Shown one piece after another: positions 1-64,000 of a DNA stretch of 64,000 bases. The notes below the pieces were generated by a model. It did no database searches, had not been told where the DNA came from, and saw only the letters and a list, made by a program, of their open reading frames with translations. The position numbers and the translations under genes are program-made. The stretch comes from Kribbella monticola (GTDB lineage Bacteria; Actinomycetota; Actinomycetes; Propionibacteriales; Kribbellaceae). The first letter of the stretch is position 1; each line of letters opens with the position of its first letter. Where the stretch lies: the NCBI RefSeq assembly GCF_003261635.1, contig NZ_QFXK01000029.1, positions 310,001 to 374,000 on the forward strand, in the 5' to 3' direction.

Positions 1-1
1 G

Positions 2-442
2 TGGCAGGCGAGGCTCGAAAGAGTCGGCCTCGATCGGGTCGAGCTGGCCTCGCTGAGCATCAACTACCGAACGCCGGAAGAGGTGATGGCCGAAGCCGAG
101 CCCGTCATCCGCGCCGCTCTGCCGGACGCCAACGTCCCCACTTCCATCCGCAGCAGCGGCGTACCGGTCGTCCACGGATCCAGCGCGGACCTCGACTCGA
201 TCCTCGACACCTGGCTGGCCGAGAATGCCGAAGGCATCGGCTGTGTCATCAGCGCGGACGGAACCCTCCGTACGCCGGACCGCGTGCGCTCCTTGACGCC
301 GGTGCTGTCCAAGGGGCTCGAGTTCGATCTGGTCGTCGTGATCGACCCGGAGTCGTTCGGCGAAGGGATCGAAGGAGCCGTCGACCGCTATGTCGCGATG
401 ACCAGGGCGACCCAGCAACTCGTCGTACTCACCACCGGGTAG
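2..442 (+). CDS. HelD/HelR-type RNA polymerase-recycling helicase, 3' part
   Basis: The open frame enters from outside the window and stops at a TAG, leaving the last ~146 residues. Three superfamily-1 helicase signatures are visible: SINYRTPEEV near residue 20, KGLEFDLVVVID near 105 (motif V) and YVAMTRATQQLVVL at the end (motif VI). The NYRT and KGLEFD forms match UvrD-like HelD/HelR proteins, which bind RNA polymerase and release stalled complexes. HelR members can protect against rifampicin (known for the family). The N-terminal arm and Walker A lie outside the window, so UvrD/PcrA-like helicases are not excluded. Only 3 bases separate it from the convergent ROK gene. Confidence 0.75.
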   Translation, partial: WQARLERVGLDRVELASLSINYRTPEEVMAEAEPVIRAALPDANVPTSIRSSGVPVVHGSSADLDSILDTWLAENAEGIGCVISADGTLRTPDRVRSLTPVLSKGLEFDLVVVIDPESFGEGIEGAVDRYVAMTRATQQLVVLTTG

Positions 443-445
443 GGC

Positions 446-1627
446 TCAGCTCGTGCCGAGCGCGTACTGGGTCCCGGTGACGGCGGCACCGCGGGCCCAG
501 TCGGTGAAGGTGAGCGGGGTGGTGAGGATGGTGAGCTCGCAGCGTTGGACCTCTCGCGGCCCGGGTCGCAGCCGGTCCGCGATCACCTCGTTCAGCGCTG
601 CGGAGTCTGCCAGCGCGGCGACGTCTTCGCCGGCGAGCACGATGCAGGTGGTCTGCAGTGCGCCGGCGAAGGTCGCTATCAGATGCCCGAGGGCCCGGGC
701 CGCCGCGTCGAGCCGGGCGCTCGCGTCCGGGTCGCCGCCGGCGCGAGCGGCGATCAGGCCGGCCATGGTGACAGGCCGGCCGACGGCCGCCGACGCCTGA
801 GCCTCGAAGTCCTCGCGGTTCAGGTACGCGGCCACACACCCACGGTGCCCGAGGCCACAGACAGGTCCCGTCACGTCGACCGGAGCGTGCGCGAGCAGGT
901 GCCCGTTGTCGATCGTCTGCTCGACCGGAACCCCTTCACGGACGACGCCGATGCCCAGCCCGGCACCGACGGTGATCACCCCGAAGGTCGAGTGAGTACG
1001 CCCGGCACCGAACCACAACTGCTCGCGGGCAAGAGCCGCGACGTCGTTGGTGACGATCACCGGCAACCCGGTCCGCTCCCGCAACGGGCCGGCGAGATCG
1101 ACCTCGCTCCAGCCGAGAAAACTTCCTTCGAGTACGACGGACTGGTCGGCCACCACGCCGCCGACGGACACGCCGATACCGTCCAGCGACGGGACCTTGC
1201 GGCCCAGCTTGGTGACGAGCTGAGCGATCACCTTGACCGTGCCGTCGACCGGGACGACCCCATCCACCGGCTCGGGGAGGGCCGCCTTCGCAGTCCCCTG
1301 CACCTCGCCGAAGAGGTCGCAAACCACGCCGTACGCCGTGTCGCCGGTCAGCTTGCAGCCGACCACGTGCCGCGCGCTCGGGATCGCGGTGAGGATCTGC
1401 CGGGGCCGGCCGATCGCGGTGGCGGGGTCGAGATCCTCCGAGGCGATGCCGCCGCCGATCAAGGAGCGGGCGACCCGCGACATCGAGGCGTAGGAGAGGT
1501 TGAGGCGGTCGCCGAGATCACCGCGGGTAGCGGGGCCGTGGACCAACAACTGTTGGGTCACGGCGAACTCACCCGCCGACAGTGATCTCTCGGGCGCCGA
1601 CCGCGCAGGCCTGCTGGTCACTGTCAC
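446..1627 (-). CDS. ROK family transcriptional regulator
   Basis: A 393-residue protein with an N-terminal winged helix (about 20-75) and a C-terminal ROK sugar-kinase fold. It has the glycine-rich ITVGAGLGIGVV loop and a HR-GC zinc region. In the usual CxCGxxGC zinc motif the first and last cysteines are present, but the middle one is Leu (CGLGHRGC). GTG start at 1627. It is divergent from the sugar ABC operon starting at 1855, so it probably represses that operon and responds to a sugar or sugar phosphate. That link is inferred from position. A small dyad sits directly upstream of its start codon. Confidence 0.9.
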   Translation of the reverse strand: MTVTSRPARSAPERSLSAGEFAVTQQLLVHGPATRGDLGDRLNLSYASMSRVARSLIGGGIASEDLDPATAIGRPRQILTAIPSARHVVGCKLTGDTAYGVVCDLFGEVQGTAKAALPEPVDGVVPVDGTVKVIAQLVTKLGRKVPSLDGIGVSVGGVVADQSVVLEGSFLGWSEVDLAGPLRERTGLPVIVTNDVAALAREQLWFGAGRTHSTFGVITVGAGLGIGVVREGVPVEQTIDNGHLLAHAPVDVTGPVCGLGHRGCVAAYLNREDFEAQASAAVGRPVTMAGLIAARAGGDPDASARLDAAARALGHLIATFAGALQTTCIVLAGEDVAALADSAALNEVIADRLRPGPREVQRCELTILTTPLTFTDWARGAAVTGTQYALGTS

Positions 1628-1628
1628 C

Positions 1629-1645
1629 CACTTAGTTTACAAGTG
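1629..1645. promoter_or_regulatory. candidate ROK operator dyad
   Basis: CACTT-N7-AAGTG lies 1 nt upstream of the ROK start codon in the 227-bp divergent region shared with the sugar ABC operon. The arms are only 5 bp, so this is a candidate. The rest of the intergenic region (1646-1841) shows A/T-rich patches at 1670-1700 that could hold the operon promoter; no clear -35/-10 pair was identified. Confidence 0.35.
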
Positions 1646-1854
1646 ACCCTTGTCACACCGGTCATCATGGCTTATTTTCAATCTGACTGTAAATACCTCA
1701 GGGCCGGGATACCTCACTCCGGCTCTCGGGACAGTCGATCAATCGGCTGGCGTCCGTGGGTACGGGGTCACGACAGGGGAGTTCGCGGGCGCCACCCGTT
1801 CGAGCGGTTCGAGCGTGCCGGTGCGCCGCAGTACACCTGGCGGAGGAGACACCC

Positions 1855-2778
1855 ATGGCCACAGCGACCCCGACCCAGCAGCAGGCCAGCCGCCGGAAAG
1901 CCCCGACCGGCTACCGCGACGACACCCGGCTCGCCCTGCTCTTCATCCTGCCCGCCCTGATCGGCTTCGCGGTCTTCATGATCTGGCCGACGCTGCGCGG
2001 TATCTATCTCAGCTTCACCAAGTTCAACCTGCTCACGCCGCCGAAGTTCAACGGCCTGGACAACTACATCCGGATGGTCCAGGACCCGGTGTTCTGGAAC
2101 GCCCTGAAAGTCACCTTGTACTACGTGGTCCTGAACATCGGATTGCAGACAGTGCTCGCTCTCGTCATCGCCGTGATGATGCAGCGGCTCACCCAGAAGA
2201 CCTGGCTGCGCGGCATCGTGCTCACGCCGTACCTGGTGTCGAACGTCGTGGCGGCGATGGTGTTCCTGTGGATCCTGGACTATCAACTGGGGATCGGGAA
2301 CACGATCCTGGCCGGCCTCGGGCTCGACCGGCTGCCGTTCCTGTCTTCCGATACCTGGGTCATTCCGACCATCGCGTTGATCAACGTCTGGCGGCACGTG
2401 GGTTATACCGCGCTGCTGATCTTCGCCGGGCTGCAGCTGATCCCGGAGACCGTTTACGAGGCGGGCAAGATCGACGGGGCGAGCGAAGTACGGATGTTCC
2501 GCAGCATCACCATTCCGTTGTTGCGGCCGATTCTCTCGCTGGTGTTGATCATCACGGTGGTCGGCTCGTTCCAGGTGTTCGACACCGTGGCGATCGCGAC
2601 CCGTGGTGGACCGGTCGATTCGTCCCGGGTGCTGCAGTTCTACATCTACGACGTCGCTTTCGGGCGGTTCCAGTTCGGTTATGCCTCGGCGATGTCGGTC
2701 GCCCTGCTCGCAGTACTGGTGGTCATCACTTTCGTCCAGTACCGGCTCACCCGCGCCGAGTCTTCCGACCTGGCCTGA
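1855..2778 (+). CDS. carbohydrate ABC transporter permease (MalF type)
   Basis: A 307-residue inner-membrane permease with about six transmembrane segments, the first near residues 25-48 after a polar Gln-rich N-terminus. The EAA loop that contacts the ATPase reads EAGKIDGASEVRMFRSITIP, as in MalF/UgpA-type sugar permeases. The ATG at 1855 is chosen because a GGAGGAG ribosome-binding site lies 6 nt upstream; the frame is open farther upstream without support. First gene of a three-gene operon (permease, permease, binding protein). No ATPase gene is nearby, so a shared MsiK-like ATPase encoded elsewhere is likely (inference). The substrate is probably an oligosaccharide but cannot be read from sequence. 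Confidence 0.93.
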   Translation: MATATPTQQQASRRKAPTGYRDDTRLALLFILPALIGFAVFMIWPTLRGIYLSFTKFNLLTPPKFNGLDNYIRMVQDPVFWNALKVTLYYVVLNIGLQTVLALVIAVMMQRLTQKTWLRGIVLTPYLVSNVVAAMVFLWILDYQLGIGNTILAGLGLDRLPFLSSDTWVIPTIALINVWRHVGYTALLIFAGLQLIPETVYEAGKIDGASEVRMFRSITIPLLRPILSLVLIITVVGSFQVFDTVAIATRGGPVDSSRVLQFYIYDVAFGRFQFGYASAMSVALLAVLVVITFVQYRLTRAESSDLA

Positions 2779-2791
2779 AAGGCGACGACAA

Positions 2792-3745
2792 ATGACTACC
2801 GACACCACTCCGCAGGTCGCGACCATCGCGCCTACCACGACGGTTCGTCACGCCGCCCCGAAGGAGCCGCGCAGCTTCAACCCCGGCCGCGCACTCGCCT
2901 GGGCGTTCATGATCTTGGTGATCCTCGTCAGCCTCTTCCCCTTCTACTGGATGCTCCGGACCGCGTTGTCCAGCAACAACGCCTTGTACGCCGGGTCGCA
3001 CAGCCTGCTGCCCGTGCAAGCCTCGGCCGGCGGTTTCGAGCGGGTCTTCGGCCTGCAGACCGGGCAGGAGGCGATCGACGCGGGCGGTGCCGGCCAGGCG
3101 ATCAACTTCTGGCGCTATCTGTTCAACTCCGTCGTCGTCTCGACACTGATCACGGTCGGCCAGGTGTTCTTCTCAGCGATGGCGGCCTACGCATTCGCCC
3201 GGTTGCAGTGGAAGCACCGGGAGAAGGTGTTCGCGTTCTTCCTTGCAGGGTTGATGATTCCGGCCATCTTCACGCTGCTACCGAACTTCGTGCTGATCAA
3301 GCAGCTCGGCCTGGTGGACACGCTGCTCGGGATCGCGTTGCCGACGATGTTCATGACGCCGTTCGCGGTGTTCTTCCTGCGCCAGTTCTTCCTCGGCATC
3401 TCCCGTGAGGTCGAGGAGGCGGCACTGATGGACGGCGCTTCCAAGGTCCGGGTGTTCTTCCGGCTGATCCTGCCGATGTCCGTCGCGCCGATCACCACGC
3501 TGGCGATCCTCACCTACATCGCGTCCTGGAACGAGTACTTCTGGGCGCTGATGGTCAGCTACACCGACAAGTCCCGGGTGCTCACCGTCGCACTCGGGGT
3601 GTTCAAGTCGCAGACGCCACAGACCGGCCCGGACTGGTCGGGGCTGATGGCGGCCACGCTCGTCGCGGCGCTGCCGATGCTGGTGCTGTTCATGCTCTTC
3701 GCGAAACGCATCGTCAACTCCATCGGCTTCAGCGGGATCAAGTGA
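2792..3745 (+). CDS. carbohydrate ABC transporter permease (MalG type)
   Basis: A 317-residue partner permease with about six transmembrane helices and the EAA loop EEAALMDGASKVRVFFRLIL. A soluble insertion of roughly 45 residues follows the first helix, as in MalG/UgpE-type proteins. The ATG at 2792 follows the upstream gene by 13 nt, with a purine-rich AAAGGCGA ribosome-binding site. It pairs with the permease at 1855 to form the channel of a sugar importer, and is co-transcribed with the lipoprotein gene 7 nt downstream. Confidence 0.93.
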   Translation: MTTDTTPQVATIAPTTTVRHAAPKEPRSFNPGRALAWAFMILVILVSLFPFYWMLRTALSSNNALYAGSHSLLPVQASAGGFERVFGLQTGQEAIDAGGAGQAINFWRYLFNSVVVSTLITVGQVFFSAMAAYAFARLQWKHREKVFAFFLAGLMIPAIFTLLPNFVLIKQLGLVDTLLGIALPTMFMTPFAVFFLRQFFLGISREVEEAALMDGASKVRVFFRLILPMSVAPITTLAILTYIASWNEYFWALMVSYTDKSRVLTVALGVFKSQTPQTGPDWSGLMAATLVAALPMLVLFMLFAKRIVNSIGFSGIK

Positions 3746-3752
3746 GGACGTC

Positions 3753-5138
3753 ATGACCAGTCTCAGACACCGGATCCAGGCCGCTGCCGTGGCCGCCGCA
3801 CTCGCCATCGGAGCGTTGACCGCCTGCAGCGGCGGAGGCGGTGGCAGCGCGAACGGGCCGATCGAGTACTGGCTGTGGGACTCGGCCCAGCAGCCCGGCT
3901 ACCAGAAATGCGCCGACGCCTTCCAGCAGCAGAATCCCGGCTTGAAGATCCACATCTCGCAGTACGGCTGGGATGCGTACTGGTCGAAGCTCACCGCCGG
4001 CTTCATCGCCGACACGGCGCCGGACGTGTTCACCGATCACCTGTCGAAGTTCGCGCAGTACGTCGATCTGAAGGTACTGCGGCCGCTCGACGACCTCGGT
4101 CCGACCAGCGACATCTCCGACGGCGACTACCAGCAAGGCCTGGCCGAGCTGTGGAAAGGCCAGGACGGCAAGCGGTACGGCGCCCCGAAGGACTGGGACA
4201 CCATCGCGATCTTCTACAACAACGCGGCACTCAAAGCGGCCGGCGTCGACCCCAGCGAGCTGCAGAACCTGAACTGGAACCCGACCGACGGCGGCACTTT
4301 CGAAAAGCTGGTCGCGCATCTCACCATCGACACGAAAGGAAGGCGTGGCGACGAGGCGGGCTTCGACAAGGCGCATGTGAAGACGCACGGGCTCGCGTCG
4401 GAAGGCTCCGGTGGTGGCGGTTGGGGGCAGACGCAATGGTCCGCGTTCGCCGGCAGCGCCGGCTGGCAGGCGACCGACAAGAACCCGTGGGGCAGCCGCT
4501 TCAACCTCGACAAGCCGGAGTTGCAGAACACACTCAGCTGGTACTTCGGCCTGGTACGCAAGGGCTACATGCCCAGCTACGAAGAGATCGGCGGCGCCAA
4601 CGCGGTCGGTACGGACAAGCAGATCCAGTCCGGTACGGCGGCGCTCGGGCTGAGCGGGTCGTGGATGATCTCGACCTTCACCAAGCTGACCGATGCCGCC
4701 GGCAAGAAACTCGACATCGGCCTGGCGCCGACGCCGATCGGTCCCAGCGGCAAGCGGGCGTCGATGTTCAACGGGCTCGCCGACTCGGTCACGACCTTGT
4801 CCAAGCAGCCGGAGAACGCGGCGAAATGGGTGAAGTTCCTGTCCGGCGCGGAATGCCAGAACATCATCGGCCAGTCCGGCGTGGTCTTCCCCGCCCGCCC
4901 GGCCGGAACGGATCTGGCGATCGCGTACAACAAGAACGAACGCAAACTCGACGTCACACCGTTCACTCAGCAGGTCAAGGACAAGACGACCTTCTTGTTC
5001 CCGGTGACCACCAACGCGGCCGATATCGCCGCCCTGATGGCACCCCGGTTCGACGCGGTCTACATCGGCAGCTCGCCGATCTCCTCGCTGAACAAGCTGA
5101 ACAACCAACTCAACGACCTCTTCAAGGTCGCCCAGTAG
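3753..5138 (+). CDS. ABC transporter sugar-binding lipoprotein
   Basis: A 461-residue extracellular solute-binding protein (cluster B, sugar type). The N-terminus has a basic start, a hydrophobic stretch (8-23) and an LTAC lipobox followed by a Gly/Ser linker, so it should be lipid-anchored outside the membrane. The body has typical features such as DVFTDHLSKFAQY and repeated aromatic residues of the sugar cleft. It is the last gene of the operon 1855-5138, whereas sugar-binding protein genes usually come first; a terminator hairpin follows at once. The gene probably responds to the divergent ROK regulator. Confidence 0.93.
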   Translation: MTSLRHRIQAAAVAAALAIGALTACSGGGGGSANGPIEYWLWDSAQQPGYQKCADAFQQQNPGLKIHISQYGWDAYWSKLTAGFIADTAPDVFTDHLSKFAQYVDLKVLRPLDDLGPTSDISDGDYQQGLAELWKGQDGKRYGAPKDWDTIAIFYNNAALKAAGVDPSELQNLNWNPTDGGTFEKLVAHLTIDTKGRRGDEAGFDKAHVKTHGLASEGSGGGGWGQTQWSAFAGSAGWQATDKNPWGSRFNLDKPELQNTLSWYFGLVRKGYMPSYEEIGGANAVGTDKQIQSGTAALGLSGSWMISTFTKLTDAAGKKLDIGLAPTPIGPSGKRASMFNGLADSVTTLSKQPENAAKWVKFLSGAECQNIIGQSGVVFPARPAGTDLAIAYNKNERKLDVTPFTQQVKDKTTFLFPVTTNAADIAALMAPRFDAVYIGSSPISSLNKLNNQLNDLFKVAQ

Positions 5139-5144
5139 AACGCC

Positions 5145-5179
5145 CCGGCCGGGTGTGTCCAGGTGGCGCACCCGGCCGG
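5145..5179 (+). terminator. hairpin terminator of the first sugar ABC operon
   Basis: CCGGCCGGGTG (5145-5155) pairs perfectly with CACCCGGCCGG (5169-5179) around a 13-nt loop, 6 nt after the binding-protein stop codon. No long U-tract follows, as is common in actinobacteria. It also lies just 3' of the opposite-strand gene ending at 5193. Confidence 0.75.
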
Positions 5180-5192
5180 CCGGCATCCCGTA

Positions 5193-5735
5193 CTACGTGT
5201 CGCCGCTGCCGGCTGTCTGGTCCGCGACCGGTTTCAGGCAATTGGCGAGCACCGACAGAGCCTCGAAGATCTCCTTGTCCTCTGCGGCCGGGACGGGCAG
5301 CGGCGAGGCAGGAAGCATCGCCGCCGCCGCCTCGGCCAGGCCGGCACAACCCCAGCTCCCCGCAACGTCGGCTTCGTAGTACGTCTGGATGGACGTTGTC
5401 GCAGTGGGTGCTTCAAGGGTGGCGACAGCGGTCAGGAGTGCAGGTGCGGTGAGGCTGCCCTGGCTGGCTTCCAGCGCGTGGCTGAGTGCGGCGAGCACCG
5501 ATTCGTCGTACGGGTGGGCCAGCGAGAGCCAGGCTCCTACCACCTGCTCACGCCAGCCGGAGCGGAGCAGGTAGACGACCTCGTCAGGTTGCGCCGCGTC
5601 GACCAGCGCGGCGACCGCCGCGAGCGTCGAAGGACCGGCTTCGAGCGCCTTGATGCCCATCAGCTGACGATAGAAAGGCACCACACAGCGCGCTTCCAGC
5701 TCATTCCAGGATTCGCCACTCACAACCCTGACCAT
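5193..5735 (-). CDS. uncharacterised protein, possibly DUF6000-like
   Basis: About 180 residues from the ATG at 5735; a TTG at 5780 would add 15 residues. No clear ribosome-binding site decides between them. The protein is soluble and Ala/Leu-rich, with a conserved-looking CVVPFYRQLMG segment near the start and LLRSGWREQVVGAWLSLAH in the middle, which recall DUF6000 proteins of Streptomyces (recollection, not a search). It starts about 57 nt after the fused oxidoreductase gene on the same strand and may be co-transcribed with it. Function unknown. Confidence 0.6.
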   Translation of the reverse strand: MVRVVSGESWNELEARCVVPFYRQLMGIKALEAGPSTLAAVAALVDAAQPDEVVYLLRSGWREQVVGAWLSLAHPYDESVLAALSHALEASQGSLTAPALLTAVATLEAPTATTSIQTYYEADVAGSWGCAGLAEAAAAMLPASPLPVPAAEDKEIFEALSVLANCLKPVADQTAGSGDT

Positions 5736-5792
5736 AGGTGTCGAAAGCCGCAGTCCCACCACACTTGCACGGAGTTGCAAACAATTCGGCGG

Positions 5793-6611
5793 TCAGAGCA
5801 GCGGGATGAGCTGGGCTTCCTCGTAGTCGAGGTGGGTGGTGATGGCATCGATCAGGTGGTCGAGGTCTGCGAGGGTCGTGCCTGAGGTGGTGGTGCTGAC
5901 CAGGCGCTGGAGGTCTTCGAGGAGTTCGGCGATCTTGGCGTGTTCGGCGTCGAGTCGCTCGATGGCGGCGGCTGCTTCGGGGTGCTGGGCCAGGATCGAC
6001 GGGAAGAGCATCGTCGACTCGCCGGTGTGGTGGTGATGCAGCCCCTGGCACATCGTCAGGCAGTTGATCCGGAGCTGGGCGCCGAGCGAGGGACCGGCGG
6101 CGGCGAATTCCTTGCGGATCAGCACGAGTTCGCGCCGGAAGAGGTTGTGGATCAGTTTGAGCGACTCCGCGAAGGAACCACGGTGGCCGGGCGGGCCGGT
6201 GACGACCTGGTGCAAGGCGACCACGGGGATGGTCCGGGTGGTCTTCGACTGGTATTCGCCCCAGCCGGGGTCCGCCTCGACCAGGCGCTCGAAGATCTCG
6301 TCGCGCTCGGCATCCCGTAGTACGACGGCGTCGGCTTCGTAGCTGAACAGGCCGGTCTCGACCGTGACTCGTGGGTTGGCGAGGAGGTTGTGGTACCAGT
6401 CCGGGTGCTTGGGGCCGCCGCCGGCCGATCCGATGACGAGGACGCGCTCGCCGTTGTCGGGGTAGTAGCCGAGGACGGTCGTGTGCGGCTTGCCGGAGCG
6501 GGCCCCGGTCGTGGTGAGCAGCAGCAGGCGGGCACCGTCGAAGGGGCCACCCACCTGACCTGCGTTGGCGCGGAATTCGGTGATGATCTGATTGGTGAAG
6601 TCGTTCAGCAT
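5793..6611 (-). CDS. F420-type nitroreductase (DDN family) fused to hemerythrin
   Basis: A 272-residue two-domain protein. Residues ~1-140 match the deazaflavin-dependent nitroreductase (DDN) family, with the FDGARLLLLTTTGARSGK core, LGYYPDNGERVLVIGSAGG and WYHNLLANPRVTVE. Such proteins use F420H2 to reduce nitro compounds or quinones. Residues ~175-272 form a hemerythrin-like bundle with HHHHTGEST, LDAEHAKI and a terminal HLDYEEAQLIPLL, carrying the His/Glu ligands for a di-iron site. The ATG at 6611 has a GAAAGAAGAGA purine tract upstream; a GTG at 6626 is also possible. The combination suggests oxygen- or NO-linked redox sensing or detoxification (inference). Confidence 0.85.
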   Translation of the reverse strand: MLNDFTNQIITEFRANAGQVGGPFDGARLLLLTTTGARSGKPHTTVLGYYPDNGERVLVIGSAGGGPKHPDWYHNLLANPRVTVETGLFSYEADAVVLRDAERDEIFERLVEADPGWGEYQSKTTRTIPVVALHQVVTGPPGHRGSFAESLKLIHNLFRRELVLIRKEFAAAGPSLGAQLRINCLTMCQGLHHHHTGESTMLFPSILAQHPEAAAAIERLDAEHAKIAELLEDLQRLVSTTTSGTTLADLDHLIDAITTHLDYEEAQLIPLL

Positions 6612-6841
6612 TCTCTTCTTTCTCACTGGGATGTTCGGCGAAGGGCAGCACGAAACAACGCGGTGTCAGCGCGTTGTCAGCAAGGAAGAAGGCGGGCCTC
6701 TGGCGGCCCGGGCGGCGCTCAGGGCGCAGCCGGGAACCCAACGAAGTCACGGCACGAGGCCGACCCGGCAGTCATGGGTCGATCCTAGAACACCAGCGGG
6801 TCCACCCTCCGGCGCCGATCGGTGGTGCTAGACAAGGTCCC

Positions 6842-7408
6842 GTGGAGAACGCGCCGCTTCGTGAACGGCTGGTCCAGGTCGGTGTCGAGTTGCTCGAGGA
6901 GGAGGGCCTCGACGCGCTCACCCTGCGCGCGATCACCCGGCGTACGGGGGTGTCCCACGGCGCACCCCGGCGGTACTTCACGACGCACAACGCTCTGCTG
7001 GCCGCGATCGCGGCGACCGGTCTTGCCGATCTCGCCGCCCGGCTCGGGCCGGCCGCCAGCGACACCGCCGTACCGGCCGACCGACGGCTGATCGAGGTGG
7101 GCGTGCGCTACCTGGCCTTCTCGGCGGAGCGTCCGGCGATGTTCGAGCTCATCTTCCGGCACGACCTGCTGGCGGGCGCCGGCGGCAATCTGCGCCAGAC
7201 CTCGCTGCCGCTCTTCGACACCGTCACCGCCCTGATCCAGGAAGCGCTGCCGACGGCAACCGACGCCCGCGAACGTGCCCTGGCGCTCTGGACCAACCTC
7301 CACGGCCTGGCCACCCTCCGCACCACCCACGCCCTGGACATCCTCGACCTCCCCGACAACGACCCGACCGCCTGGATCACCCGCATCGTGCAGACCCACC
7401 TGGCCTGA
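6842..7408 (+). CDS. TetR family transcriptional regulator
   Basis: A 188-residue regulator from the GTG at 6842, with AAGG 4 nt upstream; the frame stays open much farther upstream with no supported start. An N-terminal TetR helix-turn-helix (LVQVGVELLEEEGLDALTLRAITRRTGVSHGAPRRYF, residues 8-45) precedes an all-helical ligand domain of the TetR_C WHG type. It is divergent from the DDN-hemerythrin gene at 6611, with a 230-bp intergenic region, so that gene is the most likely target (inference from position). Confidence 0.85.
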   Translation: MENAPLRERLVQVGVELLEEEGLDALTLRAITRRTGVSHGAPRRYFTTHNALLAAIAATGLADLAARLGPAASDTAVPADRRLIEVGVRYLAFSAERPAMFELIFRHDLLAGAGGNLRQTSLPLFDTVTALIQEALPTATDARERALALWTNLHGLATLRTTHALDILDLPDNDPTAWITRIVQTHLA

Positions 7409-7728
7409 CAGAAAGCCGAATTGATCACGGATTGTCAAAGGGTGCATTCGGGGGGTAGCAGAAACGGTGGTTAATGGTTGAGGTGGCAGGAAAAACTGGG
7501 GAATCCGGGAAAAAAGAAACGAAACGTGTAACGGTCCGTAGGTTGTGACGATAAAAGGTTGAGCGACCAAGCCGGGGGGCTTAGTGGGCGCTCCGGTGCT
7601 TCTTCGGGATCACCGGTGATTGTGGAGGGGGCCCCAGCAGGTGCTCGCCCGGGGCGGGGCGAGCACCTGCGAAGGGGACCAGCGCGGCCGGCCGTTCCAG
7701 GCGCCGCCGGCCCTGTTGCCGAGCGAGT
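7409..7728. other. convergent intergenic region without a gene
   Basis: 320 bp between the convergent TetR and sugar permease genes. It is A-rich between about 7490 and 7560, unlike its surroundings. A perfect 12-bp palindrome (ATCACCGGTGAT) lies at 7609-7620, and a strong hairpin at 7637-7670 is listed separately. No coding frame with a ribosome-binding site was seen. Confidence 0.6.
7637..7670 (-). terminator. hairpin terminator of the second sugar ABC operon
   Basis: A perfect 14-bp inverted repeat, GCAGGTGCTCGCCC (7637-7650) and GGGCGAGCACCTGC (7657-7670), with a 6-nt loop. It lies 59 nt beyond the stop codon of the permease gene at 7729. Confidence 0.75.
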
Positions 7729-8634
7729 TCAGCCCTTGATTCCCACGTTCGCCATTCCTTCGACGAACCGCTTCTGCGCGAAGACGAACATCACGATCAT
7801 CGGCAGCGTCGCCAGCGCCGTACCGGCCATCAGATAAGGCCATTGCACCTCGGCCGGATTCTGCGCGAAGATCGCCAGCCCGAGTTGCAGCGGCCGCATC
7901 GTGTCCGACGTGGTGATCATCAGCGGCCAGAGGAATCCGTTCCAGGCCGCCTCGATCTGGAACACGCAGATCGTGATCAGGGCCGGCTTGATCAGCGGCG
8001 TCATGATCCGCCAGAAGATCCCGAATTCGCCGAGCCCGTCGACCCTGGCCGCCTGGGCCAGTTCGTTCGGCACCGACACGTAGAACTGCCTGGCCAGGAA
8101 GGTGAACAGCGGGGCCGCGCCGAGCGGGATGATGAGTCCCCACCAGGAGTTCAGCCAGCCGATACCGCCCTGGCCGAGGATGTTGTTGCCGCCGAACAGC
8201 GGGATCGACTTCACGATCAGGAACAACGGCACCAGGATGATCTGGAACGGCACCAGCAACAGCAGGATGAAGTAGCTCAGCAGCGCCTTCGATCCCTTGA
8301 TCGGCAGCTTCGCCAGCGCGTAGCCGGCCGTCGTACAGACCGCCAGGGTGAACGCCGTCTCGCCGACCGCGATGAACAGGCTGTTGCGGAAGTACCGCAG
8401 GAACGGTGCCGTCCGCATCGCCTCGACGAAGTTGTGCCAGCGCAATTCGCCCGGCAGCCAGGAGAACTTGGCGATCTCCAAGTCGCTCTTGAAAGCGGTC
8501 AGGACCATCCACAGGAACGGCGTGATCATCAGCAGCGCGCCGACGGTCAGTACGACGTACAGCAGGATCCGGCCGGGTCGCCAAGCCGACGGCGCGGCGA
8601 TCGGAGCGGTCACGGTTGCGCTAGTCATTGACAT
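7729..8634 (-). CDS. carbohydrate ABC transporter permease (MalG type)
   Basis: A 301-residue permease with about six membrane segments and the EAA loop ELAQAARVDGLGEFGIFWRI. The start is the ATG at 8634 or the one at 8628; both lie inside the end of the upstream permease gene (stop at 8623-8621), so the two are translationally coupled. Last gene of a binding protein-permease-permease operon read right to left (10836 to 7729) and followed by a hairpin terminator. No ATPase gene is present. Substrate unknown. Confidence 0.92.
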   Translation of the reverse strand: MSMTSATVTAPIAAPSAWRPGRILLYVVLTVGALLMITPFLWMVLTAFKSDLEIAKFSWLPGELRWHNFVEAMRTAPFLRYFRNSLFIAVGETAFTLAVCTTAGYALAKLPIKGSKALLSYFILLLLVPFQIILVPLFLIVKSIPLFGGNNILGQGGIGWLNSWWGLIIPLGAAPLFTFLARQFYVSVPNELAQAARVDGLGEFGIFWRIMTPLIKPALITICVFQIEAAWNGFLWPLMITTSDTMRPLQLGLAIFAQNPAEVQWPYLMAGTALATLPMIVMFVFAQKRFVEGMANVGIKG

Positions 8635-9562
8635 CCGCCTTCTGGAGCAGGCGTCCCAGGCCGATGAAGATCGCGATCAGCAGCATCATGATCACCGTCT
8701 CGGCGGACGCGAAGCCGAGTCGCAGGGCCTGGAACGCGTTCTGATAGATGTCCAGCACCAGCACCGTCGTCTCGGTACCGGGGCCGCCCTTCGTCATCAC
8801 GTAGACCAGGTCGAAGACCTGGAAGGTCCCGACGATCGAGGTGACCAGGACGAAGAACTGGACCGGCCCGAGCGCGGGCCAGGTGACGTGGGCGAACTTC
8901 TGCCAGCGGCTCGCGCCGTCCAGCGAAGCCGATTCGAGCAGGTCGCGGGAAACGCCTTGCAGGGCAGCAAGGTAGATGATGATCTTCGTCCCGAGGCCTT
9001 GCCAGATACCGACCAGCATCAGCGATGGCAGCGCCGTGTTCGGGTCGGACAGCCACCGGCCGGGCGCGAACCCGAACAGGCTGAGGAATCCGTTCGCCAG
9101 CCCCGAGCTCGGGTTGTAGATCCACAGCCAGATGGTGGCGACCGCGACCGTCGCGGTCACCGTGGGGATGTAGAACGCGGTCCGGAAGAACCCGAGCCCC
9201 TTGATCTTCTGGTTCAGCCCGATCGCGACCGCCAGCGAGAGCGCCATCGAGACAGGGATCACCACCACGGCGTACAGGATCGTGTTGACCAGGGCGGCCC
9301 GGAAGTCCTGGTCCTTGAACAGGTCGACGTAGTTGCCGAAGCCGACCCAGGCCCAGGAGTCACCGAAGCTGTAGTCGGTGAAGCTCAGCACCACCGCCGC
9401 GATCACCGGGATCACGATGAAGACCGCGGAGTGCAGCAGGGCAGGAGAAAGGAACAGCCAGCCGGCCCGGACCTGGCCGCGGATCAGCTTGCGGCTGTCC
9501 TTGGCCGGAGTGAGGCGACGTGGAGTGACGGCCGGCGCCGTGCGTTCGAGGGTTGCGCTCAT
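8621..9562 (-). CDS. carbohydrate ABC transporter permease (MalF type)
   Basis: A 313-residue permease with the first membrane helix at about 32-58 (AGWLFLSPALLHSAVFIVIP) and the EAA loop DLLESASLDGASRWQKFAHV. The ATG at 9562 overlaps the stop of the binding-protein gene by 4 nt (ATGA), a sign of coupled translation. It forms the transport channel with the permease at 7729-8634. Confidence 0.92.
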   Translation of the reverse strand: MSATLERTAPAVTPRRLTPAKDSRKLIRGQVRAGWLFLSPALLHSAVFIVIPVIAAVVLSFTDYSFGDSWAWVGFGNYVDLFKDQDFRAALVNTILYAVVVIPVSMALSLAVAIGLNQKIKGLGFFRTAFYIPTVTATVAVATIWLWIYNPSSGLANGFLSLFGFAPGRWLSDPNTALPSLMLVGIWQGLGTKIIIYLAALQGVSRDLLESASLDGASRWQKFAHVTWPALGPVQFFVLVTSIVGTFQVFDLVYVMTKGGPGTETTVLVLDIYQNAFQALRLGFASAETVIMMLLIAIFIGLGRLLQKADVND

Positions 9563-10836
9563 CGGGACTGTCCTGCCAGGTTGGCCAGCACCTTGGCGGG
9601 ATCCTTCTGACCGAGGACCGCCTGGGTGAGCTGGGAGTCGAAGTTGGCACGCATCTCCAGCCAGTTGGCCGAACCGCCTTCGTAGATGGCCAGCGGCAGG
9701 CCTTCGGCGACGAACTTGCTCAGCGGGTTCGACTTCGCCTGCGGTGAGTTCGCCGCGTCCTTGTAGGCCGGAAGTTTCTTGTTCAGCTTGGCGATCGCGT
9801 CCAGCGAACTCGGCTTGGTGAGCGACTGGATGAAGGACCAGGCGGCCTCCTTGTGCCGGCTGCGGGAGCCGATCGAGGCCAGGTCGCCACCGACGAACTC
9901 GACCTCCTTGCCGCTGTCGAAGCGGAAGAACTTCAGGTCGTCGCAGTTCTTCTTGCCGATGCCCTTGTCGGAGCAGTCGACCGCGCCGCCGACGATGCCC
10001 ATCGCGGCCTCACCAGTGAGCACGAGCGGCTGCTGTGCGGCGTTCTGCTGTCCGTACGGCTGGACGTGGTTCGCCATCGACTTCAGCAGGTTCAGGGTTT
10101 CGAGGCCCTTCTCGTTGCTGTAGTTCGGCTGGCCGTCGACGTACAGGTTCGTGCCGGTGGAGGCGAGCAGCGTGGTGTAGGTCTGCCGGAAGCTGGTCGC
10201 CGCGGCCATGTCGAAGCCGGACCGGGTGATGGTGCCCTTGGCGTTCTTCACGGTCAGTTTCTCCGCGGCCGCCTTGAGCTCGTCCAGGCTCTTGGGCGGC
10301 TTGTCCGGGTCGAGTCCGGCGTCCTTGAAGGCGCTGATCCGGAGCGCGGCGGCACGGGCGTCGGCGACCAACGGGTACGCGTACAGCTTGCCGTCGTACG
10401 TCGCGGCCGGCACCAGGGCGCCGATGCTCTTCTCCTCGATCACCTGCGGCGTCACTCCGTACGGCGCGAGGTCGGCGAAGATCCGCTTGGACGCGAACGG
10501 CTGGATCCAGCCGACGCCGGTGACCATCACGTCGTACGGGATGCCGGCCGCGATCGAGGTGGACATCTTCTCGTTCAGGGTGGAGTACGTCGCGAAGTCC
10601 GGCTCGACCTTCATCTTCGGATAGGTCTGGTGGAAATCCTCGACGACCTTCTCGAACGCCGCCCGGCCCTTCGTACTGGGTGGGAAGGACGGGATCAGAA
10701 CCCGCAGCGTCCCGGTCGCCTCGGCGGGCGGTACGCCGTCGGTCGACTTGTCGATCACCCCGTTGCCACAACTGCTCGCGGCCAGGCCGAGTACTGCGGC
10801 CAGCACCACCAGTCCACTCTTCGCGCCACGTCTCAC
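9559..10836 (-). CDS. ABC transporter sugar-binding lipoprotein
   Basis: A 425-residue extracellular solute-binding protein. A basic N-terminus and hydrophobic core lead to an AASSC lipobox at about residue 23, giving a lipid-anchored product. Further on, GYEGGSANWLEMR-like C-terminal elements and AYKDAANSPQ are typical of the sugar-binding cluster. First gene of the operon 10836-7729, with a CcpA/LacI-like operator about 40 bp upstream and the regulator gene at 10915-11985 encoded upstream on the same strand. Confidence 0.92.
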   Translation of the reverse strand: MRRGAKSGLVVLAAVLGLAASSCGNGVIDKSTDGVPPAEATGTLRVLIPSFPPSTKGRAAFEKVVEDFHQTYPKMKVEPDFATYSTLNEKMSTSIAAGIPYDVMVTGVGWIQPFASKRIFADLAPYGVTPQVIEEKSIGALVPAATYDGKLYAYPLVADARAAALRISAFKDAGLDPDKPPKSLDELKAAAEKLTVKNAKGTITRSGFDMAAATSFRQTYTTLLASTGTNLYVDGQPNYSNEKGLETLNLLKSMANHVQPYGQQNAAQQPLVLTGEAAMGIVGGAVDCSDKGIGKKNCDDLKFFRFDSGKEVEFVGGDLASIGSRSRHKEAAWSFIQSLTKPSSLDAIAKLNKKLPAYKDAANSPQAKSNPLSKFVAEGLPLAIYEGGSANWLEMRANFDSQLTQAVLGQKDPAKVLANLAGQSR

Positions 10837-10867
10837 AGGGGAACTCCTTCGCTGACGAGTGCAGCGA

Positions 10868-10900
10868 AAGTATGGGAAAGGGCTTTCCCCGTCAATACTT
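10868..10900. promoter_or_regulatory. LacI/CcpA-type operator upstream of the sugar ABC operon
   Basis: A nested dyad. GGGAAAG (10874-10880), centre GG, then CTTTCCC (10883-10889) forms the core. Outside it, AAGTAT (10868-10873) and ATACTT (10895-10900) pair again, offset by 5 nt. The core closely resembles LacI-family operators, which share a GGAAAGC-GCTTTCC pattern. It lies 32-64 nt upstream of the lipoprotein start codon. The neighbouring regulator carries a DeoR-type DNA-binding domain, so the protein using this site may be another LacI-family member. Confidence 0.6.
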
Positions 10901-10914
10901 CGACGCTCGAATGA

Positions 10915-11985
10915 TCAAATTCGATCACCGAGTGCCGCCCCACAGGAGTCGCGGACGCGAAGTTCCGGCAGGAGGCTCACGTGCTGGGTCGCAGCGGGCA
11001 CGCCCGGCGCGCCCTTCACCTTGCGGAGGAGGAGTTCGCAGGCGGTCTCGCCGAGCGTCAGCTTGGGCGGGCTGACTGCGGTGAGGGGGACGACCGCCAT
11101 CGCGGCGGTTTCGTCGTTGTAGGCGATGACGGCCAGATCGTCCGGGATGCGCAGCCCGCGCTCCATCGCCCGCTCGATCAACCGCGCTGCGGGCTCGTCG
11201 GAATGCATCAGTACGGCGTGCGCGCCGAACGCCTCGCATTCGTCCAGGAACGCATCCAGTTCGGCGGTCGCGGTCCGTTCGTCGCCTCGTCCCGGCAACT
11301 CGACCGCCGACACGAACAGCTCGATCCCGAGCGTCGAGGCCGCCTCGTCGATCCCCTTCCGGAGCCAGTACGTCGTCACGGTGGGGTTCAGGTTGATCCC
11401 GATCTTGCGATGCCCGAGCGACACGAGGTGCCGCAACGCGAGCATCGCGCCGTAGGCATGATCGGTCCGAACATGGTCGTACTCGCGCTGCACCTGGGGA
11501 AACCCGAAAGCGCGCTCCATCAGGACCACCGGTACGTCGATGTCGTCCAGCCACCGGCCGAGTTCAGCAGCTCGGCTGTCGCCCAGCGCGGTGCTCAGCA
11601 GCAGCCCGGAGACACCAACGCCGAGCACCTTCTCGAGTCGCTCCGCCTCGACTGCTACGTCGTACCCCGAGACGCCCAGCACCAGGCGAGCGCCGTACCG
11701 GTCGGCGACCGCCTCGGCGCCGCGGATCACGTCGGTGTAGTAGAAGGTCGAGTTCGGGACGACGATGCCGAGCGTGAGCTGGGCGCCCTGGCCGGCGCCG
11801 AGTGGGTTCGTACCGACGGCGCCGCCGTGCACCCGGCGGAGCAGTCCGGCCTGGTCCAGCTCGGCGAGGTCCCGGCGTACTGTGATCGCGGAAACGCCCA
11901 GCTCGGCGGCCAGCTCGGCGACCCGGAGCCGCCCGTGCCGGCGCAGGCTCCGGAGGATGAGCTCGTGGCGTTCCGGTGCAAGCAT
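10915..11985 (-). CDS. DeoR-type HTH fused to LacI-type sugar sensor domain
   Basis: A 356-residue regulator. Residues 1-55 are a DeoR/GlpR winged helix (RHGRLRVAELAAELGVSAITVRRDLAELDQAGLLRRVHGGAV). Residues ~70-350 are a periplasmic-binding-protein-like LacI/GalR sensor (LGIVVPNSTFYYTDVIRGAEAVADRYG, VVLMERA, SLGHRKIGINL, LAVIAYNDETAAM). The ATG at 11985 has a GGGGGA ribosome-binding site. A longer frame to 12246 would run over the divergent gene and is rejected. It lies just upstream of the ABC operon on the same strand and divergent from the DUF624 gene, so both are likely targets. Confidence 0.88.
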   Translation of the reverse strand: MLAPERHELILRSLRRHGRLRVAELAAELGVSAITVRRDLAELDQAGLLRRVHGGAVGTNPLGAGQGAQLTLGIVVPNSTFYYTDVIRGAEAVADRYGARLVLGVSGYDVAVEAERLEKVLGVGVSGLLLSTALGDSRAAELGRWLDDIDVPVVLMERAFGFPQVQREYDHVRTDHAYGAMLALRHLVSLGHRKIGINLNPTVTTYWLRKGIDEAASTLGIELFVSAVELPGRGDERTATAELDAFLDECEAFGAHAVLMHSDEPAARLIERAMERGLRIPDDLAVIAYNDETAAMAVVPLTAVSPPKLTLGETACELLLRKVKGAPGVPAATQHVSLLPELRVRDSCGAALGDRI

Positions 11986-12017
11986 GCGGTCCCCCGTTAT
12001 CCGAGTGTGATTGTTTG

Positions 12018-12031
12018 TGATCATACGATCA
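12018..12031. promoter_or_regulatory. palindrome in the regulator/DUF624 divergent promoter region
   Basis: TGATC-ATAC-GATCA lies 32 nt upstream of the DeoR/LacI-type regulator start, in the 84-bp region shared with the DUF624 gene. Three TTGTGA-like repeats surround it. A related TGATC-N6-GATCA occurs at 10912-10927, at the end of the regulator gene and before the ABC operon, so both may be sites for this regulator. This is inferred from pattern only. Confidence 0.4.
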
Positions 12032-12069
12032 TGTCGTTGTGAGGTGCTCGCCGATGCGAAGGAACTTGT

Positions 12070-12705
12070 GTGAGTGACACCGGAGGAGTGGGCCGCACCA
12101 ACGCGGTGCTGTCCAAGCTGTCGCTGATCGGCGACCTGCTGATGCTGCAACTGGTGTTCCTGGTGTGCAGCGTGGGGATCGTCACGCTGTATCCGGCCGC
12201 GTTCGCGCTGCAGCGGGTGCTGCCGGAAGCGCTGGCGCAGGAGCACCCCGCGCTGCTACGGCGGTACTGGCGACAGTTCAAATGGGCCTTCGGCCGCTTC
12301 TGGGCAGCCGGCCTCGGCCTGTACGCCGGCAGCATCGCGCTCGCGTTCGGGCTGCTCTTCTGGGCCTCGACGGGCGGGCCGATCCGGATCGTGGCGCTGG
12401 CGATCCTGATCCCGCTGACCGGGATGATCATCGGCCTCTACCTGAGCGCCCTCGCGGTGCTTCCCGGCGTACCGGAGGACAGTACGGCGCGCAGCCTGTT
12501 CCGCGCCGCCAATCTGTTCCTGCTCCGCCGGTCACTGGCGGTCGCCGGCGGGGTGATCGCGCTGCTCACCTGGTTTGCCCTGCTGTCGCGGCTGCCGACC
12601 CTGTTCGCCATCGGTTCCGGGCTGGTTCCCGCCCTGCTGGCGTACTGGATCTCGCGCACGACGGACAGGCGGGCGAAAAAAGATTCTGGGGACGTGTCAA
12701 TCTGA
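12070..12705 (+). CDS. YesL-like (DUF624) membrane protein
   Basis: A 211-residue membrane protein with about five hydrophobic segments (roughly 18-42, 76-98, 105-130, 158-176 and 182-200). The sequence and size match YesL/DUF624 proteins, which are routinely found beside oligosaccharide ABC transporters and whose function is unknown. GTG start at 12070 with AAGGA at 12059-12063. Divergent from the DeoR/LacI-type regulator, and probably part of the same sugar-uptake regulon. Confidence 0.85.
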   Translation: MSDTGGVGRTNAVLSKLSLIGDLLMLQLVFLVCSVGIVTLYPAAFALQRVLPEALAQEHPALLRRYWRQFKWAFGRFWAAGLGLYAGSIALAFGLLFWASTGGPIRIVALAILIPLTGMIIGLYLSALAVLPGVPEDSTARSLFRAANLFLLRRSLAVAGGVIALLTWFALLSRLPTLFAIGSGLVPALLAYWISRTTDRRAKKDSGDVSI

Positions 12706-12763
12706 GCCCTGCTGGTTCGACGTATGGGTGTAAGGCCCAACCGGACCAGAAGGAGAACCCAAG

Positions 12764-14257
12764 ATGTACGCGACGACCGATTCCCTGGCGACGACGCCGG
12801 CTGCGCAGGGCGGCCGCTCGCGCTGGCTGGCCCTCTACGTACTCTGCGCCGGCATGCTGATGATCGTTCTCGACGTGACCGTCGTGAACGTGGCGCTGCC
12901 GGCGATCCAGGACGACCTCGGCTTCACCAGCTCCAGCCTCGCCTGGGTCGTGAACGCCTACCTGATCGCCTTCGGCGGGCTGCTCCTGCTGGCCGGCCGG
13001 CTCGGCGACCTGCTCGGCCGGCGGAACATCTTCGTCAGCGGGCTGATCGTCTTCACCGGCGCCTCCGTCCTCTGCGGACTGGCCGAGTCGCAGGAGGTGC
13101 TGGTCGCGGCCCGCTTCGTCCAGGGCGTCGGCGGCGCGCTGACCTCCGCGGTCATCCTCGGCATGATCGTCACGCTGTTCCCCGAACCGCGTGAGCAGGC
13201 CAAGGCGATCGGCGTCTACGCCTTCGTCGCCTCCGCTGGTGGCTCGATCGGCCTGCTCGCCGGTGGTGTGCTGACCCAGGCGATCAACTGGCACTGGATC
13301 TTCTTCGTGAACCTGCCGATCGGCATCGTCACCGCGCTGCTGGCCGTCAAGCTGATCGAGAAGGACAAGGGTCTCGGCATGGGCCGCGGCACCGACGTAC
13401 CGGGCGCCGTCCTGATCACCGCCGCACTGATGGTCGGCGTCTTCACCATCGTCAAGCCGGCCGCCGAGCTCGGCTGGACCGCTCCCCGCACCATCGCGCT
13501 CGGCGCCCTCACCCTGACCCTGCTGGCCTGCTTCATCGTCCGTGAGGCGACCGCGGCGAACCCGCTGGTCCCGCTGCGGATCTTCAAGTCACGCAACCTG
13601 ACCGGCGCCAACCTGATCCAGGCGCTGTCCGCATCGGGCATGTTCGGCATCTTCTTCCTCGGCTCGCTCTACCTGCAGCGGGTGCTCGGCTACAACGCGC
13701 TGGAGATCGGGCTGGCCTTCCTGCCGACCACGGTCGTGATGGGCCTGCTGTCGGTGCGCTACTCGGAGAAGCTGGTGATGCGGTTCGGTCCCCGTCGCCC
13801 GATGATCGCCGGACTGGTACTGATCGTCGTCGGCCTGGCGGTGTTCACCCAGGCTCCCGTCAACGGCAACTACTTCATCCACGTCCTGCCGGTGCTGGCG
13901 CTGCTGGGCCTGGGTGGCGGCATCTGCTTCCCGGCGCTGATGGGGCTGTCCATGGCAGACGTGAAGCCTGAGGACGCCGGCCTGGCTTCGGGTCTGATCG
14001 GGACGATGGGCGAGGTCGGCGCGGCGCTCGGGCTGGCTGTCCTGGCGACGCTGTCCGCAACTCGGACCGAGAGCCTGGCCGCGGCCGGCAAGCCCGCGCT
14101 GGACGCACTGACCAGCGGCTTCCACCTCTCCTTCGCGATCGCCGGAGTGATCGTCGCCGCCGCCGTGGTGATCGCCTGCACGCTGATGCGGCCGGCCCGC
14201 CCGGCCGCCGGCGCCGCCGCTTCGGAGACCGAGGTCGAGGAACTGGCCGCCGCCTGA
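12764..14257 (+). CDS. MFS drug exporter, DHA2 family (EmrB/QacA type)
   Basis: A 497-residue transporter with 14 predicted membrane segments, as in the DHA2 family of H+-coupled multidrug exporters. Motif D1 appears as VLDVTVVNVALPAIQDDL (about 29-46), motif A as GRLGDLLGRRN (about 79-89), and motif C-like glycines in helix 5. ATG at 12764 with AAGGAG 9 nt upstream. It is monocistronic, bounded by a strong terminator at 14271. Substrate unknown; no regulator gene is directly attached. Confidence 0.9.
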   Translation: MYATTDSLATTPAAQGGRSRWLALYVLCAGMLMIVLDVTVVNVALPAIQDDLGFTSSSLAWVVNAYLIAFGGLLLLAGRLGDLLGRRNIFVSGLIVFTGASVLCGLAESQEVLVAARFVQGVGGALTSAVILGMIVTLFPEPREQAKAIGVYAFVASAGGSIGLLAGGVLTQAINWHWIFFVNLPIGIVTALLAVKLIEKDKGLGMGRGTDVPGAVLITAALMVGVFTIVKPAAELGWTAPRTIALGALTLTLLACFIVREATAANPLVPLRIFKSRNLTGANLIQALSASGMFGIFFLGSLYLQRVLGYNALEIGLAFLPTTVVMGLLSVRYSEKLVMRFGPRRPMIAGLVLIVVGLAVFTQAPVNGNYFIHVLPVLALLGLGGGICFPALMGLSMADVKPEDAGLASGLIGTMGEVGAALGLAVLATLSATRTESLAAAGKPALDALTSGFHLSFAIAGVIVAAAVVIACTLMRPARPAAGAAASETEVEELAAA

Positions 14258-14270
14258 TCTTCCGTACTAC

Positions 14271-14310
14271 GTACTGCGGGCTCCCTCAGCGTCGAGGGAG
14301 CCCGCAGTAC
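14271..14310 (+). terminator. hairpin terminator after the DHA2 exporter gene
   Basis: A perfect 17-bp stem, GTACTGCGGGCTCCCTC (14271-14287) with GAGGGAGCCCGCAGTAC (14294-14310), and a 6-nt loop, 13 nt after the stop codon. The remaining 150 bp before tex holds the tex promoter; no further feature was resolved. Confidence 0.85.
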
Positions 14311-14458
14311 TGCTTTGTCCGGTACTTCGTCGTACGGGTTTGTCCACAGGGTTGGGGGCGGAGGTCGTGCGCTGTCCCCGCGATAAGGAAGGATGTGGTC
14401 TGCGGCGAGCGGGGCAGAATGCTCGTCTGTCATCTGGACGTAGAGGGGATGCGGCACA

Positions 14459-16966
14459 GTGGTTTTGCAGTCGATCGAGCAGAAGATCGCCGATGAGCTG
14501 GCAGTCGGCGCGCACCAGGTCCGGGCGGCCGTCGGCCTGCTGGACGAGGGCTCGACAGTCCCGTTCATCGCGCGGTACCGCAAGGAGGTCACCGGCGAGC
14601 TCGACGACGCGCAACTGCGCACCCTCGAGGAGCGCCTGCGCTACCTGCGCGAGCTGGAGGAACGCCGGCAGACGGTGCTCGAGTCGATCGAGAGCCAGGG
14701 CAAGCTGGACGACGCGCTGAAGGCGTCGATCCTCGCCGCGGAGACCAAGTCGCGGCTCGAGGACATCTACCTGCCGTTCAAGCCGAAGCGCCGGACGAAG
14801 GCGATGATCGCCCGCGAGGCCGGGCTGGAGCCGCTGGCGGACGGGCTGCTGTCCGACCCGACGGTGCCGCCGCTGGCCGCCGCGACCGTGTTCGTGAACG
14901 ACGAGGTGCCCGACCCGCAGGCCGCTCTGGACGGCGCGCGGGCGATCCTGGTCGAGCGCTTCGGTGAGGACCCGGACCTGATCGGCGAGCTGCGCGAGCG
15001 GCTCTGGAGCCGCGGCCGGATCGCCTCGGCGGTGCGCGAGGGCAAGGAGACCGACGGGGCGAAGTTCTCCGACTACTTCGACTTCGACGAGCCGTTCACC
15101 AAGATGCCGTCGCATCGGATCCTCGCCCTGTTCCGCGGCGAGAAGGAGGACGTGCTCACGCTGACGGTCGAGCCCGAGCCGGCCGGCGTCGAGCCGACCG
15201 AAGGACCGACGGAGTACGAGGCGACCATCGCCCGCAAGTTCGGTGTGGAGAACAAGGGCCGTCCGGCCGACCAGTGGCTGATCGAGACGGTTCGCTGGGC
15301 CTGGAAGACCAAGATTCTGGTGCATCTGGGCATCGACCTGCGGATGCGGCTGCGGCAGACCGCCGAGGAGGAGGCGGTCCGCGTCTTCGCGTCGAACCTG
15401 CGCGACCTGCTGCTCGCCGCACCGGCCGGCACCCGCGCGACGATGGGCCTCGACCCGGGTTTCCGGACCGGCGTCAAGGTGGCCGTCGTGGACGCCACCG
15501 GCAAGGTCACCGCGACCGGCGTGATCTACCCGCACGTCCCGCAGAACCAGTGGGACAAGTCGATCGCCCAGCTGGCCGCGCTGGCCGCCGCACACAAGGT
15601 CGACTTGATTGCCATCGGCAACGGTACGGCGTCGCGGGAGACCGACAAGCTGGCGGCCGAGCTGATCGCGAAGCATCCGGAGCTCAAGCTGACCAAGGCG
15701 GTCGTCTCGGAAGCGGGCGCGTCGGTCTACTCCGCGTCGGCCTTCGCCTCCCAGGAGTTGCCGGGGATGGACGTGTCGCTGCGAGGCGCGGTGTCGATCG
15801 CTCGGCGGCTGCAGGATCCGCTGGCCGAGCTGGTGAAGATCGATCCGAAGTCGATCGGCGTCGGGCAGTACCAGCACGACCTGCCGGAGAACTCGTTGTC
15901 CCGTTCGCTCGACGCGGTGGTCGAGGACTGTGTGAACGCGGTCGGCGTCGACCTCAACACGGCGTCCGCGCCGCTGCTCACCCGGGTCTCCGGGATCACC
16001 GCCGGGCTGGCGGAGAACATCGTCCAGCACCGCGACCAGAACGGCCCGTTCAAGTCGCGGACCGCGCTGAAGAACGTGCCGCGGCTCGGCCCGAAGGCGT
16101 TCGAGCAGGCGGCCGGGTTCCTCCGGATCCCCGGTGGCGACGACCCGCTCGACTCCTCCAGCGTGCACCCCGAGGCGTATCCGGTGGTCCGGCGGATCCT
16201 CCAGGCGACCGGGCAGGAGCTCAAGTCGCTGATCGGGTCGCCGGTGCTGAAGACGCTGAAGCCGGATCAGTTCGTCGACGAGACCTTCGGGCTGCCGACG
16301 GTGTCGGACATCCTGGCCGAGCTGGAGAAGCCCGGGCGTGACCCGCGTCCGGCGTTCAAGACGGCCACGTTTGCCGAGGGCGTGGAGAAGATCGCCGACC
16401 TGAAGCCGGGAATGCGGCTGGAAGGTCAGGTCACCAACGTGGCCGCGTTCGGTGCGTTCATCGACATCGGCGTGCACCAGGACGGCCTCGCCCACGTGTC
16501 GGCGCTGTCGAAGAACTACGTCAAGGATCCCCGCGAGGTCGTCAAGCCGGGTGACATCGTCAAGGTCAAGGTGCTCGAGGTGGACATCCCCCGCCAGCGC
16601 ATCTCCCTCACCCTCCGCCTCGACGACGAGGTAGGCGCCCCCACCTCCACCGGCGGCCGCGGCGGCTCCCGAGCCGGCGAAAACCGCGACCAACCCGGCG
16701 GCGGTCGAGGCGGTCAGGGTGGACGCGGTCCTGGTGGGCAAGGCGGTGGACGTGGCCCCGGCGGACAAGGCGGCGGTCGCGGTCCCGGTGGTCAAGGCGG
16801 CGGACGCGGTCCGGGCGGCTCGGGCGGCGGCCAGGGCCGAGGGAGCGGCGGGCGCGGCGGTCAGGGCGGCTCAGGTCGCGGCCAGAGCACCCCGCAGACC
16901 GACACCCCGATGGACGAAGGCTCCCTCGCCGACGCCTTCCGCAAAGCAGGCTTCACCGTCCGCTAG
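14459..16966 (+). CDS. tex: transcription accessory protein Tex with RG-rich tail
   Basis: An 835-residue Tex protein, an RNA-binding factor related to eukaryotic Spt6. Order: N-terminal helical/HTH region (1-190), YqgF-like nuclease fold starting [16 protein letters not shown] (~330), helix-hairpin-helix repeats around [18 protein letters not shown] (~510-560), and an S1 domain starting [21 protein letters not shown] (~645-715). Family members are usually ~770 residues; the extra length is a tail of GGRG/GGQG repeats from about residue 725 to 805 before a final conserved helix ([11 protein letters not shown]). GTG start at 14459 with GAGGGG at 14442. Monocistronic. Confidence 0.95.
16685..16890 (+). 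repeat. in-frame Gly/Arg-rich repeat of tex
   Basis: Degenerate tandem units of about 24 bp (GGCGGACGCGGTCCGGGC-like) encode GGGRGPGGQ repeats in the Tex C-terminal tail. They keep the reading frame, so they represent a disordered RG-rich protein tail and not a separate element. Confidence 0.8.
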
Positions 16967-17021
16967 AGCCGCCACAAAAGCAGGCAACAGACTTCATCGT
17001 CCGCTTGAACCATTGCAACAA

Positions 17022-17055
17022 CAGACAGCCGGTCCCTCAGCGGACCGGCTGTCTG
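17022..17055. terminator. bidirectional hairpin between tex and the NCS1 permease gene
   Basis: CAGACAGCCGGTCC (17022-17035) pairs perfectly with GGACCGGCTGTCTG (17042-17055) around a 6-nt loop. It lies between convergent genes and can serve both. Confidence 0.8.
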
Positions 17056-17070
17056 CGTTGCGGCAACCAG

Positions 17071-18462
17071 CTACGGGTAGATCATGTGGTCGGGTGGGGT
17101 GGTGGTGCGGCGGGCTAGGGGGTAGTAGAGGGCGGCCGTGAGGGTGAGGCAGATGAGCCAGGAGATGTCGGCGCCGCCGAGTTTGGTCGTGAGAGGGCCG
17201 GTGTAGAGCTTCTGGGCCAGGAACGGGATCTGGGCGGCGATGCCGAGGAAATAGGAGCCTAGGGCAACTAGGTTCCAGGCGCCGTAGCGGCCGGCCGGGT
17301 CGTAGAGGGCCGGTACGTCGACCCGTTCGCGGGAGATCAGGTAGTAGTCGGTGAGGTTGATCGCGCTCCACGGCGTGAACACCATCAGCAGGACGAGAAC
17401 GAAGTTCTTGAAGTTGTCCAGGAAGTCGGCCGACGCGAAGATCGCGATCAGCACCGAGACGAGCAGGAAAGCACTCGTGTACGCCGCACGCACCGCGGGC
17501 CGGAAGGCCGCCGTACGGGTGAAGGCCGAGACGGTCGTCAGGATCGTCATCGAGCCGCCGTACGCGTTGAGGCAGTTGACCGCGAGCTTGCCGATCACGA
17601 TCACCAGATAGATCAGTACGCCGACCGCGCTCGGCCCGGCCAGCGAGCCGAGGTACCCGACCTGGTTCGCGAGGAACCCGGCGCCACCGGCTGCCACCAG
17701 CGCGCCCAGCGTCATCGACCACTGCGAGCCGATCACGCTGCCGAGAAAGGTGGCGAGGAACGTCGTCCGCTCCGGAGTGTCTCGCGGCAGGTAGCGCGAG
17801 TAGTCCGCGACGTACGGACCGAAGGTGAGTTGCCAGCCGGCGCCGAGCGAGATCGCCAGCAAGAAGGTGGCCCACGTGAACGGCTTGGCTCCGAAGAGGG
17901 CGCCGACGTCCACGGTGACGAGGAGGCGGATGCCGAGGTAGGTGAAGCCGATTACGCCGCAGACGGTCGCGATCCGCCCGAGCCGGTGGATCCAGCGGTA
18001 GCCGAGGGTCGCGACGATCGCGGTCAGTACGCCGAACACGATGATCCCGATCGCGGCGTCGTCCACGTGCAGGATCTTGTTCACCGCCTGGCCCGCGAGA
18101 ACCGTGCCGGTGGCGGCGAAGCCGAGGTACATGACGACCACGAGCACGAGCGGAACCACCGCGCCGTACACGCCGAACTGAGCCCAGCTGGAGATCATCT
18201 GCGGCAACCCGAGCCGCGGACCCTGGGCGGAGTGCAGGGCCATCACGATGCCGCCGAGCACGTTGCCGATCAGCAGCCCGATGATCGCCCAGAGCGCGTC
18301 GGCGCCGAAGACCACCGCAAGGGCACCGTCGACGACGGCGGTGACCTGCATGTTCGCGCCGAACCACAAGGTGAACTGGCTGATCGGCGTACCGTGCCGT
18401 TCGGCATCCGGTACGACGTCGATGCTGCGCCGCTCGATGACAACGTTGCTCATGCCGAGCAT
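17071..18462 (-). CDS. NCS1 family purine-cytosine permease
   Basis: A 463-residue integral membrane protein with about 12 helices. The N-terminal FTLWFGANMQVTAVVDGAL and the LGLPQMISSWAQFGVYGA stretch match NCS1 cytosine/purine/allantoin permeases, which import nucleobases with H+ or Na+. Start at the ATG 18462 (GGTGG 6-10 nt upstream), with an alternative at 18453; the frame's farther starts lie within the preceding gene. It begins 22 nt after the GNAT gene and is probably co-transcribed with it. The exact nucleobase is unknown. Confidence 0.88.
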   Translation of the reverse strand: MLGMSNVVIERRSIDVVPDAERHGTPISQFTLWFGANMQVTAVVDGALAVVFGADALWAIIGLLIGNVLGGIVMALHSAQGPRLGLPQMISSWAQFGVYGAVVPLVLVVVMYLGFAATGTVLAGQAVNKILHVDDAAIGIIVFGVLTAIVATLGYRWIHRLGRIATVCGVIGFTYLGIRLLVTVDVGALFGAKPFTWATFLLAISLGAGWQLTFGPYVADYSRYLPRDTPERTTFLATFLGSVIGSQWSMTLGALVAAGGAGFLANQVGYLGSLAGPSAVGVLIYLVIVIGKLAVNCLNAYGGSMTILTTVSAFTRTAAFRPAVRAAYTSAFLLVSVLIAIFASADFLDNFKNFVLVLLMVFTPWSAINLTDYYLISRERVDVPALYDPAGRYGAWNLVALGSYFLGIAAQIPFLAQKLYTGPLTTKLGGADISWLICLTLTAALYYPLARRTTTPPDHMIYP

Positions 18463-18484
18463 GTTGCCACCGACAACGAGTTCT

Positions 18485-19261
18485 CTAACGTAGATCTTCC
18501 AGGTGACCACCGGGGTCACCGAGATGTACTGCGGTCGCCTTCGGCGCGTAGCCGAGTCGCCGGTAGATCCGGTCCGCGCCGTCGTCGCCCGGCGTCAGCC
18601 AAGCCAGGGTGGCGCCGGCGTCTCCGAAGGCATGCCGGGTCGCGTACGCCGTTGCGATTGCGCCGAGACCGCGTCGCCGGTGCGAGGGGAGCGTGCCGAC
18701 TCCGGCGATCTCGGTGACGCCGTCCGCCACGGCCGTCCATGCGGCCGTTGCGGCTGGAACTCCGTCCACGCGGACCAGCACATTCCCGCCGTCGGCAGGA
18801 TCGGGCTGGTACGACCGTTCCCCGAGCGCCATCTCGTACGCCGAGGCTGCGACCGCATCCGCCTCGGCCAGCTCCTCGGCCGAGGACACCACTGAAACAG
18901 TCACGTCTTCGGGAAGGTCGGGGAGGACGAGATCGGCCGGCTCGAGTACGAGGAGCGGTGGGCGCGCGGCGATGATCATGCCGTTCGCGGCGAGCGCGTC
19001 GGCGAGGCCGGGGCTGGCCTCCTCGATCAGTTCGACGCTGAGCCAGCGGCCCTCGGCGGCGAACGCTTTGCGGATGGTGTCCAGCGCCCAGGGCACCTCT
19101 TCGGAGTCGAACGGCGTACCAGGCTCGGCCGCCACGGCTCCCGACAAGAACCACAGGTCACTGTCGTGCAGCAACCCCACCAACGGCCCCGCCACGATCT
19201 GCCGCCGCGACCTGATTCGCCCTTGCAACTGAGCGGACGCAATCCGAACACCGATCTCCAC
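18485..19261 (-). CDS. GNAT family N-acetyltransferase
   Basis: A 258-residue protein whose C-terminal half is a GNAT domain. The acetyl-CoA loop reads VGTLPSHRRRGLGAIAT (about 195-212), followed by IYRRLGYAPKATAVHLG. The N-terminal ~110 residues are less typical and may form a second, degenerate GNAT lobe. GTG start at 19261; a TAGGGT -10 box ends 6 nt upstream and no ribosome-binding site is seen, so the mRNA may be leaderless. First gene of a pair with the NCS1 permease. Substrate unknown. Confidence 0.82.
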   Translation of the reverse strand: MEIGVRIASAQLQGRIRSRRQIVAGPLVGLLHDSDLWFLSGAVAAEPGTPFDSEEVPWALDTIRKAFAAEGRWLSVELIEEASPGLADALAANGMIIAARPPLLVLEPADLVLPDLPEDVTVSVVSSAEELAEADAVAASAYEMALGERSYQPDPADGGNVLVRVDGVPAATAAWTAVADGVTEIAGVGTLPSHRRRGLGAIATAYATRHAFGDAGATLAWLTPGDDGADRIYRRLGYAPKATAVHLGDPGGHLEDLR

Positions 19262-19303
19262 CCCACGACCCTAGATCAATCCCCGGACAAGCAAGGCAAG
19301 GGT

Positions 19304-19729
19304 TCAGTTGGCCAGGAGGAGCAGGTCCAGGAGGCGGTGGAGATCGGGCTCGGCAGGGGCGGTGGGAAGTAGAGGGCTCAGGGCGTCGAGGGTGGCGACG
19401 AGGTGGGCTCGTACTGCGGGGCGGGTGGTGTTGTGGCTGGTGGCGAGGTGGCGGATCACCTGGGTGGCGCGAGGGGAGGCGTCCAGCAACGCGGCGATGG
19501 CTTCGCTGGACGCGGCGGGTTCAGGGGTGTCGGCCAAGGAGACGGTGAGGGTGGCACCGAGGGCTGTGGAGAGGCGGTCGAGGGCGGCCAGCGTCGGGTT
19601 GCCGCGGCCGTTCTCGAGGTTCGCGATGTAGGGCACCGAGAGGCCGGCGTCGACGGCTACCGAGGCGATCGTCCGGTCGGCTGCCTTCCGGCGTGCCCGG
19701 AGCGCGTTGCCCAGTTCGAGTTCATCCAC
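19304..19729 (-). CDS. XRE family transcriptional regulator
   Basis: A 141-residue protein with an N-terminal Cro/CI helix-turn-helix (ALRARRKAADRTIASVAVDAGLSVPYIANLENGRGNP, residues 9-45) and an all-helical Leu/Ala-rich C-terminal part, perhaps for dimerisation. GTG start at 19729, with a TAGGCT -10 box (19741-19736) 6 nt upstream and no ribosome-binding site, implying a leaderless transcript. Divergent from the MFS exporter at 19795; a dyad covers both promoters, so it probably represses the exporter and itself. Confidence 0.87.
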   Translation of the reverse strand: MDELELGNALRARRKAADRTIASVAVDAGLSVPYIANLENGRGNPTLAALDRLSTALGATLTVSLADTPEPAASSEAIAALLDASPRATQVIRHLATSHNTTRPAVRAHLVATLDALSPLLPTAPAEPDLHRLLDLLLLAN

Positions 19730-19735
19730 CCGGCC

Positions 19736-19785
19736 AGCCTATCTTCACAGAACACTCTTGCCAAGAAGTGTTCTCACGAGATACT
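19736..19785. promoter_or_regulatory. overlapping divergent promoters with shared operator dyad
   Basis: Plus strand: -35 TTGCCA (19758-19763), 16-bp spacer, -10 GATACT (19780-19785) for the MFS gene. Minus strand: -35 TTGGCA (19764-19759), 17-bp spacer, -10 TAGGCT (19741-19736) for the XRE gene. The two -35 boxes occupy the same TTGCCAA. They sit at the centre of a dyad with arms AGAACACT (19749-19756) and AGTGTTCT (19767-19774), extended by CTTG/CAAG. A protein on the dyad would block both promoters. Confidence 0.75.
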
Positions 19786-19794
19786 TTCCGCTGC

Positions 19795-21012
19795 GTGCGG
19801 ATCTTTCGGAACCACGACTTCAGACTGCTCTGGACCAGCAATGCGATCTCCGGCATCGGCTCGTGGCTGCTGATCGTGGCGCTTCCCGTCCAGGTGTTCG
19901 CCTTGACGGGATCGGCGGCGGCAACCGGGCTGACCTTGGCCCTGGAAGCCCTTCCTGCCTTGGTGATCGGCCCCTGGGCCGGCGCAGTACTGGACCGCTG
20001 GAACCTGTCCCGTGCCATGTGGCTGGCCGATCTCGCCAGCGCGGCCGCGGTGGCGTCGATCCTGCTCGCCGATCGGGCTGAGCGGGTGTGGATCATTTAT
20101 GTCGCCGTCCTGGCCGAGAACCTTGCCACCACGGTGTTCCGCCCGGCCGCGCGCGCCCTCACGCCGAGGGTTGTCGGCGCCGGTGAAGAACTCGCCGCAG
20201 CCAATTCCCTCACGGCTTTCTCCGGCAGCGTCATCCGGCTGGCCGCGCCACCACTCGGCGCGGTGCTGCTGGCCGGCCCGGGTATTCGGTTCGTTCTCGT
20301 CGTCGACGTCGCCAGCTATTTGTTGTCAGCGGCAATCATCGCCACGGTCAGCCGGCGCCTGACCCACAGTCCCGAAACCCACCAAGAAGCGCCCGGAGCG
20401 CTGCACGGCCTTCGCTCCCTGAGCGAAAGCAAGATCCTCCGCGGCATTCTCGCCGCCAACGGCGTCTTCCTCACCGCCAACGCCGGACTCACCGCCCTCC
20501 TCGTACCACTCATTGTCGAACGTCTCCACGCACCCGGCTACGCGATCGGCTATCTGATCTCCGGCCTCGGTGCGGGATATCTGCTCGGCGCCGCGATCAG
20601 CACGAAAGCCTCGACCTGGTTGAGTGTGCGCAATCTGCTGGTCGTCACCCAGGTCGCCACAGCGGCCGCCTTCTTCGCTCTCGTCAACGCCCGGAACGTC
20701 AACCAGGCCGTCCTCGCCGCCGCTCTGATCGGCGTACCGGGCAGCGTCCTGCTGATCACCGCCGAGACCACCGTCCAACGCGTCACCCCGGCAGGCATGC
20801 TGGCCAGGATCGGGGCTCTGTTCTTCGCTATGGATTCACTCTCCGTCATTCTCGGCGCTCTGATCGCCCCTGCCTTGACCACGCTGATCGGGCTTCCGAC
20901 GGCTCTCAATCTTCTCGCCGCCTCGGCTCTGACGGCTGCCCCGATCACCCTTCTCGCGGTGCCCGCGCATCCCGCCGCACTCATCCGCCCGAAGGTGCCG
21001 GAGCCGCGGTGA
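19795..21012 (+). CDS. MFS transporter
   Basis: A 405-residue exporter-like protein with about 12 membrane segments. The N-terminus FRNHDFRLLWTSNAISGIGSWLLIVALPVQVF is typical of the enterobactin-exporter/macrolide-efflux (MefA-like) MFS group. The start is the GTG at 19795, 9 nt after a GATACT -10 box and lacking a ribosome-binding site; an upstream in-frame extension would run through the promoter and is rejected. Controlled, by position, by the divergent XRE regulator. Substrate unknown. Confidence 0.87.
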   Translation: MRIFRNHDFRLLWTSNAISGIGSWLLIVALPVQVFALTGSAAATGLTLALEALPALVIGPWAGAVLDRWNLSRAMWLADLASAAAVASILLADRAERVWIIYVAVLAENLATTVFRPAARALTPRVVGAGEELAAANSLTAFSGSVIRLAAPPLGAVLLAGPGIRFVLVVDVASYLLSAAIIATVSRRLTHSPETHQEAPGALHGLRSLSESKILRGILAANGVFLTANAGLTALLVPLIVERLHAPGYAIGYLISGLGAGYLLGAAISTKASTWLSVRNLLVVTQVATAAAFFALVNARNVNQAVLAAALIGVPGSVLLITAETTVQRVTPAGMLARIGALFFAMDSLSVILGALIAPALTTLIGLPTALNLLAASALTAAPITLLAVPAHPAALIRPKVPEPR

Positions 21013-21330
21013 CCGCTCCGTGTCCGGACGACTCCCAGCGGTTACCAGGATGTCCGACAATTTGATCTGCATCGAAAGAACGGCAGTGTTCGAATCGTTA
21101 TTGGTAAATCCGCGCAAACATTCTTGACAGCGGAAATCCTTCGTCCGGCCGGAACCGCTCCCATCCGCCCTGACCAGCGGTTTCACCGTTGTAACCGGGT
21201 CAGCGGCAGGCGGGCGGCCGGAACCGGCGTAAGGCCTCTGTTAAGGTCCCTGCCGGTTTATTCCCCGGCCCGGCTTTTTGCGGTGTTCTTCTCTTATCCG
21301 CAAACCGCCACTGCAGACGAAGGACCGAAG
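21013..21330. other. intergenic leader region before the small two-gene unit
   Basis: 318 bp after the MFS gene. A patch of lower GC at 21055-21130 may hold a promoter. The segment 21150-21280 is rich in short inverted repeats (CCGG/GGCC, CGGTT/AACCG) and ends in a pyrimidine-rich stretch, so a structured 5' leader is possible. No known riboswitch was recognised and no credible open frame was found. Confidence 0.45.
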
Positions 21331-21531
21331 ATGACCGAGTCGTTCGAGACCACCGCACCGCACCGCCGCGTGCGGGTCTGGTTCGGCGCCCACCCGATCG
21401 CGGATCACACCGCCGTCGCGGATCAGGCCGCACAGTACGAAGAAGCCATGCGCCGCCGGTTCGCGTCGCTGCGAGTAACCAGTGAGCCCGTCCTGGTGAC
21501 CACCGCGACGCCCGCGGAAATGTCGCGATGA
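21331..21531 (+). CDS. small protein, partner of the resolvase-like protein
   Basis: A 66-residue protein starting at the ATG 21331 with AAGGA 6 nt upstream. It has no membrane segment or cysteine. The central block RVRVWFGAHPIADHTAVADQAAQYEEAMRRRF looks conserved in character (strand then amphipathic helix), but I do not recognise a family. It overlaps the next gene by 4 nt (ATGA), so the two are translationally coupled. Confidence 0.7.
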   Translation: MTESFETTAPHRRVRVWFGAHPIADHTAVADQAAQYEEAMRRRFASLRVTSEPVLVTTATPAEMSR

Positions 21532-21836
21532 CCACCCGCCCGACGTTGCTCGGCTACGTGCGAGCCGACGCGTTGAGCTGCGCGGAGGAGCTGGCCGCGG
21601 CCACCGACTCGCTGGCACTGTTCGCCAGCACCGAGGGCTACACCCTCGGCACCGTCTACACCGAGCGGGACGCCGCCGAGTCCGCCGCGTTCTACGCGCT
21701 GCTGGACGAGGCGAAGCGGACCGAGGTTCGGGCGGTCGTGGTACCGAGTCTGCAGCACCTCGGCGCGGTCGGAGCACCCGCCGGGATGCGGCAGCAACTC
21801 GAGTTCTACCCGGCCCACGCGGTCGACAAGAGGTAA
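21528..21836 (+). CDS. resolvase N-terminal-domain-like protein, predicted inactive
   Basis: A 102-residue protein whose first ~75 residues follow the serine-recombinase catalytic fold: LLGYVRADALS at the start, YTERDAAES, and a central VVVPSLQHLG. Compared with gamma-delta resolvase, the catalytic Ser after Tyr-x-Arg-x is Asp14, and both arginines of the KLDRLGR motif are absent (SLQHLG). There is no DNA-binding helix-turn-helix. It therefore cannot be a working recombinase and may be a domesticated fold. Coupled to the 66-residue gene upstream; terminator downstream. Confidence 0.65.
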   Translation: MTTRPTLLGYVRADALSCAEELAAATDSLALFASTEGYTLGTVYTERDAAESAAFYALLDEAKRTEVRAVVVPSLQHLGAVGAPAGMRQQLEFYPAHAVDKR

Positions 21837-21934
21837 CCCCAGACAAGCGGAGCTGACGTCTTGACCCCTGCATCGGCGTCGGTTCCGCTCTCCACCTCCA
21901 CAGCTGCACCGGAATGCCGGGCGGTAGTGGATAA

Positions 21935-21966
21935 AAGGCCCCACCGGCTGCTACCGGTGGGGCCTT
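21935..21966. terminator. bidirectional hairpin terminator
   Basis: AAGGCCCCACCGG (21935-21947) pairs perfectly with CCGGTGGGGCCTT (21954-21966), loop of 6. It lies between the convergent resolvase-like gene and the M15-like peptidase gene; the flanking A and T runs give it an intrinsic terminator form in both directions. Confidence 0.85.
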
Positions 21967-21987
21967 GTCATGTCCCGGCCGCAGGGC

Positions 21988-22758
21988 TCAGGCGATGATC
22001 GTGTAGCCGTACCGCTGCATGACTGCCCCGGTGGCTGCGTTGAAGACACCGGTGGCCGGCAGCTTGAACTTGAGCTGGATCTTCCTCACCATCTGCTGGA
22101 AGTGCAGATGCCACGGCACTCCGGCCGGTGGCCGGGTCTCGGCCTGGCTGATCGCCGCGACCTTCGGGTGCGCGGCCCAGGCGAGCACCTGGGCCCGGTC
22201 CGCGCCCCAAACACCGCTCATCGAGTCGTGAGTGCGGGCGTACTCCATCGCTCCCAGCGAGATCGTCGTGTTCGGCGGCGGTGGCGGTTGCACGCCGGGC
22301 ACGGGATTCGGGTGGTAGTGCTGATACAACTCCCACGTCATCCCGTAGTACCCAGGCGGTCCGTCGTCGCGGCCCCGGCTCGCCAGCCCGTTACGGCAAC
22401 GCCGGTACTCCGCGACCTGGTTGGCCGCGCCGCGCGACAGATCCTTGTCGCCCTGGGCGATCGCGTGCACGTGGTACGGCCAGTTCGATTGCGCCGGCGT
22501 CCGCAACCAGGCCGCGAAGCCGACCTGCCGCAACGCCAGTACTACGGCCTGCCGCTGCGCCTGGTTGAGGTCCGCGCAGGCCACGTCGACCGCGCCACCA
22601 CCGTCGTGGGTGCCGGCCGAAGCCGCCACTCCGCCCTTGTTGTAGGACCCCTGCAGGATCGTGAACTGGAACTTCGCCAGACGCTCCGCGGCCTGGATCA
22701 TCGCCACAGTCCGCTGGTTCAGCTGCTTGCCCCGCCAGATGATCCTTGCCTCAGGCAT
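21988..22758 (-). CDS. M15-like peptidase with C-terminal peptidoglycan-binding-like domain, no signal peptide
   Basis: A 256-residue protein. The HxxGxAxD motif of M15 metallopeptidases is exact at 51-58 (H51, D58), and a second zinc motif HVH follows at 96-98 (H98). This set is typical of D,D-carboxypeptidases and phage endolysins. The C-terminal ~35 residues (KIQLKFKLPATGVFNAATGAVMQRYGY) resemble a peptidoglycan-binding repeat, after a Pro-rich linker (~150-165). No signal peptide or membrane segment is present, so export would need another route. The start overlaps the end of a 39-codon acidic ORF by 8 nt. Confidence 0.75.
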   Translation of the reverse strand: MPEARIIWRGKQLNQRTVAMIQAAERLAKFQFTILQGSYNKGGVAASAGTHDGGGAVDVACADLNQAQRQAVVLALRQVGFAAWLRTPAQSNWPYHVHAIAQGDKDLSRGAANQVAEYRRCRNGLASRGRDDGPPGYYGMTWELYQHYHPNPVPGVQPPPPPNTTISLGAMEYARTHDSMSGVWGADRAQVLAWAAHPKVAAISQAETRPPAGVPWHLHFQQMVRKIQLKFKLPATGVFNAATGAVMQRYGYTIIA

Positions 22759-22870
22759 CTAATTCTCCGAGGATCCGGTCCGCGTCCTCGGCGGCGCCGA
22801 GCGCCTCGAGAACGTCCAGGTCCTCGTCGGTCAGCTCGTCGTCGTGGACTTGTTCGAAGACGTCCGTCAT
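22751..22870 (-). CDS. small acidic peptide (39 residues)
   Basis: A short ORF starting at ATG 22870 behind a strong ribosome-binding site (GGGGAGGGGAAG, 22886-22875 region). Of 39 residues, 15 are Asp or Glu, with one Arg and no Cys; it reads MTDVFEQVHDDELTDEDLDV at the start and ends ILGELDA. It overlaps the M15-like peptidase gene by 8 nt, so the two should be translated together. No family was recognised. A regulatory or chaperone-like peptide, or a leader/precursor peptide, are possible roles (inference). Confidence 0.6.
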   Translation of the reverse strand: MTDVFEQVHDDELTDEDLDVLEALGAAEDADRILGELDA

Positions 22871-22886
22871 CGCACTTCCCCTCCCC

Positions 22887-23140
22887 TTGTACACCGCCCG
22901 CAGCCACCCCCGGCCACGGAACGCTTTTCAGCGTAGGTGCCACCGGGGGCACCCGTCCACGGGCGGTCGAGCGGGCGAAGGTATGAGGAACGTCAAGTTT
23001 TCCGCCGCCGATTGGTTCGCATCCGCGCCGATGGGGTACCTCTTGACGTGTCCCGCGGTTCAGTCGGCCCCATTCGGGCATGGGTGGTGCTCACCGAGCC
23101 GCGAGTTCTCCCACTGAGGGGCGGGAGGACGACCGACGGT
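22887..23140. other. intergenic region with a long-range inverted repeat
   Basis: About 250 bp before the acidic-peptide operon. ACGTCAAG (22990-22997) and CTTGACGT (23042-23049) form 8-bp arms separated by 44 bp. This may be a pair of operator half-sites or a large stem-loop. On the minus strand the CTTGAC motifs could also act as -35 boxes. No coding frame with a ribosome-binding site was seen. Confidence 0.4.
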
Positions 23141-23168
23141 GGCGGGCGTATCCCACGGTACGCCCGCC
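23141..23168 (-). terminator. hairpin terminator after the methyltransferase gene
   Basis: GGCGGGCGTA (23141-23150) pairs with TACGCCCGCC (23159-23168) around an 8-nt loop, 38 nt beyond the methyltransferase stop codon. Confidence 0.75.
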
Positions 23169-23205
23169 CCTGGGTCGGTCCCGGACTCCGTACCGGTCAT
23201 AGCCT

Positions 23206-23988
23206 TCAGAGCGCAGAGGCGACGAACAGGTAGCGGTTCAGGCTGAAGAAGTAGGACTCGCCCAGGCTGCGCAGGTCGTCCGCCCAGGCCTTGGCGTCGG
23301 CCTCGGTGACGTCGCCCCGGCCGGGAACGAAGCCGGCGACGATGTCGATCAGGCCCGCGCTGTAGGTGCGCGGATCGAAGCCCGCGTTCAGCATCGGCAC
23401 CACGTCGCGATGGGTGACCGTGAAGCCGGCCCCGGCGAGCGAGTCACCGAGCGTCCGCGGCAGGTGCGGATCCTCGAGGTGCTCCTCGAATGCGGTCAGT
23501 ACCCGGGCCATCCGCGCGTCGTCGCGGGAACGCCACACGATCGAGTCCCAGTCGGTGTCCAGTACGACGACACGCCCGGCCGGCCGCAGTACCCGGCGGA
23601 TCTCCGCGAGCGCGCCGGCCACGTCCTCGACGTACTCGAGGACCTGCGTGGAGACCACCACGTCGAAGCTCTCGGCACCGTACGGGAGCCGGCCGGCGGC
23701 AGCCGACTCCAGCTCGATCTTCGGCCCGCCCGGGACGCTCGCCCGGGTGCCGGCGATCGCGAGCATGCTCTCGCTGACGTCGACCCCGCAGACCCGTCCG
23801 TCGGCGCCGACCTCGGCGGCCATCTCGGCCGCCAGCAGGCCGGGACCGACGCCGACGTCGAGCACCCGGTCGCCCGGCCGCAAGGCCAGCGCGATCCGGA
23901 CCACCCGGCGCTGCTCGATCACGTCCGGGGTCGTGTAGACCGCTTCGATCTGCCGTGACACCTCGGGGTCGAACTGCAGATTGCTCAT
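23206..23988 (-). CDS. SAM-dependent methyltransferase
   Basis: A 260-residue class I methyltransferase. Motif I is VLDVGVGPGLLAAEMA (about 43-58), the acidic residue ending strand 2 is in VCGVDVSESML, and motif post-I/II is FDVVVSTQVLEYVEDVAGALAEIRRVLRPAGRVVVLD, typical of Methyltransf_11/UbiE-like enzymes. The ATG at 23988 begins MSNLQFDPEVSRQIEAVY; an ATG at 24003 is the alternative. It lies 90 bp downstream of the secreted peptidase gene on the same strand. Substrate unknown; UbiE/MenG-like quinone methylation is one possibility. Confidence 0.82.
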   Translation of the reverse strand: MSNLQFDPEVSRQIEAVYTTPDVIEQRRVVRIALALRPGDRVLDVGVGPGLLAAEMAAEVGADGRVCGVDVSESMLAIAGTRASVPGGPKIELESAAAGRLPYGAESFDVVVSTQVLEYVEDVAGALAEIRRVLRPAGRVVVLDTDWDSIVWRSRDDARMARVLTAFEEHLEDPHLPRTLGDSLAGAGFTVTHRDVVPMLNAGFDPRTYSAGLIDIVAGFVPGRGDVTEADAKAWADDLRSLGESYFFSLNRYLFVASAL

Positions 23989-24077
23989 CCCCGGTGTTCC
24001 CATCCGCCCATGGACGACATCATGGTCCGCCCGACCCCGAAAGCGGGAGACCAGATGCCCACCAATCACATCAAGTG

Positions 24078-25529
24078 TCAGCTACAGCGCGGACGCTCCG
24101 GCGGCATCTCGCCGGTCTCCAGGTACTTCGTGATCCGGCTGCGGGCGCACTCGGAGTTGAACCACGAGGTGTGGCCGTAGACGTCGGTGACCATCAAGTG
24201 GCTGCCGCGGAGCTGGCGGTGCAGGCCGCGCGCCGACTCCAGCGGGGTCGACGGGTCGTGCGTGTTGCCGGCGATCAGGATCGGCGGCGCGTCGTCGACC
24301 GGGGTCGGCTGCCACGGGTTGGTCGGCGGGATCGGCCAACCGGCACACGCCGCGGTGATCGCCCACCCCTCCACCGCCGCACCCACGCGGGGCGCGACCG
24401 CCTTCGCCAGCGCGAGGCGGGCCTTCGCGTCGGCGTACGAGGTGAGGCCGGGTGGGAAGTCCAGGCAGGAGACCGCCGCGTACGCCGACTCGGGATCTCC
24501 GACGTAACTGCGGCCGATGAAGCCGGAGCCGTCGCCCTTCTCGGCCGCCGCCAGGGCCGCCGCGAGCTCGGTCCACGGGGTGACGTAGTCGCCGATCGCG
24601 GGGATGAGGACCGGGAGCGACATCCGGATCGTGTCCCCGCTGACCTTGACGTACGGCGTACCGGGCAGCGGCTTCTTGTCCGCCTTGCGCACCACCTCGT
24701 CGTACACCTTGCCCACGTCACGTCCGTGCAGTGCGCAACTCGATGCGATCCGGCACCAGGCGGCGAACCGGTTGAAGCCGTACTCCATCTGGCGCGCCTC
24801 GGTCAGCATGAACGCGGTCGGGCCGGCCGCGTGGTCGAGGATGCCGTCGAGCACCATCCGGTTGATCCGGTGCGGGAAGAGCTGGGCGTACGTCGTACCG
24901 ACGAACGAGCCGTAGGAGGGGCCGAAGTAGTTGAGCTTGTCGACACCAAGTGCTGCCCGCAGCGCGTCCAGGTCGCGCGCGGCGGCCCTGGTGTCCAGAT
25001 TCCGCATGAGATCGCCGTGCTGCTTCAGGCACTGCTCGCCGAAGGCGCGACTCGATGCGACCATCGCGTCGTACTGCGCCTTCGACCGCGGAAACACCGG
25101 TACGCCGGGGCGCAGGATCGTGCCGCAGTCGAGCTGGGTCGATCCGCCGGTACCACGCGGGTCCCAGCTGACGATGTCGAACTTGTCCCGCCATTGCGGG
25201 AAGAGCTGATCCGCGTACCCCTCGGCAATGATCGAGGCTCCTGCCCCACCCGGACCGCCGGGATTGAACGCGAGTACGCCGACCTTGTGCGCCTGGTCTT
25301 TCGCGGGAATCCGGGCCACCAGCACCTCGGTCTTCGCGCCGGCCGGCTTCGACCAGTCCAGCGGCACCGTCAACTTGCCACACTGCTGTGGTGCTCCTGG
25401 TTTGCAGGCGGTCCAGTCCACCGTTGGCGGCGCTGCCTCCGCGACGGCCGGCAGCAGTCCCGCCACCAGCGCCCCCGCGACCAACAGGCCGGCTGATCGC
25501 CGCCCACCTCTGCGCATCGGAAGTCTCAT
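24078..25529 (-). CDS. secreted alpha/beta hydrolase, tripeptidyl aminopeptidase (TAP/SlpD-like)
   Basis: A 483-residue secreted protein with a twin-Arg-like basic N-terminus (MRRGGRR), hydrophobic core and an AEA-A cleavage site near residue 33. NPGGPGG (89-95) forms the oxyanion region and GPSYGS holds the nucleophile Ser205. The C-terminal TAP-like domain carries the remaining Asp (GNTHDPSTP) and His (YGHTSW). These features match Streptomyces tripeptidyl aminopeptidases and SlpD/E, which cut peptides from N-termini outside the cell. The ATG at 25529 follows a TAGGTT -10 box by 6 nt without a ribosome-binding site. Confidence 0.88.
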   Translation of the reverse strand: MRLPMRRGGRRSAGLLVAGALVAGLLPAVAEAAPPTVDWTACKPGAPQQCGKLTVPLDWSKPAGAKTEVLVARIPAKDQAHKVGVLAFNPGGPGGAGASIIAEGYADQLFPQWRDKFDIVSWDPRGTGGSTQLDCGTILRPGVPVFPRSKAQYDAMVASSRAFGEQCLKQHGDLMRNLDTRAAARDLDALRAALGVDKLNYFGPSYGSFVGTTYAQLFPHRINRMVLDGILDHAAGPTAFMLTEARQMEYGFNRFAAWCRIASSCALHGRDVGKVYDEVVRKADKKPLPGTPYVKVSGDTIRMSLPVLIPAIGDYVTPWTELAAALAAAEKGDGSGFIGRSYVGDPESAYAAVSCLDFPPGLTSYADAKARLALAKAVAPRVGAAVEGWAITAACAGWPIPPTNPWQPTPVDDAPPILIAGNTHDPSTPLESARGLHRQLRGSHLMVTDVYGHTSWFNSECARSRITKYLETGEMPPERPRCS

Positions 25530-25673
25530 ACGCCGAACCTACGCACGACCGGTCTCACCGGCCATCCGCCGATCGGCGGTTGCGGCGTCATCCCCCGGTC
25601 GTACGCCGCAGCGAGCGGCAGCGCGCCGGTGGTCGGTGACCACCGGCGCGAAAAGCCTTGCCCAGCAGGGGTT

Positions 25674-26042
25674 TCAGTGCGCGGGCGCGAAGTCGATGAA
25701 GCCGACGACCTCGACGATCTTGCCGCTCGGGGCGAGCGTGACGAGGTCGGTGCCCCCGGCCACCGCGGGCTGCCCCTCGGCGGCGAGCTCCCAGGTCCAG
25801 CGCAGCCGGTTGTGGTGCTCGTCGATGCTGCCGGTCCGGGTGAAGCGGTAGCCCGGGAACATCTGGTGGGCCGTCTCGACCGTCTTGCTCAGGCCGTCGT
25901 GGCCGGTCACCTCGAAGGTCGGGTCCACGAACATCGCCTCGTCCACCCAGAGCTCGGCGATGAGCTTCGCCCGGGCCTCGGCGTCGTCGCAGTTCCACAT
26001 CGCGAAGTACTGGTCGGCGACGGTGGCGGCGGTGCTTGTCAT
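25674..26042 (-). CDS. SnoaL-like (NTF2-fold) protein
   Basis: A 122-residue single-domain protein of the NTF2/SnoaL fold: DQYFAMWNCDDAEARAKLIAELWVDEAMFVDPTFEVTGHDGLSKTV, then RTGSIDEHHNRLRWTWEL and IVEVVGFIDF. Such proteins act as small-molecule isomerases, cyclases or binding proteins. ATG at 26042, with GGAGTC upstream. Divergent from the XRE regulator at 26163, which probably controls it. The same gene pairing occurs again at 55.6-56.8 kb. Confidence 0.8.
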   Translation of the reverse strand: MTSTAATVADQYFAMWNCDDAEARAKLIAELWVDEAMFVDPTFEVTGHDGLSKTVETAHQMFPGYRFTRTGSIDEHHNRLRWTWELAAEGQPAVAGGTDLVTLAPSGKIVEVVGFIDFAPAH

Positions 26043-26162
26043 GGTGACTCCTTGGGGTTCGTTCGTTCGGTTGATGCCGAGAACCTTGCCGCCGGAGGAG
26101 GCTGCCGGTCGATGACGTCACAGGTAATGGCGGTGATCACCTCAGCGGTTACGGTCTGAGGC

Positions 26163-26954
26163 ATGACCGCGTCAGTCGAAGACACCTTCCAGCGACCCGT
26201 GGGCGAGCTCCTGCGCGGCTGGCGTGAACGCCGCCGGCTCAGCCAGCTCGAGCTCGCCAACCAGGTCGAGGTGTCGACCAGGCACGTGAGCTTCGTCGAG
26301 ACCGGCCGCTCGAAACCGAGTCGGGAAATGGTGCTGCGTCTGGCCGAGCATCTCGACGTACCGCTGCGGGATCGCAACCAGCTGCTGCTCGCCGGCGGGT
26401 ACGCGCCGATCTACACCGAGACCTCGCTGCACTCCCCGGCGATGCTCGCGATCCGCTCCGCGCTGCGCCGCCTGCTCAAGGCGCACGAGCCCTATCCGGC
26501 CATGGTGGTGGACCGCTGGTGGAACCTGGTCGAGGCCAACGAGGGGATCGGCCTGTTCACCGAAGGCGTCGCCCCTGAGTTGCTGACGGCACCGATCAAC
26601 GTACTGCGGCTGACCCTGCATCCGGACGGCCTGGGCAGCCGGATCGTCAACCTGGCCGAGATCCGGGCGAACATTCTCACCAGTCTGCAGCGCCAGATCA
26701 TCAGCACCGCGGACCCCGAACTCCAGGACCTGTACGACGAACTGCACGGGTACTCCGGTCTTTCGAGACCGGACCACCCCGGGCCCGCCGAGGTCGTCAT
26801 CGCGATGAAGGTGCGGCACGGCGAGCACGAACTGTCGTTGCTGAGCACGATCGCCACCTTCGGGACGCCGGTCGACGTGACCGTGTCCGAGCTGATGATC
26901 GAGCAGTTCTTCCCCGCCGACGACGCCACCGCCGAACTACTCCGGGAGCTGTGA
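26163..26954 (+). CDS. XRE regulator with MmyB-like ligand domain
   Basis: A 263-residue regulator. Residues 13-70 are an XRE helix-turn-helix (ELLRGWRERRRLSQLELANQVEVSTRHVSFVETGRSKPS). Residues ~90-260 match the MmyB-like domain found after such HTHs in actinobacteria, with EPYPAMVVDRWWNLVEANEG and ATFGTPVDVTVSELMIEQFFP. MmyB-type domains can bind fatty-acid-like ligands (family knowledge). ATG at 26163, 7 nt after a TACGGT -10 box, so probably leaderless. It overlaps the DinB gene by 1 nt. Paralogue at 56048. Confidence 0.88.
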   Translation: MTASVEDTFQRPVGELLRGWRERRRLSQLELANQVEVSTRHVSFVETGRSKPSREMVLRLAEHLDVPLRDRNQLLLAGGYAPIYTETSLHSPAMLAIRSALRRLLKAHEPYPAMVVDRWWNLVEANEGIGLFTEGVAPELLTAPINVLRLTLHPDGLGSRIVNLAEIRANILTSLQRQIISTADPELQDLYDELHGYSGLSRPDHPGPAEVVIAMKVRHGEHELSLLSTIATFGTPVDVTVSELMIEQFFPADDATAELLREL

Positions 26955-27469
26955 TGGCCGACCTGCCCGACGACCAACTCGCCGATACCCGCGAACTCCA
27001 CCTGGCCTGGCTGGACTACTACCGCCGGACGGTCGAGCGGAAGCTGGCCGGGTTGACCGAGAGCGAACTGCGGACCAGCCGGTTGCCGTCGGGCTGGTCA
27101 CCGCTGGAACTGGTGAAGCACCTGATCTGGATGGAACGTCGCTGGCTGCGCTGGGGCTTTGTGGCCGAGCCGTTCGACCAGCCCTGGGGTGATTCGGGTG
27201 GGACCGAGGACCAGCCCTGGCAGCTTGCCGACGGCGACACCGCCGACAGCTTGCTGACCGCACTGCGGGCCGGCGGCGAACGGACCCGCCAGGTTGTCGG
27301 GAGCGCCGACGACCTGGCACAGCACGCCGCCGCCGGCGGAAGGTTCAGCGCCGGGAAACAGACACCCACGCTGAACTGGATCCTGTTTCACGTCCTGCAG
27401 GAATATGCCCGGCACGTCGGCCAGCTCGACATTGCCCGCGAGCTGGCCGACGGCGGCACCGGCGAATAG
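26954..27469 (+). CDS. DinB family protein (DUF664)
   Basis: A 171-residue four-helix-bundle protein of the DinB/DUF664 group: LHLAWLDYYRRTVERKLAGLTESEL, LVKHLIWMERRWLRWGF and FHVLQEYARHVGQLDIARE. The conserved His residues (in VKHL, LFHVL and ARHVG) fit the metal-binding triad of the superfamily. Several members are thiol-dependent transferases that use mycothiol or bacillithiol. ATG at 26954 overlaps the regulator stop (TGATG), or GTG at 26951. Co-transcribed with the XRE/MmyB-like regulator. Confidence 0.85.
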   Translation: MADLPDDQLADTRELHLAWLDYYRRTVERKLAGLTESELRTSRLPSGWSPLELVKHLIWMERRWLRWGFVAEPFDQPWGDSGGTEDQPWQLADGDTADSLLTALRAGGERTRQVVGSADDLAQHAAAGGRFSAGKQTPTLNWILFHVLQEYARHVGQLDIARELADGGTGE

Positions 27470-27479
27470 AGGAGGGGTT

Positions 27480-28487
27480 CTACCGGTGTGAAGGCAGCCC
27501 GCTGGGCGGCTGCGTGGGCAGGGAGGGCAGGCTCGGCGTAGCGGTGGGCCACGACGGCTTGGTGGTCGGCCAGGTCGGCTTGGTGGTCGGCACCGGCGGC
27601 AGTGTCGGCTTGCCCGGCAGGGACGGGGTCGGCACCGGCGGCAGGGTCGGCTTACCCGGCAGGTGCGGCTTGCCGGGCAGCGACGGAGCCTGAGTCGGGA
27701 CCGGCAGGGTCGGCTTGCCCGGGAGGGTCGAAGCCGCGGTCGGAAGCTTGTCGCTCACACAGGGCGGCAGCTCCGGCTTACCCGGCAGGGTCGGCGCAGC
27801 GGTCGGCAGCGTCGGCTTGCCCGGCAGAGTCGGCTTCGTGGTCGGAACCGGCGGCAGGGTCGGCAGAGTCGGCTTGGTGGTCGGCACGGGCGGCAGCGTG
27901 GGTTTGCCCGGCAGATGCGGCTTACCGGGCAGCGACGGCGTACCGGTCGGGATCGGCAGCGTCGGCTTGGTGGTGGGCCAGGTCGGCTTCGTGGTCGGCC
28001 ACGTCGGCTTCGTGGTCGGCACCGGCAGGGTCGGCTTGCCCGGCAGGGTCGGCTTGGTGGTCGGCACCGGCGGCAGCGTGGGCTTGCCAGGCAGGTGTGA
28101 CTGGCCAGGCAGGTGTGGCTTGCCAGGCAGCGTCGGCTTGGCAGTCGGCAGCGACGGCTTCGGCACGGTGACGGTGACCTTGACGCTGGCCTGCACCTTC
28201 ACCTTGTCCGGCACCTTCACCGACGGCAGGCAGGTCGGGTCTACCTGCGCAGGCACCTCGACCGGCGGTTTGCTGCCACCGGCCAGCAGGTTCCGTACGT
28301 CGGCAGGCCCGCCGACCGCGGCGGACACTGTTGCGACAGTGCCGGCGAGAGCAGTCACGCCCGCCGCGGCCAGTCCTCGGCGGAGCCAGGCGAGCCGGCG
28401 GCCACGGCGCATCAGGTCGGCCGGGTCCGGCTGGAAGGGCTCCAGGTCGTACTCAAGCGCACTGCGCACCCGAGAGTCGTCACTCAT
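27480..28487 (-). CDS. single-pass membrane protein with long Pro-rich repeat, sigma-factor partner
   Basis: A 335-residue protein. The first ~35 residues are cytoplasmic (MSDDSRVRSALEYDLEPFQP, RRGRRLAWLRR), one transmembrane segment follows (about 38-60), then an outside part made almost wholly of PTLPGKP / LPPVPTTKP repeats from ~110 to 335. Two cysteines flank the repeat (PTCLPS, PPCVSD). It overlaps the SigE-type sigma gene by 4 nt (ATGA), the place where an anti-sigma factor is usually found, but no zinc-binding anti-sigma motif is seen. It may sense the cell wall or envelope (inference). Confidence 0.75.
   Translation of the reverse strand: MSDDSRVRSALEYDLEPFQPDPADLMRRGRRLAWLRRGLAAAGVTALAGTVATVSAAVGGPADVRNLLAGGSKPPVEVPAQVDPTCLPSVKVPDKVKVQASVKVTVTVPKPSLPTAKPTLPGKPHLPGQSHLPGKPTLPPVPTTKPTLPGKPTLPVPTTKPTWPTTKPTWPTTKPTLPIPTGTPSLPGKPHLPGKPTLPPVPTTKPTLPTLPPVPTTKPTLPGKPTLPTAAPTLPGKPELPPCVSDKLPTAASTLPGKPTLPVPTQAPSLPGKPHLPGKPTLPPVPTPSLPGKPTLPPVPTTKPTWPTTKPSWPTATPSLPSLPTQPPSGLPSHR
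27490..28190 (-). repeat. in-frame Pro-rich tandem repeat
   Basis: Degenerate units of 15-45 bp (on the plus strand, GGCAGGGTCGGCTTG-like and GTGGTCGGC-like) encode the LPGKPTLP and TTKPTWP repeats of the membrane protein. Unit length and order vary, so the region could expand and contract. Confidence 0.8.
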
Positions 28488-29002
28488 GCGTTTCCTCCAA
28501 CGGTGGTATCGATCAAGTCGGGTGCCAGACGCAGCTTGGCCAGAGCCCGGGACGCGGTGCTCTTCACCGTCCCGGCGGCCATGCCGAGCAGGTCGGCGGT
28601 CTCCGCCTCGGAGAGATCCTGCGAGTACCGCAGCGCGACCACGGCCCGTTCCCGGACCGTCAGACCGCCCAGTGCGGACAGCACGGCTTCCCGGGTCTGC
28701 ACCTCGCCCGCGAAGTCCGCGACGGACCGCTGGTCCCAGTCGTTCTCGACCGGATCACTGGGTACTTCGTTGGACCAGCGCCGGCGAGCCTGCGAGAGGA
28801 ACCGGTTCACCAGCACCCGGCGTACGAACCGCAGTGGGTCACCGTCGAGTCGATGCCATTTCGGGTAGGACCGCATCAACGCCTGCTGGACGAGATCCTC
28901 GGCCGTGTGCCGGTCACCGCAGAGCATCTCCGCGAACCGGAGCAACGGGGTCGACTGGGCCTGCACGAATCGCTCGAAGTCGGCGTCCGCGGTCCGGGTC
29001 AT
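28484..29002 (-). CDS. ECF sigma factor, SigE family (module 1)
   Basis: A 172-residue ECF sigma-70 factor. Region 2: TPLLRFAEMLCGDRHTAEDLVQQALMRSYPKW (about 15-47). Region 4: RERAVVALRYSQDLSEAETADLLGMAAGTVKSTASRALAKLR (about 118-160). The size and the AGTVKSTASRAL recognition helix fit the actinobacterial SigE-family ECF group. ATG at 29002 with GAGGAG 5 nt upstream. It is followed at a 4-nt overlap by the Pro-rich membrane protein, its probable regulator. Paralogue at 32141-32674. Confidence 0.92.
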   Translation of the reverse strand: MTRTADADFERFVQAQSTPLLRFAEMLCGDRHTAEDLVQQALMRSYPKWHRLDGDPLRFVRRVLVNRFLSQARRRWSNEVPSDPVENDWDQRSVADFAGEVQTREAVLSALGGLTVRERAVVALRYSQDLSEAETADLLGMAAGTVKSTASRALAKLRLAPDLIDTTVGGNA

Positions 29003-29188
29003 CGGTTCTCCTCAGCCTCTGTCACACCGGTCCAAACCCGCTGGGTCACCGCTTCGGTTCTGTCCGTGCACGAATTCGTTGGAAGAAATTTATTCACGAG
29101 CTATACAGACCCATCGAATGTTTGTCACATTAGGTGAGCCGGGTAGCGCACCCGGTAGCGTCCCTTCACCGCCCCGGAGGTTCCGCCC

Positions 29189-30403
29189 ATGCCTATCACC
29201 CGTAAACCGAAGGCCGCACTGTGTCTCGCGGCCGCCCTCGCCGCACTGCCGCTGGCCGCGTCCATCAGCCCCGGCTTCGCGGCCGGTCCGTCCCCGGTCG
29301 CCGTCGCGGCCCGGCCGGTCGACGGCTCCACCAACGTCCACGCCGACGGCAACCGGATCGTGCTCGGCGACGGCGCCGCCACGACGGGCTCCGTCGAAGT
29401 ACGGCAGCGCTCCGGTATCGCGAACCTGGCCCCGGTCCGGTTCGGCGCCGCCACCTCAGCCGTTGTGGTCGGCTACCAGGCCGGTACGCCGGACGGCTCG
29501 ACCGCCGAGGTCGACGTACGAGCGCTCGTCAAGGACCAATGGACTGAGTGGACCCCGGCTGCCGCGGGCTCGCCGACCGCGCTTGCTGAGCCGAGCGACC
29601 AGGTCCAGCTGAGGATCATCGTGCTCGCGCCGCCGAAGGGCGCCAAGCCCTGGGTCGGCTCGGTCAGCGTCGAGCCCACGAACGCGGTCCAGGCCGGCAC
29701 CATGACCATCCAGGCCGCCGCGCTGAAGTCGCGGGTCTACGCCACCCGCGAGGGACTGGTCGGCGGTACGACGGCCAACGGGCACGTGATCGCCAGCCGC
29801 GACCACTTCGTCGCCCTACCGTCGCGGCGAGGACTGGCCAGCAACGGCTCCGGCACCTACACCGTCAAGGTCTGCACCACCAGCGGCAGCCGGTGTGCGT
29901 TCGAACCGGTCTGGGACGTCGGTCCGTGGAACACCAAGGACGACTACTGGAACCCGAGCTCGACCCGGCAGATGTGGACAGACCTCCCACAAGGCCGGCC
30001 GGAGGCCCAGGCGGCGTACCAGAACGGCTACAACGGCGGTCGCGACGAGTTCGGCCGGACCGTCGCCAACCCGGCCGGTATCGACCTGGCCGACGGAGTG
30101 TTCTGGGACGCGCTCGCGCTGGCGGACAACTCCTGGGTGGACACGACGTATCTGTGGACCGGTACCGGCGGCCGCGGCACCGTCTCGATCTCGTCGGGCT
30201 ACCTCAACATCCGCAACGCGGCGAGTTCGTCGGGCGCTGTCGTCGGGATGGCCGGCAAGTCCGCGCAGGTGACGGTGGAGTGCCAGACAACGGGTCAGAG
30301 CGTCTCCGGCTCGCAGGGCACCACGAACATCTGGCTGCGAGTCAACGCGGGCATGTACGTCTCGAAGGCGTGGATCAACGCGGGCAGCTTCGGCGCCTGC
30401 TGA
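29189..30403 (+). CDS. secreted SH3-domain protein
   Basis: A 404-residue exported protein: signal peptide 1-31 (KPKAALCLAAALAALPLAAS, cleavage GFA-A), a middle part of ~270 residues without a recognised fold, and a C-terminal bacterial SH3 domain (VSISSGYLNIRNAASSSGAVVGMAGKSAQVTVECQ, about 325-400) with the LNIRN signature. Bacterial SH3 domains commonly bind cell-wall peptides. Two Cys pairs (CTTSGSRC and C...C near the end) suggest disulfides. It lies alone between the two sigma-factor modules and is followed by a strong terminator. Confidence 0.8.
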   Translation: MPITRKPKAALCLAAALAALPLAASISPGFAAGPSPVAVAARPVDGSTNVHADGNRIVLGDGAATTGSVEVRQRSGIANLAPVRFGAATSAVVVGYQAGTPDGSTAEVDVRALVKDQWTEWTPAAAGSPTALAEPSDQVQLRIIVLAPPKGAKPWVGSVSVEPTNAVQAGTMTIQAAALKSRVYATREGLVGGTTANGHVIASRDHFVALPSRRGLASNGSGTYTVKVCTTSGSRCAFEPVWDVGPWNTKDDYWNPSSTRQMWTDLPQGRPEAQAAYQNGYNGGRDEFGRTVANPAGIDLADGVFWDALALADNSWVDTTYLWTGTGGRGTVSISSGYLNIRNAASSSGAVVGMAGKSAQVTVECQTTGQSVSGSQGTTNIWLRVNAGMYVSKAWINAGSFGAC

Positions 30404-30413
30404 CACCTACCGC

Positions 30414-30448
30414 GCGTCCGAAGTACTGATCACCAGTACTTCGGACGC
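30414..30448. terminator. bidirectional hairpin terminator
   Basis: A perfect 15-bp stem, GCGTCCGAAGTACTG (30414-30428) with CAGTACTTCGGACGC (30434-30448), loop of 5, between the convergent SH3-protein gene and the 'FQNKP' membrane-protein gene. Confidence 0.85.
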
Positions 30449-30459
30449 ACGGTGGCCCG

Positions 30460-31254
30460 CTACTTCGGCAGTGGGTTCTCGGCGTTGTCGGGGAACTGCT
30501 TGAGCAGCTTCCCGGCGGCGTCGTAGACGAAGACCGCCAGCTCGTTGTGGTCCGGCCCGGTGATGCGTGTGATGCTGTGTCCGGCCGCGGGGGTCTGCCT
30601 CGGCTGGTTGCCCGCGTCCACCAGCGCGTTGGACTCGACCCAGCCGGGAATCCCGGCGAGCCGGTAGACCTTGGCGTACCAGGCCTTGGTGCCGCGGGTG
30701 TAGACGACCGTCGCGACCTTCGAGTTGCGGAACACCGAGTTGGCCACGACGTCCTCCCCCGAGCCCAGGCTCTGGATTCCCGGTGAGGTGCCGTCGCCGA
30801 TGTTGGCGTTGCCGACGGTGGCACGCCAGCCGAAGGGCTCGTACGGCTCCTCGCCCGGCGCGTGACTCACCAGCGCCCATTGCGTTCCCTTGGTCCGAAA
30901 GGTCACGTCCGCAGCTATCTCGACCGAGCCGTTCGCGGGCAGCGCACCGACGGCCGGCGGCTTGTTCTGGAACAGATACTTGCCCTTGGCAACAGCTTTC
31001 GGCGCGACCTGAGGTACGCCGGCCGCCTGGTCGACCTGGCTGGGCCTGGACCCGTCCTTCGCCGCCACAGGTGGCTTCCCGGCGGTGGCGGCCGGAATCC
31101 CGCCGCCGCCCGCTGCCGGCGGCTCGGCACCGGCACTCGGCTTGCCGGTCCCGGCAATAGCCGCCCCGGTGATCGTGATGCCGGCCACCGCGGCGACCGC
31201 GAGCCCGGTCACCGCCAGCCGGGCGGCCCGGCCGGACGTTCTCGACTGCTTCAT
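30460..31254 (-). CDS. exported 'FQNKP' domain protein, paralogue 2
   Basis: A 264-residue protein with an N-terminal signal peptide or anchor (LAVTGLAVAAVAGITITGAA, about 14-33), a Gly/Pro/Ala-rich linker, and a C-terminal domain of ~165 residues starting YLFQNKPPAVGALPANGSVE. That domain is closely shared with the next gene upstream (31326-32144): both have PGE-EPFG, TVGN-N-GDGT-PGIQS and AWYAKVYRL-GIPGWV. ATG at 31254 with GGAGGG 8 nt upstream. Unlike its paralogue it lacks the cytoplasmic N-terminal segment. I do not recognise the domain; a cell-surface role is likely. Confidence 0.7.
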   Translation of the reverse strand: MKQSRTSGRAARLAVTGLAVAAVAGITITGAAIAGTGKPSAGAEPPAAGGGGIPAATAGKPPVAAKDGSRPSQVDQAAGVPQVAPKAVAKGKYLFQNKPPAVGALPANGSVEIAADVTFRTKGTQWALVSHAPGEEPYEPFGWRATVGNANIGDGTSPGIQSLGSGEDVVANSVFRNSKVATVVYTRGTKAWYAKVYRLAGIPGWVESNALVDAGNQPRQTPAAGHSITRITGPDHNELAVFVYDAAGKLLKQFPDNAENPLPK

Positions 31255-31325
31255 TCGGTTGCCCTCCACAAGGTTCGGCGTGGTCCTTCAAGCACAAGGA
31301 CGCCGCACCACCCGGGAGGGTTCTG

Positions 31326-32144
31326 CTACTTCGCCAGCGGATCCTTACCGGTACCGAAACTGGCCAGCAGCTTGCCGTTGCTGTCGTACGCGAAGACCGA
31401 CACCTCGTCGCCGAACGGCGGCGCCGGGGTCATCTGCGTCCCGGCCGTGACGGTGCTCGTCGGCGTGACCGGATCCGCGATCACCGCCGAGGACTGGACC
31501 CAGCCGGGGATCCCGCCGAGTCGATAGACCTTCGCGTACCAGGCCTTCTTCCCGCTGGTGTAGACGACCGTGGCGACCCGGGGGCCCTTGAAGACGGAAC
31601 TGACCAACAGTCCCGCCCCTGCTCCGGCACTCTGGATCCCCGGATCGGTGCCGTCACCCAGGTTCTTGTTGCCCACCGTCTCCCGCCGGCCGAACGGCTC
31701 GCCCTGCGGTTCGCCGGGCACGTTGGTGATCACGGTCCACTGAGTTCCCTGGGTCCGGAAACGGTAGTATGGCGCGATCTCCACCGAGCCGTTCGCCGGG
31801 AGCTGGCCGATTGCCTGCGGCTTGTTCTGGAAGGCGAATCCCGAACCGTGCGGGGCCGACACGGACGGCCCCGACATCGTCGGCGGCGTACTGGACGGAG
31901 TACCAGCCGGGCTGCTCGGCGTACCGGCGACCGGTAGCGCAGACGGCTCGTGGCCGCCCTGGTCCGTTGCGGTGAACAGGCTCGCGGCAGCGACCACGGC
32001 AACTGCTGCCGAGGCGAGTCCGGCCGCGACCACTCCCCTGGTACGACGGCGGCGGTGCGCGCCGGCGATGACCTCGGCTGCGTCGAGTGGGCTCAGCTCG
32101 TCAGGGTCGGCCTGGAGCAGGTCACGGAGATCGTTGTCGTTCAT
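31326..32144 (-). CDS. single-pass membrane 'FQNKP' domain protein, sigma-factor partner
   Basis: A 272-residue protein: cytoplasmic residues 1-37 (LRDLLQADPDELSPLDAAEVIAGAHRRRR), one transmembrane helix (38-58), a Pro/Ser/Thr linker (~65-98), then the extracytoplasmic domain beginning FAFQNKPQAIGQLPANGSVE that is shared with 30460-31254. The gene overlaps the SigE-type sigma gene by 4 nt, so the short cytoplasmic segment could hold an anti-sigma function (inference). No zinc-binding anti-sigma motif is visible. The two domain copies look like a tandem duplication with loss of the inner segment in one copy. Confidence 0.75.
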   Translation of the reverse strand: MNDNDLRDLLQADPDELSPLDAAEVIAGAHRRRRTRGVVAAGLASAAVAVVAAASLFTATDQGGHEPSALPVAGTPSSPAGTPSSTPPTMSGPSVSAPHGSGFAFQNKPQAIGQLPANGSVEIAPYYRFRTQGTQWTVITNVPGEPQGEPFGRRETVGNKNLGDGTDPGIQSAGAGAGLLVSSVFKGPRVATVVYTSGKKAWYAKVYRLGGIPGWVQSSAVIADPVTPTSTVTAGTQMTPAPPFGDEVSVFAYDSNGKLLASFGTGKDPLAK

Positions 32145-32674
32145 GCCTTCCCTCCTACGTAGCTGGCGCTCAGCTCCGGGACCGCCCGCAGTTTCTGCAG
32201 GGCCCGCGAATGCGCGCTCTTGATCGTGCCGACCGCGACCCCGAGAACGGCGGCGGTTTGGGCTTCGGTGAGATCCTCGACGTACCGCAGGACGATCACG
32301 GCGCGTTCCCGGCGGGTCAGGGTCTCGAGCGCGGCATCGAGGACCAGCCGGCGTTCGACGCCGTCGGCCGGATCGCCGGCCGATCGATGGAAGTCCGCGT
32401 CGAGCTCGGCCGGAGTACCGCTGGGGCGTTCGCGCCAGAGCCGCCGCCGGAGCCAGGACAGATGCTGGTTGACGACGGCCTGGCGGACGTAGCCGAACGG
32501 GTCGCCCATCTCGATCCGGTCCCAGCGCAGGTATGCCTTCTCCAGCGCGGTCTGGACGAGGTCCTCGGCGAGGCCGGCGTCACCACACAGCATCCGGGCA
32601 AGGTGAACCAGTCGCCCGGACCGGGCGACGACGAACGCGGTGAAGTCCTCGTCCCGCCCCGCCGACTGCCGCAT
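32141..32674 (-). CDS. ECF sigma factor, SigE family (module 2)
   Basis: A 177-residue ECF sigma factor: region 2 around SGRLVHLARMLCGDAGLAEDLVQTALEKAYLRW and region 4 around RRERAVIVLRYVEDLTEAQTAAVLGVAVGTIKSAHSRALQKLR. The same arrangement and family as 28484-29002, pointing to an old duplication of the sigma/membrane-partner module. ATG at 32674 with GGGAGG immediately upstream. Overlaps its membrane partner by 4 nt. Confidence 0.92.
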   Translation of the reverse strand: MRQSAGRDEDFTAFVVARSGRLVHLARMLCGDAGLAEDLVQTALEKAYLRWDRIEMGDPFGYVRQAVVNQHLSWLRRRLWRERPSGTPAELDADFHRSAGDPADGVERRLVLDAALETLTRRERAVIVLRYVEDLTEAQTAAVLGVAVGTIKSAHSRALQKLRAVPELSASYVGGKA

Positions 32675-32756
32675 CCATCCTCCCGTCCCCTACTCGTCCC
32701 TGCTTACGAAGACGCGGCAGAGGGTGCGAAGGTTCTGTCCGCCCGAGAAGATCTGG

Positions 32757-34079
32757 TCAGCGCGACTGCAGGTGGCCGGCCTGCAGGTCCACCGAGAACG
32801 TCCGTGGCAGGTTCGCCTGGACCAGCTCGGCGGCCAGCCGGACCCGGTCGCGACCGGCGGCCTTGGCGGCGTACATGGCCTTGTCGGCGCGTTGCAGCAG
32901 GTCGTCGACCGTCATCCCGTCGGACGGGTAGACCGCGACGCCGATCGACACGGTCAGATGCAGCGTCTCCGGATCCAGGTCGGGGTCGTCCAGGACACCC
33001 GCGCACATCGCGGCCAGCGGGCTCGCCGCGACGGCGTTGCGCAGCCGGTCGGCGGTGACGGTCGCGTCCGCCACGTCGGTGTCGGGCAGCGCGATCACGA
33101 ACTCCTCGCCACCGAACCGGCCGATCACGTCCTTGGTCCGGATCGCACTCCGCAGGATGGTCGCGACCGCCCGGAGCGCTTCGTCGCCGACCAGGTGCCC
33201 GAGCTGGTCGTTGACCTGCTTGAAGTGGTCGATGTCGATCAGCAGCACGGCCATCGGCTCGCGCTGGGTCCGCGAGTTCCGCAACATCTCCTCGGTCCGG
33301 CGCCGCCACCAGTCCACCCGGCCGAGGCTGGTCTTCGGATCGGTCTGCGCCTCGGTCTCGAGCTGGCTGAGCAGCAGGGCCCGCTGCGCGGTCAGGGTGA
33401 TCGGGATCGCGATGAAGGCGAACCACGGGCTGACCAGGCTGGCCGCGGCGAGCAGGCAGCCGAGCGTCGCGGCGGTCGCGTCGACACACCAGTCGTCCTT
33501 GTCGCCGACCGTGTCGCGCCGGCCGCTGCCGGGCAGGATCAACGAGATCGCCAATCCGCAGAGCAACATGTCGGCCACGACGTACGTCGCGGCGCCGGCG
33601 AGCATCGCGACGACGAGCCCGAGCGAGTTGCCGCCGGTCAGCTCGCGCGCGTTGACGAAGACGGCGTGGGCGGCGCCGACCGCGAGCACATGCACGGCGG
33701 TGGAGAAGGCCCAGCGATACGGGATGCATTTGCCGGCCCGGATCCGCCACCAGATCCGCAGCAACACCGCGACCAGGATCGCCAGGGCCGGATGCAGCAC
33801 GATCGCGGCCGCGATCATCCAGGCCGAGCCCAGATCCTTGTGCAGGGCGCCTCCGCGGCGCCGGCGGCTCTCCACCCGGCGGGCGCCCTCGACGGAGATC
33901 AGCGCCGAAACGGTCAGCGCGAACACCACGTCGATGCCGCGCCACGACGGCAGGCCGGCGAAGGCCTTCACGCCGTACGCCAGGGCCGCGAGGTCGACCA
34001 GCGCGACGACGCAGAACGCCGGGACCGTCAGGGTCCACAGCGCCCATTTCCGCACCGCACGCCTACTCTGCGCAACCAT
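32757..34079 (-). CDS. membrane-bound diguanylate cyclase (GGDEF)
   Basis: A 440-residue protein with six or more N-terminal membrane helices (to ~235), then a GGDEF domain: VLLIDIDHFKQVNDQLGHLVGDEALR and the active-site RFGGEEF. All residues for c-di-GMP synthesis appear present; a clear RxxD inhibitory site was not confirmed. It should make c-di-GMP at the inner membrane in response to an unknown cue. ATG at 34079 (a TTG at 34088 is also in frame). It lies 82 bp upstream of the sigma gene on the same strand and may or may not share its transcript. Confidence 0.9.
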   Translation of the reverse strand: MVAQSRRAVRKWALWTLTVPAFCVVALVDLAALAYGVKAFAGLPSWRGIDVVFALTVSALISVEGARRVESRRRRGGALHKDLGSAWMIAAAIVLHPALAILVAVLLRIWWRIRAGKCIPYRWAFSTAVHVLAVGAAHAVFVNARELTGGNSLGLVVAMLAGAATYVVADMLLCGLAISLILPGSGRRDTVGDKDDWCVDATAATLGCLLAAASLVSPWFAFIAIPITLTAQRALLLSQLETEAQTDPKTSLGRVDWWRRRTEEMLRNSRTQREPMAVLLIDIDHFKQVNDQLGHLVGDEALRAVATILRSAIRTKDVIGRFGGEEFVIALPDTDVADATVTADRLRNAVAASPLAAMCAGVLDDPDLDPETLHLTVSIGVAVYPSDGMTVDDLLQRADKAMYAAKAAGRDRVRLAAELVQANLPRTFSVDLQAGHLQSR

Positions 34080-34208
34080 TGGTTCCAACGGTACGACGAG
34101 TAAGGGGTCCGTCCCAATCCGCGACGGCGCGCTGTGGATGACGAGTTGGAAACGAAGTCAGCTGGTTGAGAATTCAGTCGTTTGATCAAACATCATCGAT
34201 CGAACGAC

Positions 34209-34637
34209 CTACTCCTGGTCCAGCCGCCCGAGCAGCGCCAGCAGCGTCTTGCGCTCCGCCGCGGACAACGGCGCGAGCAGTTCGACCTCGGCGGCATAGA
34301 TCAGCTTGTCCATCTCCGCCAGCGCCGCTTCGCCCTTCGGCGTGATCGCGACGATGTTGCGCCGCCGATCAGCCGGATCCGTACGGCGGACGACGTACTC
34401 CAACTCGCCCAGCTCGTCCAGCAGGGTGACCAGATCACTGCGGTCGAAGACGATCCGGTCGGCGAGTGCGCTCTGGGTCGCGTCACCGTCGTCGGCGAGG
34501 CTGGCGAGAACGTGGTAGTGCTGCGTCTTGGCACCCGCGTCGGCCAGATGCCGGCGGATCAATCGGCGCGACTGGTAGCTCGCGCGGCCCAGATGCCAAA
34601 TGACGCGATCGCCGTGGCGGTGCTGGGGCGTCTTCAC
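34209..34637 (-). CDS. MarR family transcriptional regulator
   Basis: A 142-residue MarR-type winged-helix regulator: LASLADDGDATQSALADRIVFDRSDLVTLLDELGELEYVVRRTDPADRRRNIVAITPKGEAAL shows the recognition helix and the DRR wing. GTG start at 34637, 6 nt after a TACAGT -10 box (34649-34644), with no ribosome-binding site: probably leaderless. Divergent from the zinc-free quinone oxidoreductase gene; a dyad at 34674-34708 is its likely operator. MarR regulators of this type usually respond to phenolics or oxidants. Confidence 0.88.
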   Translation of the reverse strand: MKTPQHRHGDRVIWHLGRASYQSRRLIRRHLADAGAKTQHYHVLASLADDGDATQSALADRIVFDRSDLVTLLDELGELEYVVRRTDPADRRRNIVAITPKGEAALAEMDKLIYAAEVELLAPLSAAERKTLLALLGRLDQE

Positions 34638-34664
34638 CCGATCACTGTAGGTCCCGGAACCCGC

Positions 34665-34708
34665 TTGACTAATTCATAGGAGATTCCCATGATTGGACTC
34701 TCCTACGA
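34665..34708. promoter_or_regulatory. MarR operator overlapping the oxidoreductase promoter
   Basis: Plus-strand promoter: -35 TTGACT (34665-34670), 17-bp spacer, -10 CATGAT (34688-34693). A dyad TCATAGGAGA (34674-34683) and TCTCCTACGA (34699-34708), 9 of 10 bases matching, straddles the -10 box. Binding of the divergent MarR protein here would block the oxidoreductase promoter; its own promoter (-10 ACTGTA on plus, 34644-34649) lies just outside the dyad. Confidence 0.65.
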
Positions 34709-34727
34709 TGATGGTGAGGTCCAGCAG

Positions 34728-35699
34728 ATGCGAGCAGTGCGCTACCACCAGCACGGCGGTCCGGAGGTTCTCCAGCTCGAGGAGGTGCCTGCTCCCGTTC
34801 TCACCGGCGGACAGGTCCTGGTCGAGGTCGAGGCAATCGGCGCGAACGTGATCGACACCGTCTTCCGTCGTGGCGACGGACCGTGGACGCGGCCATTGCC
34901 GGGCAAGCTGACCGGTGACGTCGTCGGCCGGATCACCGCCCTCGGCCCCGACACACCTGCCGAACTCCGGACAGGGCAACGGGTGGCCGCCCTGTCCGAG
35001 GACGCCTTCGCCGAGCAGGTCGCTGCGGACGCCGCGTGGCTCGCTCCTGTCGCTGAGGACGCGGACGCCGGCCAGGCCACCATGCTCTCGATGACCGCGC
35101 CCCTCGCCCTGCGACTTCTCAAAACCGCCAAGGCCGGCGCGGATGACGCCGTACTGATCCAGTCCGCCGCCGGGACGGTCGGGCATCTCGCGGTCCAGCT
35201 AGCCCGTGCGCTCGGCGTGAAGACAGTGATCGGTACGGCGTCGTCGCCGGCCAAACTCGACTTCATCCGGGCCTGCGGAGCCGACCTCGCCGTGGACCTC
35301 AGCGACGCCGACTGGCCGGACCGGATCCGCGAACTCACCCCGCAAGGCGTCGATGTCGTCCTCGACGCGGTCGGCGGCAAGGTGTTCGACCAAGGCCTCG
35401 ACCTGCTCGCCCCGCTCGGCCGGATGGTCAGCTACGGCGCGATCAGCGGCGAACTACCGGTCGCACCGATTCAAAGCCTGTTCCAGCTGAAATCGGTCAC
35501 CGGCCTGTCGATGCTCGCCTGGCGCGCGGCCCGCCCCGCCGAGGCGTACGCCGACATCGCCGAGGTGACCCGGCTCTTCGCAGCAGGCGACCTGAGACCG
35601 AGGGTTCACGGGACCTACCCACTCGCCGACATCGCCGAACTCCACACCGTCCTCGACAGCCGCGCAAACCTTGGCCGGTTGATCGCGACCACCCAGTAA
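34728..35699 (+). CDS. NADPH:quinone oxidoreductase (zeta-crystallin-like MDR)
   Basis: A 323-residue medium-chain dehydrogenase/reductase without the structural or catalytic zinc ligands. N-terminal GroES-like part (MRAVRYHQHGGPEVLQLEEV), then the Rossmann part with AAGTVGHLAVQLARALG (nucleotide loop) and DVVLDAVGGKVFDQGLDLLAPLGRMVSYG. This matches Qor-type NADPH:quinone reductases. ATG at 34728 chosen for GGTGAGG 8 nt upstream; an in-frame ATG at 34689 lies within the promoter. Controlled, by position and operator, by the divergent MarR regulator, probably for quinone detoxification. Confidence 0.88.
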   Translation: MRAVRYHQHGGPEVLQLEEVPAPVLTGGQVLVEVEAIGANVIDTVFRRGDGPWTRPLPGKLTGDVVGRITALGPDTPAELRTGQRVAALSEDAFAEQVAADAAWLAPVAEDADAGQATMLSMTAPLALRLLKTAKAGADDAVLIQSAAGTVGHLAVQLARALGVKTVIGTASSPAKLDFIRACGADLAVDLSDADWPDRIRELTPQGVDVVLDAVGGKVFDQGLDLLAPLGRMVSYGAISGELPVAPIQSLFQLKSVTGLSMLAWRAARPAEAYADIAEVTRLFAAGDLRPRVHGTYPLADIAELHTVLDSRANLGRLIATTQ

Positions 35700-35703
35700 C
35701 GGC

Positions 35704-36483
35704 TTACCGATTGAAGAAGTCGGTCAACGCCGGGGCGAGGACTTGAGGTGGGACCTGGTGGAACTCGCCGGGCAGGCCGAGGAGCTTGGCGCGCGGGAGA
35801 GCTGCGGCGGTTTCTCGTACCGACCTCTGGAGCCAGTCGGGGCTCGAAGTGCTGTGCAGGGCTAGCGTCTCGACCTGGATGGATGCCAGCAGATCCACCG
35901 GTACCGCGCTGTCGCCCATCTGCAGCGCGTCGTAGATCAGCGTAGGCGCCATCGCCTCCAGGGACTTCCACATCGGGGTGTTCTTGAAACCGTCCACGAG
36001 TTCCTGTGGTTGACCGACCGCCTCGACCATGAAGAGTTCGGCGGCGCCTCCAGGGCTGCCTGCGGCAACGAATTCCTGCAGGCGCTCCAGGTAGCGGTCC
36101 GGCGCGGGCGGCGCACCCTCCACCCGGAACGGCGGCTCCATCACGCTCAGCTTTTCGAACCCCACCCCGGCCGCCATAGCGCGCAGCAGCACCATCACGC
36201 CGGACGAATCGGCCGAGGCGAAGACGGCGCCGGTGGCCTCCTGCAAAGCGGCGAGATCCTCGACTTCCCGCTCCACGGAGTACGGCGTGGTGTCGGTGCT
36301 GTCGCCTCGACCGCGACGGTCGTAGGTGATGACGGTGAACGACGACGCCAGCTCCGTCGCGAGCGGGACGTAGTACGAGCGATCGGTGAAGGCGCCGGAG
36401 ATCAGGATCAACCCCGGGCCATTGCCGTAGCGGTCGTAGGCGATTGACGTTCCGTCGGGAGAAATGACCTTGTCCATACTCAA
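35704..36483 (-). CDS. alpha/beta hydrolase
   Basis: A 259-residue cytosolic hydrolase of the alpha/beta fold: SPDGTSIAYDRYGNGPGLILISGAF, the YDRRGRGDSTDT strand-turn, and a nucleophile elbow reading SADSSGVM in place of the usual GxSxG (the first Gly is Ala). A late LPGEFHQVPP holds the likely catalytic His. TTG at 36483 or ATG at 36477. Convergent to the quinone oxidoreductase gene, 4 bp away. Substrate unknown. Confidence 0.82.
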   Translation of the reverse strand: MSMDKVISPDGTSIAYDRYGNGPGLILISGAFTDRSYYVPLATELASSFTVITYDRRGRGDSTDTTPYSVEREVEDLAALQEATGAVFASADSSGVMVLLRAMAAGVGFEKLSVMEPPFRVEGAPPAPDRYLERLQEFVAAGSPGGAAELFMVEAVGQPQELVDGFKNTPMWKSLEAMAPTLIYDALQMGDSAVPVDLLASIQVETLALHSTSSPDWLQRSVRETAAALPRAKLLGLPGEFHQVPPQVLAPALTDFFNR

Positions 36484-36561
36484 CCGTCGAGTGACTTCGC
36501 TGAGCCGGGACAGTTGCCTCCTGTGACCTCGGTCACAGGCGGCCCCGCGGTCAAGGTGCGG

Positions 36562-37371
36562 TCAGTTGCTGACGTGGGCCGTGCTGTCGAGCCAGTGCTG
36601 GGCGAGGTCGAGGTCGCCTTCGATGGTGATGCCGGTGGCCTCGCGATCGGTGAGCGGGAGCCTGCGGGTCATGGTGAGCAGCAGTGATCCCGCGGGGCCG
36701 GTGATGGTCACCTCGGCCTGGTGGGTTCCGGGCTGCCAGGTTGCCCCGTCGGGTCGCCGTTCGACGAACCACGCGCCCTCGTCGCCGTCGAGGTCGGTGG
36801 CCAGCCATTGCAGGGTCTGGCCGGTGCCGCGGATTGCCTGAGCGGACTCGGGTCGCTGCAGTTCCCAGGTCGGCGAGGTGAGCATCGCGAGGTGGTTGCT
36901 GATGAGCGCTGCCGCGATGTCGGCCTCGACGGACGGCCGGCCCTCCGCGTTCGCAGCGGTGGCTGCGTCGAAGCCGTGGACGACCGACTCGTTGAGCATG
37001 CTGGTCAGCCAGAACTCCGCGCCGGTCCGCTCGTCGCCCGCGGCGTTGAACACCGGTGCGGCGAGTGCCTCGTCGGAGCAGGCGTCCGCGACCCGCTGCG
37101 CGGATTCCGACAGCCAGGCCTGCCATTCACTGGGATCGGCAGGGAGTGCGGCCAGCTCGGTGGGCAGTTGGGTCGGGTCCGTGATGCGCCGTTCGATGAT
37201 CTCCGCGACCCAGTGCTGGGTCCGCCCGACGTGCTCGACCAGGTCGGTGACGGTCCACTCCGGGGCAGTCGGTACGGCGGCGTCAGGTCCGGCCTGCACC
37301 GCTGATTCCGCCAGCCGCCGGGTGTGGTCGACGACCGCCTGCCGGGTCCGTTCCGCGCTCAGCTTCCGCAT
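36562..37371 (-). CDS. mycothiol-dependent maleylpyruvate isomerase-family protein
   Basis: A 269-residue protein of the maleylpyruvate isomerase/DinB superfamily: TRRLAESAVQAGP, PEWTVTDLVEHVGRTQHWVAEII (metal-binding His) and NESVVHGFDAATAA. The C-terminal ~80 residues (GAWFVERRPDGATWQPG, AEVTITGPAGSLLLTMTRRLP) form the SCP2-like domain often attached in actinobacteria. Such enzymes use mycothiol as cofactor. ATG at 37371; a much longer in-frame extension overlaps the HerA-like gene and is rejected. Actual substrate unknown. Confidence 0.85.
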   Translation of the reverse strand: MRKLSAERTRQAVVDHTRRLAESAVQAGPDAAVPTAPEWTVTDLVEHVGRTQHWVAEIIERRITDPTQLPTELAALPADPSEWQAWLSESAQRVADACSDEALAAPVFNAAGDERTGAEFWLTSMLNESVVHGFDAATAANAEGRPSVEADIAAALISNHLAMLTSPTWELQRPESAQAIRGTGQTLQWLATDLDGDEGAWFVERRPDGATWQPGTHQAEVTITGPAGSLLLTMTRRLPLTDREATGITIEGDLDLAQHWLDSTAHVSN

Positions 37372-37469
37372 CGCTGTTCCTCTCAGGGTTGGTCTGTACC
37401 TCAGACTCTGCTGGAGGACGTTTACGGTTTCTTTCCGGTTCTCTACCGAGCCCGGTCCGGACGCGTGGA

Positions 37470-39008
37470 TCAGCGGCGACGGCGGGCGGCGCCGAACAGA
37501 CCGCGGACGATCTCGCGGCCGGCGGTCCGGGCGAACTGCTTGAAGGCCGACGAGCCGACGACCTGCTCGACCACCGACTTCTCGTGCTTCTGCGGACGTT
37601 GCGCCTTCGGCTCGGGTGCGGGCTGGTCCTGCTTCTCGGCCTCGGCCTGCGCGGCACCGGCCTGCACCGCCGCGGCCAGCTTCTCGTACGCCGATTCTCG
37701 GTCGATCACCTGCGAGTACTTCGCGTTGAACTGCGAGCCCTGTACTGCGGCGGTCAGCTGCTCCGCCGTCGCCGGTGCCATCAGCGACTGCGGTGCCCGC
37801 AGGCGGGTCCAGGCGACCGGGGTCGGCGCGCCCTTCTCGTTCATCACCGTCACGATCGCCTCGCCGATGCCCAGCTGGGTGAGCACCTCGGCGAGGTCGT
37901 AGGTCGAGGTCGGGAAGGTGGACACGGTCGCCTTGAGCGCCTTCGCGTCGTTCGGGGTGTGCGCGCGGAGCTGGTGCTGGACCCGCGAACCGAGCTGGGC
38001 CAGCACGTCGTCCGGCACGTCCTTCGGGGTCTGGGTGACGAAGAAGACGCCGACGCCCTTCGACCGGATCAGCCGGACGGTCTGCGCGATCGCACTCAGG
38101 AACGCCTTCGACGCGTCGGCGAACAGCAGGTGTGCCTCGTCGAAGAAGAACACCAGCTTCGGCTTGTCCATGTCGCCGACCTCGGGCAGGTCGTGGAACA
38201 GGTCGGCCAGCAGCCACATCAAGAAGGTGGAGAACAGGGCCGGCCGGTCCTGCAGGTTCGGCAGTTCCAGCAGCGAGATGACGCCCTTGCCGTCACGCGC
38301 CTGCATCAGGTCCGCGGTGTCGAACTCGGGTTCGCCGAAGAACGCCTCGGCGCCCTGGTCCGCGAACCCGATCAGCGACCGCAGGATCACCCCGGCCGTC
38401 GCGGCGGACAACCCGCCGAGCTCCTTGAGATCGTCCTTGCCCTCGTCACTGGTCAGGTGCGTGATGACCGCGCGCAGGTCCTTCAGGTCCAGCAGCGTCA
38501 GGCCCTGCTTGTCGGCGTAGTGGAAGATCAGGCCGAGCGAGGACTCCTGGACATCGTTCAGCCCGAGCACCTTCGACAACAGCACCGGACCGAACGAGGT
38601 GATGGTGGCCCGGACCGGGATGCCGGTGCCCTGCCCACCCAGGGCGTAGAACTCGGTCGGGAAGCCGGTGGCCGTCCACTCCTGACCGATCGTCTTGGTC
38701 CGGGCGAGCAGCTTGTCGCTCTCCTGGCCGGGCTGGGAGACCCCGGACAGATCGCCCTTGATGTCCGCCGCGAACACCGCGACGCCGGCGGCCGAGAGCT
38801 GCTCGGCCATCAACTGCAGAGTCTTCGTCTTACCGGTGCCGGTGGCGCCGGCGACCAGGCCGTGCCGGTTCACCATCGACAACGGGATCCGCACCGCGGC
38901 CTCGGGCTTCGGCTCTCCGTCGACGAGCAACGCACCCAACTCGATGGCCGGCCCCTCGAACGCGTACCCCTGCTTGACGGTCTCCACGACGTCCGGTGTC
39001 TCGGCCAT
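37470..39008 (-). CDS. HerA-like ATPase (DUF853)
   Basis: A 512-residue FtsK/HerA-superfamily ATPase. Walker A: GATGTGKTKT (about residue 54); Walker B: KLVFFFDEAHLLF; arginine/sensor region: VTQTPKDVPDDVLAQLGSRVQHQL. Length and motifs match the DUF853 family (YjgR-like) of predicted DNA-translocating ATPases, whose role in actinobacteria is unknown. The C-terminal ~90 residues are charged and Ala/Gln-rich (AEKQDQPAPEPKAQRPQK), ending in a basic helix (GLFGAARRRR). No nuclease partner (NurA) is adjacent. Appears monocistronic. Confidence 0.9.
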   Translation of the reverse strand: MAETPDVVETVKQGYAFEGPAIELGALLVDGEPKPEAAVRIPLSMVNRHGLVAGATGTGKTKTLQLMAEQLSAAGVAVFAADIKGDLSGVSQPGQESDKLLARTKTIGQEWTATGFPTEFYALGGQGTGIPVRATITSFGPVLLSKVLGLNDVQESSLGLIFHYADKQGLTLLDLKDLRAVITHLTSDEGKDDLKELGGLSAATAGVILRSLIGFADQGAEAFFGEPEFDTADLMQARDGKGVISLLELPNLQDRPALFSTFLMWLLADLFHDLPEVGDMDKPKLVFFFDEAHLLFADASKAFLSAIAQTVRLIRSKGVGVFFVTQTPKDVPDDVLAQLGSRVQHQLRAHTPNDAKALKATVSTFPTSTYDLAEVLTQLGIGEAIVTVMNEKGAPTPVAWTRLRAPQSLMAPATAEQLTAAVQGSQFNAKYSQVIDRESAYEKLAAAVQAGAAQAEAEKQDQPAPEPKAQRPQKHEKSVVEQVVGSSAFKQFARTAGREIVRGLFGAARRRR

Positions 39009-39058
39009 GTCAGCGATGCCTTTCGAAAAGACGAAGTTTCCCCTGCGCTCGGCATGCT

Positions 39059-39102
39059 AGTGCCCCGGGTCCGAAGTTGGGTGAACGTCGGCCCGGGGCA
39101 CT
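39059..39102 (-). terminator. hairpin terminator after the L,D-transpeptidase gene
   Basis: AGTGCCCCGGG (39059-39069) pairs perfectly with CCCGGGGCACT (39092-39102), with a 22-nt loop, 11 nt beyond the stop codon. Confidence 0.65.
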
Positions 39103-39112
39103 CGGAGTCCGG

Positions 39113-39817
39113 TCAGCGGACGACGACGACCTTGGTCGCACTGGTGGTGAAGGACCAGATCGTGTCCGACATCGGCTTGGACACCCGGATACAGCCGTGC
39201 GAGGCACGCGAGTTGGTGCCGAGCAACCAGTCCGCGTGGATCTGCGCGCCGTTCGACTTGTACGTCGGGATCTGGTGGAACCCGATGCCGCAGGAGGCGA
39301 ACCGGACGAAGTTGTTCAGGTACAGCCGGCCTCCGTCGGTGTTCCGCTTGATCCGTCCGGCCCGGCCGCACTTCGAGCCGGACGTGTAGGTGCCCGGCTT
39401 CAGGTACGTCGGGTTGTCGACCATGCCGCCCTGGCGCACGACCCTGCCGGCGGAATCGATCAGCCAGAGCCAGTTCTGGGATTGACTGAGCACGATCCGG
39501 CGTCCCCCACCACTGCCGGCCGGGACCGCCCGGACGTCGCAGCGCTTCGCCGAAGCGGCCATCAGCCGCGAGTACGTCGTACCGGCGAGTGAGCCGTTCT
39601 GCGCCAGCTTGTTGGCCGACTGGAACCGGGTGGTGGCGGCCTGGGTCATCGCGCCGATCTTGCCGTCGACCGGGCCCGAGGTGCAGCCCAGCTTGTTCAG
39701 ACGGGTCTGGGCCGCCTTGTTCTGTGCGACGGTGAGCGCGTCCGCCGGGATCGTCGTACCGGCGATCGCGACGACGAGCGCCGCCGCCCCCATGCCGAGT
39801 CTGGTCAGTGTTCTCAT
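39113..39817 (-). CDS. secreted L,D-transpeptidase with peptidoglycan-binding domain
   Basis: A 234-residue exported protein: signal peptide 1-27 (LGMGAAALVVAIAGTTIPADA), a peptidoglycan-binding domain (QTRLNKLGCTSGPVDGKIGAMTQAATTRFQSAN, about 37-70), and a YkuD catalytic domain with the hallmark ASHGCIRVS (Cys209, His207). It should form 3-3 cross-links in peptidoglycan or attach proteins to it. ATG at 39817; the frame is open farther upstream but the signal peptide fixes the start. Five cysteines are present, so disulfides are possible. Confidence 0.9.
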   Translation of the reverse strand: MRTLTRLGMGAAALVVAIAGTTIPADALTVAQNKAAQTRLNKLGCTSGPVDGKIGAMTQAATTRFQSANKLAQNGSLAGTTYSRLMAASAKRCDVRAVPAGSGGGRRIVLSQSQNWLWLIDSAGRVVRQGGMVDNPTYLKPGTYTSGSKCGRAGRIKRNTDGGRLYLNNFVRFASCGIGFHQIPTYKSNGAQIHADWLLGTNSRASHGCIRVSKPMSDTIWSFTTSATKVVVVR

Positions 39818-39937
39818 CACTACTACCCCCTGTCGAAGCACTATCCCCATTGGACGCCTGACCGGGGTAAAAGGTTGAGTGGTTCCGGCGAGTTCGGCGG
39901 TGACATTCCCGACCACTCGCGAGACCCCTTCTGTGGC

Positions 39938-39943
39938 TAGACT
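39938..39943 (+). promoter_or_regulatory. -10 box of a leaderless transcript
   Basis: TAGACT ends 7 nt before the GTG at 39951, and no ribosome-binding site lies between, the standard form of actinobacterial leaderless promoters. Confidence 0.6.
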
Positions 39944-39950
39944 TCGGTGG

Positions 39951-40244
39951 GTGATCTTCAAGCGCGTCGGGGAGGAGCGGCCGTACCCCGACCATGGGTA
40001 CAAGCCGAAGGACTGGTCCGTGCTGCCACCGAGGCAGGTGCGGCTGGACCAGCTCGTCACGACCAAAGGCACCCTTGACCTGAACGCGCTGCTCGACGAG
40101 GACTCGACCTTCTACGGCGACCTGTTCGCGCACGTGGTCGAGTTCAAGGGCGAGATGTATCTGGAGGACGGCCTGCACCGCGCGCTGCGTGCGGCGCTGC
40201 AGCAACGGCTGGTCCTGCACGCCCGGGTCCTGGTCGTGGACTAG
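39951..40244 (+). CDS. VapB-annotated small protein beside a LytR_C protein
   Basis: A 97-residue protein from the GTG at 39951, directly preceded by a leaderless-type -10 box. It reads VRLDQLVTTKGTLDLNALLDEDSTFYGDLFAHVVEFKGEMYLEDGLHRALRAALQQR. Close relatives in Streptomyces are annotated, to my recollection, as VapB-family antitoxins, but no toxin gene is adjacent and the conserved partner is the LytR_C protein 23 nt downstream. The antitoxin label is therefore doubtful; a role tied to envelope protein production is equally possible. Confidence 0.75.
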   Translation: MIFKRVGEERPYPDHGYKPKDWSVLPPRQVRLDQLVTTKGTLDLNALLDEDSTFYGDLFAHVVEFKGEMYLEDGLHRALRAALQQRLVLHARVLVVD

Positions 40245-40267
40245 CCAATGAGTCGGGGGACTGGACA

Positions 40268-40831
40268 ATGAGCGCTCTGCAGCCGCAGCCGAGACCGCAC
40301 TCGCGGATCCACTGGCGGACGCCGATCACGATGGTCGTGTTGCTGGGCGTGCTGTTCGGCGGTACCTGGTGGGGCTGGAACTCGCTCACCAACTCGAGCG
40401 CCGAGCAGAACTGCGTCGAGCAGAAACTGCCGAACAACCGGCTCGTGCCCAAGCAGGTCGTGGTCAACGTCTTCAACGGCGGCGCCAAGGCCGGCACCGC
40501 ACAGCGCACCGCCGACGAGCTGCGCAAGCGCGGCTTCAACGTGAAGAAGGTCGCCAACGAGCCGAAGGGCAACAAGACCGACGTCGTCGCCGTCCGCGGC
40601 AACGCGGCGGACTCGCCCGAGGTGCGGCTGGTGGCCGGCCAGACGAGTCAGGCGGCGGAAAAGACCGCCGACAAGCGCGCCGACCACACCGTCGACCTCG
40701 TCGTCGGCGTCAAGTTCACCCGGCTGAACGTCAAAGGCATCCCGTCGATCGCGGTACCGGCCGACAGCACCGTCTGCCTCCCGTCGATCCACCCGAGCCA
40801 GCCCATCCCGTCCGGTCAGAACCCGAACTAA
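40268..40831 (+). CDS. LytR C-terminal domain membrane protein
   Basis: A 187-residue protein with a short cytoplasmic N-terminus, one transmembrane helix (about 20-41, ITMVVLLGVLFGGTWWGW) and an outside LytR_C domain (VVVNVFNGGAKAGTAQRTADELRKRGFNVKKVANEP, about 63-100). LytR_C domains occur on LCP cell-wall ligases and alone. ATG at 40268. The last codons belong to a 21-bp tandem duplication that crosses the stop codon. Probably co-transcribed with the small gene at 39951. Confidence 0.85.
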   Translation: MSALQPQPRPHSRIHWRTPITMVVLLGVLFGGTWWGWNSLTNSSAEQNCVEQKLPNNRLVPKQVVVNVFNGGAKAGTAQRTADELRKRGFNVKKVANEPKGNKTDVVAVRGNAADSPEVRLVAGQTSQAAEKTADKRADHTVDLVVGVKFTRLNVKGIPSIAVPADSTVCLPSIHPSQPIPSGQNPN

Positions 40832-40853
40832 ACCGGCCAGAACCCGAACTAAA
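40812..40853. repeat. 21-bp tandem duplication across convergent gene ends
   Basis: Two adjacent copies, 40812-40832 and 40833-40853, identical at 20 of 21 bases (one T/C difference at position 5). The LytR_C gene stops in the first copy (TAA 40829-40831), and the antiporter gene on the other strand stops in the second (40851-40849). Confidence 0.85.
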
Positions 40854-42357
40854 GCTGTTCGCGGCCGCGTTCGCCGAACCAGCCGGCTAGTCGGCCTGCC
40901 CGGCTGACGGCGCGCAGCCGGCGAACTGTTTGCTCGCGAAGTGGGCTGGGCGCCACGACGAGGACGGCGTCACCTGCTCGCAGTACGGTCCGTCGCTCGG
41001 GGACGAACGCCTGCTGGCCGCGGATCACCAGCGAGACCGAGACCCCTGCGGGCAGCCGGAGTTCGCCGATCTCGACACCCGCCAACCGCGACTCGCTCGG
41101 GATCTGCACCTGGAGCATGTCCGCACCGAGCGACTCCAGCGGGGCGACGTCGATGTCGACCTCATGTGCGGCGTTGTCGTCGAGCACCTTCAACCGCTTC
41201 GCCAGCCATGGCAGCGACGGCCCCTGCAGCAGCGTGAACAGCAGCACCAGGACGAACACCACGTCGAAGATCCGGTCCGCCTGGGGCACCTTCTCGGACA
41301 GCGGAATGGTCGCCAGCACGATCGGCACAGCCCCTCGCAGGCCCGCCCAGGCGATGAACGTCTGCTCCTTCCACGGGATGCCGAACGGCGTAGCCGACAC
41401 CGCCACCGCCGCGAATCGGCCGACGACCGTCACCGCGATCCCGATCACGAGCGCGAGCAGTACGTCGGTCAGCCGGATCCGGCTCGGCGAGGCGAGCAGT
41501 CCGAGCATCACGAACAGCCCGATCTGGGCGAGCCAGGCGAAGCCGTCCACGAACGACCGGGTCGCGATCCGGTGGGGCAGTTCGGCGCGGCCGATCACCA
41601 GGCTGGTCACGTAGACGGCGGCGAACCCCGAGACGTGCAGGAGCACCGTGCCCCCGGCGTACGAGATGAACGCCAGCGAGACGATCGCCAGCGGGTACAG
41701 GCCGGCCGAGCTGAGGGCCACCCGGCGGAGCAGCATCACGGCGAGCACGCCGACCAGCAGTCCGACGATCGCGCCGACGACCAGCTCGTAGACGACCAGG
41801 CCGGTGAAGTGCCACAGCCCTTTGTCGCCGATCCCGCCGGTGCTCACCAGCGTGACCAGGAGGACGGTCGGGGCGTCGTTGAGTCCCGACTCGGCTTCCA
41901 GCGCGCCGCGAAGCCGCGGGCGGATCGGGACGCGGCGTAGTACGGAGAAGACTGCTGCGGCGTCGGTGGGCGACGTGACGGCGCCGAGCAGGACGGCGAG
42001 CTGCCAGTCCATGCCGAGGATGAAATGCGCCACGCAGGCGACAACCCCGACGCTGATCGCCACGCCCACCGTCGCCAGGACGACGCCCAGCGGCATCACC
42101 GGGCGGACTTCGTTCCACCTTGTGGTCAGGCCGCCCTCGGTCAGGATGATCACCAGCGCGGCGAACCCGAGCGCGTGCGCCAGCTGAGCATCCTCGAACT
42201 GGATCCCGAAGCCGGACTCGCCCAGCGCGACGCCCATGCCGAGGTAGATCAGCAGCGACGGAAGCCCCAACCGGCCGGACAGCCGCACGGCGACGATCGC
42301 CACGAGCAGTACGGCGGCACCGGCCAACAGGATCCGGTCGAGTTCCGTGACGTCCAC
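40849..42357 (-). CDS. K+/H+ antiporter, CPA1 family (NhaP2/CvrA-like)
   Basis: A 502-residue protein with 12-13 membrane helices, including the conserved LGAVTSPTDAAAVFSVLR and ESGLNDAPTVLLV motifs of CPA1 antiporters (the ND pair near residue 160). The C-terminal ~130 residues form an RCK_C/TrkA_C domain (LQVQIPSESRLAGVEIGELRLPAGVSVSLVIRG). This matches potassium/proton antiporters for pH and K+ balance. GTG at 42357 with GAGAGGG upstream. Convergent to the LytR_C gene. Confidence 0.9.
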   Translation of the reverse strand: MDVTELDRILLAGAAVLLVAIVAVRLSGRLGLPSLLIYLGMGVALGESGFGIQFEDAQLAHALGFAALVIILTEGGLTTRWNEVRPVMPLGVVLATVGVAISVGVVACVAHFILGMDWQLAVLLGAVTSPTDAAAVFSVLRRVPIRPRLRGALEAESGLNDAPTVLLVTLVSTGGIGDKGLWHFTGLVVYELVVGAIVGLLVGVLAVMLLRRVALSSAGLYPLAIVSLAFISYAGGTVLLHVSGFAAVYVTSLVIGRAELPHRIATRSFVDGFAWLAQIGLFVMLGLLASPSRIRLTDVLLALVIGIAVTVVGRFAAVAVSATPFGIPWKEQTFIAWAGLRGAVPIVLATIPLSEKVPQADRIFDVVFVLVLLFTLLQGPSLPWLAKRLKVLDDNAAHEVDIDVAPLESLGADMLQVQIPSESRLAGVEIGELRLPAGVSVSLVIRGQQAFVPERRTVLRAGDAVLVVAPSPLREQTVRRLRAVSRAGRLAGWFGERGREQL

Positions 42358-42451
42358 AGCGGCCCTCTCGGGTCGGGGATTGCAGCTTAGTAGAGCCGTG
42401 CCCCCGGCAACGAATCATTCCAAGCCGAAACATCCCCCACGCAGCTGCGGG

Positions 42452-43288
42452 TCAGTTGTTGGCGTCGAGGGCTGTTCTGAGTCGGGTCAGCCATTCGGTG
42501 GCCAGGTGGCGGCCGTTGGGGAAGTCGTCGGCTTTGTCCCAGCGCCAGGTGGTGATCATGGCGAGCATGAGGAGGCGGCAGTCGCGGAGGAGGGTGTGGT
42601 CGACGTTCGGGTAGTGCTCGCTGACCTCGTCGGGGGCGTGGGCGAGGTCGAACTCGATCGGGCCCCGGCAGCAGGTCTCGAGATCGATGAAGAGCAGGCC
42701 GTCCTTGGTGTTGAGGAGGTTGCCTGGATGCGGCTCGCCGTGCAGGAGTTGCTCGGCGGGGCGGCGCTCCAGGACAGCCTGCTCTAGACGTCGCAGCGTG
42801 GTGATCAGGAGCTCCCGGTCGTCGTCCGCGAGCTCTGGGGTGCGTTCGGGGCTGGCGAGGAGCTGATGGGCGTCCTCGACCCGATCGGTGAAGTGCGGCG
42901 TGGGGAAGTCGAGCTTGCGCATACCGGCGTGCAGTCGCTCGAGCGCATCGGCGTACTCGGCCGGTGGGACGACCTCGGGCCCGACGGGTTCGTAGTACGT
43001 CCACAGCGTCACCGCAAAGTCGTCGCGCTCGTAGACGCGCGGTTCCACCCGGGGTTCGAGGGCCGCGACCGGGCTGCCGACGGCAGCGAGCTGTTGCGCG
43101 AGCTCGATCTCGAACAGCGCGACCTGCTCGGTCACCGGCGCCACCCGGGCCATGACTTCGCACGGCACGAGCCGCAAGCTCAGCTTGTTCGATTCGTGCA
43201 GGACGATCACGTCGTCGACCGGGAGCCTGAGCGACGAGGCGATCGACCTGGCCGCCAGCACCGCACGTGGGCCTGCTGTCCCCTGCAC
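42452..43288 (-). CDS. aminoglycoside phosphotransferase (APH) family kinase
   Basis: A 278-residue protein-kinase-like phosphotransferase. The catalytic loop reads LLHGEPHPGNLL (Asp replaced by Glu in the usual HGDxHxGN) and the metal-binding segment IDLETCCRGPIEFDLAH. The N-lobe Lys is not obvious. Such APH-family enzymes phosphorylate antibiotics, sugars or other small molecules; the HGE change is seen in some metabolic kinases and may lower activity. GTG at 43288 with GAGGGGG upstream. Substrate unknown. Confidence 0.82.
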   Translation of the reverse strand: MQGTAGPRAVLAARSIASSLRLPVDDVIVLHESNKLSLRLVPCEVMARVAPVTEQVALFEIELAQQLAAVGSPVAALEPRVEPRVYERDDFAVTLWTYYEPVGPEVVPPAEYADALERLHAGMRKLDFPTPHFTDRVEDAHQLLASPERTPELADDDRELLITTLRRLEQAVLERRPAEQLLHGEPHPGNLLNTKDGLLFIDLETCCRGPIEFDLAHAPDEVSEHYPNVDHTLLRDCRLLMLAMITTWRWDKADDFPNGRHLATEWLTRLRTALDANN

Positions 43289-43386
43289 GACTCGCCCCCT
43301 CTGGTTCGCCTACGGGAAAGACGAGGACCCTGACGCATCACACGGCATCAGGGTCCTCGGCGTTACTACCACCCGGAGGTGGTTGG

Positions 43387-43474
43387 CGGTGGCGGAGGGA
43401 TTTGAACCCTCGGAAGGGGGGTACCCTTCACGCGCTTTCGAGGCGCGCTCCTTCGGCCGCTCGGACACGCCACC
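43387..43474 (-). tRNA. tRNA-Ser (anticodon CGA)
   Basis: An 88-nt type II tRNA read on the minus strand. Acceptor GGTGGCG pairs with CGCCACC; discriminator G; an encoded CCA follows (43386-43384). The anticodon stem CGCGC/GCGCG encloses loop CTCGAAA, giving anticodon CGA (codon UCG). A long variable arm (AGGGTACCCCCCTT) and the TTCAAAT T-loop are present. It lies 13 bp downstream of tadA on the same strand. Confidence 0.97.
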
Positions 43475-43487
43475 GCCGGAGAGGCTA

Positions 43488-43955
43488 TCAAGACCTATGG
43501 CCGTTGAAGAAATCGCGTAGCCTCGCACCCGCTTCGTCGGCCATCACACCGCTCACGACTTCGGGTCTGTGGTTGAGTCTGCGGTCCCGTACGACGTCCC
43601 ACAGTGACCCCACCGCGCCCGCCTTCTCGTCGTACGCCGCGAACACCACGCGGTCGAGCCGGGCGAGCACGATCGCGCCCGCACACATCGTGCACGGCTC
43701 CAGCGTGACGACCAGGGTGCAGCCGGTGAGCCGCCATTCACCGACGTGTTCGGCGGCCGAACGGATCGCCAGGATCTCGGCGTGGGCGGTCGGGTCGCCG
43801 GTCTCCTCGCGCTCGTTGTGACCGCGACCGATCACCTGGCCGTCGGCGTCCACCACGACCGCGCCGATCGGTACGTCGTCGCCGGCCTGCTCGCCTTCTG
43901 CCAGCGCGAGGGCCATCAACGACGCCCAGCGCCGGTTCACCAGCGGGCTAACCAA
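43488..43955 (-). CDS. tadA: tRNA adenosine(34) deaminase TadA
   Basis: A 155-residue zinc deaminase that converts A34 to inosine in tRNA-Arg(ACG). Active-site motifs: HAE (H58, E60) and PCTMC (C88, C91), with VPIGAVVVDADGQVIGRGHNERE ahead of them. The 5' end overlaps the TadA-associated gene by 8 nt. tRNA-Ser(CGA) follows 13 bp downstream, so a common transcript is possible. Length is normal for TadA. Confidence 0.95.
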   Translation of the reverse strand: MVSPLVNRRWASLMALALAEGEQAGDDVPIGAVVVDADGQVIGRGHNEREETGDPTAHAEILAIRSAAEHVGEWRLTGCTLVVTLEPCTMCAGAIVLARLDRVVFAAYDEKAGAVGSLWDVVRDRRLNHRPEVVSGVMADEAGARLRDFFNGHRS

Positions 43956-44448
43956 TGGCTTCGATCGCCTCGTGGAACTGGTTGCCGAAGCCGAGCGTGT
44001 CGGCGATCTCCTCGAGCATCTCCTCGGGGTACAGGTCGACGTCGTCGATCAGCGCGCCGAGATCCATCGCGCTCATCCCGAGGTCGGCGACGATGCCGAG
44101 GTCGCCGGCCGGCACCTGCTCGTCGTCGTCATCGGCGAGCGGGATGCCGAGTTCGTCCAGGACCTGCTTGGCCAGCGGCCACTCGGTCGCCGCCGTCACG
44201 TCCGACAGCAGCAGCCGGGCGCGGCCGCCGACCACCCGGAGCAGTACGAAGAAGTCCTCGTCGACCGAGATCATCCCGATCACCCCCGACTCGCCGGGGT
44301 AGCGCAGCAGCGCCGACACCAGCGCGGACAGGTCCGGCTCGCCGCGGAGGACCAGCGGAGTGACCGTCCAGACCTCGTCCTCTGCGTATGCCGCGACCGC
44401 GAAGTCGAGTTCGGTGGTGGTCATCGGCCCAGCCGTGGGATCAGACAC
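43948..44448 (-). CDS. TadA-associated protein
   Basis: A 166-residue acidic protein of the family called tRNA adenosine deaminase-associated protein, found beside tadA in actinobacteria. Recognisable parts are FAVAAYAEDEVWTV, GESGVIGMISVDEDFFVLLRV, LLLSDVTAATEWPLA and a Glu/Asp-rich C-terminal half. Its role is unknown; the genomic pairing suggests help with TadA activity or stability. GTG at 44448 (an internal ATG lies 8 codons on). It overlaps tadA by 8 nt. Confidence 0.88.
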   Translation of the reverse strand: MSDPTAGPMTTTELDFAVAAYAEDEVWTVTPLVLRGEPDLSALVSALLRYPGESGVIGMISVDEDFFVLLRVVGGRARLLLSDVTAATEWPLAKQVLDELGIPLADDDDEQVPAGDLGIVADLGMSAMDLGALIDDVDLYPEEMLEEIADTLGFGNQFHEAIEAIG

Positions 44449-44518
44449 CCGCTCATCGTCGCAGACTCGCGCAACCGGTGGGAGGTGTTCGCGGTTTCGA
44501 CGAGGTATCAGTGCGCGG

Positions 44519-45514
44519 TCAGCTGACCGTGACGACCGCCTCGCGGTTCCAGGGGCTGTTGTCGAGGCCCGGGCCGGAGACGACCACGCGGAGCCGAAAG
44601 GACCCGGTCCGGCCGGGCTTCCAGTAGCGGGCGTACGACCCGTCGGCCGCGGTCGGCCCGGCGGAGCCTGCGGCCACCCACGCAGTGCCGGTGTAGATCT
44701 GCAGAGCGGTGTCGAGCCGGCCGGGGAACGCCGTACCGGAGACCTTCCAGAGCGCTCCGACCTTGGCGGTGGCCGAGTAGTTCAGGTAGCTCATCGCGAT
44801 CAGCTTGTGGACCCAGAGGGACGGCGACTCCGGGTAGTAGCCCGGGTTGGTCTCGTAGAGCTCCGCCCAGATCTCGGTGTTCTGGTTGAACGACAGTGAC
44901 AAGCGGTAGCGCCCGGTCGAGTCGGTCTTCGCAGTACCGATCACCGCTCCGCCGTCGCGGATGATCCGAGCGGTGGCGCCCACCATCGGCACCAGCACGC
45001 CCTGAGCGTTGTACCGGCGCAGGAGACCGGTCAGCGACGTCTTGGCCGTACCGCTCGTCCTCGCAGGCTGCTCGAGCGTCACCAGAGCCTTGCGGTACAC
45101 GTGGAACAGCGGCTGGTTCAGAGTCCGCGTCTGCGTTCCCTGCGAGAGACTGACGATCTTCCAGTCGCCGGCGCCGTTGGCCAGTGGCACCGTCAACAGC
45201 CCGTACCGCGAATCCTGCGGCGGCTCGGTGCCTCCAGTCTCGCCGTTCTTGTCCAGCGCGACCGTGGTCTTCAGGGTCCCGTCGGTCTTCTCGACCAGAG
45301 CCGTCAGCCCCGTGCAGTCCGTCGTGTAGTCGAGCCTGCGGACTGCCACCGGTAGTTGCAGGGCCTTGTCCGCCAGTTCAGGGAAGACCGTGTACGGCTC
45401 GCCGGGGGCCAGCGGCCACTCGACACACGAGCCGGTTGCCGCCTGAGCGGGTCCGGTGAACCCTGTCGTGATCACCGCGGCCGTGGCGGCCAAGGCGAGG
45501 AAACGCAAACGCAT
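44519..45514 (-). CDS. secreted protein with carboxypeptidase-regulatory-like domains
   Basis: A 331-residue exported protein: signal peptide 1-25 (FLALAATAAVITTGFTGPAQA), then beta-rich sequence with two cysteines (GSCVEW, DYTTDC). The central SLTGLLRRYNAQGVLVPMVGATARIIRDGGAVIGTAKTDSTGRYRLSL resembles carboxypeptidase-regulatory or Ig-like surface domains. ATG at 45514 with GGGGAG 7 nt upstream; the longer open frame upstream is not coding. Function unknown. Confidence 0.78.
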   Translation of the reverse strand: MRLRFLALAATAAVITTGFTGPAQAATGSCVEWPLAPGEPYTVFPELADKALQLPVAVRRLDYTTDCTGLTALVEKTDGTLKTTVALDKNGETGGTEPPQDSRYGLLTVPLANGAGDWKIVSLSQGTQTRTLNQPLFHVYRKALVTLEQPARTSGTAKTSLTGLLRRYNAQGVLVPMVGATARIIRDGGAVIGTAKTDSTGRYRLSLSFNQNTEIWAELYETNPGYYPESPSLWVHKLIAMSYLNYSATAKVGALWKVSGTAFPGRLDTALQIYTGTAWVAAGSAGPTAADGSYARYWKPGRTGSFRLRVVVSGPGLDNSPWNREAVVTVS

Positions 45515-45600
45515 CTGATGCTCCCCAGTCGTCGAACGAGACGATGGCCCGTCTCTGAAAACAACGATGCGTCCGGCGCCGGAAAAGTTATCCGCCGAAG

Positions 45601-45771
45601 TCAGTGGTGGTACGTCGCGCGGCGCATCGCTTCGCGGAGCTGGCGGACGCGGGTGCGGCGTGGGGTGATCCGGGCCCGCAGCGCGCGGGCCTCCTCCAGC
45701 TCGCGCAGGAAGGCGGCGCGGCGGCGGAGCCGGTCGAGTTGCTCGGGTGTTTTGCCGCTGTTCTCGGGCAC
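45601..45771 (-). CDS. small basic helical protein (56 residues)
   Basis: A short ORF from the GTG at 45771 (GGTGG 5 nt upstream) to the TGA at 45603. The product has 16 or so Arg and reads [20 protein letters not shown] and [16 protein letters not shown], so it should be one or two amphipathic helices, possibly nucleic-acid binding. Regular charge spacing and codon use support real coding. No family is recognised; it sits between the secreted protein gene and upp. Confidence 0.6.
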
Positions 45772-45893
45772 GGCGCCACCGTCCTCGTCGGTTGTCGGAA
45801 AGGGCGCCCTGGGGCGGGGGCCGCAACTGACCTCAATCGACTACGTCCCCATCGTAAAACGGCGGTGACTTCCCGGTGCCGAATCGCCGACGG

Positions 45894-45899
45894 TAGCGT
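45894..45899 (+). promoter_or_regulatory. -10 box of the upp leaderless transcript
   Basis: TAGCGT ends 7 nt before the upp ATG, with no ribosome-binding site between. Confidence 0.55.
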
Positions 45900-45906
45900 T
45901 CGGCGC

Positions 45907-46548
45907 ATGCAGATCCTCGTCGTGGACCATCCGCTCGTCGCCCACAAGCTCACCACTCTGCGGGACGAGCGGACGGATTCGCCGACCTTCCGGCGGCTCA
46001 CCGAGGAACTCGTCACGCTGCTCGCCTACGAGGCCACCCGGGACGTGCGGACCGGCCCGATCACCGTGCGTACCCCGGTCGCCACTGCCGAGGGCATCAA
46101 GCTGACCGCGCCGAAGCCGCTCGTCGTACCGATCCTGCGAGCGGGCCTCGGCATGCTCGACGGGATGTCCCGGCTGCTGCCGACGGCCGAGGTCGGTTTC
46201 CTCGGAATGATTCGCAACGAGGAGACCCTGGCCGCCTCGACGTACGCCGAGCGGCTGCCCGAGGATCTGTCCGGCCGGCAGTGCTACGTGCTCGACCCGA
46301 TGCTCGCCACCGGTGGCACGCTGGCCGCCGCGATCCGGTTCCTGGTCGACCGCGGCGCCGACCACATCACCGCGATCTGCCTGCTCGCGGCCCCCGAGGG
46401 CGTCGAGCGGATCGAGGCCGAACTGGCCGACCTGCACGTCCCGGTCAACCTCGTGATCGCGGGCATGGACTCGCACCTGAACGAGAAGGGCTACATCGTC
46501 CCCGGCCTCGGCGACGCCGGCGACCGCCTGTACGGCGTCGCCCAGTAG
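45907..46548 (+). CDS. upp: uracil phosphoribosyltransferase
   Basis: A 213-residue UPRTase that makes UMP from uracil and PRPP (pyrimidine salvage). Hallmarks: [24 protein letters not shown] and the PRPP loop [16 protein letters not shown], then [16 protein letters not shown] at the C-terminus (uracil site). ATG at 45907, preceded by a leaderless-type -10 box. Normal family length. It is convergent to menB, 24 bp away. Confidence 0.97.
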
Positions 46549-46572
46549 CCCGTACTGCTCGATGAACCGGCG

Positions 46573-47487
46573 TCAGAAGGCGTACGGGTACGGCGACCAG
46601 TCGGCCGGGCGCTTCTCCAGGAACGAGTCGCGGCCCTCGGCGGCCTCGTCGGTGCCGTAGGCGAGCCGGGTCGCTTCGCCCGCGAAGATCTGCTGGCCGA
46701 CCAGGCCGTCGTCGATCAGGTTGAACGAGTACTTCAGCATCCGCTGGGCCGTCGGCGACTTCGCGCAGATCTTCCGGCCCCAGTCGAGCGCGACCGCCTC
46801 CAGCTCCGCGTGTGGCACGACCCGGTTCACCATGCCCATCCGGTAGGCGTCCTCGGCCGAGTACTCCTCACCCAGGAAGAAGATCTCCCGCGCGAACTTC
46901 TGCCCGACCTGCCGCGCCAGGTACGCCGACCCGAAACCGCCGTCGAACGAGGCAACGTCCGCGTCGGTCTGCTTGAACCGCGCATGCTCGGCCGAGGCCA
47001 GCGTCAGATCCGCCACCACATGCAGACTGTGCCCACCACCCGCGGCCCACCCCGGCACGACACAGATGACCACCTTCGACATGAAGCGGATCAGCCGCTG
47101 CACCTCGAGAATGTGCAGCCGCCCCGCCTTCGCCGGATCGATCGTGTCCGCCGTGGTGCCCTCGGCGTACTTGTACCCGTCCTTGCCCCGGATCCGCTGA
47201 TCGCCGCCGGAACAGAACGCCCAGCCCCCGTCACGCGGCGACGGCCCGTTGCCCGTCAGCAGCACGCAGCCGACGTCGGTGGACATTCGGGCGTGGTCAA
47301 GCACGCGGTACAGCTCGTCGACCGTCTGCGGCCGGAACGCGTTGCGCACCTCGGGCCGGTTGAAGGCGATCCGCACCACGCCCGCGTCGACCGCACGGTG
47401 GTAGGTGATGTCGGTCAGCTCGAAGCCGTCCACCTGCTTCCAGGCCGACGGGTCGAAGATTTCGGAAACCTGCACGGGCTCGCTCAC
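46573..47487 (-). CDS. menB: 1,4-dihydroxy-2-naphthoyl-CoA synthase
   Basis: A 304-residue crotonase-fold enzyme that closes the second ring in menaquinone synthesis. Characteristic segments: VRIAFNRPEVRNAFRPQTVDELYR, the CSGGDQRIRGKDGY loop, VVPGWAAGGGHSLHVVADLTLAS (oxyanion hole), DVASFDGGFGSAYLARQVG and the C-terminal KRPADWSPYPYAF. GTG at 47487 lies 7 nt after a TAGGCT box (47500-47495), so a leaderless promoter inside the end of the LacI gene is likely. Other men genes are not in the window. Confidence 0.97.
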   Translation of the reverse strand: MSEPVQVSEIFDPSAWKQVDGFELTDITYHRAVDAGVVRIAFNRPEVRNAFRPQTVDELYRVLDHARMSTDVGCVLLTGNGPSPRDGGWAFCSGGDQRIRGKDGYKYAEGTTADTIDPAKAGRLHILEVQRLIRFMSKVVICVVPGWAAGGGHSLHVVADLTLASAEHARFKQTDADVASFDGGFGSAYLARQVGQKFAREIFFLGEEYSAEDAYRMGMVNRVVPHAELEAVALDWGRKICAKSPTAQRMLKYSFNLIDDGLVGQQIFAGEATRLAYGTDEAAEGRDSFLEKRPADWSPYPYAF

Positions 47488-47502
47488 AGGAGCGAGCCTA
47501 TT

Positions 47503-48516
47503 TCAGCCCCGGGCGGTGCTCTCGCGCAGGACGACCTCGGCCCGGAACGTCTCCGTCTTCGGCTCGCCGCCTTCGACGGCCAGCTCCAGCGCGCGGCGTC
47601 CCATCTGCTCCAGCGGCAACCGCACAGTGGTCAGCCCGGGCCAGACATCCCGCAGCGTGGCGATGTCGTCGAATCCGGCCACGGCCAGCTCGCCCGGCAC
47701 GTCCACCCCGCGCGCCCGCAACGCCGACATCGCGCCGACCGCCATCACGTCGTTCACCGCGAACAGACAGTCCAGGTCGAGCTTCTGATCCAGCAGTTCC
47801 TCGGCAGCCGCATGTCCACCGTCGCGAGTGAAATCGCCAGCCTGTACTGCGACCGGCTGCAGCCCGGATTCGGCCAGCCCGGCGACGAAGCCGTCCCGCC
47901 GGTCGACCGCCGTCGCCAGCGTCTCGGGCCCAGCCAGTACGCCGAACTTGCGCAACCCGAGGCCGACCAGCGAGCGGGCCAGCTCGGCCGCACCCGCGCG
48001 GTTGTCGGGCTCGATCGTGTGCGCCGGCATCCCGGCCTGGCTGACCAGTGCCAGCCCCGCACCGGAGCCGAGGAAGTTCTCGATCTCGTGCTCGGTCCGG
48101 GCCAGTGCCTCGGCATCGGTGCGGCGGCTGCCGATCATCACCGCAGCCCTGGCCCGCTGCGCCCGCAGCGACGACAGGTAAGCAATCTCACGGTCGGCGT
48201 CACGGAACGTGCTGGCCATCATCACCAGCAGGCCGCGTTCGTCGGCGGCCCGCATCACGCCGTTCGCGATCGCCGCGAAGTACGGGTCCTCGATGTCGTG
48301 GACCAGGATGCCGACCACGTTCGTCGACGACTTGGCCAGCGCCTGCGCCTGCGCGTTCGGCGTGTAACCGAGCGCGGCCGCGGCGTCCCGGACGCGTTCC
48401 TGCAGCTCCGGGCGCGGTACGCGGTCCCCGCCGTTGAGCACGCGGGAAGCAGTCGCGACCGACACTCCCGCACGCTGGGCCACATCCAGCAATGTCACCG
48501 GTGCTCGCAGATTCAC
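47503..48516 (-). CDS. LacI family transcriptional regulator
   Basis: A 337-residue LacI/GalR regulator: N-terminal HTH and hinge (VTLLDVAQRAGVSVATASRVLNGGDRVPRPELQERV, residues 7-42), then the sugar-binding sensor with VVGILVHDIEDPYFAAIANGV, LDCLFAVNDVMAVGAMSALRARG and VAVAGFDDI. GTG-type start at 48516. It is not beside a sugar operon here; its targets may lie elsewhere, and the LacI-type operator at 10868-10900 is a candidate (inference). Divergent from the S15 peptidase gene. Confidence 0.92.
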   Translation of the reverse strand: MNLRAPVTLLDVAQRAGVSVATASRVLNGGDRVPRPELQERVRDAAAALGYTPNAQAQALAKSSTNVVGILVHDIEDPYFAAIANGVMRAADERGLLVMMASTFRDADREIAYLSSLRAQRARAAVMIGSRRTDAEALARTEHEIENFLGSGAGLALVSQAGMPAHTIEPDNRAGAAELARSLVGLGLRKFGVLAGPETLATAVDRRDGFVAGLAESGLQPVAVQAGDFTRDGGHAAAEELLDQKLDLDCLFAVNDVMAVGAMSALRARGVDVPGELAVAGFDDIATLRDVWPGLTTVRLPLEQMGRRALELAVEGGEPKTETFRAEVVLRESTARG

Positions 48517-48664
48517 TGGTTACCCACCTTCCGTACCAGTCACCCCCTGGGTGGCGGTCACACTATCGGACACTGGGCCATGATCACCCTTCGTAGCTGT
48601 GAACTGGCTGCGAAAATCGCCGGGACCTGGCTTTGCGCCGCCGGAATGACTAGCCTTCCCAGCC

Positions 48665-50608
48665 ATGACGACCGTCCAAGCCAGGGTCGCGATCCTGGTC
48701 TCGTCCGCTGTGCTCTGCCTGGGAGCGTTCGCCGGTCCGGCCCACGCCGCCAGGATGCCCGACGCGCCCGGCGAACCGGTCCCCGCGAGCGCACCGGCCG
48801 TGGCCGGTGTCCCCGCGCACGTCGACGCCCGCACGCACAGTACCCAGCCGGTCTACGACTACGCCGGCGCGATCCGCGAGTCCGTGTACGTCGACACCGA
48901 CCTGGACACCGACTCCGACGGGCAGACCGACAAGATCGCCGTCGACATCGTGCGGCCGCGCGAGACGCAGGCCGCCGGCGTACGGATCCCCGTCATCATG
49001 GACGCCTCGCCGTACTACTCCTGCTGTGGACGCGGCAACGAGGGCGAGAAGAAGACCTACGACGAGAACGGCGTCATCCAGAAGATGCCGTTGTACTACG
49101 ACAACTACTTCGTTCCGCGCGGCTACGCGATGGTCGGCGTGGACGTGGTCGGCACCAGCCGTTCGAGCGGCTGCGGCGATGTCGGCGGCAAGGACGAGAT
49201 CGCCTCGGTCGTCGCGGTCATCGACTGGCTGAACGGACGCAACACCGCACACACCCTCGACGGCAGCCCGGTCACAGCCGACTGGACCAACGGCAACGTC
49301 GGCATGATCGGCAAGTCGTACGACGGAACGCTCGCGAACGGCGTCGCCGCGACCGGCGTGCGGGGCCTGAAGACCATCGTGCCGATCTCGGCCATCTCCT
49401 CGTGGTACGACTACTCCCGCTCCGGCGGCGTGCCGTACTCGATCGACTACATGCCCTGGCTCGGTGGCTACGTCGGCCACGACACCCCGGCCTGCGACGC
49501 GGTCCGCGCGGATCTCGGCGAGCAGGACGACGACGAGACCGGCAACTACACCGCCTTCTGGGCCGAGCGGGACTACGTCAAGGACGCCCGCAAGGTAAAG
49601 GCGTCCGTGTTCATGACGCACGGCCTGAGCGACTACAACGTGCAGACCAACCACTTCGCCCAGTGGTGGACGGCGCTCGGACAGAACAAGGTGCCGCGCA
49701 AGATCTGGCTCGGCCTGGAAGACCACGTCGACCCGTTCGAGTTCCGCCGTACCGAGTGGGTCGACGAGTTGCACAAGTGGTTCGACTACTGGCTGCAAGG
49801 CCTGCAGAACAACGTGATGCGCGAGCCGATGGCGACCGTCGAGGCGGCCCCGAACGTCTGGCGGCAGTACCCGACCTGGCCGGCCGTGACGAAGCCCGTT
49901 CCGGTGCCGATGGCCGACGGGAAACTAGGGGCCGTAGGCAAGGGAACTGTCACGGTCACCGACGACCCGACGCTGACCGAGGACACCATCGTGGCCACCC
50001 CATCGGACGTGATCGCCGGCCGGCAGATGTTCCTGTCCGCGCCGCTGCCGGTCGCGATCCGGGTCTCCGGGACGCCGACGGTCACCCTGCGGATCAGGTC
50101 GGACTCCGCCACCACCCCCGTCACCGCCCGGCTGATCGAGTACGGCCAGGCCCAGCGGTACGCCGGCATCCGGCGGACGAACACCGAGACCTGCGAGGGC
50201 GAGAGCACCCCCTTCGACGACGCCTGCTACTTCACGGTCGAGAAGCAGACCGAGGAGAGCGACTTCGGCATCGTCAGCCGGGGCTGGATCGACGCCGCGC
50301 ACAGCAGTTCGCTGAGCAATCCGAAGCCGCTCACCCCCGGCCGCTGGACCACCGTCACGGTGCCGCTGCGCGCGCAGGACGAGGTGATCCCGAAGGGCCG
50401 GGTCCTCGGCCTCGCGGTGACCTTGAGCGACACCGAATGGACCACCCCGAACGACACCGGCGCCAGCATCGACATCGACCTGGCCGGCAGCAGACTCAAC
50501 CTCCCGGTGACGGCCGGCCACGTAGCCGCTCCGACCGCGGTCGCACCGATCAAGGTCAAGATCACCAACCCGACCCAGCGCCCCGACCTGCACGACCACC
50601 TCGGCTGA
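48665..50608 (+). CDS. secreted Xaa-Pro dipeptidyl-peptidase (S15 family)
   Basis: A 647-residue exported peptidase. Signal peptide 1-28 (AILVSSAVLCLGAFAGPAHA), catalytic alpha/beta-hydrolase domain with nucleophile GKSYDG (Ser218), Asp in GLSDYNVQTNHF and His in GLEDHVDPFEF, then the C-terminal jelly-roll domain (from ~430, including TEDTIVATPSDVIAGRQMFLSAPL). This matches CocE/PepX S15 enzymes that release X-Pro dipeptides. ATG at 48665; no clear ribosome-binding site. The region just after the stop is an imperfect tandem copy of the gene end. Confidence 0.9.
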   Translation: MTTVQARVAILVSSAVLCLGAFAGPAHAARMPDAPGEPVPASAPAVAGVPAHVDARTHSTQPVYDYAGAIRESVYVDTDLDTDSDGQTDKIAVDIVRPRETQAAGVRIPVIMDASPYYSCCGRGNEGEKKTYDENGVIQKMPLYYDNYFVPRGYAMVGVDVVGTSRSSGCGDVGGKDEIASVVAVIDWLNGRNTAHTLDGSPVTADWTNGNVGMIGKSYDGTLANGVAATGVRGLKTIVPISAISSWYDYSRSGGVPYSIDYMPWLGGYVGHDTPACDAVRADLGEQDDDETGNYTAFWAERDYVKDARKVKASVFMTHGLSDYNVQTNHFAQWWTALGQNKVPRKIWLGLEDHVDPFEFRRTEWVDELHKWFDYWLQGLQNNVMREPMATVEAAPNVWRQYPTWPAVTKPVPVPMADGKLGAVGKGTVTVTDDPTLTEDTIVATPSDVIAGRQMFLSAPLPVAIRVSGTPTVTLRIRSDSATTPVTARLIEYGQAQRYAGIRRTNTETCEGESTPFDDACYFTVEKQTEESDFGIVSRGWIDAAHSSSLSNPKPLTPGRWTTVTVPLRAQDEVIPKGRVLGLAVTLSDTEWTTPNDTGASIDIDLAGSRLNLPVTAGHVAAPTAVAPIKVKITNPTQRPDLHDHLG

Positions 50609-50640
50609 CCGCGAACCCAGCCGGCTGATCGCGACCTAGC
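50602..50640. repeat. imperfect 19-20 bp tandem duplication across convergent gene ends
   Basis: CGGCTGACCGCGAACCCAGC (50602-50621) is followed by CGGCTGATCGCGACCTAGC (50622-50640). The S15 gene stops in the first copy, and the AraC-DinB gene on the other strand stops in the second. Confidence 0.65.
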
Positions 50641-51556
50641 CGGCGACGAAGTGCATGGGGTCGCCGAAGCCGAGGTCGGTGATGCCCGCCGAGCAGAACG
50701 CGCCGACGAGCAATGAGCGGCGGTGGGCGGCGAACGTGAGCACGTGCGCGACCATGCCGCCGTACGTGAAGACCCGCGGCGGTTCGCAGGTCGTGTCGAC
50801 GAAGGTCTCGTCGAAACGGCCTTCCTCGTTCAACCGGTTGACCAGGGCAACGAATCGCGATCCGGCGTCGGCATGCCTGGTACGCAGTTCGGCGATCGGG
50901 GTGATCACCTCCCGGCCGCACTCCGGTACCTGGAACGGCCGGTCCTCGACCGAGGCCAGCCACATCTCCTCCTGCCAGACCAGGCGGTCCAGCAGGTAGC
51001 GGATCGACACGTCGTCGTCGATCCCCTCCACCGATAGCTCGATCGGCTGGTCCAGTTGACCAGCCGATAATCGGTCGCCGCGTTCGATCATCTCGCCGGT
51101 GAGCCACACGTGGTGCTCGACCATCCGGACCAGTACATCCATCCCTCTCGCCTCTTTCGTCGCGGGCAGGCGCAAACCTGCCGGTGGCTGGAAATGAACC
51201 CCACTCGGTGCCGCCAGGAAGAACCGCCGCGACGGCTCCCGCCGCCATTCCCGCGGCGGCATCCCGTACGCCCGACTGAAGGCTCGCGTGAAGGCCTCGT
51301 GCGACCCGTAACCCGCGTCGATCGCGAGATCGAGTACGCCGGAGTCCTCCGCGAGCAACCGGTACGCCGCCCGCTCGAGCAGCACCCGGCGCCGGAAGGC
51401 CGACGGCGACTCACCCGCCACCGCCGCGACCACCCGATCGAAGTGCGAGCGCGACAGATACACCTGGCGAGCCAGGTCGCGGCCTGTCGTCTCGGGCTGG
51501 TCGAGGCTGTCGGCGACCGCGGTCACGAAGCCGGCGAACACGTCCGTGGAGTTCAT
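50636..51556 (-). CDS. AraC-type HTH fused to DinB-like domain
   Basis: A 306-residue fusion. Residues ~20-115 carry two AraC helix-turn-helices (ARQVYLSRSHFDRVVAAVAGESPSAFRRRVLLERAAYRLL and IDAGYGSHEAFTRAFSRAYGMPPREWRR). Residues ~140-305 form a DinB-like four-helix bundle (LVRMVEHHVWLTGEMIERGDRL, DRLVWQEEMW, VAHVLTFAAHRRSLLVGAF) with three His in metal-site positions. It could sense a thiol, metal or small molecule through the DinB part (inference). ATG at 51556. Ends 28 bp from the S15 gene. Confidence 0.85.
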   Translation of the reverse strand: MNSTDVFAGFVTAVADSLDQPETTGRDLARQVYLSRSHFDRVVAAVAGESPSAFRRRVLLERAAYRLLAEDSGVLDLAIDAGYGSHEAFTRAFSRAYGMPPREWRREPSRRFFLAAPSGVHFQPPAGLRLPATKEARGMDVLVRMVEHHVWLTGEMIERGDRLSAGQLDQPIELSVEGIDDDVSIRYLLDRLVWQEEMWLASVEDRPFQVPECGREVITPIAELRTRHADAGSRFVALVNRLNEEGRFDETFVDTTCEPPRVFTYGGMVAHVLTFAAHRRSLLVGAFCSAGITDLGFGDPMHFVAG

Positions 51557-51755
51557 GGCTCTACTGTGCCCGCCGATCCGGCGGCCCGACTTGATCGATT
51601 TCGCTCTTTCCGCCGGCGCCGGCGCAGGCCGGATTCAAACAGGATGGCGTAGTACTCCATGATGTGTAGTAGTGTGCTCGGCAGAGCACCGCGAGGCCCG
51701 GTCTGAGGGGTCCGGACCTTGCGGTGCACCACCGACTTCCGAGGGGGTGATGGCG

Positions 51756-52082
51756 ATGGACACCAGCCAGTTGCTCAAAGGCGTCCTGGACCTCGCCGTA
51801 CTGGCCGTCCTGCGCGACACCGACGGCTACGGCTACGACGTACTGCGCCGTCTGCGCGCGGCCGGGCTCGAGGACGTCGCGGACGCCTCGGTCTATGGCA
51901 CGCTGCGCCGGCTGTTCGCGGCCGGCGCCCTGACGTCGTACGTGCAACCCAGCGAGGAAGGCCCGCACCGCAAGTACTACGGGCTGAACAAGACCGGGCT
52001 CGATCTGCTCGCCCAGTCGACCAAGACCTGGAACCACTTCGCCGACACCATGTCGGTGCTGCTCCAAGAGGAGGCGGCGTGA
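51756..52082 (+). CDS. PadR family transcriptional regulator
   Basis: A 108-residue PadR regulator: LLKGVLDLAVLAVLRDTDGYGYDVLRRLRAAGLEDVADASVYGTLRRLFAAGALTSYV shows the winged helix, followed by KYYGLNKTGLDLL. ATG at 51756 is preferred because GAGGGGG lies 8 nt upstream; the ATG at 51750 is too close to it. Overlaps the next gene by 4 nt (GTGA). PadR/HAAS pairs are common; the partner is probably co-regulated. Confidence 0.9.
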   Translation: MDTSQLLKGVLDLAVLAVLRDTDGYGYDVLRRLRAAGLEDVADASVYGTLRRLFAAGALTSYVQPSEEGPHRKYYGLNKTGLDLLAQSTKTWNHFADTMSVLLQEEAA

Positions 52083-53314
52083 ACAGCACCCTGACCGGAG
52101 CGGTCGCGACCTATCTGGCCCAGGTCCGGGCCGAGCTGAGCGATCTGCCGCCGGGCGAGCTCGAGGAAGTCCTCGACGACGTCGCCGGACACCTCACGGA
52201 GGTCGCCGCCGAGTTGGGGCAGGCGCCCACCGCGACCGGCCTGCAGGAGCGCCTCGGCACTCCAAGCCAGTACGCCGACGAGCTGCGCAGGGCGGCCGGC
52301 TACCCGCCGCCGAGGCGTGTCCCGGCCGACAACAAGGCGGCCGGCTTGGCGCTGCGCTGGGGACTGATAGCCAGCACGGTGGGCCCGTTCTTCCTGGTGA
52401 TCGCATTGCTCGGCCGCGGTCGCGACGTCAGCGCGTTCTTCGGCCTGGTCGGGCTCACCGCCCTGGTCGTCAGCGCTCACCTCGGCGTCAAAGCGCTGCG
52501 CGGCCAGTCGCCGCGGATCGTCCTGGACACACCGCGAGGCGCCAGTACGGCCGCGGCCATCCGCGAGTCCATCGACCAGATCCCGCCGAACGTCCGCCGC
52601 GAACTGGTCACCATCGGCCAGCCGGTCTGGTGGGTGGCCCGCGGCGCGGTCGGTGGTGCCTCGTTCTTCGCCGTCTTCGGCGCGAACGCCGTGACCGTCG
52701 TCGGCGCCCTGGCCGGCGCGGCCGTGTCGATCTGGATCGGCCGCCGTACCCAGCAGGACGCCCGCTGGCTCTGGTACGTCGTACCGCTGAACCTCGTCGC
52801 CGCCATCATCGTGCCGGCCTGGCTCGCCGCCAGCTTCGTCGGTGGACCGAGCGGCATCTTCAACAACTACACCGCCTCCCGCGGCAGCAGTTCCAGCAGC
52901 TACAACCCACCCAGCGGGCTCCTCCTGGACGGCGTATCGGTCTCGAACATCTACCCGTTCGACGAGCAGGGCCGGCCGGTGCACGTCCGGCTCTACAACC
53001 AGGACGGCCAGCCGATCAACCTGGAACGGCAGGACTGCGCGATGCAGAGCGGCAACCCGCCGCAGAACGAGCTGAGCAACTACTTCCCGCTCGTCACCGT
53101 GCAGGACGATCCCAACCCGACCGTCGACGCCGACGGCGTCGCGATCTGCAAGGACACCGACAAGGCGCCGTTCGTCCCGCCGCCGGCTCCGGCCACGCCG
53201 ACAACGCCTTCGCCGACGCCGGCCAACTCGGTGACGCCGACTCCCCATCCTTCCGCGAAGCCGTCGGCGACCCCCAAGCCCGGCGCAACATTGACGGTCC
53301 CGCCGACCAGGTAG
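52079..53314 (+). CDS. HAAS-domain membrane protein, PadR partner
   Basis: A 411-residue protein starting at the GTG 52079 that overlaps the PadR stop. Residues 1-75 match the HAAS signalling domain (YLAQVRAELSDLPPGELEEVLDDVAGHLTEVAAELG). Four hydrophobic segments follow (about 95-260), then an outside C-terminal part ending in a Pro/Thr-rich tail (PPPAPATPTTPSPTPANSVT). HAAS domains are typically encoded next to PadR genes and pass signals to or from membrane proteins. Function otherwise unknown. Confidence 0.82.
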   Translation: MNSTLTGAVATYLAQVRAELSDLPPGELEEVLDDVAGHLTEVAAELGQAPTATGLQERLGTPSQYADELRRAAGYPPPRRVPADNKAAGLALRWGLIASTVGPFFLVIALLGRGRDVSAFFGLVGLTALVVSAHLGVKALRGQSPRIVLDTPRGASTAAAIRESIDQIPPNVRRELVTIGQPVWWVARGAVGGASFFAVFGANAVTVVGALAGAAVSIWIGRRTQQDARWLWYVVPLNLVAAIIVPAWLAASFVGGPSGIFNNYTASRGSSSSSYNPPSGLLLDGVSVSNIYPFDEQGRPVHVRLYNQDGQPINLERQDCAMQSGNPPQNELSNYFPLVTVQDDPNPTVDADGVAICKDTDKAPFVPPPAPATPTTPSPTPANSVTPTPHPSAKPSATPKPGATLTVPPTR

Positions 53315-53326
53315 GACGCAGCTGGG

Positions 53327-54043
53327 CTACAGATGCGCCGCAGCAACTCCGCGGTACTTGTAGCCCAGCTTCTCGTAGAGCGAGATCGCCGCTGCGTTGT
53401 AGCCGTGGACCATCAGGCCGGCCTGTCCGTGCCGTTTGACCAGCTCAGCCGTGGCGAACGCGCACACCTGCCGGGACAATCCCCGTCCTCGCGCCGACGG
53501 CTTGGTCCCAACCCCGGCCAGGAATCCGATCTCCGGCGCACTCCACGCGTCGGCCGCGATACTCAGCAACTCCCCGGTCTCGGAGGTCACCCCGGCCCAC
53601 CTCTGTACGCCGGGTCGCCCAGGCCAGGCATACGAGTCAGGCGAGGCTTCCGCCAGCAACTCCTCGACCCCGGCATCGGTGTCCAGCCAGGTCGCCGTCG
53701 TCACCTCCGCAGGAGCGACGGTGGTGTGCATCCAGCCGAAGGCCGCCGCGAAGTTGAGCCCTGGCACCCGATCGGCCAACTGCCGGATCAGCGCCTCGTC
53801 CCCGAACACCCGCAGACCGGCGTCGTCGCTCAGCACTTGGGCGACCAGGCCGGCCAGATCTTCCACCGGCCCGTACACAGCCAGCCGGTCGTGCATCGAC
53901 AACTGCGGCGACGCCACGGCGACCGCGTCCCCGGCGGACCAGGCGCGAACGCGGCCTCCGAGCCGGCCTTGTGCACACCAAACGATCATCGGGTCCTCGT
54001 CGGCAATCCGCGCCAGCTCCGCGGTTGTTGAAACTTCACGCAC
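53327..54043 (-). CDS. GNAT family N-acetyltransferase
   Basis: A 238-residue protein with a C-terminal GNAT domain: EIGFLAGVGTKPSARGRGLSRQVCAFATAELVKRHG is the acetyl-CoA loop and GYNAAAISLYEKLGYKYRG the final strand-helix. The N-terminal half (1-120) resembles a degenerate second lobe seen in FR47-type proteins. GTG at 54043 lies 6 nt after a TAAGCT -10 box (54055-54050), so a leaderless promoter is likely inside the end of the upstream gene. Substrate unknown. Confidence 0.82.
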   Translation of the reverse strand: MREVSTTAELARIADEDPMIVWCAQGRLGGRVRAWSAGDAVAVASPQLSMHDRLAVYGPVEDLAGLVAQVLSDDAGLRVFGDEALIRQLADRVPGLNFAAAFGWMHTTVAPAEVTTATWLDTDAGVEELLAEASPDSYAWPGRPGVQRWAGVTSETGELLSIAADAWSAPEIGFLAGVGTKPSARGRGLSRQVCAFATAELVKRHGQAGLMVHGYNAAAISLYEKLGYKYRGVAAAHL

Positions 54044-54052
54044 CGCGCCAGC

Positions 54053-55075
54053 TTAGACGGGCTTGCGCAGACCGACCGCGCCCGCCGGCGCCTCGCCGTC
54101 CGACGTGAGCGTGTAACCGTTCTTCTGGTAGAAGGCGATGTTCCTCTCGCTGCGAGCTCCGGTGAACAAGGCGATGGCAGTGACGCCTGCGGGCGCCTGG
54201 CTCTCGGCGTACGCGAGCAGGCGGCGGCCGAGTCCGCTGTGCCGCTGGTCGGGGGCAACCATCAGCCGCCCGATGTGCCAACTGTCGCCGTCGAGCTTCG
54301 CCCGCACCGAGCCGACGAGCCGCCCGCCGACCCGGACACACCAGGTCGTCCACTCCCGCAACCCGGCCCGTACTTCGTGTTCGGACTCCAGCAGGGCACC
54401 AAGCTCGAGGGTGTCGTTGGCCAGCGCCTCATCGACCCAGCAGCATCGCTGCAGCACCAGCAACTCGGCCGCATCGGCCGACACCGCCGGAACGATCTCC
54501 TGATCAGCCCGATACAGCGGACGCAGTACGTCGGCCACGTGGTCCAACTCGGTCAGCGCCTCCTGGGCGCGCGCTGCCAGCCGCTCGGTCTCGATCATCT
54601 TGCCGTCGCTGAAGGTCTCGGCGATCCGCAGAAAGATGTCTCCGCCGATCGACAGCATCCGCAGCGAGGTCGCGACACCACGAGCCATCTGTACGCCGCG
54701 CGTGCCGGCCGAGGTGTTGCCGTACCCGATGAACAGGCAGGGCTTCCAGGCCCACTCCTCACTCAGGTAGTCGAAGGCGTTCTTCAGCGTCGCGGGCATC
54801 GCGAAGTTGTACTCGCTGGTGACGAACACCAGCGCGTCTGCGCCGCCGACCAGGCGGCTCCAGGCTTTCGTGTGCTCGTGCAGGTAGATCCCGGTCGACG
54901 GATGCTCCGGCTCGTCCAGGAACGGCAGCCCGACCTCGGCCAGGTCGGCCACCTCGACCTCGACGCCGAGCTCCGCCGCCGTACCGGCTGTGGCGCCGAC
55001 GAACCAGTCGGCCACCGCGGGTCCGAGCCGGCCAGGTCGGGTGCTGGCGACCACCACGAGAATTTTCTTTGACAT
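54053..55075 (-). CDS. NADPH-dependent FMN reductase fused to GNAT acetyltransferase
   Basis: A 340-residue fusion. Residues 1-180: flavodoxin-fold reductase with ILVVVASTRPGRLGPAVADWF (FMN phosphate loop) and VFVTSEYNFAMPATLKNAFDYLS. Residues ~200-340: GNAT domain with GRLMVAPDQRHSGLGRRLLAYAES and NIAFYQKNGYTL. ATG at 55075 is chosen because a promoter (-35 TTGACA, -10 TACGCT) ends 7 nt before it, giving a leaderless mRNA; an upstream ATG at 55105 lies in the -35 region. Divergent MarR gene and paired palindromes indicate MarR control. Both halves may act on one toxic compound (inference). Confidence 0.87.
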   Translation of the reverse strand: MSKKILVVVASTRPGRLGPAVADWFVGATAGTAAELGVEVEVADLAEVGLPFLDEPEHPSTGIYLHEHTKAWSRLVGGADALVFVTSEYNFAMPATLKNAFDYLSEEWAWKPCLFIGYGNTSAGTRGVQMARGVATSLRMLSIGGDIFLRIAETFSDGKMIETERLAARAQEALTELDHVADVLRPLYRADQEIVPAVSADAAELLVLQRCCWVDEALANDTLELGALLESEHEVRAGLREWTTWCVRVGGRLVGSVRAKLDGDSWHIGRLMVAPDQRHSGLGRRLLAYAESQAPAGVTAIALFTGARSERNIAFYQKNGYTLTSDGEAPAGAVGLRKPV

Positions 55076-55083
55076 GTCAAAGA
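55066..55083. promoter_or_regulatory. MarR operator box 1, over the reductase start codon
   Basis: TCTTTGACATGTCAAAGA is a perfect 18-bp palindrome. The reductase-GNAT start codon (55075-55073) is at its centre. It shares its core with box 2, 30 bp away. Confidence 0.8.
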
Positions 55084-55094
55084 GCGTAGCGCTG

Positions 55095-55114
55095 TTCTTT
55101 GACATGTCAAAGAA
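55095..55114. promoter_or_regulatory. MarR operator box 2, over the reductase -35 element
   Basis: TTCTTTGACATGTCAAAGAA is a perfect 20-bp palindrome. Its minus-strand TTGACA (55110-55105) acts as -35 for the reductase promoter, whose -10 TACGCT is at 55088-55083. Centres of the two boxes are 30 bp apart, about three helical turns. Confidence 0.8.
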
Positions 55115-55128
55115 GTAGGATCGCCGGC

Positions 55129-55572
55129 ATGACGCGATGGCTGGCGGCCGATGAAGAGCGGGCCTGGCGGGCGATCCGGCGGCTGATCACCGTGCTGCCC
55201 TCGCGGCTGGCCCGGGACCTGAACCAGCTCGGCCTGTCGACTGCCGACTACGAAGTCCTCAGCACGCTGTCGGAGAAGCCGGGCCGGCGCTGGGGACTGA
55301 AGGACTTCGCGGAAAAGATGCAGTGGTCACGCAGCAGGCTGTCCCACCACGCGGCCCGGATGGAGTCCCGCGGGCTGATCGAGCGCGAGCCCGACCCGGC
55401 CGACGCCCGCGGCTCGATCTACCACCTGACCGACGCCGGCTTCGAGGTCCTCGCGCAGGCGGCTCCCGGACATCTGGATTCGGTCCGCGAACGGTTCATC
55501 GACCACCTCAGCCCTGAGGAACTGGCCGTCCTGGAGCGAGTGGCCACGCGGATCGCGGACCTACCCGACTAG
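55129..55572 (+). CDS. MarR family transcriptional regulator
   Basis: A 147-residue MarR regulator: GLSTADYEVLSTLSEKPGRRWGLKDFAEKMQWSRSRLSHHAARMESRGLIEREPDPADARGSIYHLTDAGFEVL holds the winged helix with the DARGS wing. ATG at 55129 with TAGGA 8 nt upstream; the in-frame ATG at 55099 region lies in the operator. Divergent from the reductase-GNAT gene through two identical palindromes. The gene end overlaps the convergent SnoaL-like gene by 12 bp. Confidence 0.9.
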   Translation: MTRWLAADEERAWRAIRRLITVLPSRLARDLNQLGLSTADYEVLSTLSEKPGRRWGLKDFAEKMQWSRSRLSHHAARMESRGLIEREPDPADARGSIYHLTDAGFEVLAQAAPGHLDSVRERFIDHLSPEELAVLERVATRIADLPD

Positions 55573-55959
55573 CTGCCACCAGGCCAGATGGGCTGCCGCT
55601 TCGGCCACCGGCTCGATGGTCTCCCAGGCCTCGACCACCAGGCCGTCGGCGAAGCGCAGGATGTCGACGACGACGACCTCCGGGCCGCCATCGGGCAGCC
55701 GCCGCCGGGTGTGCATCACGACATGGTCGCCCTCGGCCAGCAGATGCAGGACGTCGACCTGCTGATCGGCCAGCGGGACCAGCGCCGCCCGGATCGAGGC
55801 GAGCCACTCGGATCTGGTCGACGTACGGTCCGGCCGGTGGTGGACGAAATCCTTGCCCAGTAAGGCTTCCAGCCCTTCGGTGCTGCCGGAGCTGAGCAGC
55901 TCGGCGAGCGCCTGCTGGATGATGGTCTTGGTGTCTGCGGTCAGGTTCTCGGTCGTCAT
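55561..55959 (-). CDS. SnoaL-like (NTF2-fold) protein
   Basis: A 132-residue SnoaL-like protein: LLSSGSTEGLEALLGKDFVHHRPDRTSTRSEWLASIRAAL, VLHLLAEGDHVVMHTRRRL and VVVDILRFADGLVVEAWETIEPV, the usual order of strands in the SnoaL/limonene-epoxide-hydrolase fold. ATG at 55959. Divergent from the XRE/MmyB-like gene at 56048, mirroring the gene pair at 25674/26163. Ligand or reaction unknown. Confidence 0.82.
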   Translation of the reverse strand: MTTENLTADTKTIIQQALAELLSSGSTEGLEALLGKDFVHHRPDRTSTRSEWLASIRAALVPLADQQVDVLHLLAEGDHVVMHTRRRLPDGGPEVVVVDILRFADGLVVEAWETIEPVAEAAAHLAWWQLVG

Positions 55960-56047
55960 GCCAGCAGTGTTTCCGGCCCGGGACGAGGTTGTCGATGAAC
56001 TCCGATTTCATCGCGGCCGGCCCGGCCGGGTGCGTACGCTCGGGCTC

Positions 56048-56809
56048 GTGCAGACCATCGGGGAACTCCTGCGGCACTGGCGGCACCGCCGGCAACTCAG
56101 CCAGCTCGACCTCTCGATCGCCGCCGACGTCTCGGCCCGGCACGTCAGCCTGATCGAGACCGGGAAGTCCAGGCCGAGCGCCGAGATGATCCTCCGGCTC
56201 GCGGATCAGCTCGACGTACCACTGCGAGATCGCAACCGGCTCCTGGTCGCCGCCGGCTTCGCTCCCCGGTACGCCGAGCGGGCACTCGACGGAGACGCGA
56301 TGGCCGCCGCCCGCGAGGCGATCCAGCGGGTGATCGAAGCCCACGAGCCCTATCCCGCGGTGGTTTTCGACCGGCGGTGGAACCTCGTGATGACCAATCG
56401 CGCGGTCGACCCGTTCCTCGCCGCCGTCGACCCCGAACTGCTGCGGCCGCCGATGAACCTGGTCCGGCTGGCCTTGCACCCGCGCGGCTTCGCACCACTG
56501 ATCGCCAACCTGGCCGACGTACGGTCGATGTTCCGGACCCGGATCAGGCGCCAGCTCGGCGCGGCCCCCGATCCGGAACTCACCACGCTCTACGAGGACC
56601 TGCTGGCCGCCGGTCCGGACGAGGCGAGCCATCCGCTCGAGTCGGAGATCATGATCCCGATGATCATCGGTCTCGACGGCCGGGAACTGCGGTTGTTCTC
56701 GACCATCACCACGTTCGGCACACCGCTGGACATCACCCTGGACGAGGTCGCGATCGAGTCCTACTACCCGGCCGACCCCGAGACCGCCGCCTACTTCCGC
56801 AGCGCCTAG
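56048..56809 (+). CDS. XRE regulator with MmyB-like ligand domain
   Basis: A 253-residue regulator: XRE helix-turn-helix at 4-60 (ELLRHWRHRRQLSQLDLSIAADVSARHVSLIETGKSRPS) and an MmyB-like domain with EPYPAVVFDRRWNLVMTNRAV and TTFGTPLDITLDEVAIESYYP. Very similar in order and wording to the protein at 26163. GTG at 56048, 7 nt after a TACGCT -10 box (56035-56040), so probably leaderless. The stop shares the bases CTAG with the stop of the convergent cyclase gene. Confidence 0.87.
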   Translation: MQTIGELLRHWRHRRQLSQLDLSIAADVSARHVSLIETGKSRPSAEMILRLADQLDVPLRDRNRLLVAAGFAPRYAERALDGDAMAAAREAIQRVIEAHEPYPAVVFDRRWNLVMTNRAVDPFLAAVDPELLRPPMNLVRLALHPRGFAPLIANLADVRSMFRTRIRRQLGAAPDPELTTLYEDLLAAGPDEASHPLESEIMIPMIIGLDGRELRLFSTITTFGTPLDITLDEVAIESYYPADPETAAYFRSA

Positions 56810-57774
56810 TTCTCTGCGCGCTGGATGGCGTAGGGACTGAGGTGGTGGTAGCCGCGGACCGACACCCGCCGCAGCTTACGAACCCGGTACGCCGGGTGGC
56901 CGTCCAGCGCGGCCGCCAGCTCCCGATCCCCGAGCACCCGGCCCGGCTTGGCCTCCGAGGTCAGCCGGGACGCGAGGTTGACCACTTCGCCGTACACGTC
57001 GCCGAGGCGGATCAGGATGCTCCCGTAGGCCAGGCCGATCCGCAGCTCCGGCAGGTCCCCGGCCGCCGCGACCTGCTCCTGCAACGCCAGCGCGACCGCC
57101 GCTCCCTGCGCCGGCGTATCGGTCACGAACAGCACCTCGTCACCGATCGACTTGATCACCCGGCCGCCATTGAGCGCGACCACGTCGGCCGCCATTCCCT
57201 CGAACCGCTCGATCAACTGCCCGAGCTCCACCTCGGACAGCCGCCGGGTCAGCCGCGTATAGCTGACGATGTCGGCGAACCCGACCACCCGGACGCCGCG
57301 CGCCAGCTCGTCGGAGCCGGCCACCGCCCGGCCCGCCGCGGCCGCCAGATGCCGCCGCCAGACGTACGTCTGCAGCCGTTCCATTGCCGGGAGCAACAAA
57401 GAGGCGACTTCGATCGCCTCGTCCGCACCCAGCTCCGAGCCGGCCAGCAGCTCCAGGAACATCGCGGACTGCCAGGACGCCAATCGGGACTGGGTCTGGC
57501 CGAGCTTCCGCGCCAGCGACGACTCCACGGCCGGGTCGATGAAGCCGTCGTCCTCCAGCGCCGCAACCAGCCGGAGCGCCTCGACATCTCCGTGGGTGAA
57601 GGCGATCTCGTCGTCCGGCACGGTCGCGAACCCGAGCGCGTGCCACATCTTCTCGGCCCGCTCACTGGAGATCCCGGCCCGCGCCGACACCTCGATCCGG
57701 GTGAACTTGCGCTCACCACCGAGCAAGGCCTGCTCGAAGCGCAGCGCGGGGAAGTCAGGAGCTGGGTTTGTCAC
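56806..57774 (-). CDS. class III adenylate/guanylate cyclase
   Basis: A 322-residue cytosolic protein. The N-terminal ~150 residues contain a helical segment (FTRIEVSARAGISSERAEKMWHALGF) resembling the DNA-binding-like region of actinobacterial cyclases. The catalytic domain (about 165-310) has GFADIVSYTRLTRRLSEVELG with one metal Asp and GRVIKSIGDEVLFVT with the second, then IRIGLAYGSILIRLGDVYGEVVNLASRL. It should make cAMP (or cGMP). GTG at 57774 assumed (ATG at 57798 possible); it overlaps the cNMP-binding gene by about 20 nt. Confidence 0.87.
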   Translation of the reverse strand: MTNPAPDFPALRFEQALLGGERKFTRIEVSARAGISSERAEKMWHALGFATVPDDEIAFTHGDVEALRLVAALEDDGFIDPAVESSLARKLGQTQSRLASWQSAMFLELLAGSELGADEAIEVASLLLPAMERLQTYVWRRHLAAAAGRAVAGSDELARGVRVVGFADIVSYTRLTRRLSEVELGQLIERFEGMAADVVALNGGRVIKSIGDEVLFVTDTPAQGAAVALALQEQVAAAGDLPELRIGLAYGSILIRLGDVYGEVVNLASRLTSEAKPGRVLGDRELAAALDGHPAYRVRKLRRVSVRGYHHLSPYAIQRAEN

Positions 57775-58162
57775 CGCGCCGCTCGGCGATCGTCGCATCG
57801 ATGGCGTCGCGGAAGTTCGGCAGCCGGTTGGTCAGGTCGTCGAACTTCTCCCGGGTGAAGTGAAGCAACTGCAACCGGCTCTTCGCCGTCACCGTTGCCG
57901 TCCGCAACCGGTTCTGCCGGACCGCGACCTCGCCGGCGATGTCGCCCGGCCCGAGCTCGGCGATCTCCTGGCCCTTGACCCGCACCGCCGCCGTACCGCT
58001 GATGATCAGGTACGCCGCGTCGGGCGGGGTCTGCTCCAGGATCAGCGACCAGCCGGCCGGTACCGAGACCTCCTCACCGGCGCGGAAGATGTCCTTGATC
58101 TCCCGTCCGGACAGATCCGCGAACAGCGGCAGGTCCCGCGGGGACGTCCTACCCAGTGCCAC
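57755..58162 (-). CDS. cyclic nucleotide-binding domain protein
   Basis: A 135-residue single cNMP-binding domain: FADLSGREIKDIFRAGEEVSVPAGWSLI, AYLIISGTAAVRVKGQEIAELGPGDIAGEVAVRQNRLRTATVTA. The phosphate-binding cassette is present, with GE and RTATV in the expected spacing. No DNA-binding or effector domain is attached. GTG at 58162 with GGAGGA 6 nt upstream. It overlaps the cyclase gene downstream, so sensor and producer of cyclic nucleotide are made together. Confidence 0.88.
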   Translation of the reverse strand: MALGRTSPRDLPLFADLSGREIKDIFRAGEEVSVPAGWSLILEQTPPDAAYLIISGTAAVRVKGQEIAELGPGDIAGEVAVRQNRLRTATVTAKSRLQLLHFTREKFDDLTNRLPNFRDAIDATIAERRGDKPSS

Positions 58163-58306
58163 GTCGATCCTCCGAGCCCGCCGGCCGTACCCGGCGATCA
58201 GCCGATGTTTCCAGTCAGTAACTCTAACGCCCCATCCCTCCCAAGGTCACCGAACCCGCCAGATTCCGCCGCCCTGACCGAGCGAAGGCCGCAACCGATC
58301 AGCCGG

Positions 58307-59119
58307 TCAGCGCGGCGGGCCTGCCTCGATGCGGTCCCGGACCTGCTGCATTCGCTCGGGTGAGTGGTGTGGCATCTCCCAGCGGGTTTCCAGCCACCAG
58401 GTCGCGCCCGCATCGGCCCATGGAGCGACCTGCTGTGCTGCGGCCTCCCGGTCGTCGGCCGGTGTTTCTCCCTCTGCGATGACGTCGAACTCGGGAGCCA
58501 TGCCGTGCTCGCTCAGCCACGTACGCAGTACGCGCATCTCCTCCGGAGTGTCGGCGCCCGGCTGGAACTGGGGCAGCACCCCGTCGCAGCGCAGCACCCG
58601 GCGCATCGACTTCGGCCGCGGCCAGGCGCCGACGACCCAGATCGGGATCCGCTCCTGCACCGGCCGTCCGACCTCGCCCAGATCGTCATGCGGACAGGAG
58701 TAGTCGTAGTACTCGCCGTGGTACTGCGAACGTCCCGCCCACAACTCGCGGATCAGATCGATGCCCTCGTCGAGCATCGCGGCCCGGATCCGCCGATCGA
58801 GCTCCTCACCGGTTCGCGGGAGATCGGTCTCGGTCGCGCCGAGCCCGACCGCCAACGTCGCCCGCCCACCGGAGAGCTGATCGAGCGTGGCGACCTGACT
58901 GGCCACCTTCCACGGCCTTCGCCACGGCAACGGCGTCAACATCGTGCCGAGCCGGATCCGCGACGTCCGCACCCCGATCGCGGTCAGCAACCCCCACGCA
59001 TCAACGCCGTACGCCGCCTCCCATACGAACACCCCGTCCCACCCGGCCTGCTCAGCCAGCAGCGCCTGCTCGAGCTGCTCCCGCGCCGATCCACCCGGCA
59101 AAATCACTCCGAATCGCAT
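58307..59119 (-). CDS. LLM-class flavin-dependent oxidoreductase
   Basis: A 270-residue luciferase-like monooxygenase-fold protein: MRFGVILPGG, AEQAGWDGVFVWEA, RIRLGTMLTPLPWRRPWKVASQVATLDQLSGGRATLAVGLG (cofactor-binding barrel) and IPIWVVGAWPRPKSMRRVLRCDGVLPQF. F420- or FMN-dependent; the type cannot be decided. ATG at 59119; a TTG at 59149 is the upstream alternative. Divergent from the glycosyltransferase gene across 150 bp. A short protein for the family (usually 280-350). Confidence 0.87.
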   Translation of the reverse strand: MRFGVILPGGSAREQLEQALLAEQAGWDGVFVWEAAYGVDAWGLLTAIGVRTSRIRLGTMLTPLPWRRPWKVASQVATLDQLSGGRATLAVGLGATETDLPRTGEELDRRIRAAMLDEGIDLIRELWAGRSQYHGEYYDYSCPHDDLGEVGRPVQERIPIWVVGAWPRPKSMRRVLRCDGVLPQFQPGADTPEEMRVLRTWLSEHGMAPEFDVIAEGETPADDREAAAQQVAPWADAGATWWLETRWEMPHHSPERMQQVRDRIEAGPPR

Positions 59120-59269
59120 ACTTCCGTTTCTAGCCCACGCCTTGGACAATTTCCCGCGCTCCGTGGGCGGCTGAGCAAGGCGCGCCGGGTTCGGCGGTCA
59201 GGGTGGGCGGTGGGTTCTAGCATCGAAAGCTCCGCACGGATTCGGTGGAACCTAGGCTCAGGGGTGGGC

Positions 59270-60532
59270 ATGCGGGTAGCGATGGTGGGGATGGGGACGC
59301 GAGGGGACGCGCAGCCGATGGTGCTGCTGGCTGCCGAGTTGAAGCGCCGTGGGTACGACGTCGAGCTGGCGTTGAACACGGATCTGCGGTGGCTCGGCGA
59401 GCGGCTCGGCGTACCGACGAGCGATCTGGAGCTGAACGCGCGCGAGTTCATGGAGTCCGAGCAGGGACGCAACTGGCTCGCGTCCGGCGACATGGCGTCG
59501 TACGTGCGCTGGTTGCTCGACTACAAGCGCCGCATCGCGGAGCTGCTGCACACCAAGCTGATCGAGCACACCGCCGGCGCCGACGTGGTGATCTCCGGAT
59601 CGGTGACCGAGCTGGAGGCCGCGGTGATCGCCGAGGCCGCGCAGGCGCAGTACGTCGCGGTGCACTACGCGCCGATGCGCAGCAACAGCGCCTATCCGCA
59701 CATGGTGGTGTCGCGCGAGGTCTTCTCACCCGAGCGCAATCTGGAGACGTACGAGCAGGTGGAGAAGGGCAACTGGCCGGTCTTCGCGCCCTTCGTCAAC
59801 GAGCTGCGCGGCAAGGTCGGCTTGCCACCGACAACGCTGGGAACAGCCGCCCGACTGGAGCAGACGGGCTCACTCGAACTGCAGATCTACAGCCGGCACC
59901 TCGTCCCGGAGCTGACCGAATGGGGTCTGCGCCGCCCGATCACCGGCTTCCTCTGTCCCTCGGACGAGCAACAGGCCGAGCTCAACGGCGCCGTGGATCC
60001 CGAGCTGGACCGCTGGCTCGACGGCGGCGATCCACCGGTGTACTTCGGCTTCGGCAGCATGCCCGTCCTGGATCCGCGGGCAGCGCTGGCCCTCATCGAC
60101 CAGGTCAGCAGCAAGCTCGGCGTCCGCGCGCTCGTCGGTGCCGGCTGGGCCGATCTCGCTCTCAGTACGACGACCGGCGGGCGCGTTCGCGTGGTCGGTG
60201 AATTCGACCACGAGGCAGTGCTACCGCGGTGTCGCGCGGCCGTTCATCACGGCGGCGCGGGCACTACAGGCAGCTCGATCAGGGCCGGACTCCCCACCGT
60301 GATCTGTGCCGTCTTCGCAGACCAGCCGTTCTGGGGTGCCCGGCTCAAGGCCCTCGGGGTCGGCAACACGCTCGCCTTCACCGACCTCTCGGCGGACACC
60401 CTGCTGGCCGCCCTGGAACCCTTGCTCGCCGACGAACCAGCCGACCGCGCCCATCACCTCGCTGCGAAGCTCCGTTCCGAGTCCGGTGTCACCGCCGCGG
60501 CCGACGCCGTCGAACGAACCGTCAACGCCTGA
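59270..60532 (+). CDS. GT1-family glycosyltransferase (macrolide/sterol type)
   Basis: A 420-residue GT-B enzyme: N-lobe MRVAMVGMGTRGDAQPMVLLAAELKRRGYDVELA, C-lobe PVYFGFGSMPVLDPRAALALI and the nucleotide-sugar signature CRAAVHHGGAGTTGSSIRAGLP with ADQPFWGARLKALGVG. This pattern is typical of UDP-sugar:sterol and antibiotic glycosyltransferases. ATG at 59270 with AGGGGTGGG just upstream. No biosynthetic cluster surrounds it, so it may inactivate an external compound by glycosylation (inference). Its 3' end overlaps the convergent monooxygenase gene by 79 bp. Confidence 0.9.
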   Translation: MRVAMVGMGTRGDAQPMVLLAAELKRRGYDVELALNTDLRWLGERLGVPTSDLELNAREFMESEQGRNWLASGDMASYVRWLLDYKRRIAELLHTKLIEHTAGADVVISGSVTELEAAVIAEAAQAQYVAVHYAPMRSNSAYPHMVVSREVFSPERNLETYEQVEKGNWPVFAPFVNELRGKVGLPPTTLGTAARLEQTGSLELQIYSRHLVPELTEWGLRRPITGFLCPSDEQQAELNGAVDPELDRWLDGGDPPVYFGFGSMPVLDPRAALALIDQVSSKLGVRALVGAGWADLALSTTTGGRVRVVGEFDHEAVLPRCRAAVHHGGAGTTGSSIRAGLPTVICAVFADQPFWGARLKALGVGNTLAFTDLSADTLLAALEPLLADEPADRAHHLAAKLRSESGVTAAADAVERTVNA

Positions 60533-61890
60533 GCGCCACCGGCGAACTCCGGCCATTCCGCGGTCGGCTCGTCAGCAGCCCACAGGACATAGCCGTCCGG
60601 CCGTACGACGACGCGCGCCGCCTCCGCCCAGCCCGACAGCTCGAGCCGCAGGTGCCGCCCGGGTCGGAGCAGCTCCGCGACGCTCGTCGTACCGAGCTCA
60701 AGGTCGGGCATCCGCTGCCCGGTCAACGGATGCTCGCCCGGCTGCTCGTAGCGGACACCGAGCCCGGAGACCAGACCGGCGAGCCATTTGTTTGCTGAGG
60801 GCAACTTCATCAACTCGACGAAGATCCCGCGCAGGCAGGCGACGTCGTCGTCCGGGACCATCAGGACGCCTTGTGCGCGAGTGTTCGCCAGCACGGCCGC
60901 ACCGACCGGATGCCGCTCCGCGTGGTAGCTGTCCAGCAGATCGACGCCGTCCTTGAGGTACGCCGCGAGCTTCCAGCCCAGGTTGAACGCGTCCTGCAGC
61001 CCAAGGTTCATTCCCTGCCCACCGGTCGGCGAGTGGATGTGCGCAGCATCGCCCGCGAGGAACACCCGGCCCTTCCGGTACTGCGCAGCCTGCCGAACCG
61101 CGTCGGTGAAGCGCGAACCCCAGCGGAGTTCCCGCAGCACCACCTCGTCGCCGTACCAGCCGGTCAGCGCCCGTGCCACCTCGTCGAAGGTGACCTCCCC
61201 GGTCAAGCCCTGCTGGTCGGGCCCGGTGAAGAGCGCGCGGTAAACGCCGTCGCCCAGCGGCAGGATCGACATCACCGCCCCCTCGCGCGGCACGAGCGAC
61301 GGCAGCTCCCAGCCGCGCGAACCGGGCCTGTTGTCCGCCACGACGACATCGGCAACCACCGCCGAGAAACGCCCGTCCCGGCCAGGAAAGGCGATCTCGC
61401 TGAGCTTCCGGACCGCACTCCGGCCCCCGTCGCACCCGACCACCCAGCCCGCGCGGACCGTCGTACCGCCGTCGAACTCGGCCAGTACGCCGTCGTCGTC
61501 CTGGGTCAGCCCGGTCAACGTCAGCCCGCGGGCAACCTGTACGCCGTACGTCATGAGGTGCTGCTCCAGGTGCTCCTCGATCCGGGCCTGCGGAATCCCC
61601 AGCTGGCAAGGGAATCGCGTCTCCCAGCTCGCATACTCCAGGGGCACCTCGAGACCGGCGAAGTGACCGGCGGGAAGCCGCTCGACCACCTCGTCCAGGA
61701 GTGGCTCCAGCAATCCGCGCGAGTGCAGGATCTCCGCCGACCGCGGCTGGATCGTCAAGGCCTTCGACTGCCCGGAGCGCTGCAGTGCCTTGTCCACAAC
61801 GATGATCGACACTCCGGCGAGGCTGAGCTCGGTGGCGAGCAGCAAGCCGGTCGGACCCGCGCCGACGATCAGGACGTCTGGATTCTTCAT
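60454..61890 (-). CDS. FAD-dependent aromatic monooxygenase (Rox/PHBH-like)
   Basis: A 478-residue flavoprotein monooxygenase: dinucleotide-binding DVLIVGAGPTGLLLATELSLAG at the N-terminus, the WVVGCDGGRSAVRK (DG) motif, and the second FAD motif GRVFLAGDAAHIHSPTGGQGMNLGLQDAFNLGWKLAA. The C-terminal thioredoxin-like part is short (LVRPDGYVLWAAD). It resembles polyketide hydroxylases and rifampicin monooxygenases. ATG at 61890 overlaps the VC0807-like gene by 4 nt. Last gene of the TetR-controlled operon; its last ~26 codons lie over the end of the glycosyltransferase gene and look less conserved in type. Confidence 0.88.
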   Translation of the reverse strand: MKNPDVLIVGAGPTGLLLATELSLAGVSIIVVDKALQRSGQSKALTIQPRSAEILHSRGLLEPLLDEVVERLPAGHFAGLEVPLEYASWETRFPCQLGIPQARIEEHLEQHLMTYGVQVARGLTLTGLTQDDDGVLAEFDGGTTVRAGWVVGCDGGRSAVRKLSEIAFPGRDGRFSAVVADVVVADNRPGSRGWELPSLVPREGAVMSILPLGDGVYRALFTGPDQQGLTGEVTFDEVARALTGWYGDEVVLRELRWGSRFTDAVRQAAQYRKGRVFLAGDAAHIHSPTGGQGMNLGLQDAFNLGWKLAAYLKDGVDLLDSYHAERHPVGAAVLANTRAQGVLMVPDDDVACLRGIFVELMKLPSANKWLAGLVSGLGVRYEQPGEHPLTGQRMPDLELGTTSVAELLRPGRHLRLELSGWAEAARVVVRPDGYVLWAADEPTAEWPEFAGGAQALTVRSTASAAAVTPDSERSFAAR

Positions 61891-62528
61891 GCGAGCAGGT
61901 CGTTCTTCCTGGAGTAGACGATCATGAATCCGTAGAGGACGACGAAGAGCGCGATCCACTGCGTCGTCGTCACGCCGGGCACCGCATCGAGCGGAAGCGT
62001 GTAGGCGATCACCACGCGCACCACGGCGTCGAGAACCAGCCCGATCCCCCAGACCGCGGTGATCAGCCGGAGCCCGTGCCGGAACCGCGGCTCGGTGTCC
62101 CACCGGCTCGCCCAGATCTCGCCGCCACCTTTACCCCGCTTGGCCTCGGCGATGCCACGCCCGATCGAAAGCAGCAGCGGCTTGCCCGCGAGCAAGGTAC
62201 CGAGCATCCAGAACCCGCACAGCGCGGTGATCACGCCGTCCTTGGCGAGCAGCATCCGCGGGCTGTCCATCGCCAGCGACGCGATCGTCCCGAGGGCGAG
62301 TGCGCTGATCATGAAGATCGCCAGCCAGTCGACCTTGGCTCCTCTGACCAGCGAGTACGCCGTACGGACGACCGGGATCACCGATCCCGCCAGGGTTGCT
62401 CCGACCACTCCGACGCCGGCCCGGCGCAGGCCGTAGAAGATGAGCAGGGGCACGACCAGATCGATCAGGACCGGGGCTAGCACGGCGCCCCAGCGTGCCT
62501 TGGGTTTGTTGTCTGTCACGGCACTCAT
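61887..62528 (-). CDS. VC0807-like membrane protein
   Basis: A 213-residue membrane protein with about five helices: LAPVLIDLVVPLLIFYGLRRAGVGVVGATLAGSVIPVVRTAYSLVRGAKVDWLAIF, SPRMLLAKDGVITALCGFWMLGTLLAGKPLLLSIGRGIAEA and a last pair near 165-205. Pattern and length match the VC0807 family of unknown function. ATG at 62528 overlaps the TetR stop by 4 nt, and its own stop overlaps the monooxygenase start by 4 nt. The three genes form one tightly coupled operon. Confidence 0.8.
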   Translation of the reverse strand: MSAVTDNKPKARWGAVLAPVLIDLVVPLLIFYGLRRAGVGVVGATLAGSVIPVVRTAYSLVRGAKVDWLAIFMISALALGTIASLAMDSPRMLLAKDGVITALCGFWMLGTLLAGKPLLLSIGRGIAEAKRGKGGGEIWASRWDTEPRFRHGLRLITAVWGIGLVLDAVVRVVIAYTLPLDAVPGVTTTQWIALFVVLYGFMIVYSRKNDLLA

Positions 62529-63121
62529 CGCTTCTCCGCCCGGGTGGCTCGATGGAAGGTCTCGGTCAGTTCGTCGGCGCACACCTGCGGATCGGCACCG
62601 GCGACGAGTCGCCCGGCGACCGCGTCGATCGCAGCGCGCAGCGTGGTCGCCATCAGCGCGGAGTCGAACGTCCGGAAGTCGCCCGACCGCTGACCGTCGT
62701 CGAAGAGGCTCGCCAGCCGCGCGATCGCGCTGTCGCTCTCCTCCGACGGGACCGGCACCTGCCCGAACACGATCTGCTGCACAGCCCGGACGTGATCCGG
62801 CCGGGTGGCGATGAACTCGACGTTGGAACGGATGTACGCCGCCAGCTTGGCCGCCGGACCGTCGGCCGCGTCGAGCGCCGGACGCATGAAGGCGCCCGCA
62901 TCGGTGGTGACGCGATGCAGCACCTCGGCGAGCAACTCGTCCTTGGAGGTGAAGTGATACGAGATCAGCCGCTTGCTGCTGAGCCCGGCGACCTCGCAGA
63001 TCGCGTCGTACGACGCGGCCGCGTAACCACGCTCGGCCAGCACGGCGATGGTCGCTTCGACGATCTGATCCCGGCGGGCTGCCGTACTCCCGGCTCGGTC
63101 ACGGGTTTGTTTTATCCGCAT
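62525..63121 (-). CDS. TetR family transcriptional regulator
   Basis: A 198-residue regulator: HTH region RRDQIVEATIAVLAERGYAAASYDAICEVAGLSSKRLISYHFTSKDELLAEVL (about 17-67) and a helical ligand domain. ATG at 63121 lies 6 nt after a perfect-form -10 box (TAACTT), with no ribosome-binding site: a leaderless mRNA. A direct repeat covers the promoter and start, consistent with autoregulation. First gene of the operon with the VC0807-like protein and the FAD monooxygenase. Confidence 0.9.
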   Translation of the reverse strand: MRIKQTRDRAGSTAARRDQIVEATIAVLAERGYAAASYDAICEVAGLSSKRLISYHFTSKDELLAEVLHRVTTDAGAFMRPALDAADGPAAKLAAYIRSNVEFIATRPDHVRAVQQIVFGQVPVPSEESDSAIARLASLFDDGQRSGDFRTFDSALMATTLRAAIDAVAGRLVAGADPQVCADELTETFHRATRAEKR

Positions 63122-63156
63122 GTGTAAAAGTTATCCGACTGTGTAACTCGGGTCAA
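63112..63156 (-). promoter_or_regulatory. TetR operon promoter with direct-repeat operator
   Basis: Minus strand: -35 TTGACC (63156-63151), 17-bp spacer, -10 TAACTT (63133-63128), then 6 nt to the ATG. Two direct copies of TTATCCGnnTGTGTAA (plus-strand reading) lie at 63112-63127 and 63131-63146, one over the start codon and one between -35 and -10, with a 19-bp period. Confidence 0.75.
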
Positions 63157-63229
63157 GTGTCAGCGCGGACGGACCGGATGGTGGATGGCTTGGGTCGGTG
63201 GGTCAGGCCGGCGGGCGGTGGGCCGCGGG

Positions 63230-64000
63230 TCAGGCCGGTGGGCGGCGGGTGCGGCGGGTGCGGTGGTGGGAGGTGCGGGCGCGGCGGCGTACCGGGCGAC
63301 GGGGGCCCACCAGGCGGGGACCGGCGAGGCGGTCTTCCAGACGGCGGGCCTCGCGGCGGATCGGCTGGGCGACGTACTCGCCGAGGATGACGCCCGACGC
63401 GAGGGCGACACCGATGGCGACGGCGGTGGCGAGGCTGACGATGCCGGTCAGGTTGCCGTTGCTCATCACCTCGAACAACCCCTTGTAGATGGTCAATCCG
63501 GGCAACAACGGCACCGTGCCGGAGACGACCACCACCAACGGCGGTACGCCGAACCGCCGGCCCAGGGAGTACCCACCCAGCCCGACCACGAAGGCCGCCG
63601 CGGCCGTCGACCAGGCGGGCCCGAACTGCGCCCGCGCCATCATCGTGAACACCAGCGAACCGGCCGCGCCCACGACGGCGACCGGCAGCAGCGACCGCAG
63701 CGGCGCGTACGAGGCGAACGCGAAGGCGACCGCCATCAACGCGCCGGAGCCGACCATGATCGGCAGGTTCGCGAGCTTGATCGTCTGCGCCTCGATCGCG
63801 ACCGGCAGGCCGAACCGGATCCCCAGCGCGAGACCGAGACTGACGCCCGCGATGATCCCGCCGGTGAGCAGCATCGCCTCCAGGCTGCGAGCCGCCGCGG
63901 TCACGTAGTACCCGGTGATCGCGTCCTGGACGGCGCCGGTCAGGGCGATCCCGGCGAGCAGCATGATGATGCCTGCGGCAACTACCAGGGACGGCTTCAC
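63230..64000 (-). CDS. ThrE-type threonine/serine exporter, 3' part
   Basis: At least 256 residues of a gene whose start lies beyond the window. About nine membrane helices are visible, including LARSLEAMLLTGGIIAGVSLGLALGIRFGLPV and FVVGLGGYSLGRRFGVPPLVVVVSGTVPLLPGLTIYKGLF, the ThrE/YjjB (DUF3815-like) half of threonine/serine exporters. The C-terminal ~45 residues are a highly basic tail (ARRLEDRLAGPRLVGPRRPVRRRARTSHHRTRRT). The N-terminal hydrolase-like half expected for ThrE is outside the window. Confidence 0.8.
   Translation of the reverse strand: MKPSLVVAAGIIMLLAGIALTGAVQDAITGYYVTAAARSLEAMLLTGGIIAGVSLGLALGIRFGLPVAIEAQTIKLANLPIMVGSGALMAVAFAFASYAPLRSLLPVAVVGAAGSLVFTMMARAQFGPAWSTAAAAFVVGLGGYSLGRRFGVPPLVVVVSGTVPLLPGLTIYKGLFEVMSNGNLTGIVSLATAVAIGVALASGVILGEYVAQPIRREARRLEDRLAGPRLVGPRRPVRRRARTSHHRTRRTRRPPA

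Follow-up and report, generated by a model that had tools for sequence, protein, structure and literature searches.

Can one palindrome be repressor binding site, promoter element, transcription start and start codon all at once? The question is raised by a divergent gene pair of Kribbella monticola, whose genome comprises 8,025,353 bp (~8.0 Mb) in 90 contigs and of which we analysed a stretch of 64,000 nucleotides (the window). Here marR, whose product has a MarR winged-helix domain (Pfam PF12802, E 5e-11; PF01047, E 1.1e-9), and a gene encoding a fusion of an FMN reductase and a GNAT acetyltransferase are oriented divergently, and two palindromes (boxes 1 and 2) lie between these two genes. 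A second GNAT gene begins 9 nt downstream of the fusion gene and probably shares its operon, and at the far end of marR its 3' end overlaps that of a minus-strand SnoaL-like gene by 12 bp (55561-55572). The features are listed in Table 1.

Table 1. Features of the marR/reductase-GNAT locus (positions are those of the window).
Feature	Position	Strand	Basis
Second GNAT gene (FR47-like)	53327..54043	-	Pfam, ORF list
FMN reductase (PF03358)-GNAT acetyltransferase fusion gene, 340 aa, MSKKILVVVASTRPG...	54053..55075	-	Pfam
ATG start codon of the reductase-GNAT gene, predicted leaderless transcription start	55073..55075	-	class A comparison
Box 1, 18-bp perfect palindrome, presumed MarR operator	55066..55083	.	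sequence
Predicted -10 hexamer for the reductase-GNAT gene, TACGCT (of the form TANNNT), with the ATG 7 nt downstream	55083..55088	-	class A comparison
Box 2, 20-bp perfect palindrome, presumed MarR operator	55095..55114	.	sequence
Predicted -35 hexamer for the reductase-GNAT gene, TTGACA, with a spacer of 16 bp	55105..55110	-	sequence; class A+B comparison
Candidate marR -10 element TAGGAT, 7 nt before ATG; resembles a Shine-Dalgarno sequence too	55116..55121	+	class A comparison
marR, MarR-family repressor gene, 147 aa	55129..55572	+	Pfam MarR; nearest solved relatives 3zmd, 3zpl

The first-pass annotation had described two boxes with a common core 30 bp apart, and this is borne out in the sequence. 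The 16-bp core CTTTGACATGTCAAAG is present in two copies in the window (55067-55082 and 55097-55112; axes 30 bp apart), and these are still the only two when up to three mismatches are allowed; shuffled sequence gave a mean of 0.04 occurrences, and two copies were seen in 0 of 100 shuffles. In the whole genome the exact 14-mer TTTGACATGTCAAA is found at these two places only, that is, an exact search for a wider regulon returned no site beyond the two boxes. At two or fewer mismatches there are three extra genome places (one with one mismatch and two with two), and a reversed control pattern gave one. The place with one mismatch looks like the start of what we assume to be an RbpA-like gene and is taken as a chance match. 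Palindromes of 16–20 bp thus adjoin both marR and its divergent neighbour, as for autoregulatory MarR operators, but two further features set the question: the box-1 axis (55074/55075) is the site of the reductase start codon, and the outer arm of box 2 is the predicted -35 hexamer of the reductase gene.

The intergenic region was compared in relatives. MarR orthologues of 84–97% identity occur in 11 genomes, including this one, among the 38 of the genus that were searched; together with one Actinocatenispora locus and L055, from a genome of the same order, they make up class A (n = 13). Wider searches covered overlapping sets of 391, 394, 249 and 200 genomes (order, class and two families), of which 14, 9, 18 and 14, respectively, had a match at E 1e-42 or 1e-44, and a plasmid search gave seven records with a match, of which H1-H3 were taken in. 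The 52 parsed marR loci fall into 13 of class A, 33 of class B and 6 others. Outside these counts stand the Kribbella paralogues of ~45% identity (L016-L034; 4 of 19 are in the tree below), L048, four of the seven plasmid matches, L042-L047 (read by eye; 5 of 6 in the tree) and the duplicate copies L035-L040 and L049-L054. The classes were defined by the start-on-axis feature and placed on the tree afterwards, the locus counts treat related sequences as if independent, and the start-picking script behind the TANNNT distances and codon counts demanded TANNNT, so that the 100% figures given below are partly by construction; the box-first reading of the reductase side and the dyad ranking are free of this picking bias.

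On the minus strand, TTGACA (55110-55105) is followed after 16 bp by TACGCT (55088-55083) and after a further 7 nt by ATG (55075-55073) and the codons TCA AAG AAA, which are the outer arm of box 1. As far as its letters go, this is how an actinobacterial leaderless promoter is laid out. In Mycobacterium tuberculosis, the accessible part of the published analysis places TANNNT, centred 7–12 bp upstream, at 73% of primary starts (PMC3898074). In class A an ATG or GTG lies on the box-1 axis in 13/13 loci, this one included, and the twin boxes are 30–32 bp apart in all 13. A TANNNT ending 6–8 nt before ATG/GTG, the mark of actinobacterial leaderless genes, is present on the reductase side in all 13 loci, exactly 7 nt upstream of the start in every one and as 10 different hexamers; counted from the A of the reductase start, T-13, A-12 and T-8 do not vary in any of the 13 loci, and positions -11 to -9 are free. 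When the loci were read outward from the boxes, with no promoter required, a box-1-axis start with TANNNT at 7 nt was found in 12/12 class A loci. The -35 hexamer in box 2 is TTGACA (10) or TTGACG (3) in class A, with a spacer of 16–18 bp; over classes A and B together it is TTGACA (42) or TTGACG (3) with the same spacer range in 45/45 loci scored (L062 was not scored). It had been proposed from this single locus that box 2 supplies an exact TTGACA to the reductase-GNAT gene, that TACGCT between the boxes is its -10 and that the transcript would begin at the ATG forming the centre of box 1. The hexamers and the centred ATG are in the sequence, and the comparison of relatives, in which axis start, TANNNT and box-2 -35 are kept in 13/13 class A loci, supports all three proposals; the reductase transcript is most likely leaderless, with its start at 55075. 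The same source had the operator encode FDMSKK-like residues, of which MSKK stands; FD lies upstream of the start and would be untranslated if the mRNA is leaderless.

Several class A loci vary in detail. In the Actinocatenispora locus the box is the start of a lone GNAT protein (MSKN...), the reductase domain being absent there. The reductase starts with GTG in L007 and L008, where both boxes share the same axis change (ACACGT), and here the two boxes seem to evolve together. By eye, the outer arms of class A half-sites seem less changed than the inner ones.

The dyad can also be measured around the starts themselves. The mean number of paired positions out of 10 is 8.3 for class A reductase starts, 7.6 for class B reductase starts and 5.9 for class B marR starts; class A marR starts, which lie outside the boxes, average 3.1, and shuffled means are 3.0–4.0. 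Ranking by dyad symmetry and nothing else puts a start with TANNNT at the top on the divergent side in 9/13 class A and 31/33 class B loci, and on the marR side in 13/13 (A, mostly with a single candidate) and 32/33 (B). The class B misses are L062 and L070 (start beyond the scanned stretch) on the divergent side and L090 on the marR side. For comparison, the 52 loci contain 10,234 ATG/GTG triplets, among them the true starts, and of these 67 are preceded by TANNNT at 7 nt and 61 at 6 nt.

The four class A misses are all an in-frame ATG at box 2, behind which the box-1 start ranks second, and they bear on a different reading of the gene, namely that the reductase starts at the in-frame ATG on the box-2 axis (55105), giving a protein of 350 aa (MSKNSATLFDMSKK...) whose promoter would lie inside marR. 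The frame from this ATG is open in this genome and gives a longer ORF, and the triplet is the top dyad start in L005, L006, L013 and L014, this locus among them. It is, however, not listed as a start candidate in the other 9 of the 13 loci: a spacing of 31 or 32 shifts its frame in L007, L008, L011, L012, L041 and L055, and it is lost in L009 and L010 (GATATG). Even the four loci that keep it have no TANNNT 6–8 nt before it, whereas the box-1 start has one throughout the class. We rejected this start as unconserved in class A and regard the reading as most improbable.

The marR side is arranged differently in class A. Its start lies 21–27 nt past the box-2 axis, and a TANNNT stands 5–7 nt before the marR ATG/GTG in 13/13 loci, TAGGAT in eight and a hexamer without AGGA in the other five. 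Because those five hexamers keep TANNNT without AGGA, the TAGGAT of this locus is by its sequence more likely a -10 element than a ribosome site, although both may overlap. A marR mRNA with a leader, in which AGGA (55117-55120) would be the ribosome site and box 1 the -35, draws on the Shine-Dalgarno-like GTAGGATCGCCGGCATG 8 nt before the ATG and on TAGGAT being the hexamer in 8/13 loci. AGGA was set aside as the marR ribosome site, being missing from the hexamer in 5/13 class A loci, although L055, among these five, carries GAGGGG just upstream; and no TANNNT occurs in this locus 15–20 bp past the box-1 TTGACA, from which the candidate -10 is 41 bp away. We therefore think a leadered marR unlikely, while granting it some weight. 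The best -35-like hexamer 15–20 bp upstream of TAGGAT here is TGTTCT, with 2/6 letters, and the same scan over class A gave best hexamers of 2–5 of 6 letters that are unconserved. The earlier suggestion that box 1 supplies TTGACA as the -35 of marR thus fails in this genome, where the distance is too great; something close to it does occur in class B (TTGACA in 25/32, TTGTCA in 5/32). On the plus strand, box 2 itself reads ATG TCA AAG AAG TAG (55104-55118; MSKK and a stop), the TAG opening the marR -10; this may be a relic of a class B marR start or simply box sequence.

In the 33 loci of class B both genes would, with one exception, take their start from a box. The marR gene begins with ATG TCA on the box-2 axis with TANNNT exactly 6 nt upstream in 33/33, and the reductase start lies in box 1 in 32/33, with TANNNT 7 nt (26) or 8 nt (6) upstream; in these 32 loci 30 or 31 nt lie between the two start As. 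Box 2 provides an exact TTGACA for the reductase in 32/32 loci scored (spacer 18 in 31 and 17 in one), and box 1 provides the marR -35 hexamers just given at a spacer of 19–20 bp. With this long spacer and an inexact -35 in some loci, the marR promoter may be the weaker of the two. For L066, on a plasmid of Streptomyces sp. NBC_00184, the existing annotation gives the two starts as 2440 (-) and 2471 (+), which coincide exactly with the box axes. The exception on the reductase side, L062, comes from a small genome (2.7 Mb) of another family; it retains the class B unit but has a stop as reductase codon 2 (ATG TGA near 1442); a candidate scan found no divergent start there, and the gene may be decaying or be started otherwise. 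The class B operator arms are, as we read them, the codons for the first residues of two unrelated proteins, and the arrangement appears to occur in relatives from several actinobacterial families. The dyads of class B are imperfect: box-1 pairs 3 and 4 are paired in 17 and 13 of 33 distinct class A and B sequences, and class B box-2 pairs 4, 6, 8 and 10 in 2, 10, 0 and 1 of 29. In L089, box 1 has 9/10 pairs over the start, fuller than most relatives, with both arms changed (ATG GAA ACT AAA), which suggests compensatory change.

It might still be that the boxes are ordinary operators, one of which holds a start codon by accident, with promoters and leader elsewhere. MarR operators do often overlap promoters, but an accident would have to recur, since axis starts are found for the reductase-side genes in 13/13 class A and 32/33 class B loci and for marR in 33/33 class B loci (counts within classes sorted by that feature), with TANNNT at a near-fixed distance, and in the 33 class B loci there is no other divergent start candidate with TANNNT. 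Leaderless genes are, moreover, common in actinobacteria, 33% of Corynebacterium glutamicum transcripts being leaderless according to the accessible text of PMC5401885. Accident is in our judgement very unlikely. Codon 2 is TCA in 38/45 reductase-side genes and in 33/33 class B marR genes, against 42/1,053 Ser codons elsewhere, and codon 4 is AAA in 37/45 reductase-side genes, against 41/280 Lys codons elsewhere. The two unrelated proteins have N-termini of the kind MS[K/T]K in common, and the codon bias near the start points to conservation of DNA rather than of protein.

Classes A and B come out as sister groups in a tree built from 61 MarR proteins (quick method; SH-aLRT support 98 for the two together, 98 for B and 94 for A), so the reductase start in box 1 is probably ancestral to both. 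Outside them, L093 and L094 pair a related marR with another kind of divergent protein, whose start falls on a box axis and has TANNNT at 7 nt; in L093 this is a luciferase-like monooxygenase (PF00296), which the L094 protein resembles by eye. In L057 a box axis carries a GTG that lacks TANNNT at 6–8 nt, and the start scan did not find the arrangement in L065, L067 and L068.

Which protein occupies the boxes can be approached through its solved relatives. The nearest of these are 3zmd and 3zpl (E 9e-29 and 1e-27), the latter presumably the SCO3205-DNA complex. In what is accessible of PMC3737563, 3zmd is AbsC, in which a Trp/His pair holds salicylate, and Arg72, Ser73 and His77 of SCO3205 contact bases. 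These three match R68, S69 and H73 of the Kribbella protein (residues matched by hand in the printed alignment), and the ligand residues Trp16 and His119 (SCO3205 numbering) match W13 and H115; all five are invariant in the 12 orthologues aligned. The operator consensus given for SCO3205, TTnAAnnnTCAA, resembles TTGACATGTCAA in part, the ends fitting and one place having C for A. MarR is accordingly presumed, by analogy, to bind both boxes. That another regulator binds them instead is a thought prompted by the MarR paralogues in the genome (seven matches at E 1e-15 or better, this protein included), but the exact box occurs in the genome only beside this marR, boxes with a start on an axis accompany 46 of the 52 parsed marR loci (sorted by that same feature), and the DNA-contact residues are those of the nearest DNA-bound relative; we hold it to be highly improbable. 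Given a salicylate-type pocket in the MarR presumed to control them, the reductase and acetyltransferases may act by reduction and N-acetylation of a toxic aromatic.

The sequence anatomy and its conservation are observed, whereas start sites, MarR binding, ligand and enzyme role are predicted; on this footing it is in our view quite likely that the locus is a compact autoregulated switch built on leaderless transcription. MarR dimers would sit on both palindromes, about three helical turns (30–32 bp) apart. The dimer on box 1 would cover the transcription start, the start codon and the first codons of the reductase-GNAT gene, and that on box 2 the reductase -35 and the stretch just upstream of the marR -10, and together they would turn the reductase operon off and dampen marR. 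Once MarR is released by its ligand, which may be an aromatic acid or a toxic aromatic of a related kind, RNA polymerase would use the TTGACA of box 2 with TACGCT and start at the A of the ATG at 55075, giving an mRNA without leader. With the start codon placed on the axis, the arm of the operator would double as codons 2–4 (TCA AAG AAA) and dictate the N-terminus MSKK. In class B, marR would be built likewise on box 2, so that two leaderless promoters overlap head to head; these could hardly be used at once, and most likely MarR blocks both until ligand binds. With less confidence, we lean towards a broader joint reading in which this is a reusable module: a single palindrome would serve its own gene as operator, site of transcription initiation, start codon and opening codons, its outer arm would supply the -35 of the gene facing it, and in the sister clade two facing modules 30 bp apart would form a mutually exclusive two-way leaderless switch in which the operator dictates the N-termini of two unrelated proteins. 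Genes of at least three types would lie behind such a module, encoding a reductase-GNAT fusion, a GNAT by itself and a luciferase-like monooxygenase.

If true, this is a limit case of regulatory compaction, with operator, promoter, transcription start, start codon and N-terminus in one 20-bp unit and a very small bidirectional regulated promoter (~50 bp). A DNA-binding protein would determine which codons are used (TCA and AAA, both infrequent in these genes), leaderless translation and repressor binding could not evolve apart, and the locus would offer a clear test of two polymerases sharing fully overlapping leaderless promoters. In the accessible portions of the open-access literature we came across no account of an operator axis that carries a start codon, or of two such starts facing each other, and no description of this arrangement for a MarR/FMN reductase/GNAT pair; among the 20 of 21 papers listed for the motif letters, none was relevant.

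The closest known system is the streptomycete MarR group of SCO3205, AbsC and SCO7727, which, like the locus here, has two operators between divergent genes, the same three base-contact residues and the same Trp/His pair. The operators of SCO3205 are found 21 and 36 nt ahead of the genes, whereas here the operator axis is the start codon, and the divergent partner there is dioxygenase-like, here a reductase-GNAT; the available text describes no start codon on an operator axis (all PMC3737563). As its operators are on start codons and not upstream as published for SCO3205, we file the Kribbella system as a relative of SCO3205/AbsC and not as a member of that operator arrangement.

The separate ingredients are known already from papers accessible in part: leaderless repressor operons, divergent leaderless repressor genes and repressor sites in coding sequence. 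The acuR system of Rhodobacter (PMC3017554) and nreA of Mesorhizobium (PMC12724321) both have a leaderless mRNA, mapped by 5'-RACE, under their own repressor. The acuR operator overlaps the promoter, as here, and that of nreA is in the -35/-10 spacer, but neither is on the start codon, and both systems run in a single direction under TetR and CsoR/RcnR family proteins, in contrast to the divergent MarR system described here. In phage PY54, cI and cro are, as predicted for class B, divergent genes that are both leaderless and start at the AUG; there, one 16-bp palindromic operator lies upstream of cI, the protein family is different and the operator is not described, in the text available, as a start codon (PMC4488713). 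The controller protein of the Kpn2I restriction-modification system, again of a different family, has its site mostly inside coding sequence just past the start codon and, like the boxes here, overlapping the -35 of another promoter of its system; there, however, the repressor acts as an elongation roadblock, and the start codon is a TTG that the accessible text does not describe as the operator axis (PMC6237814).
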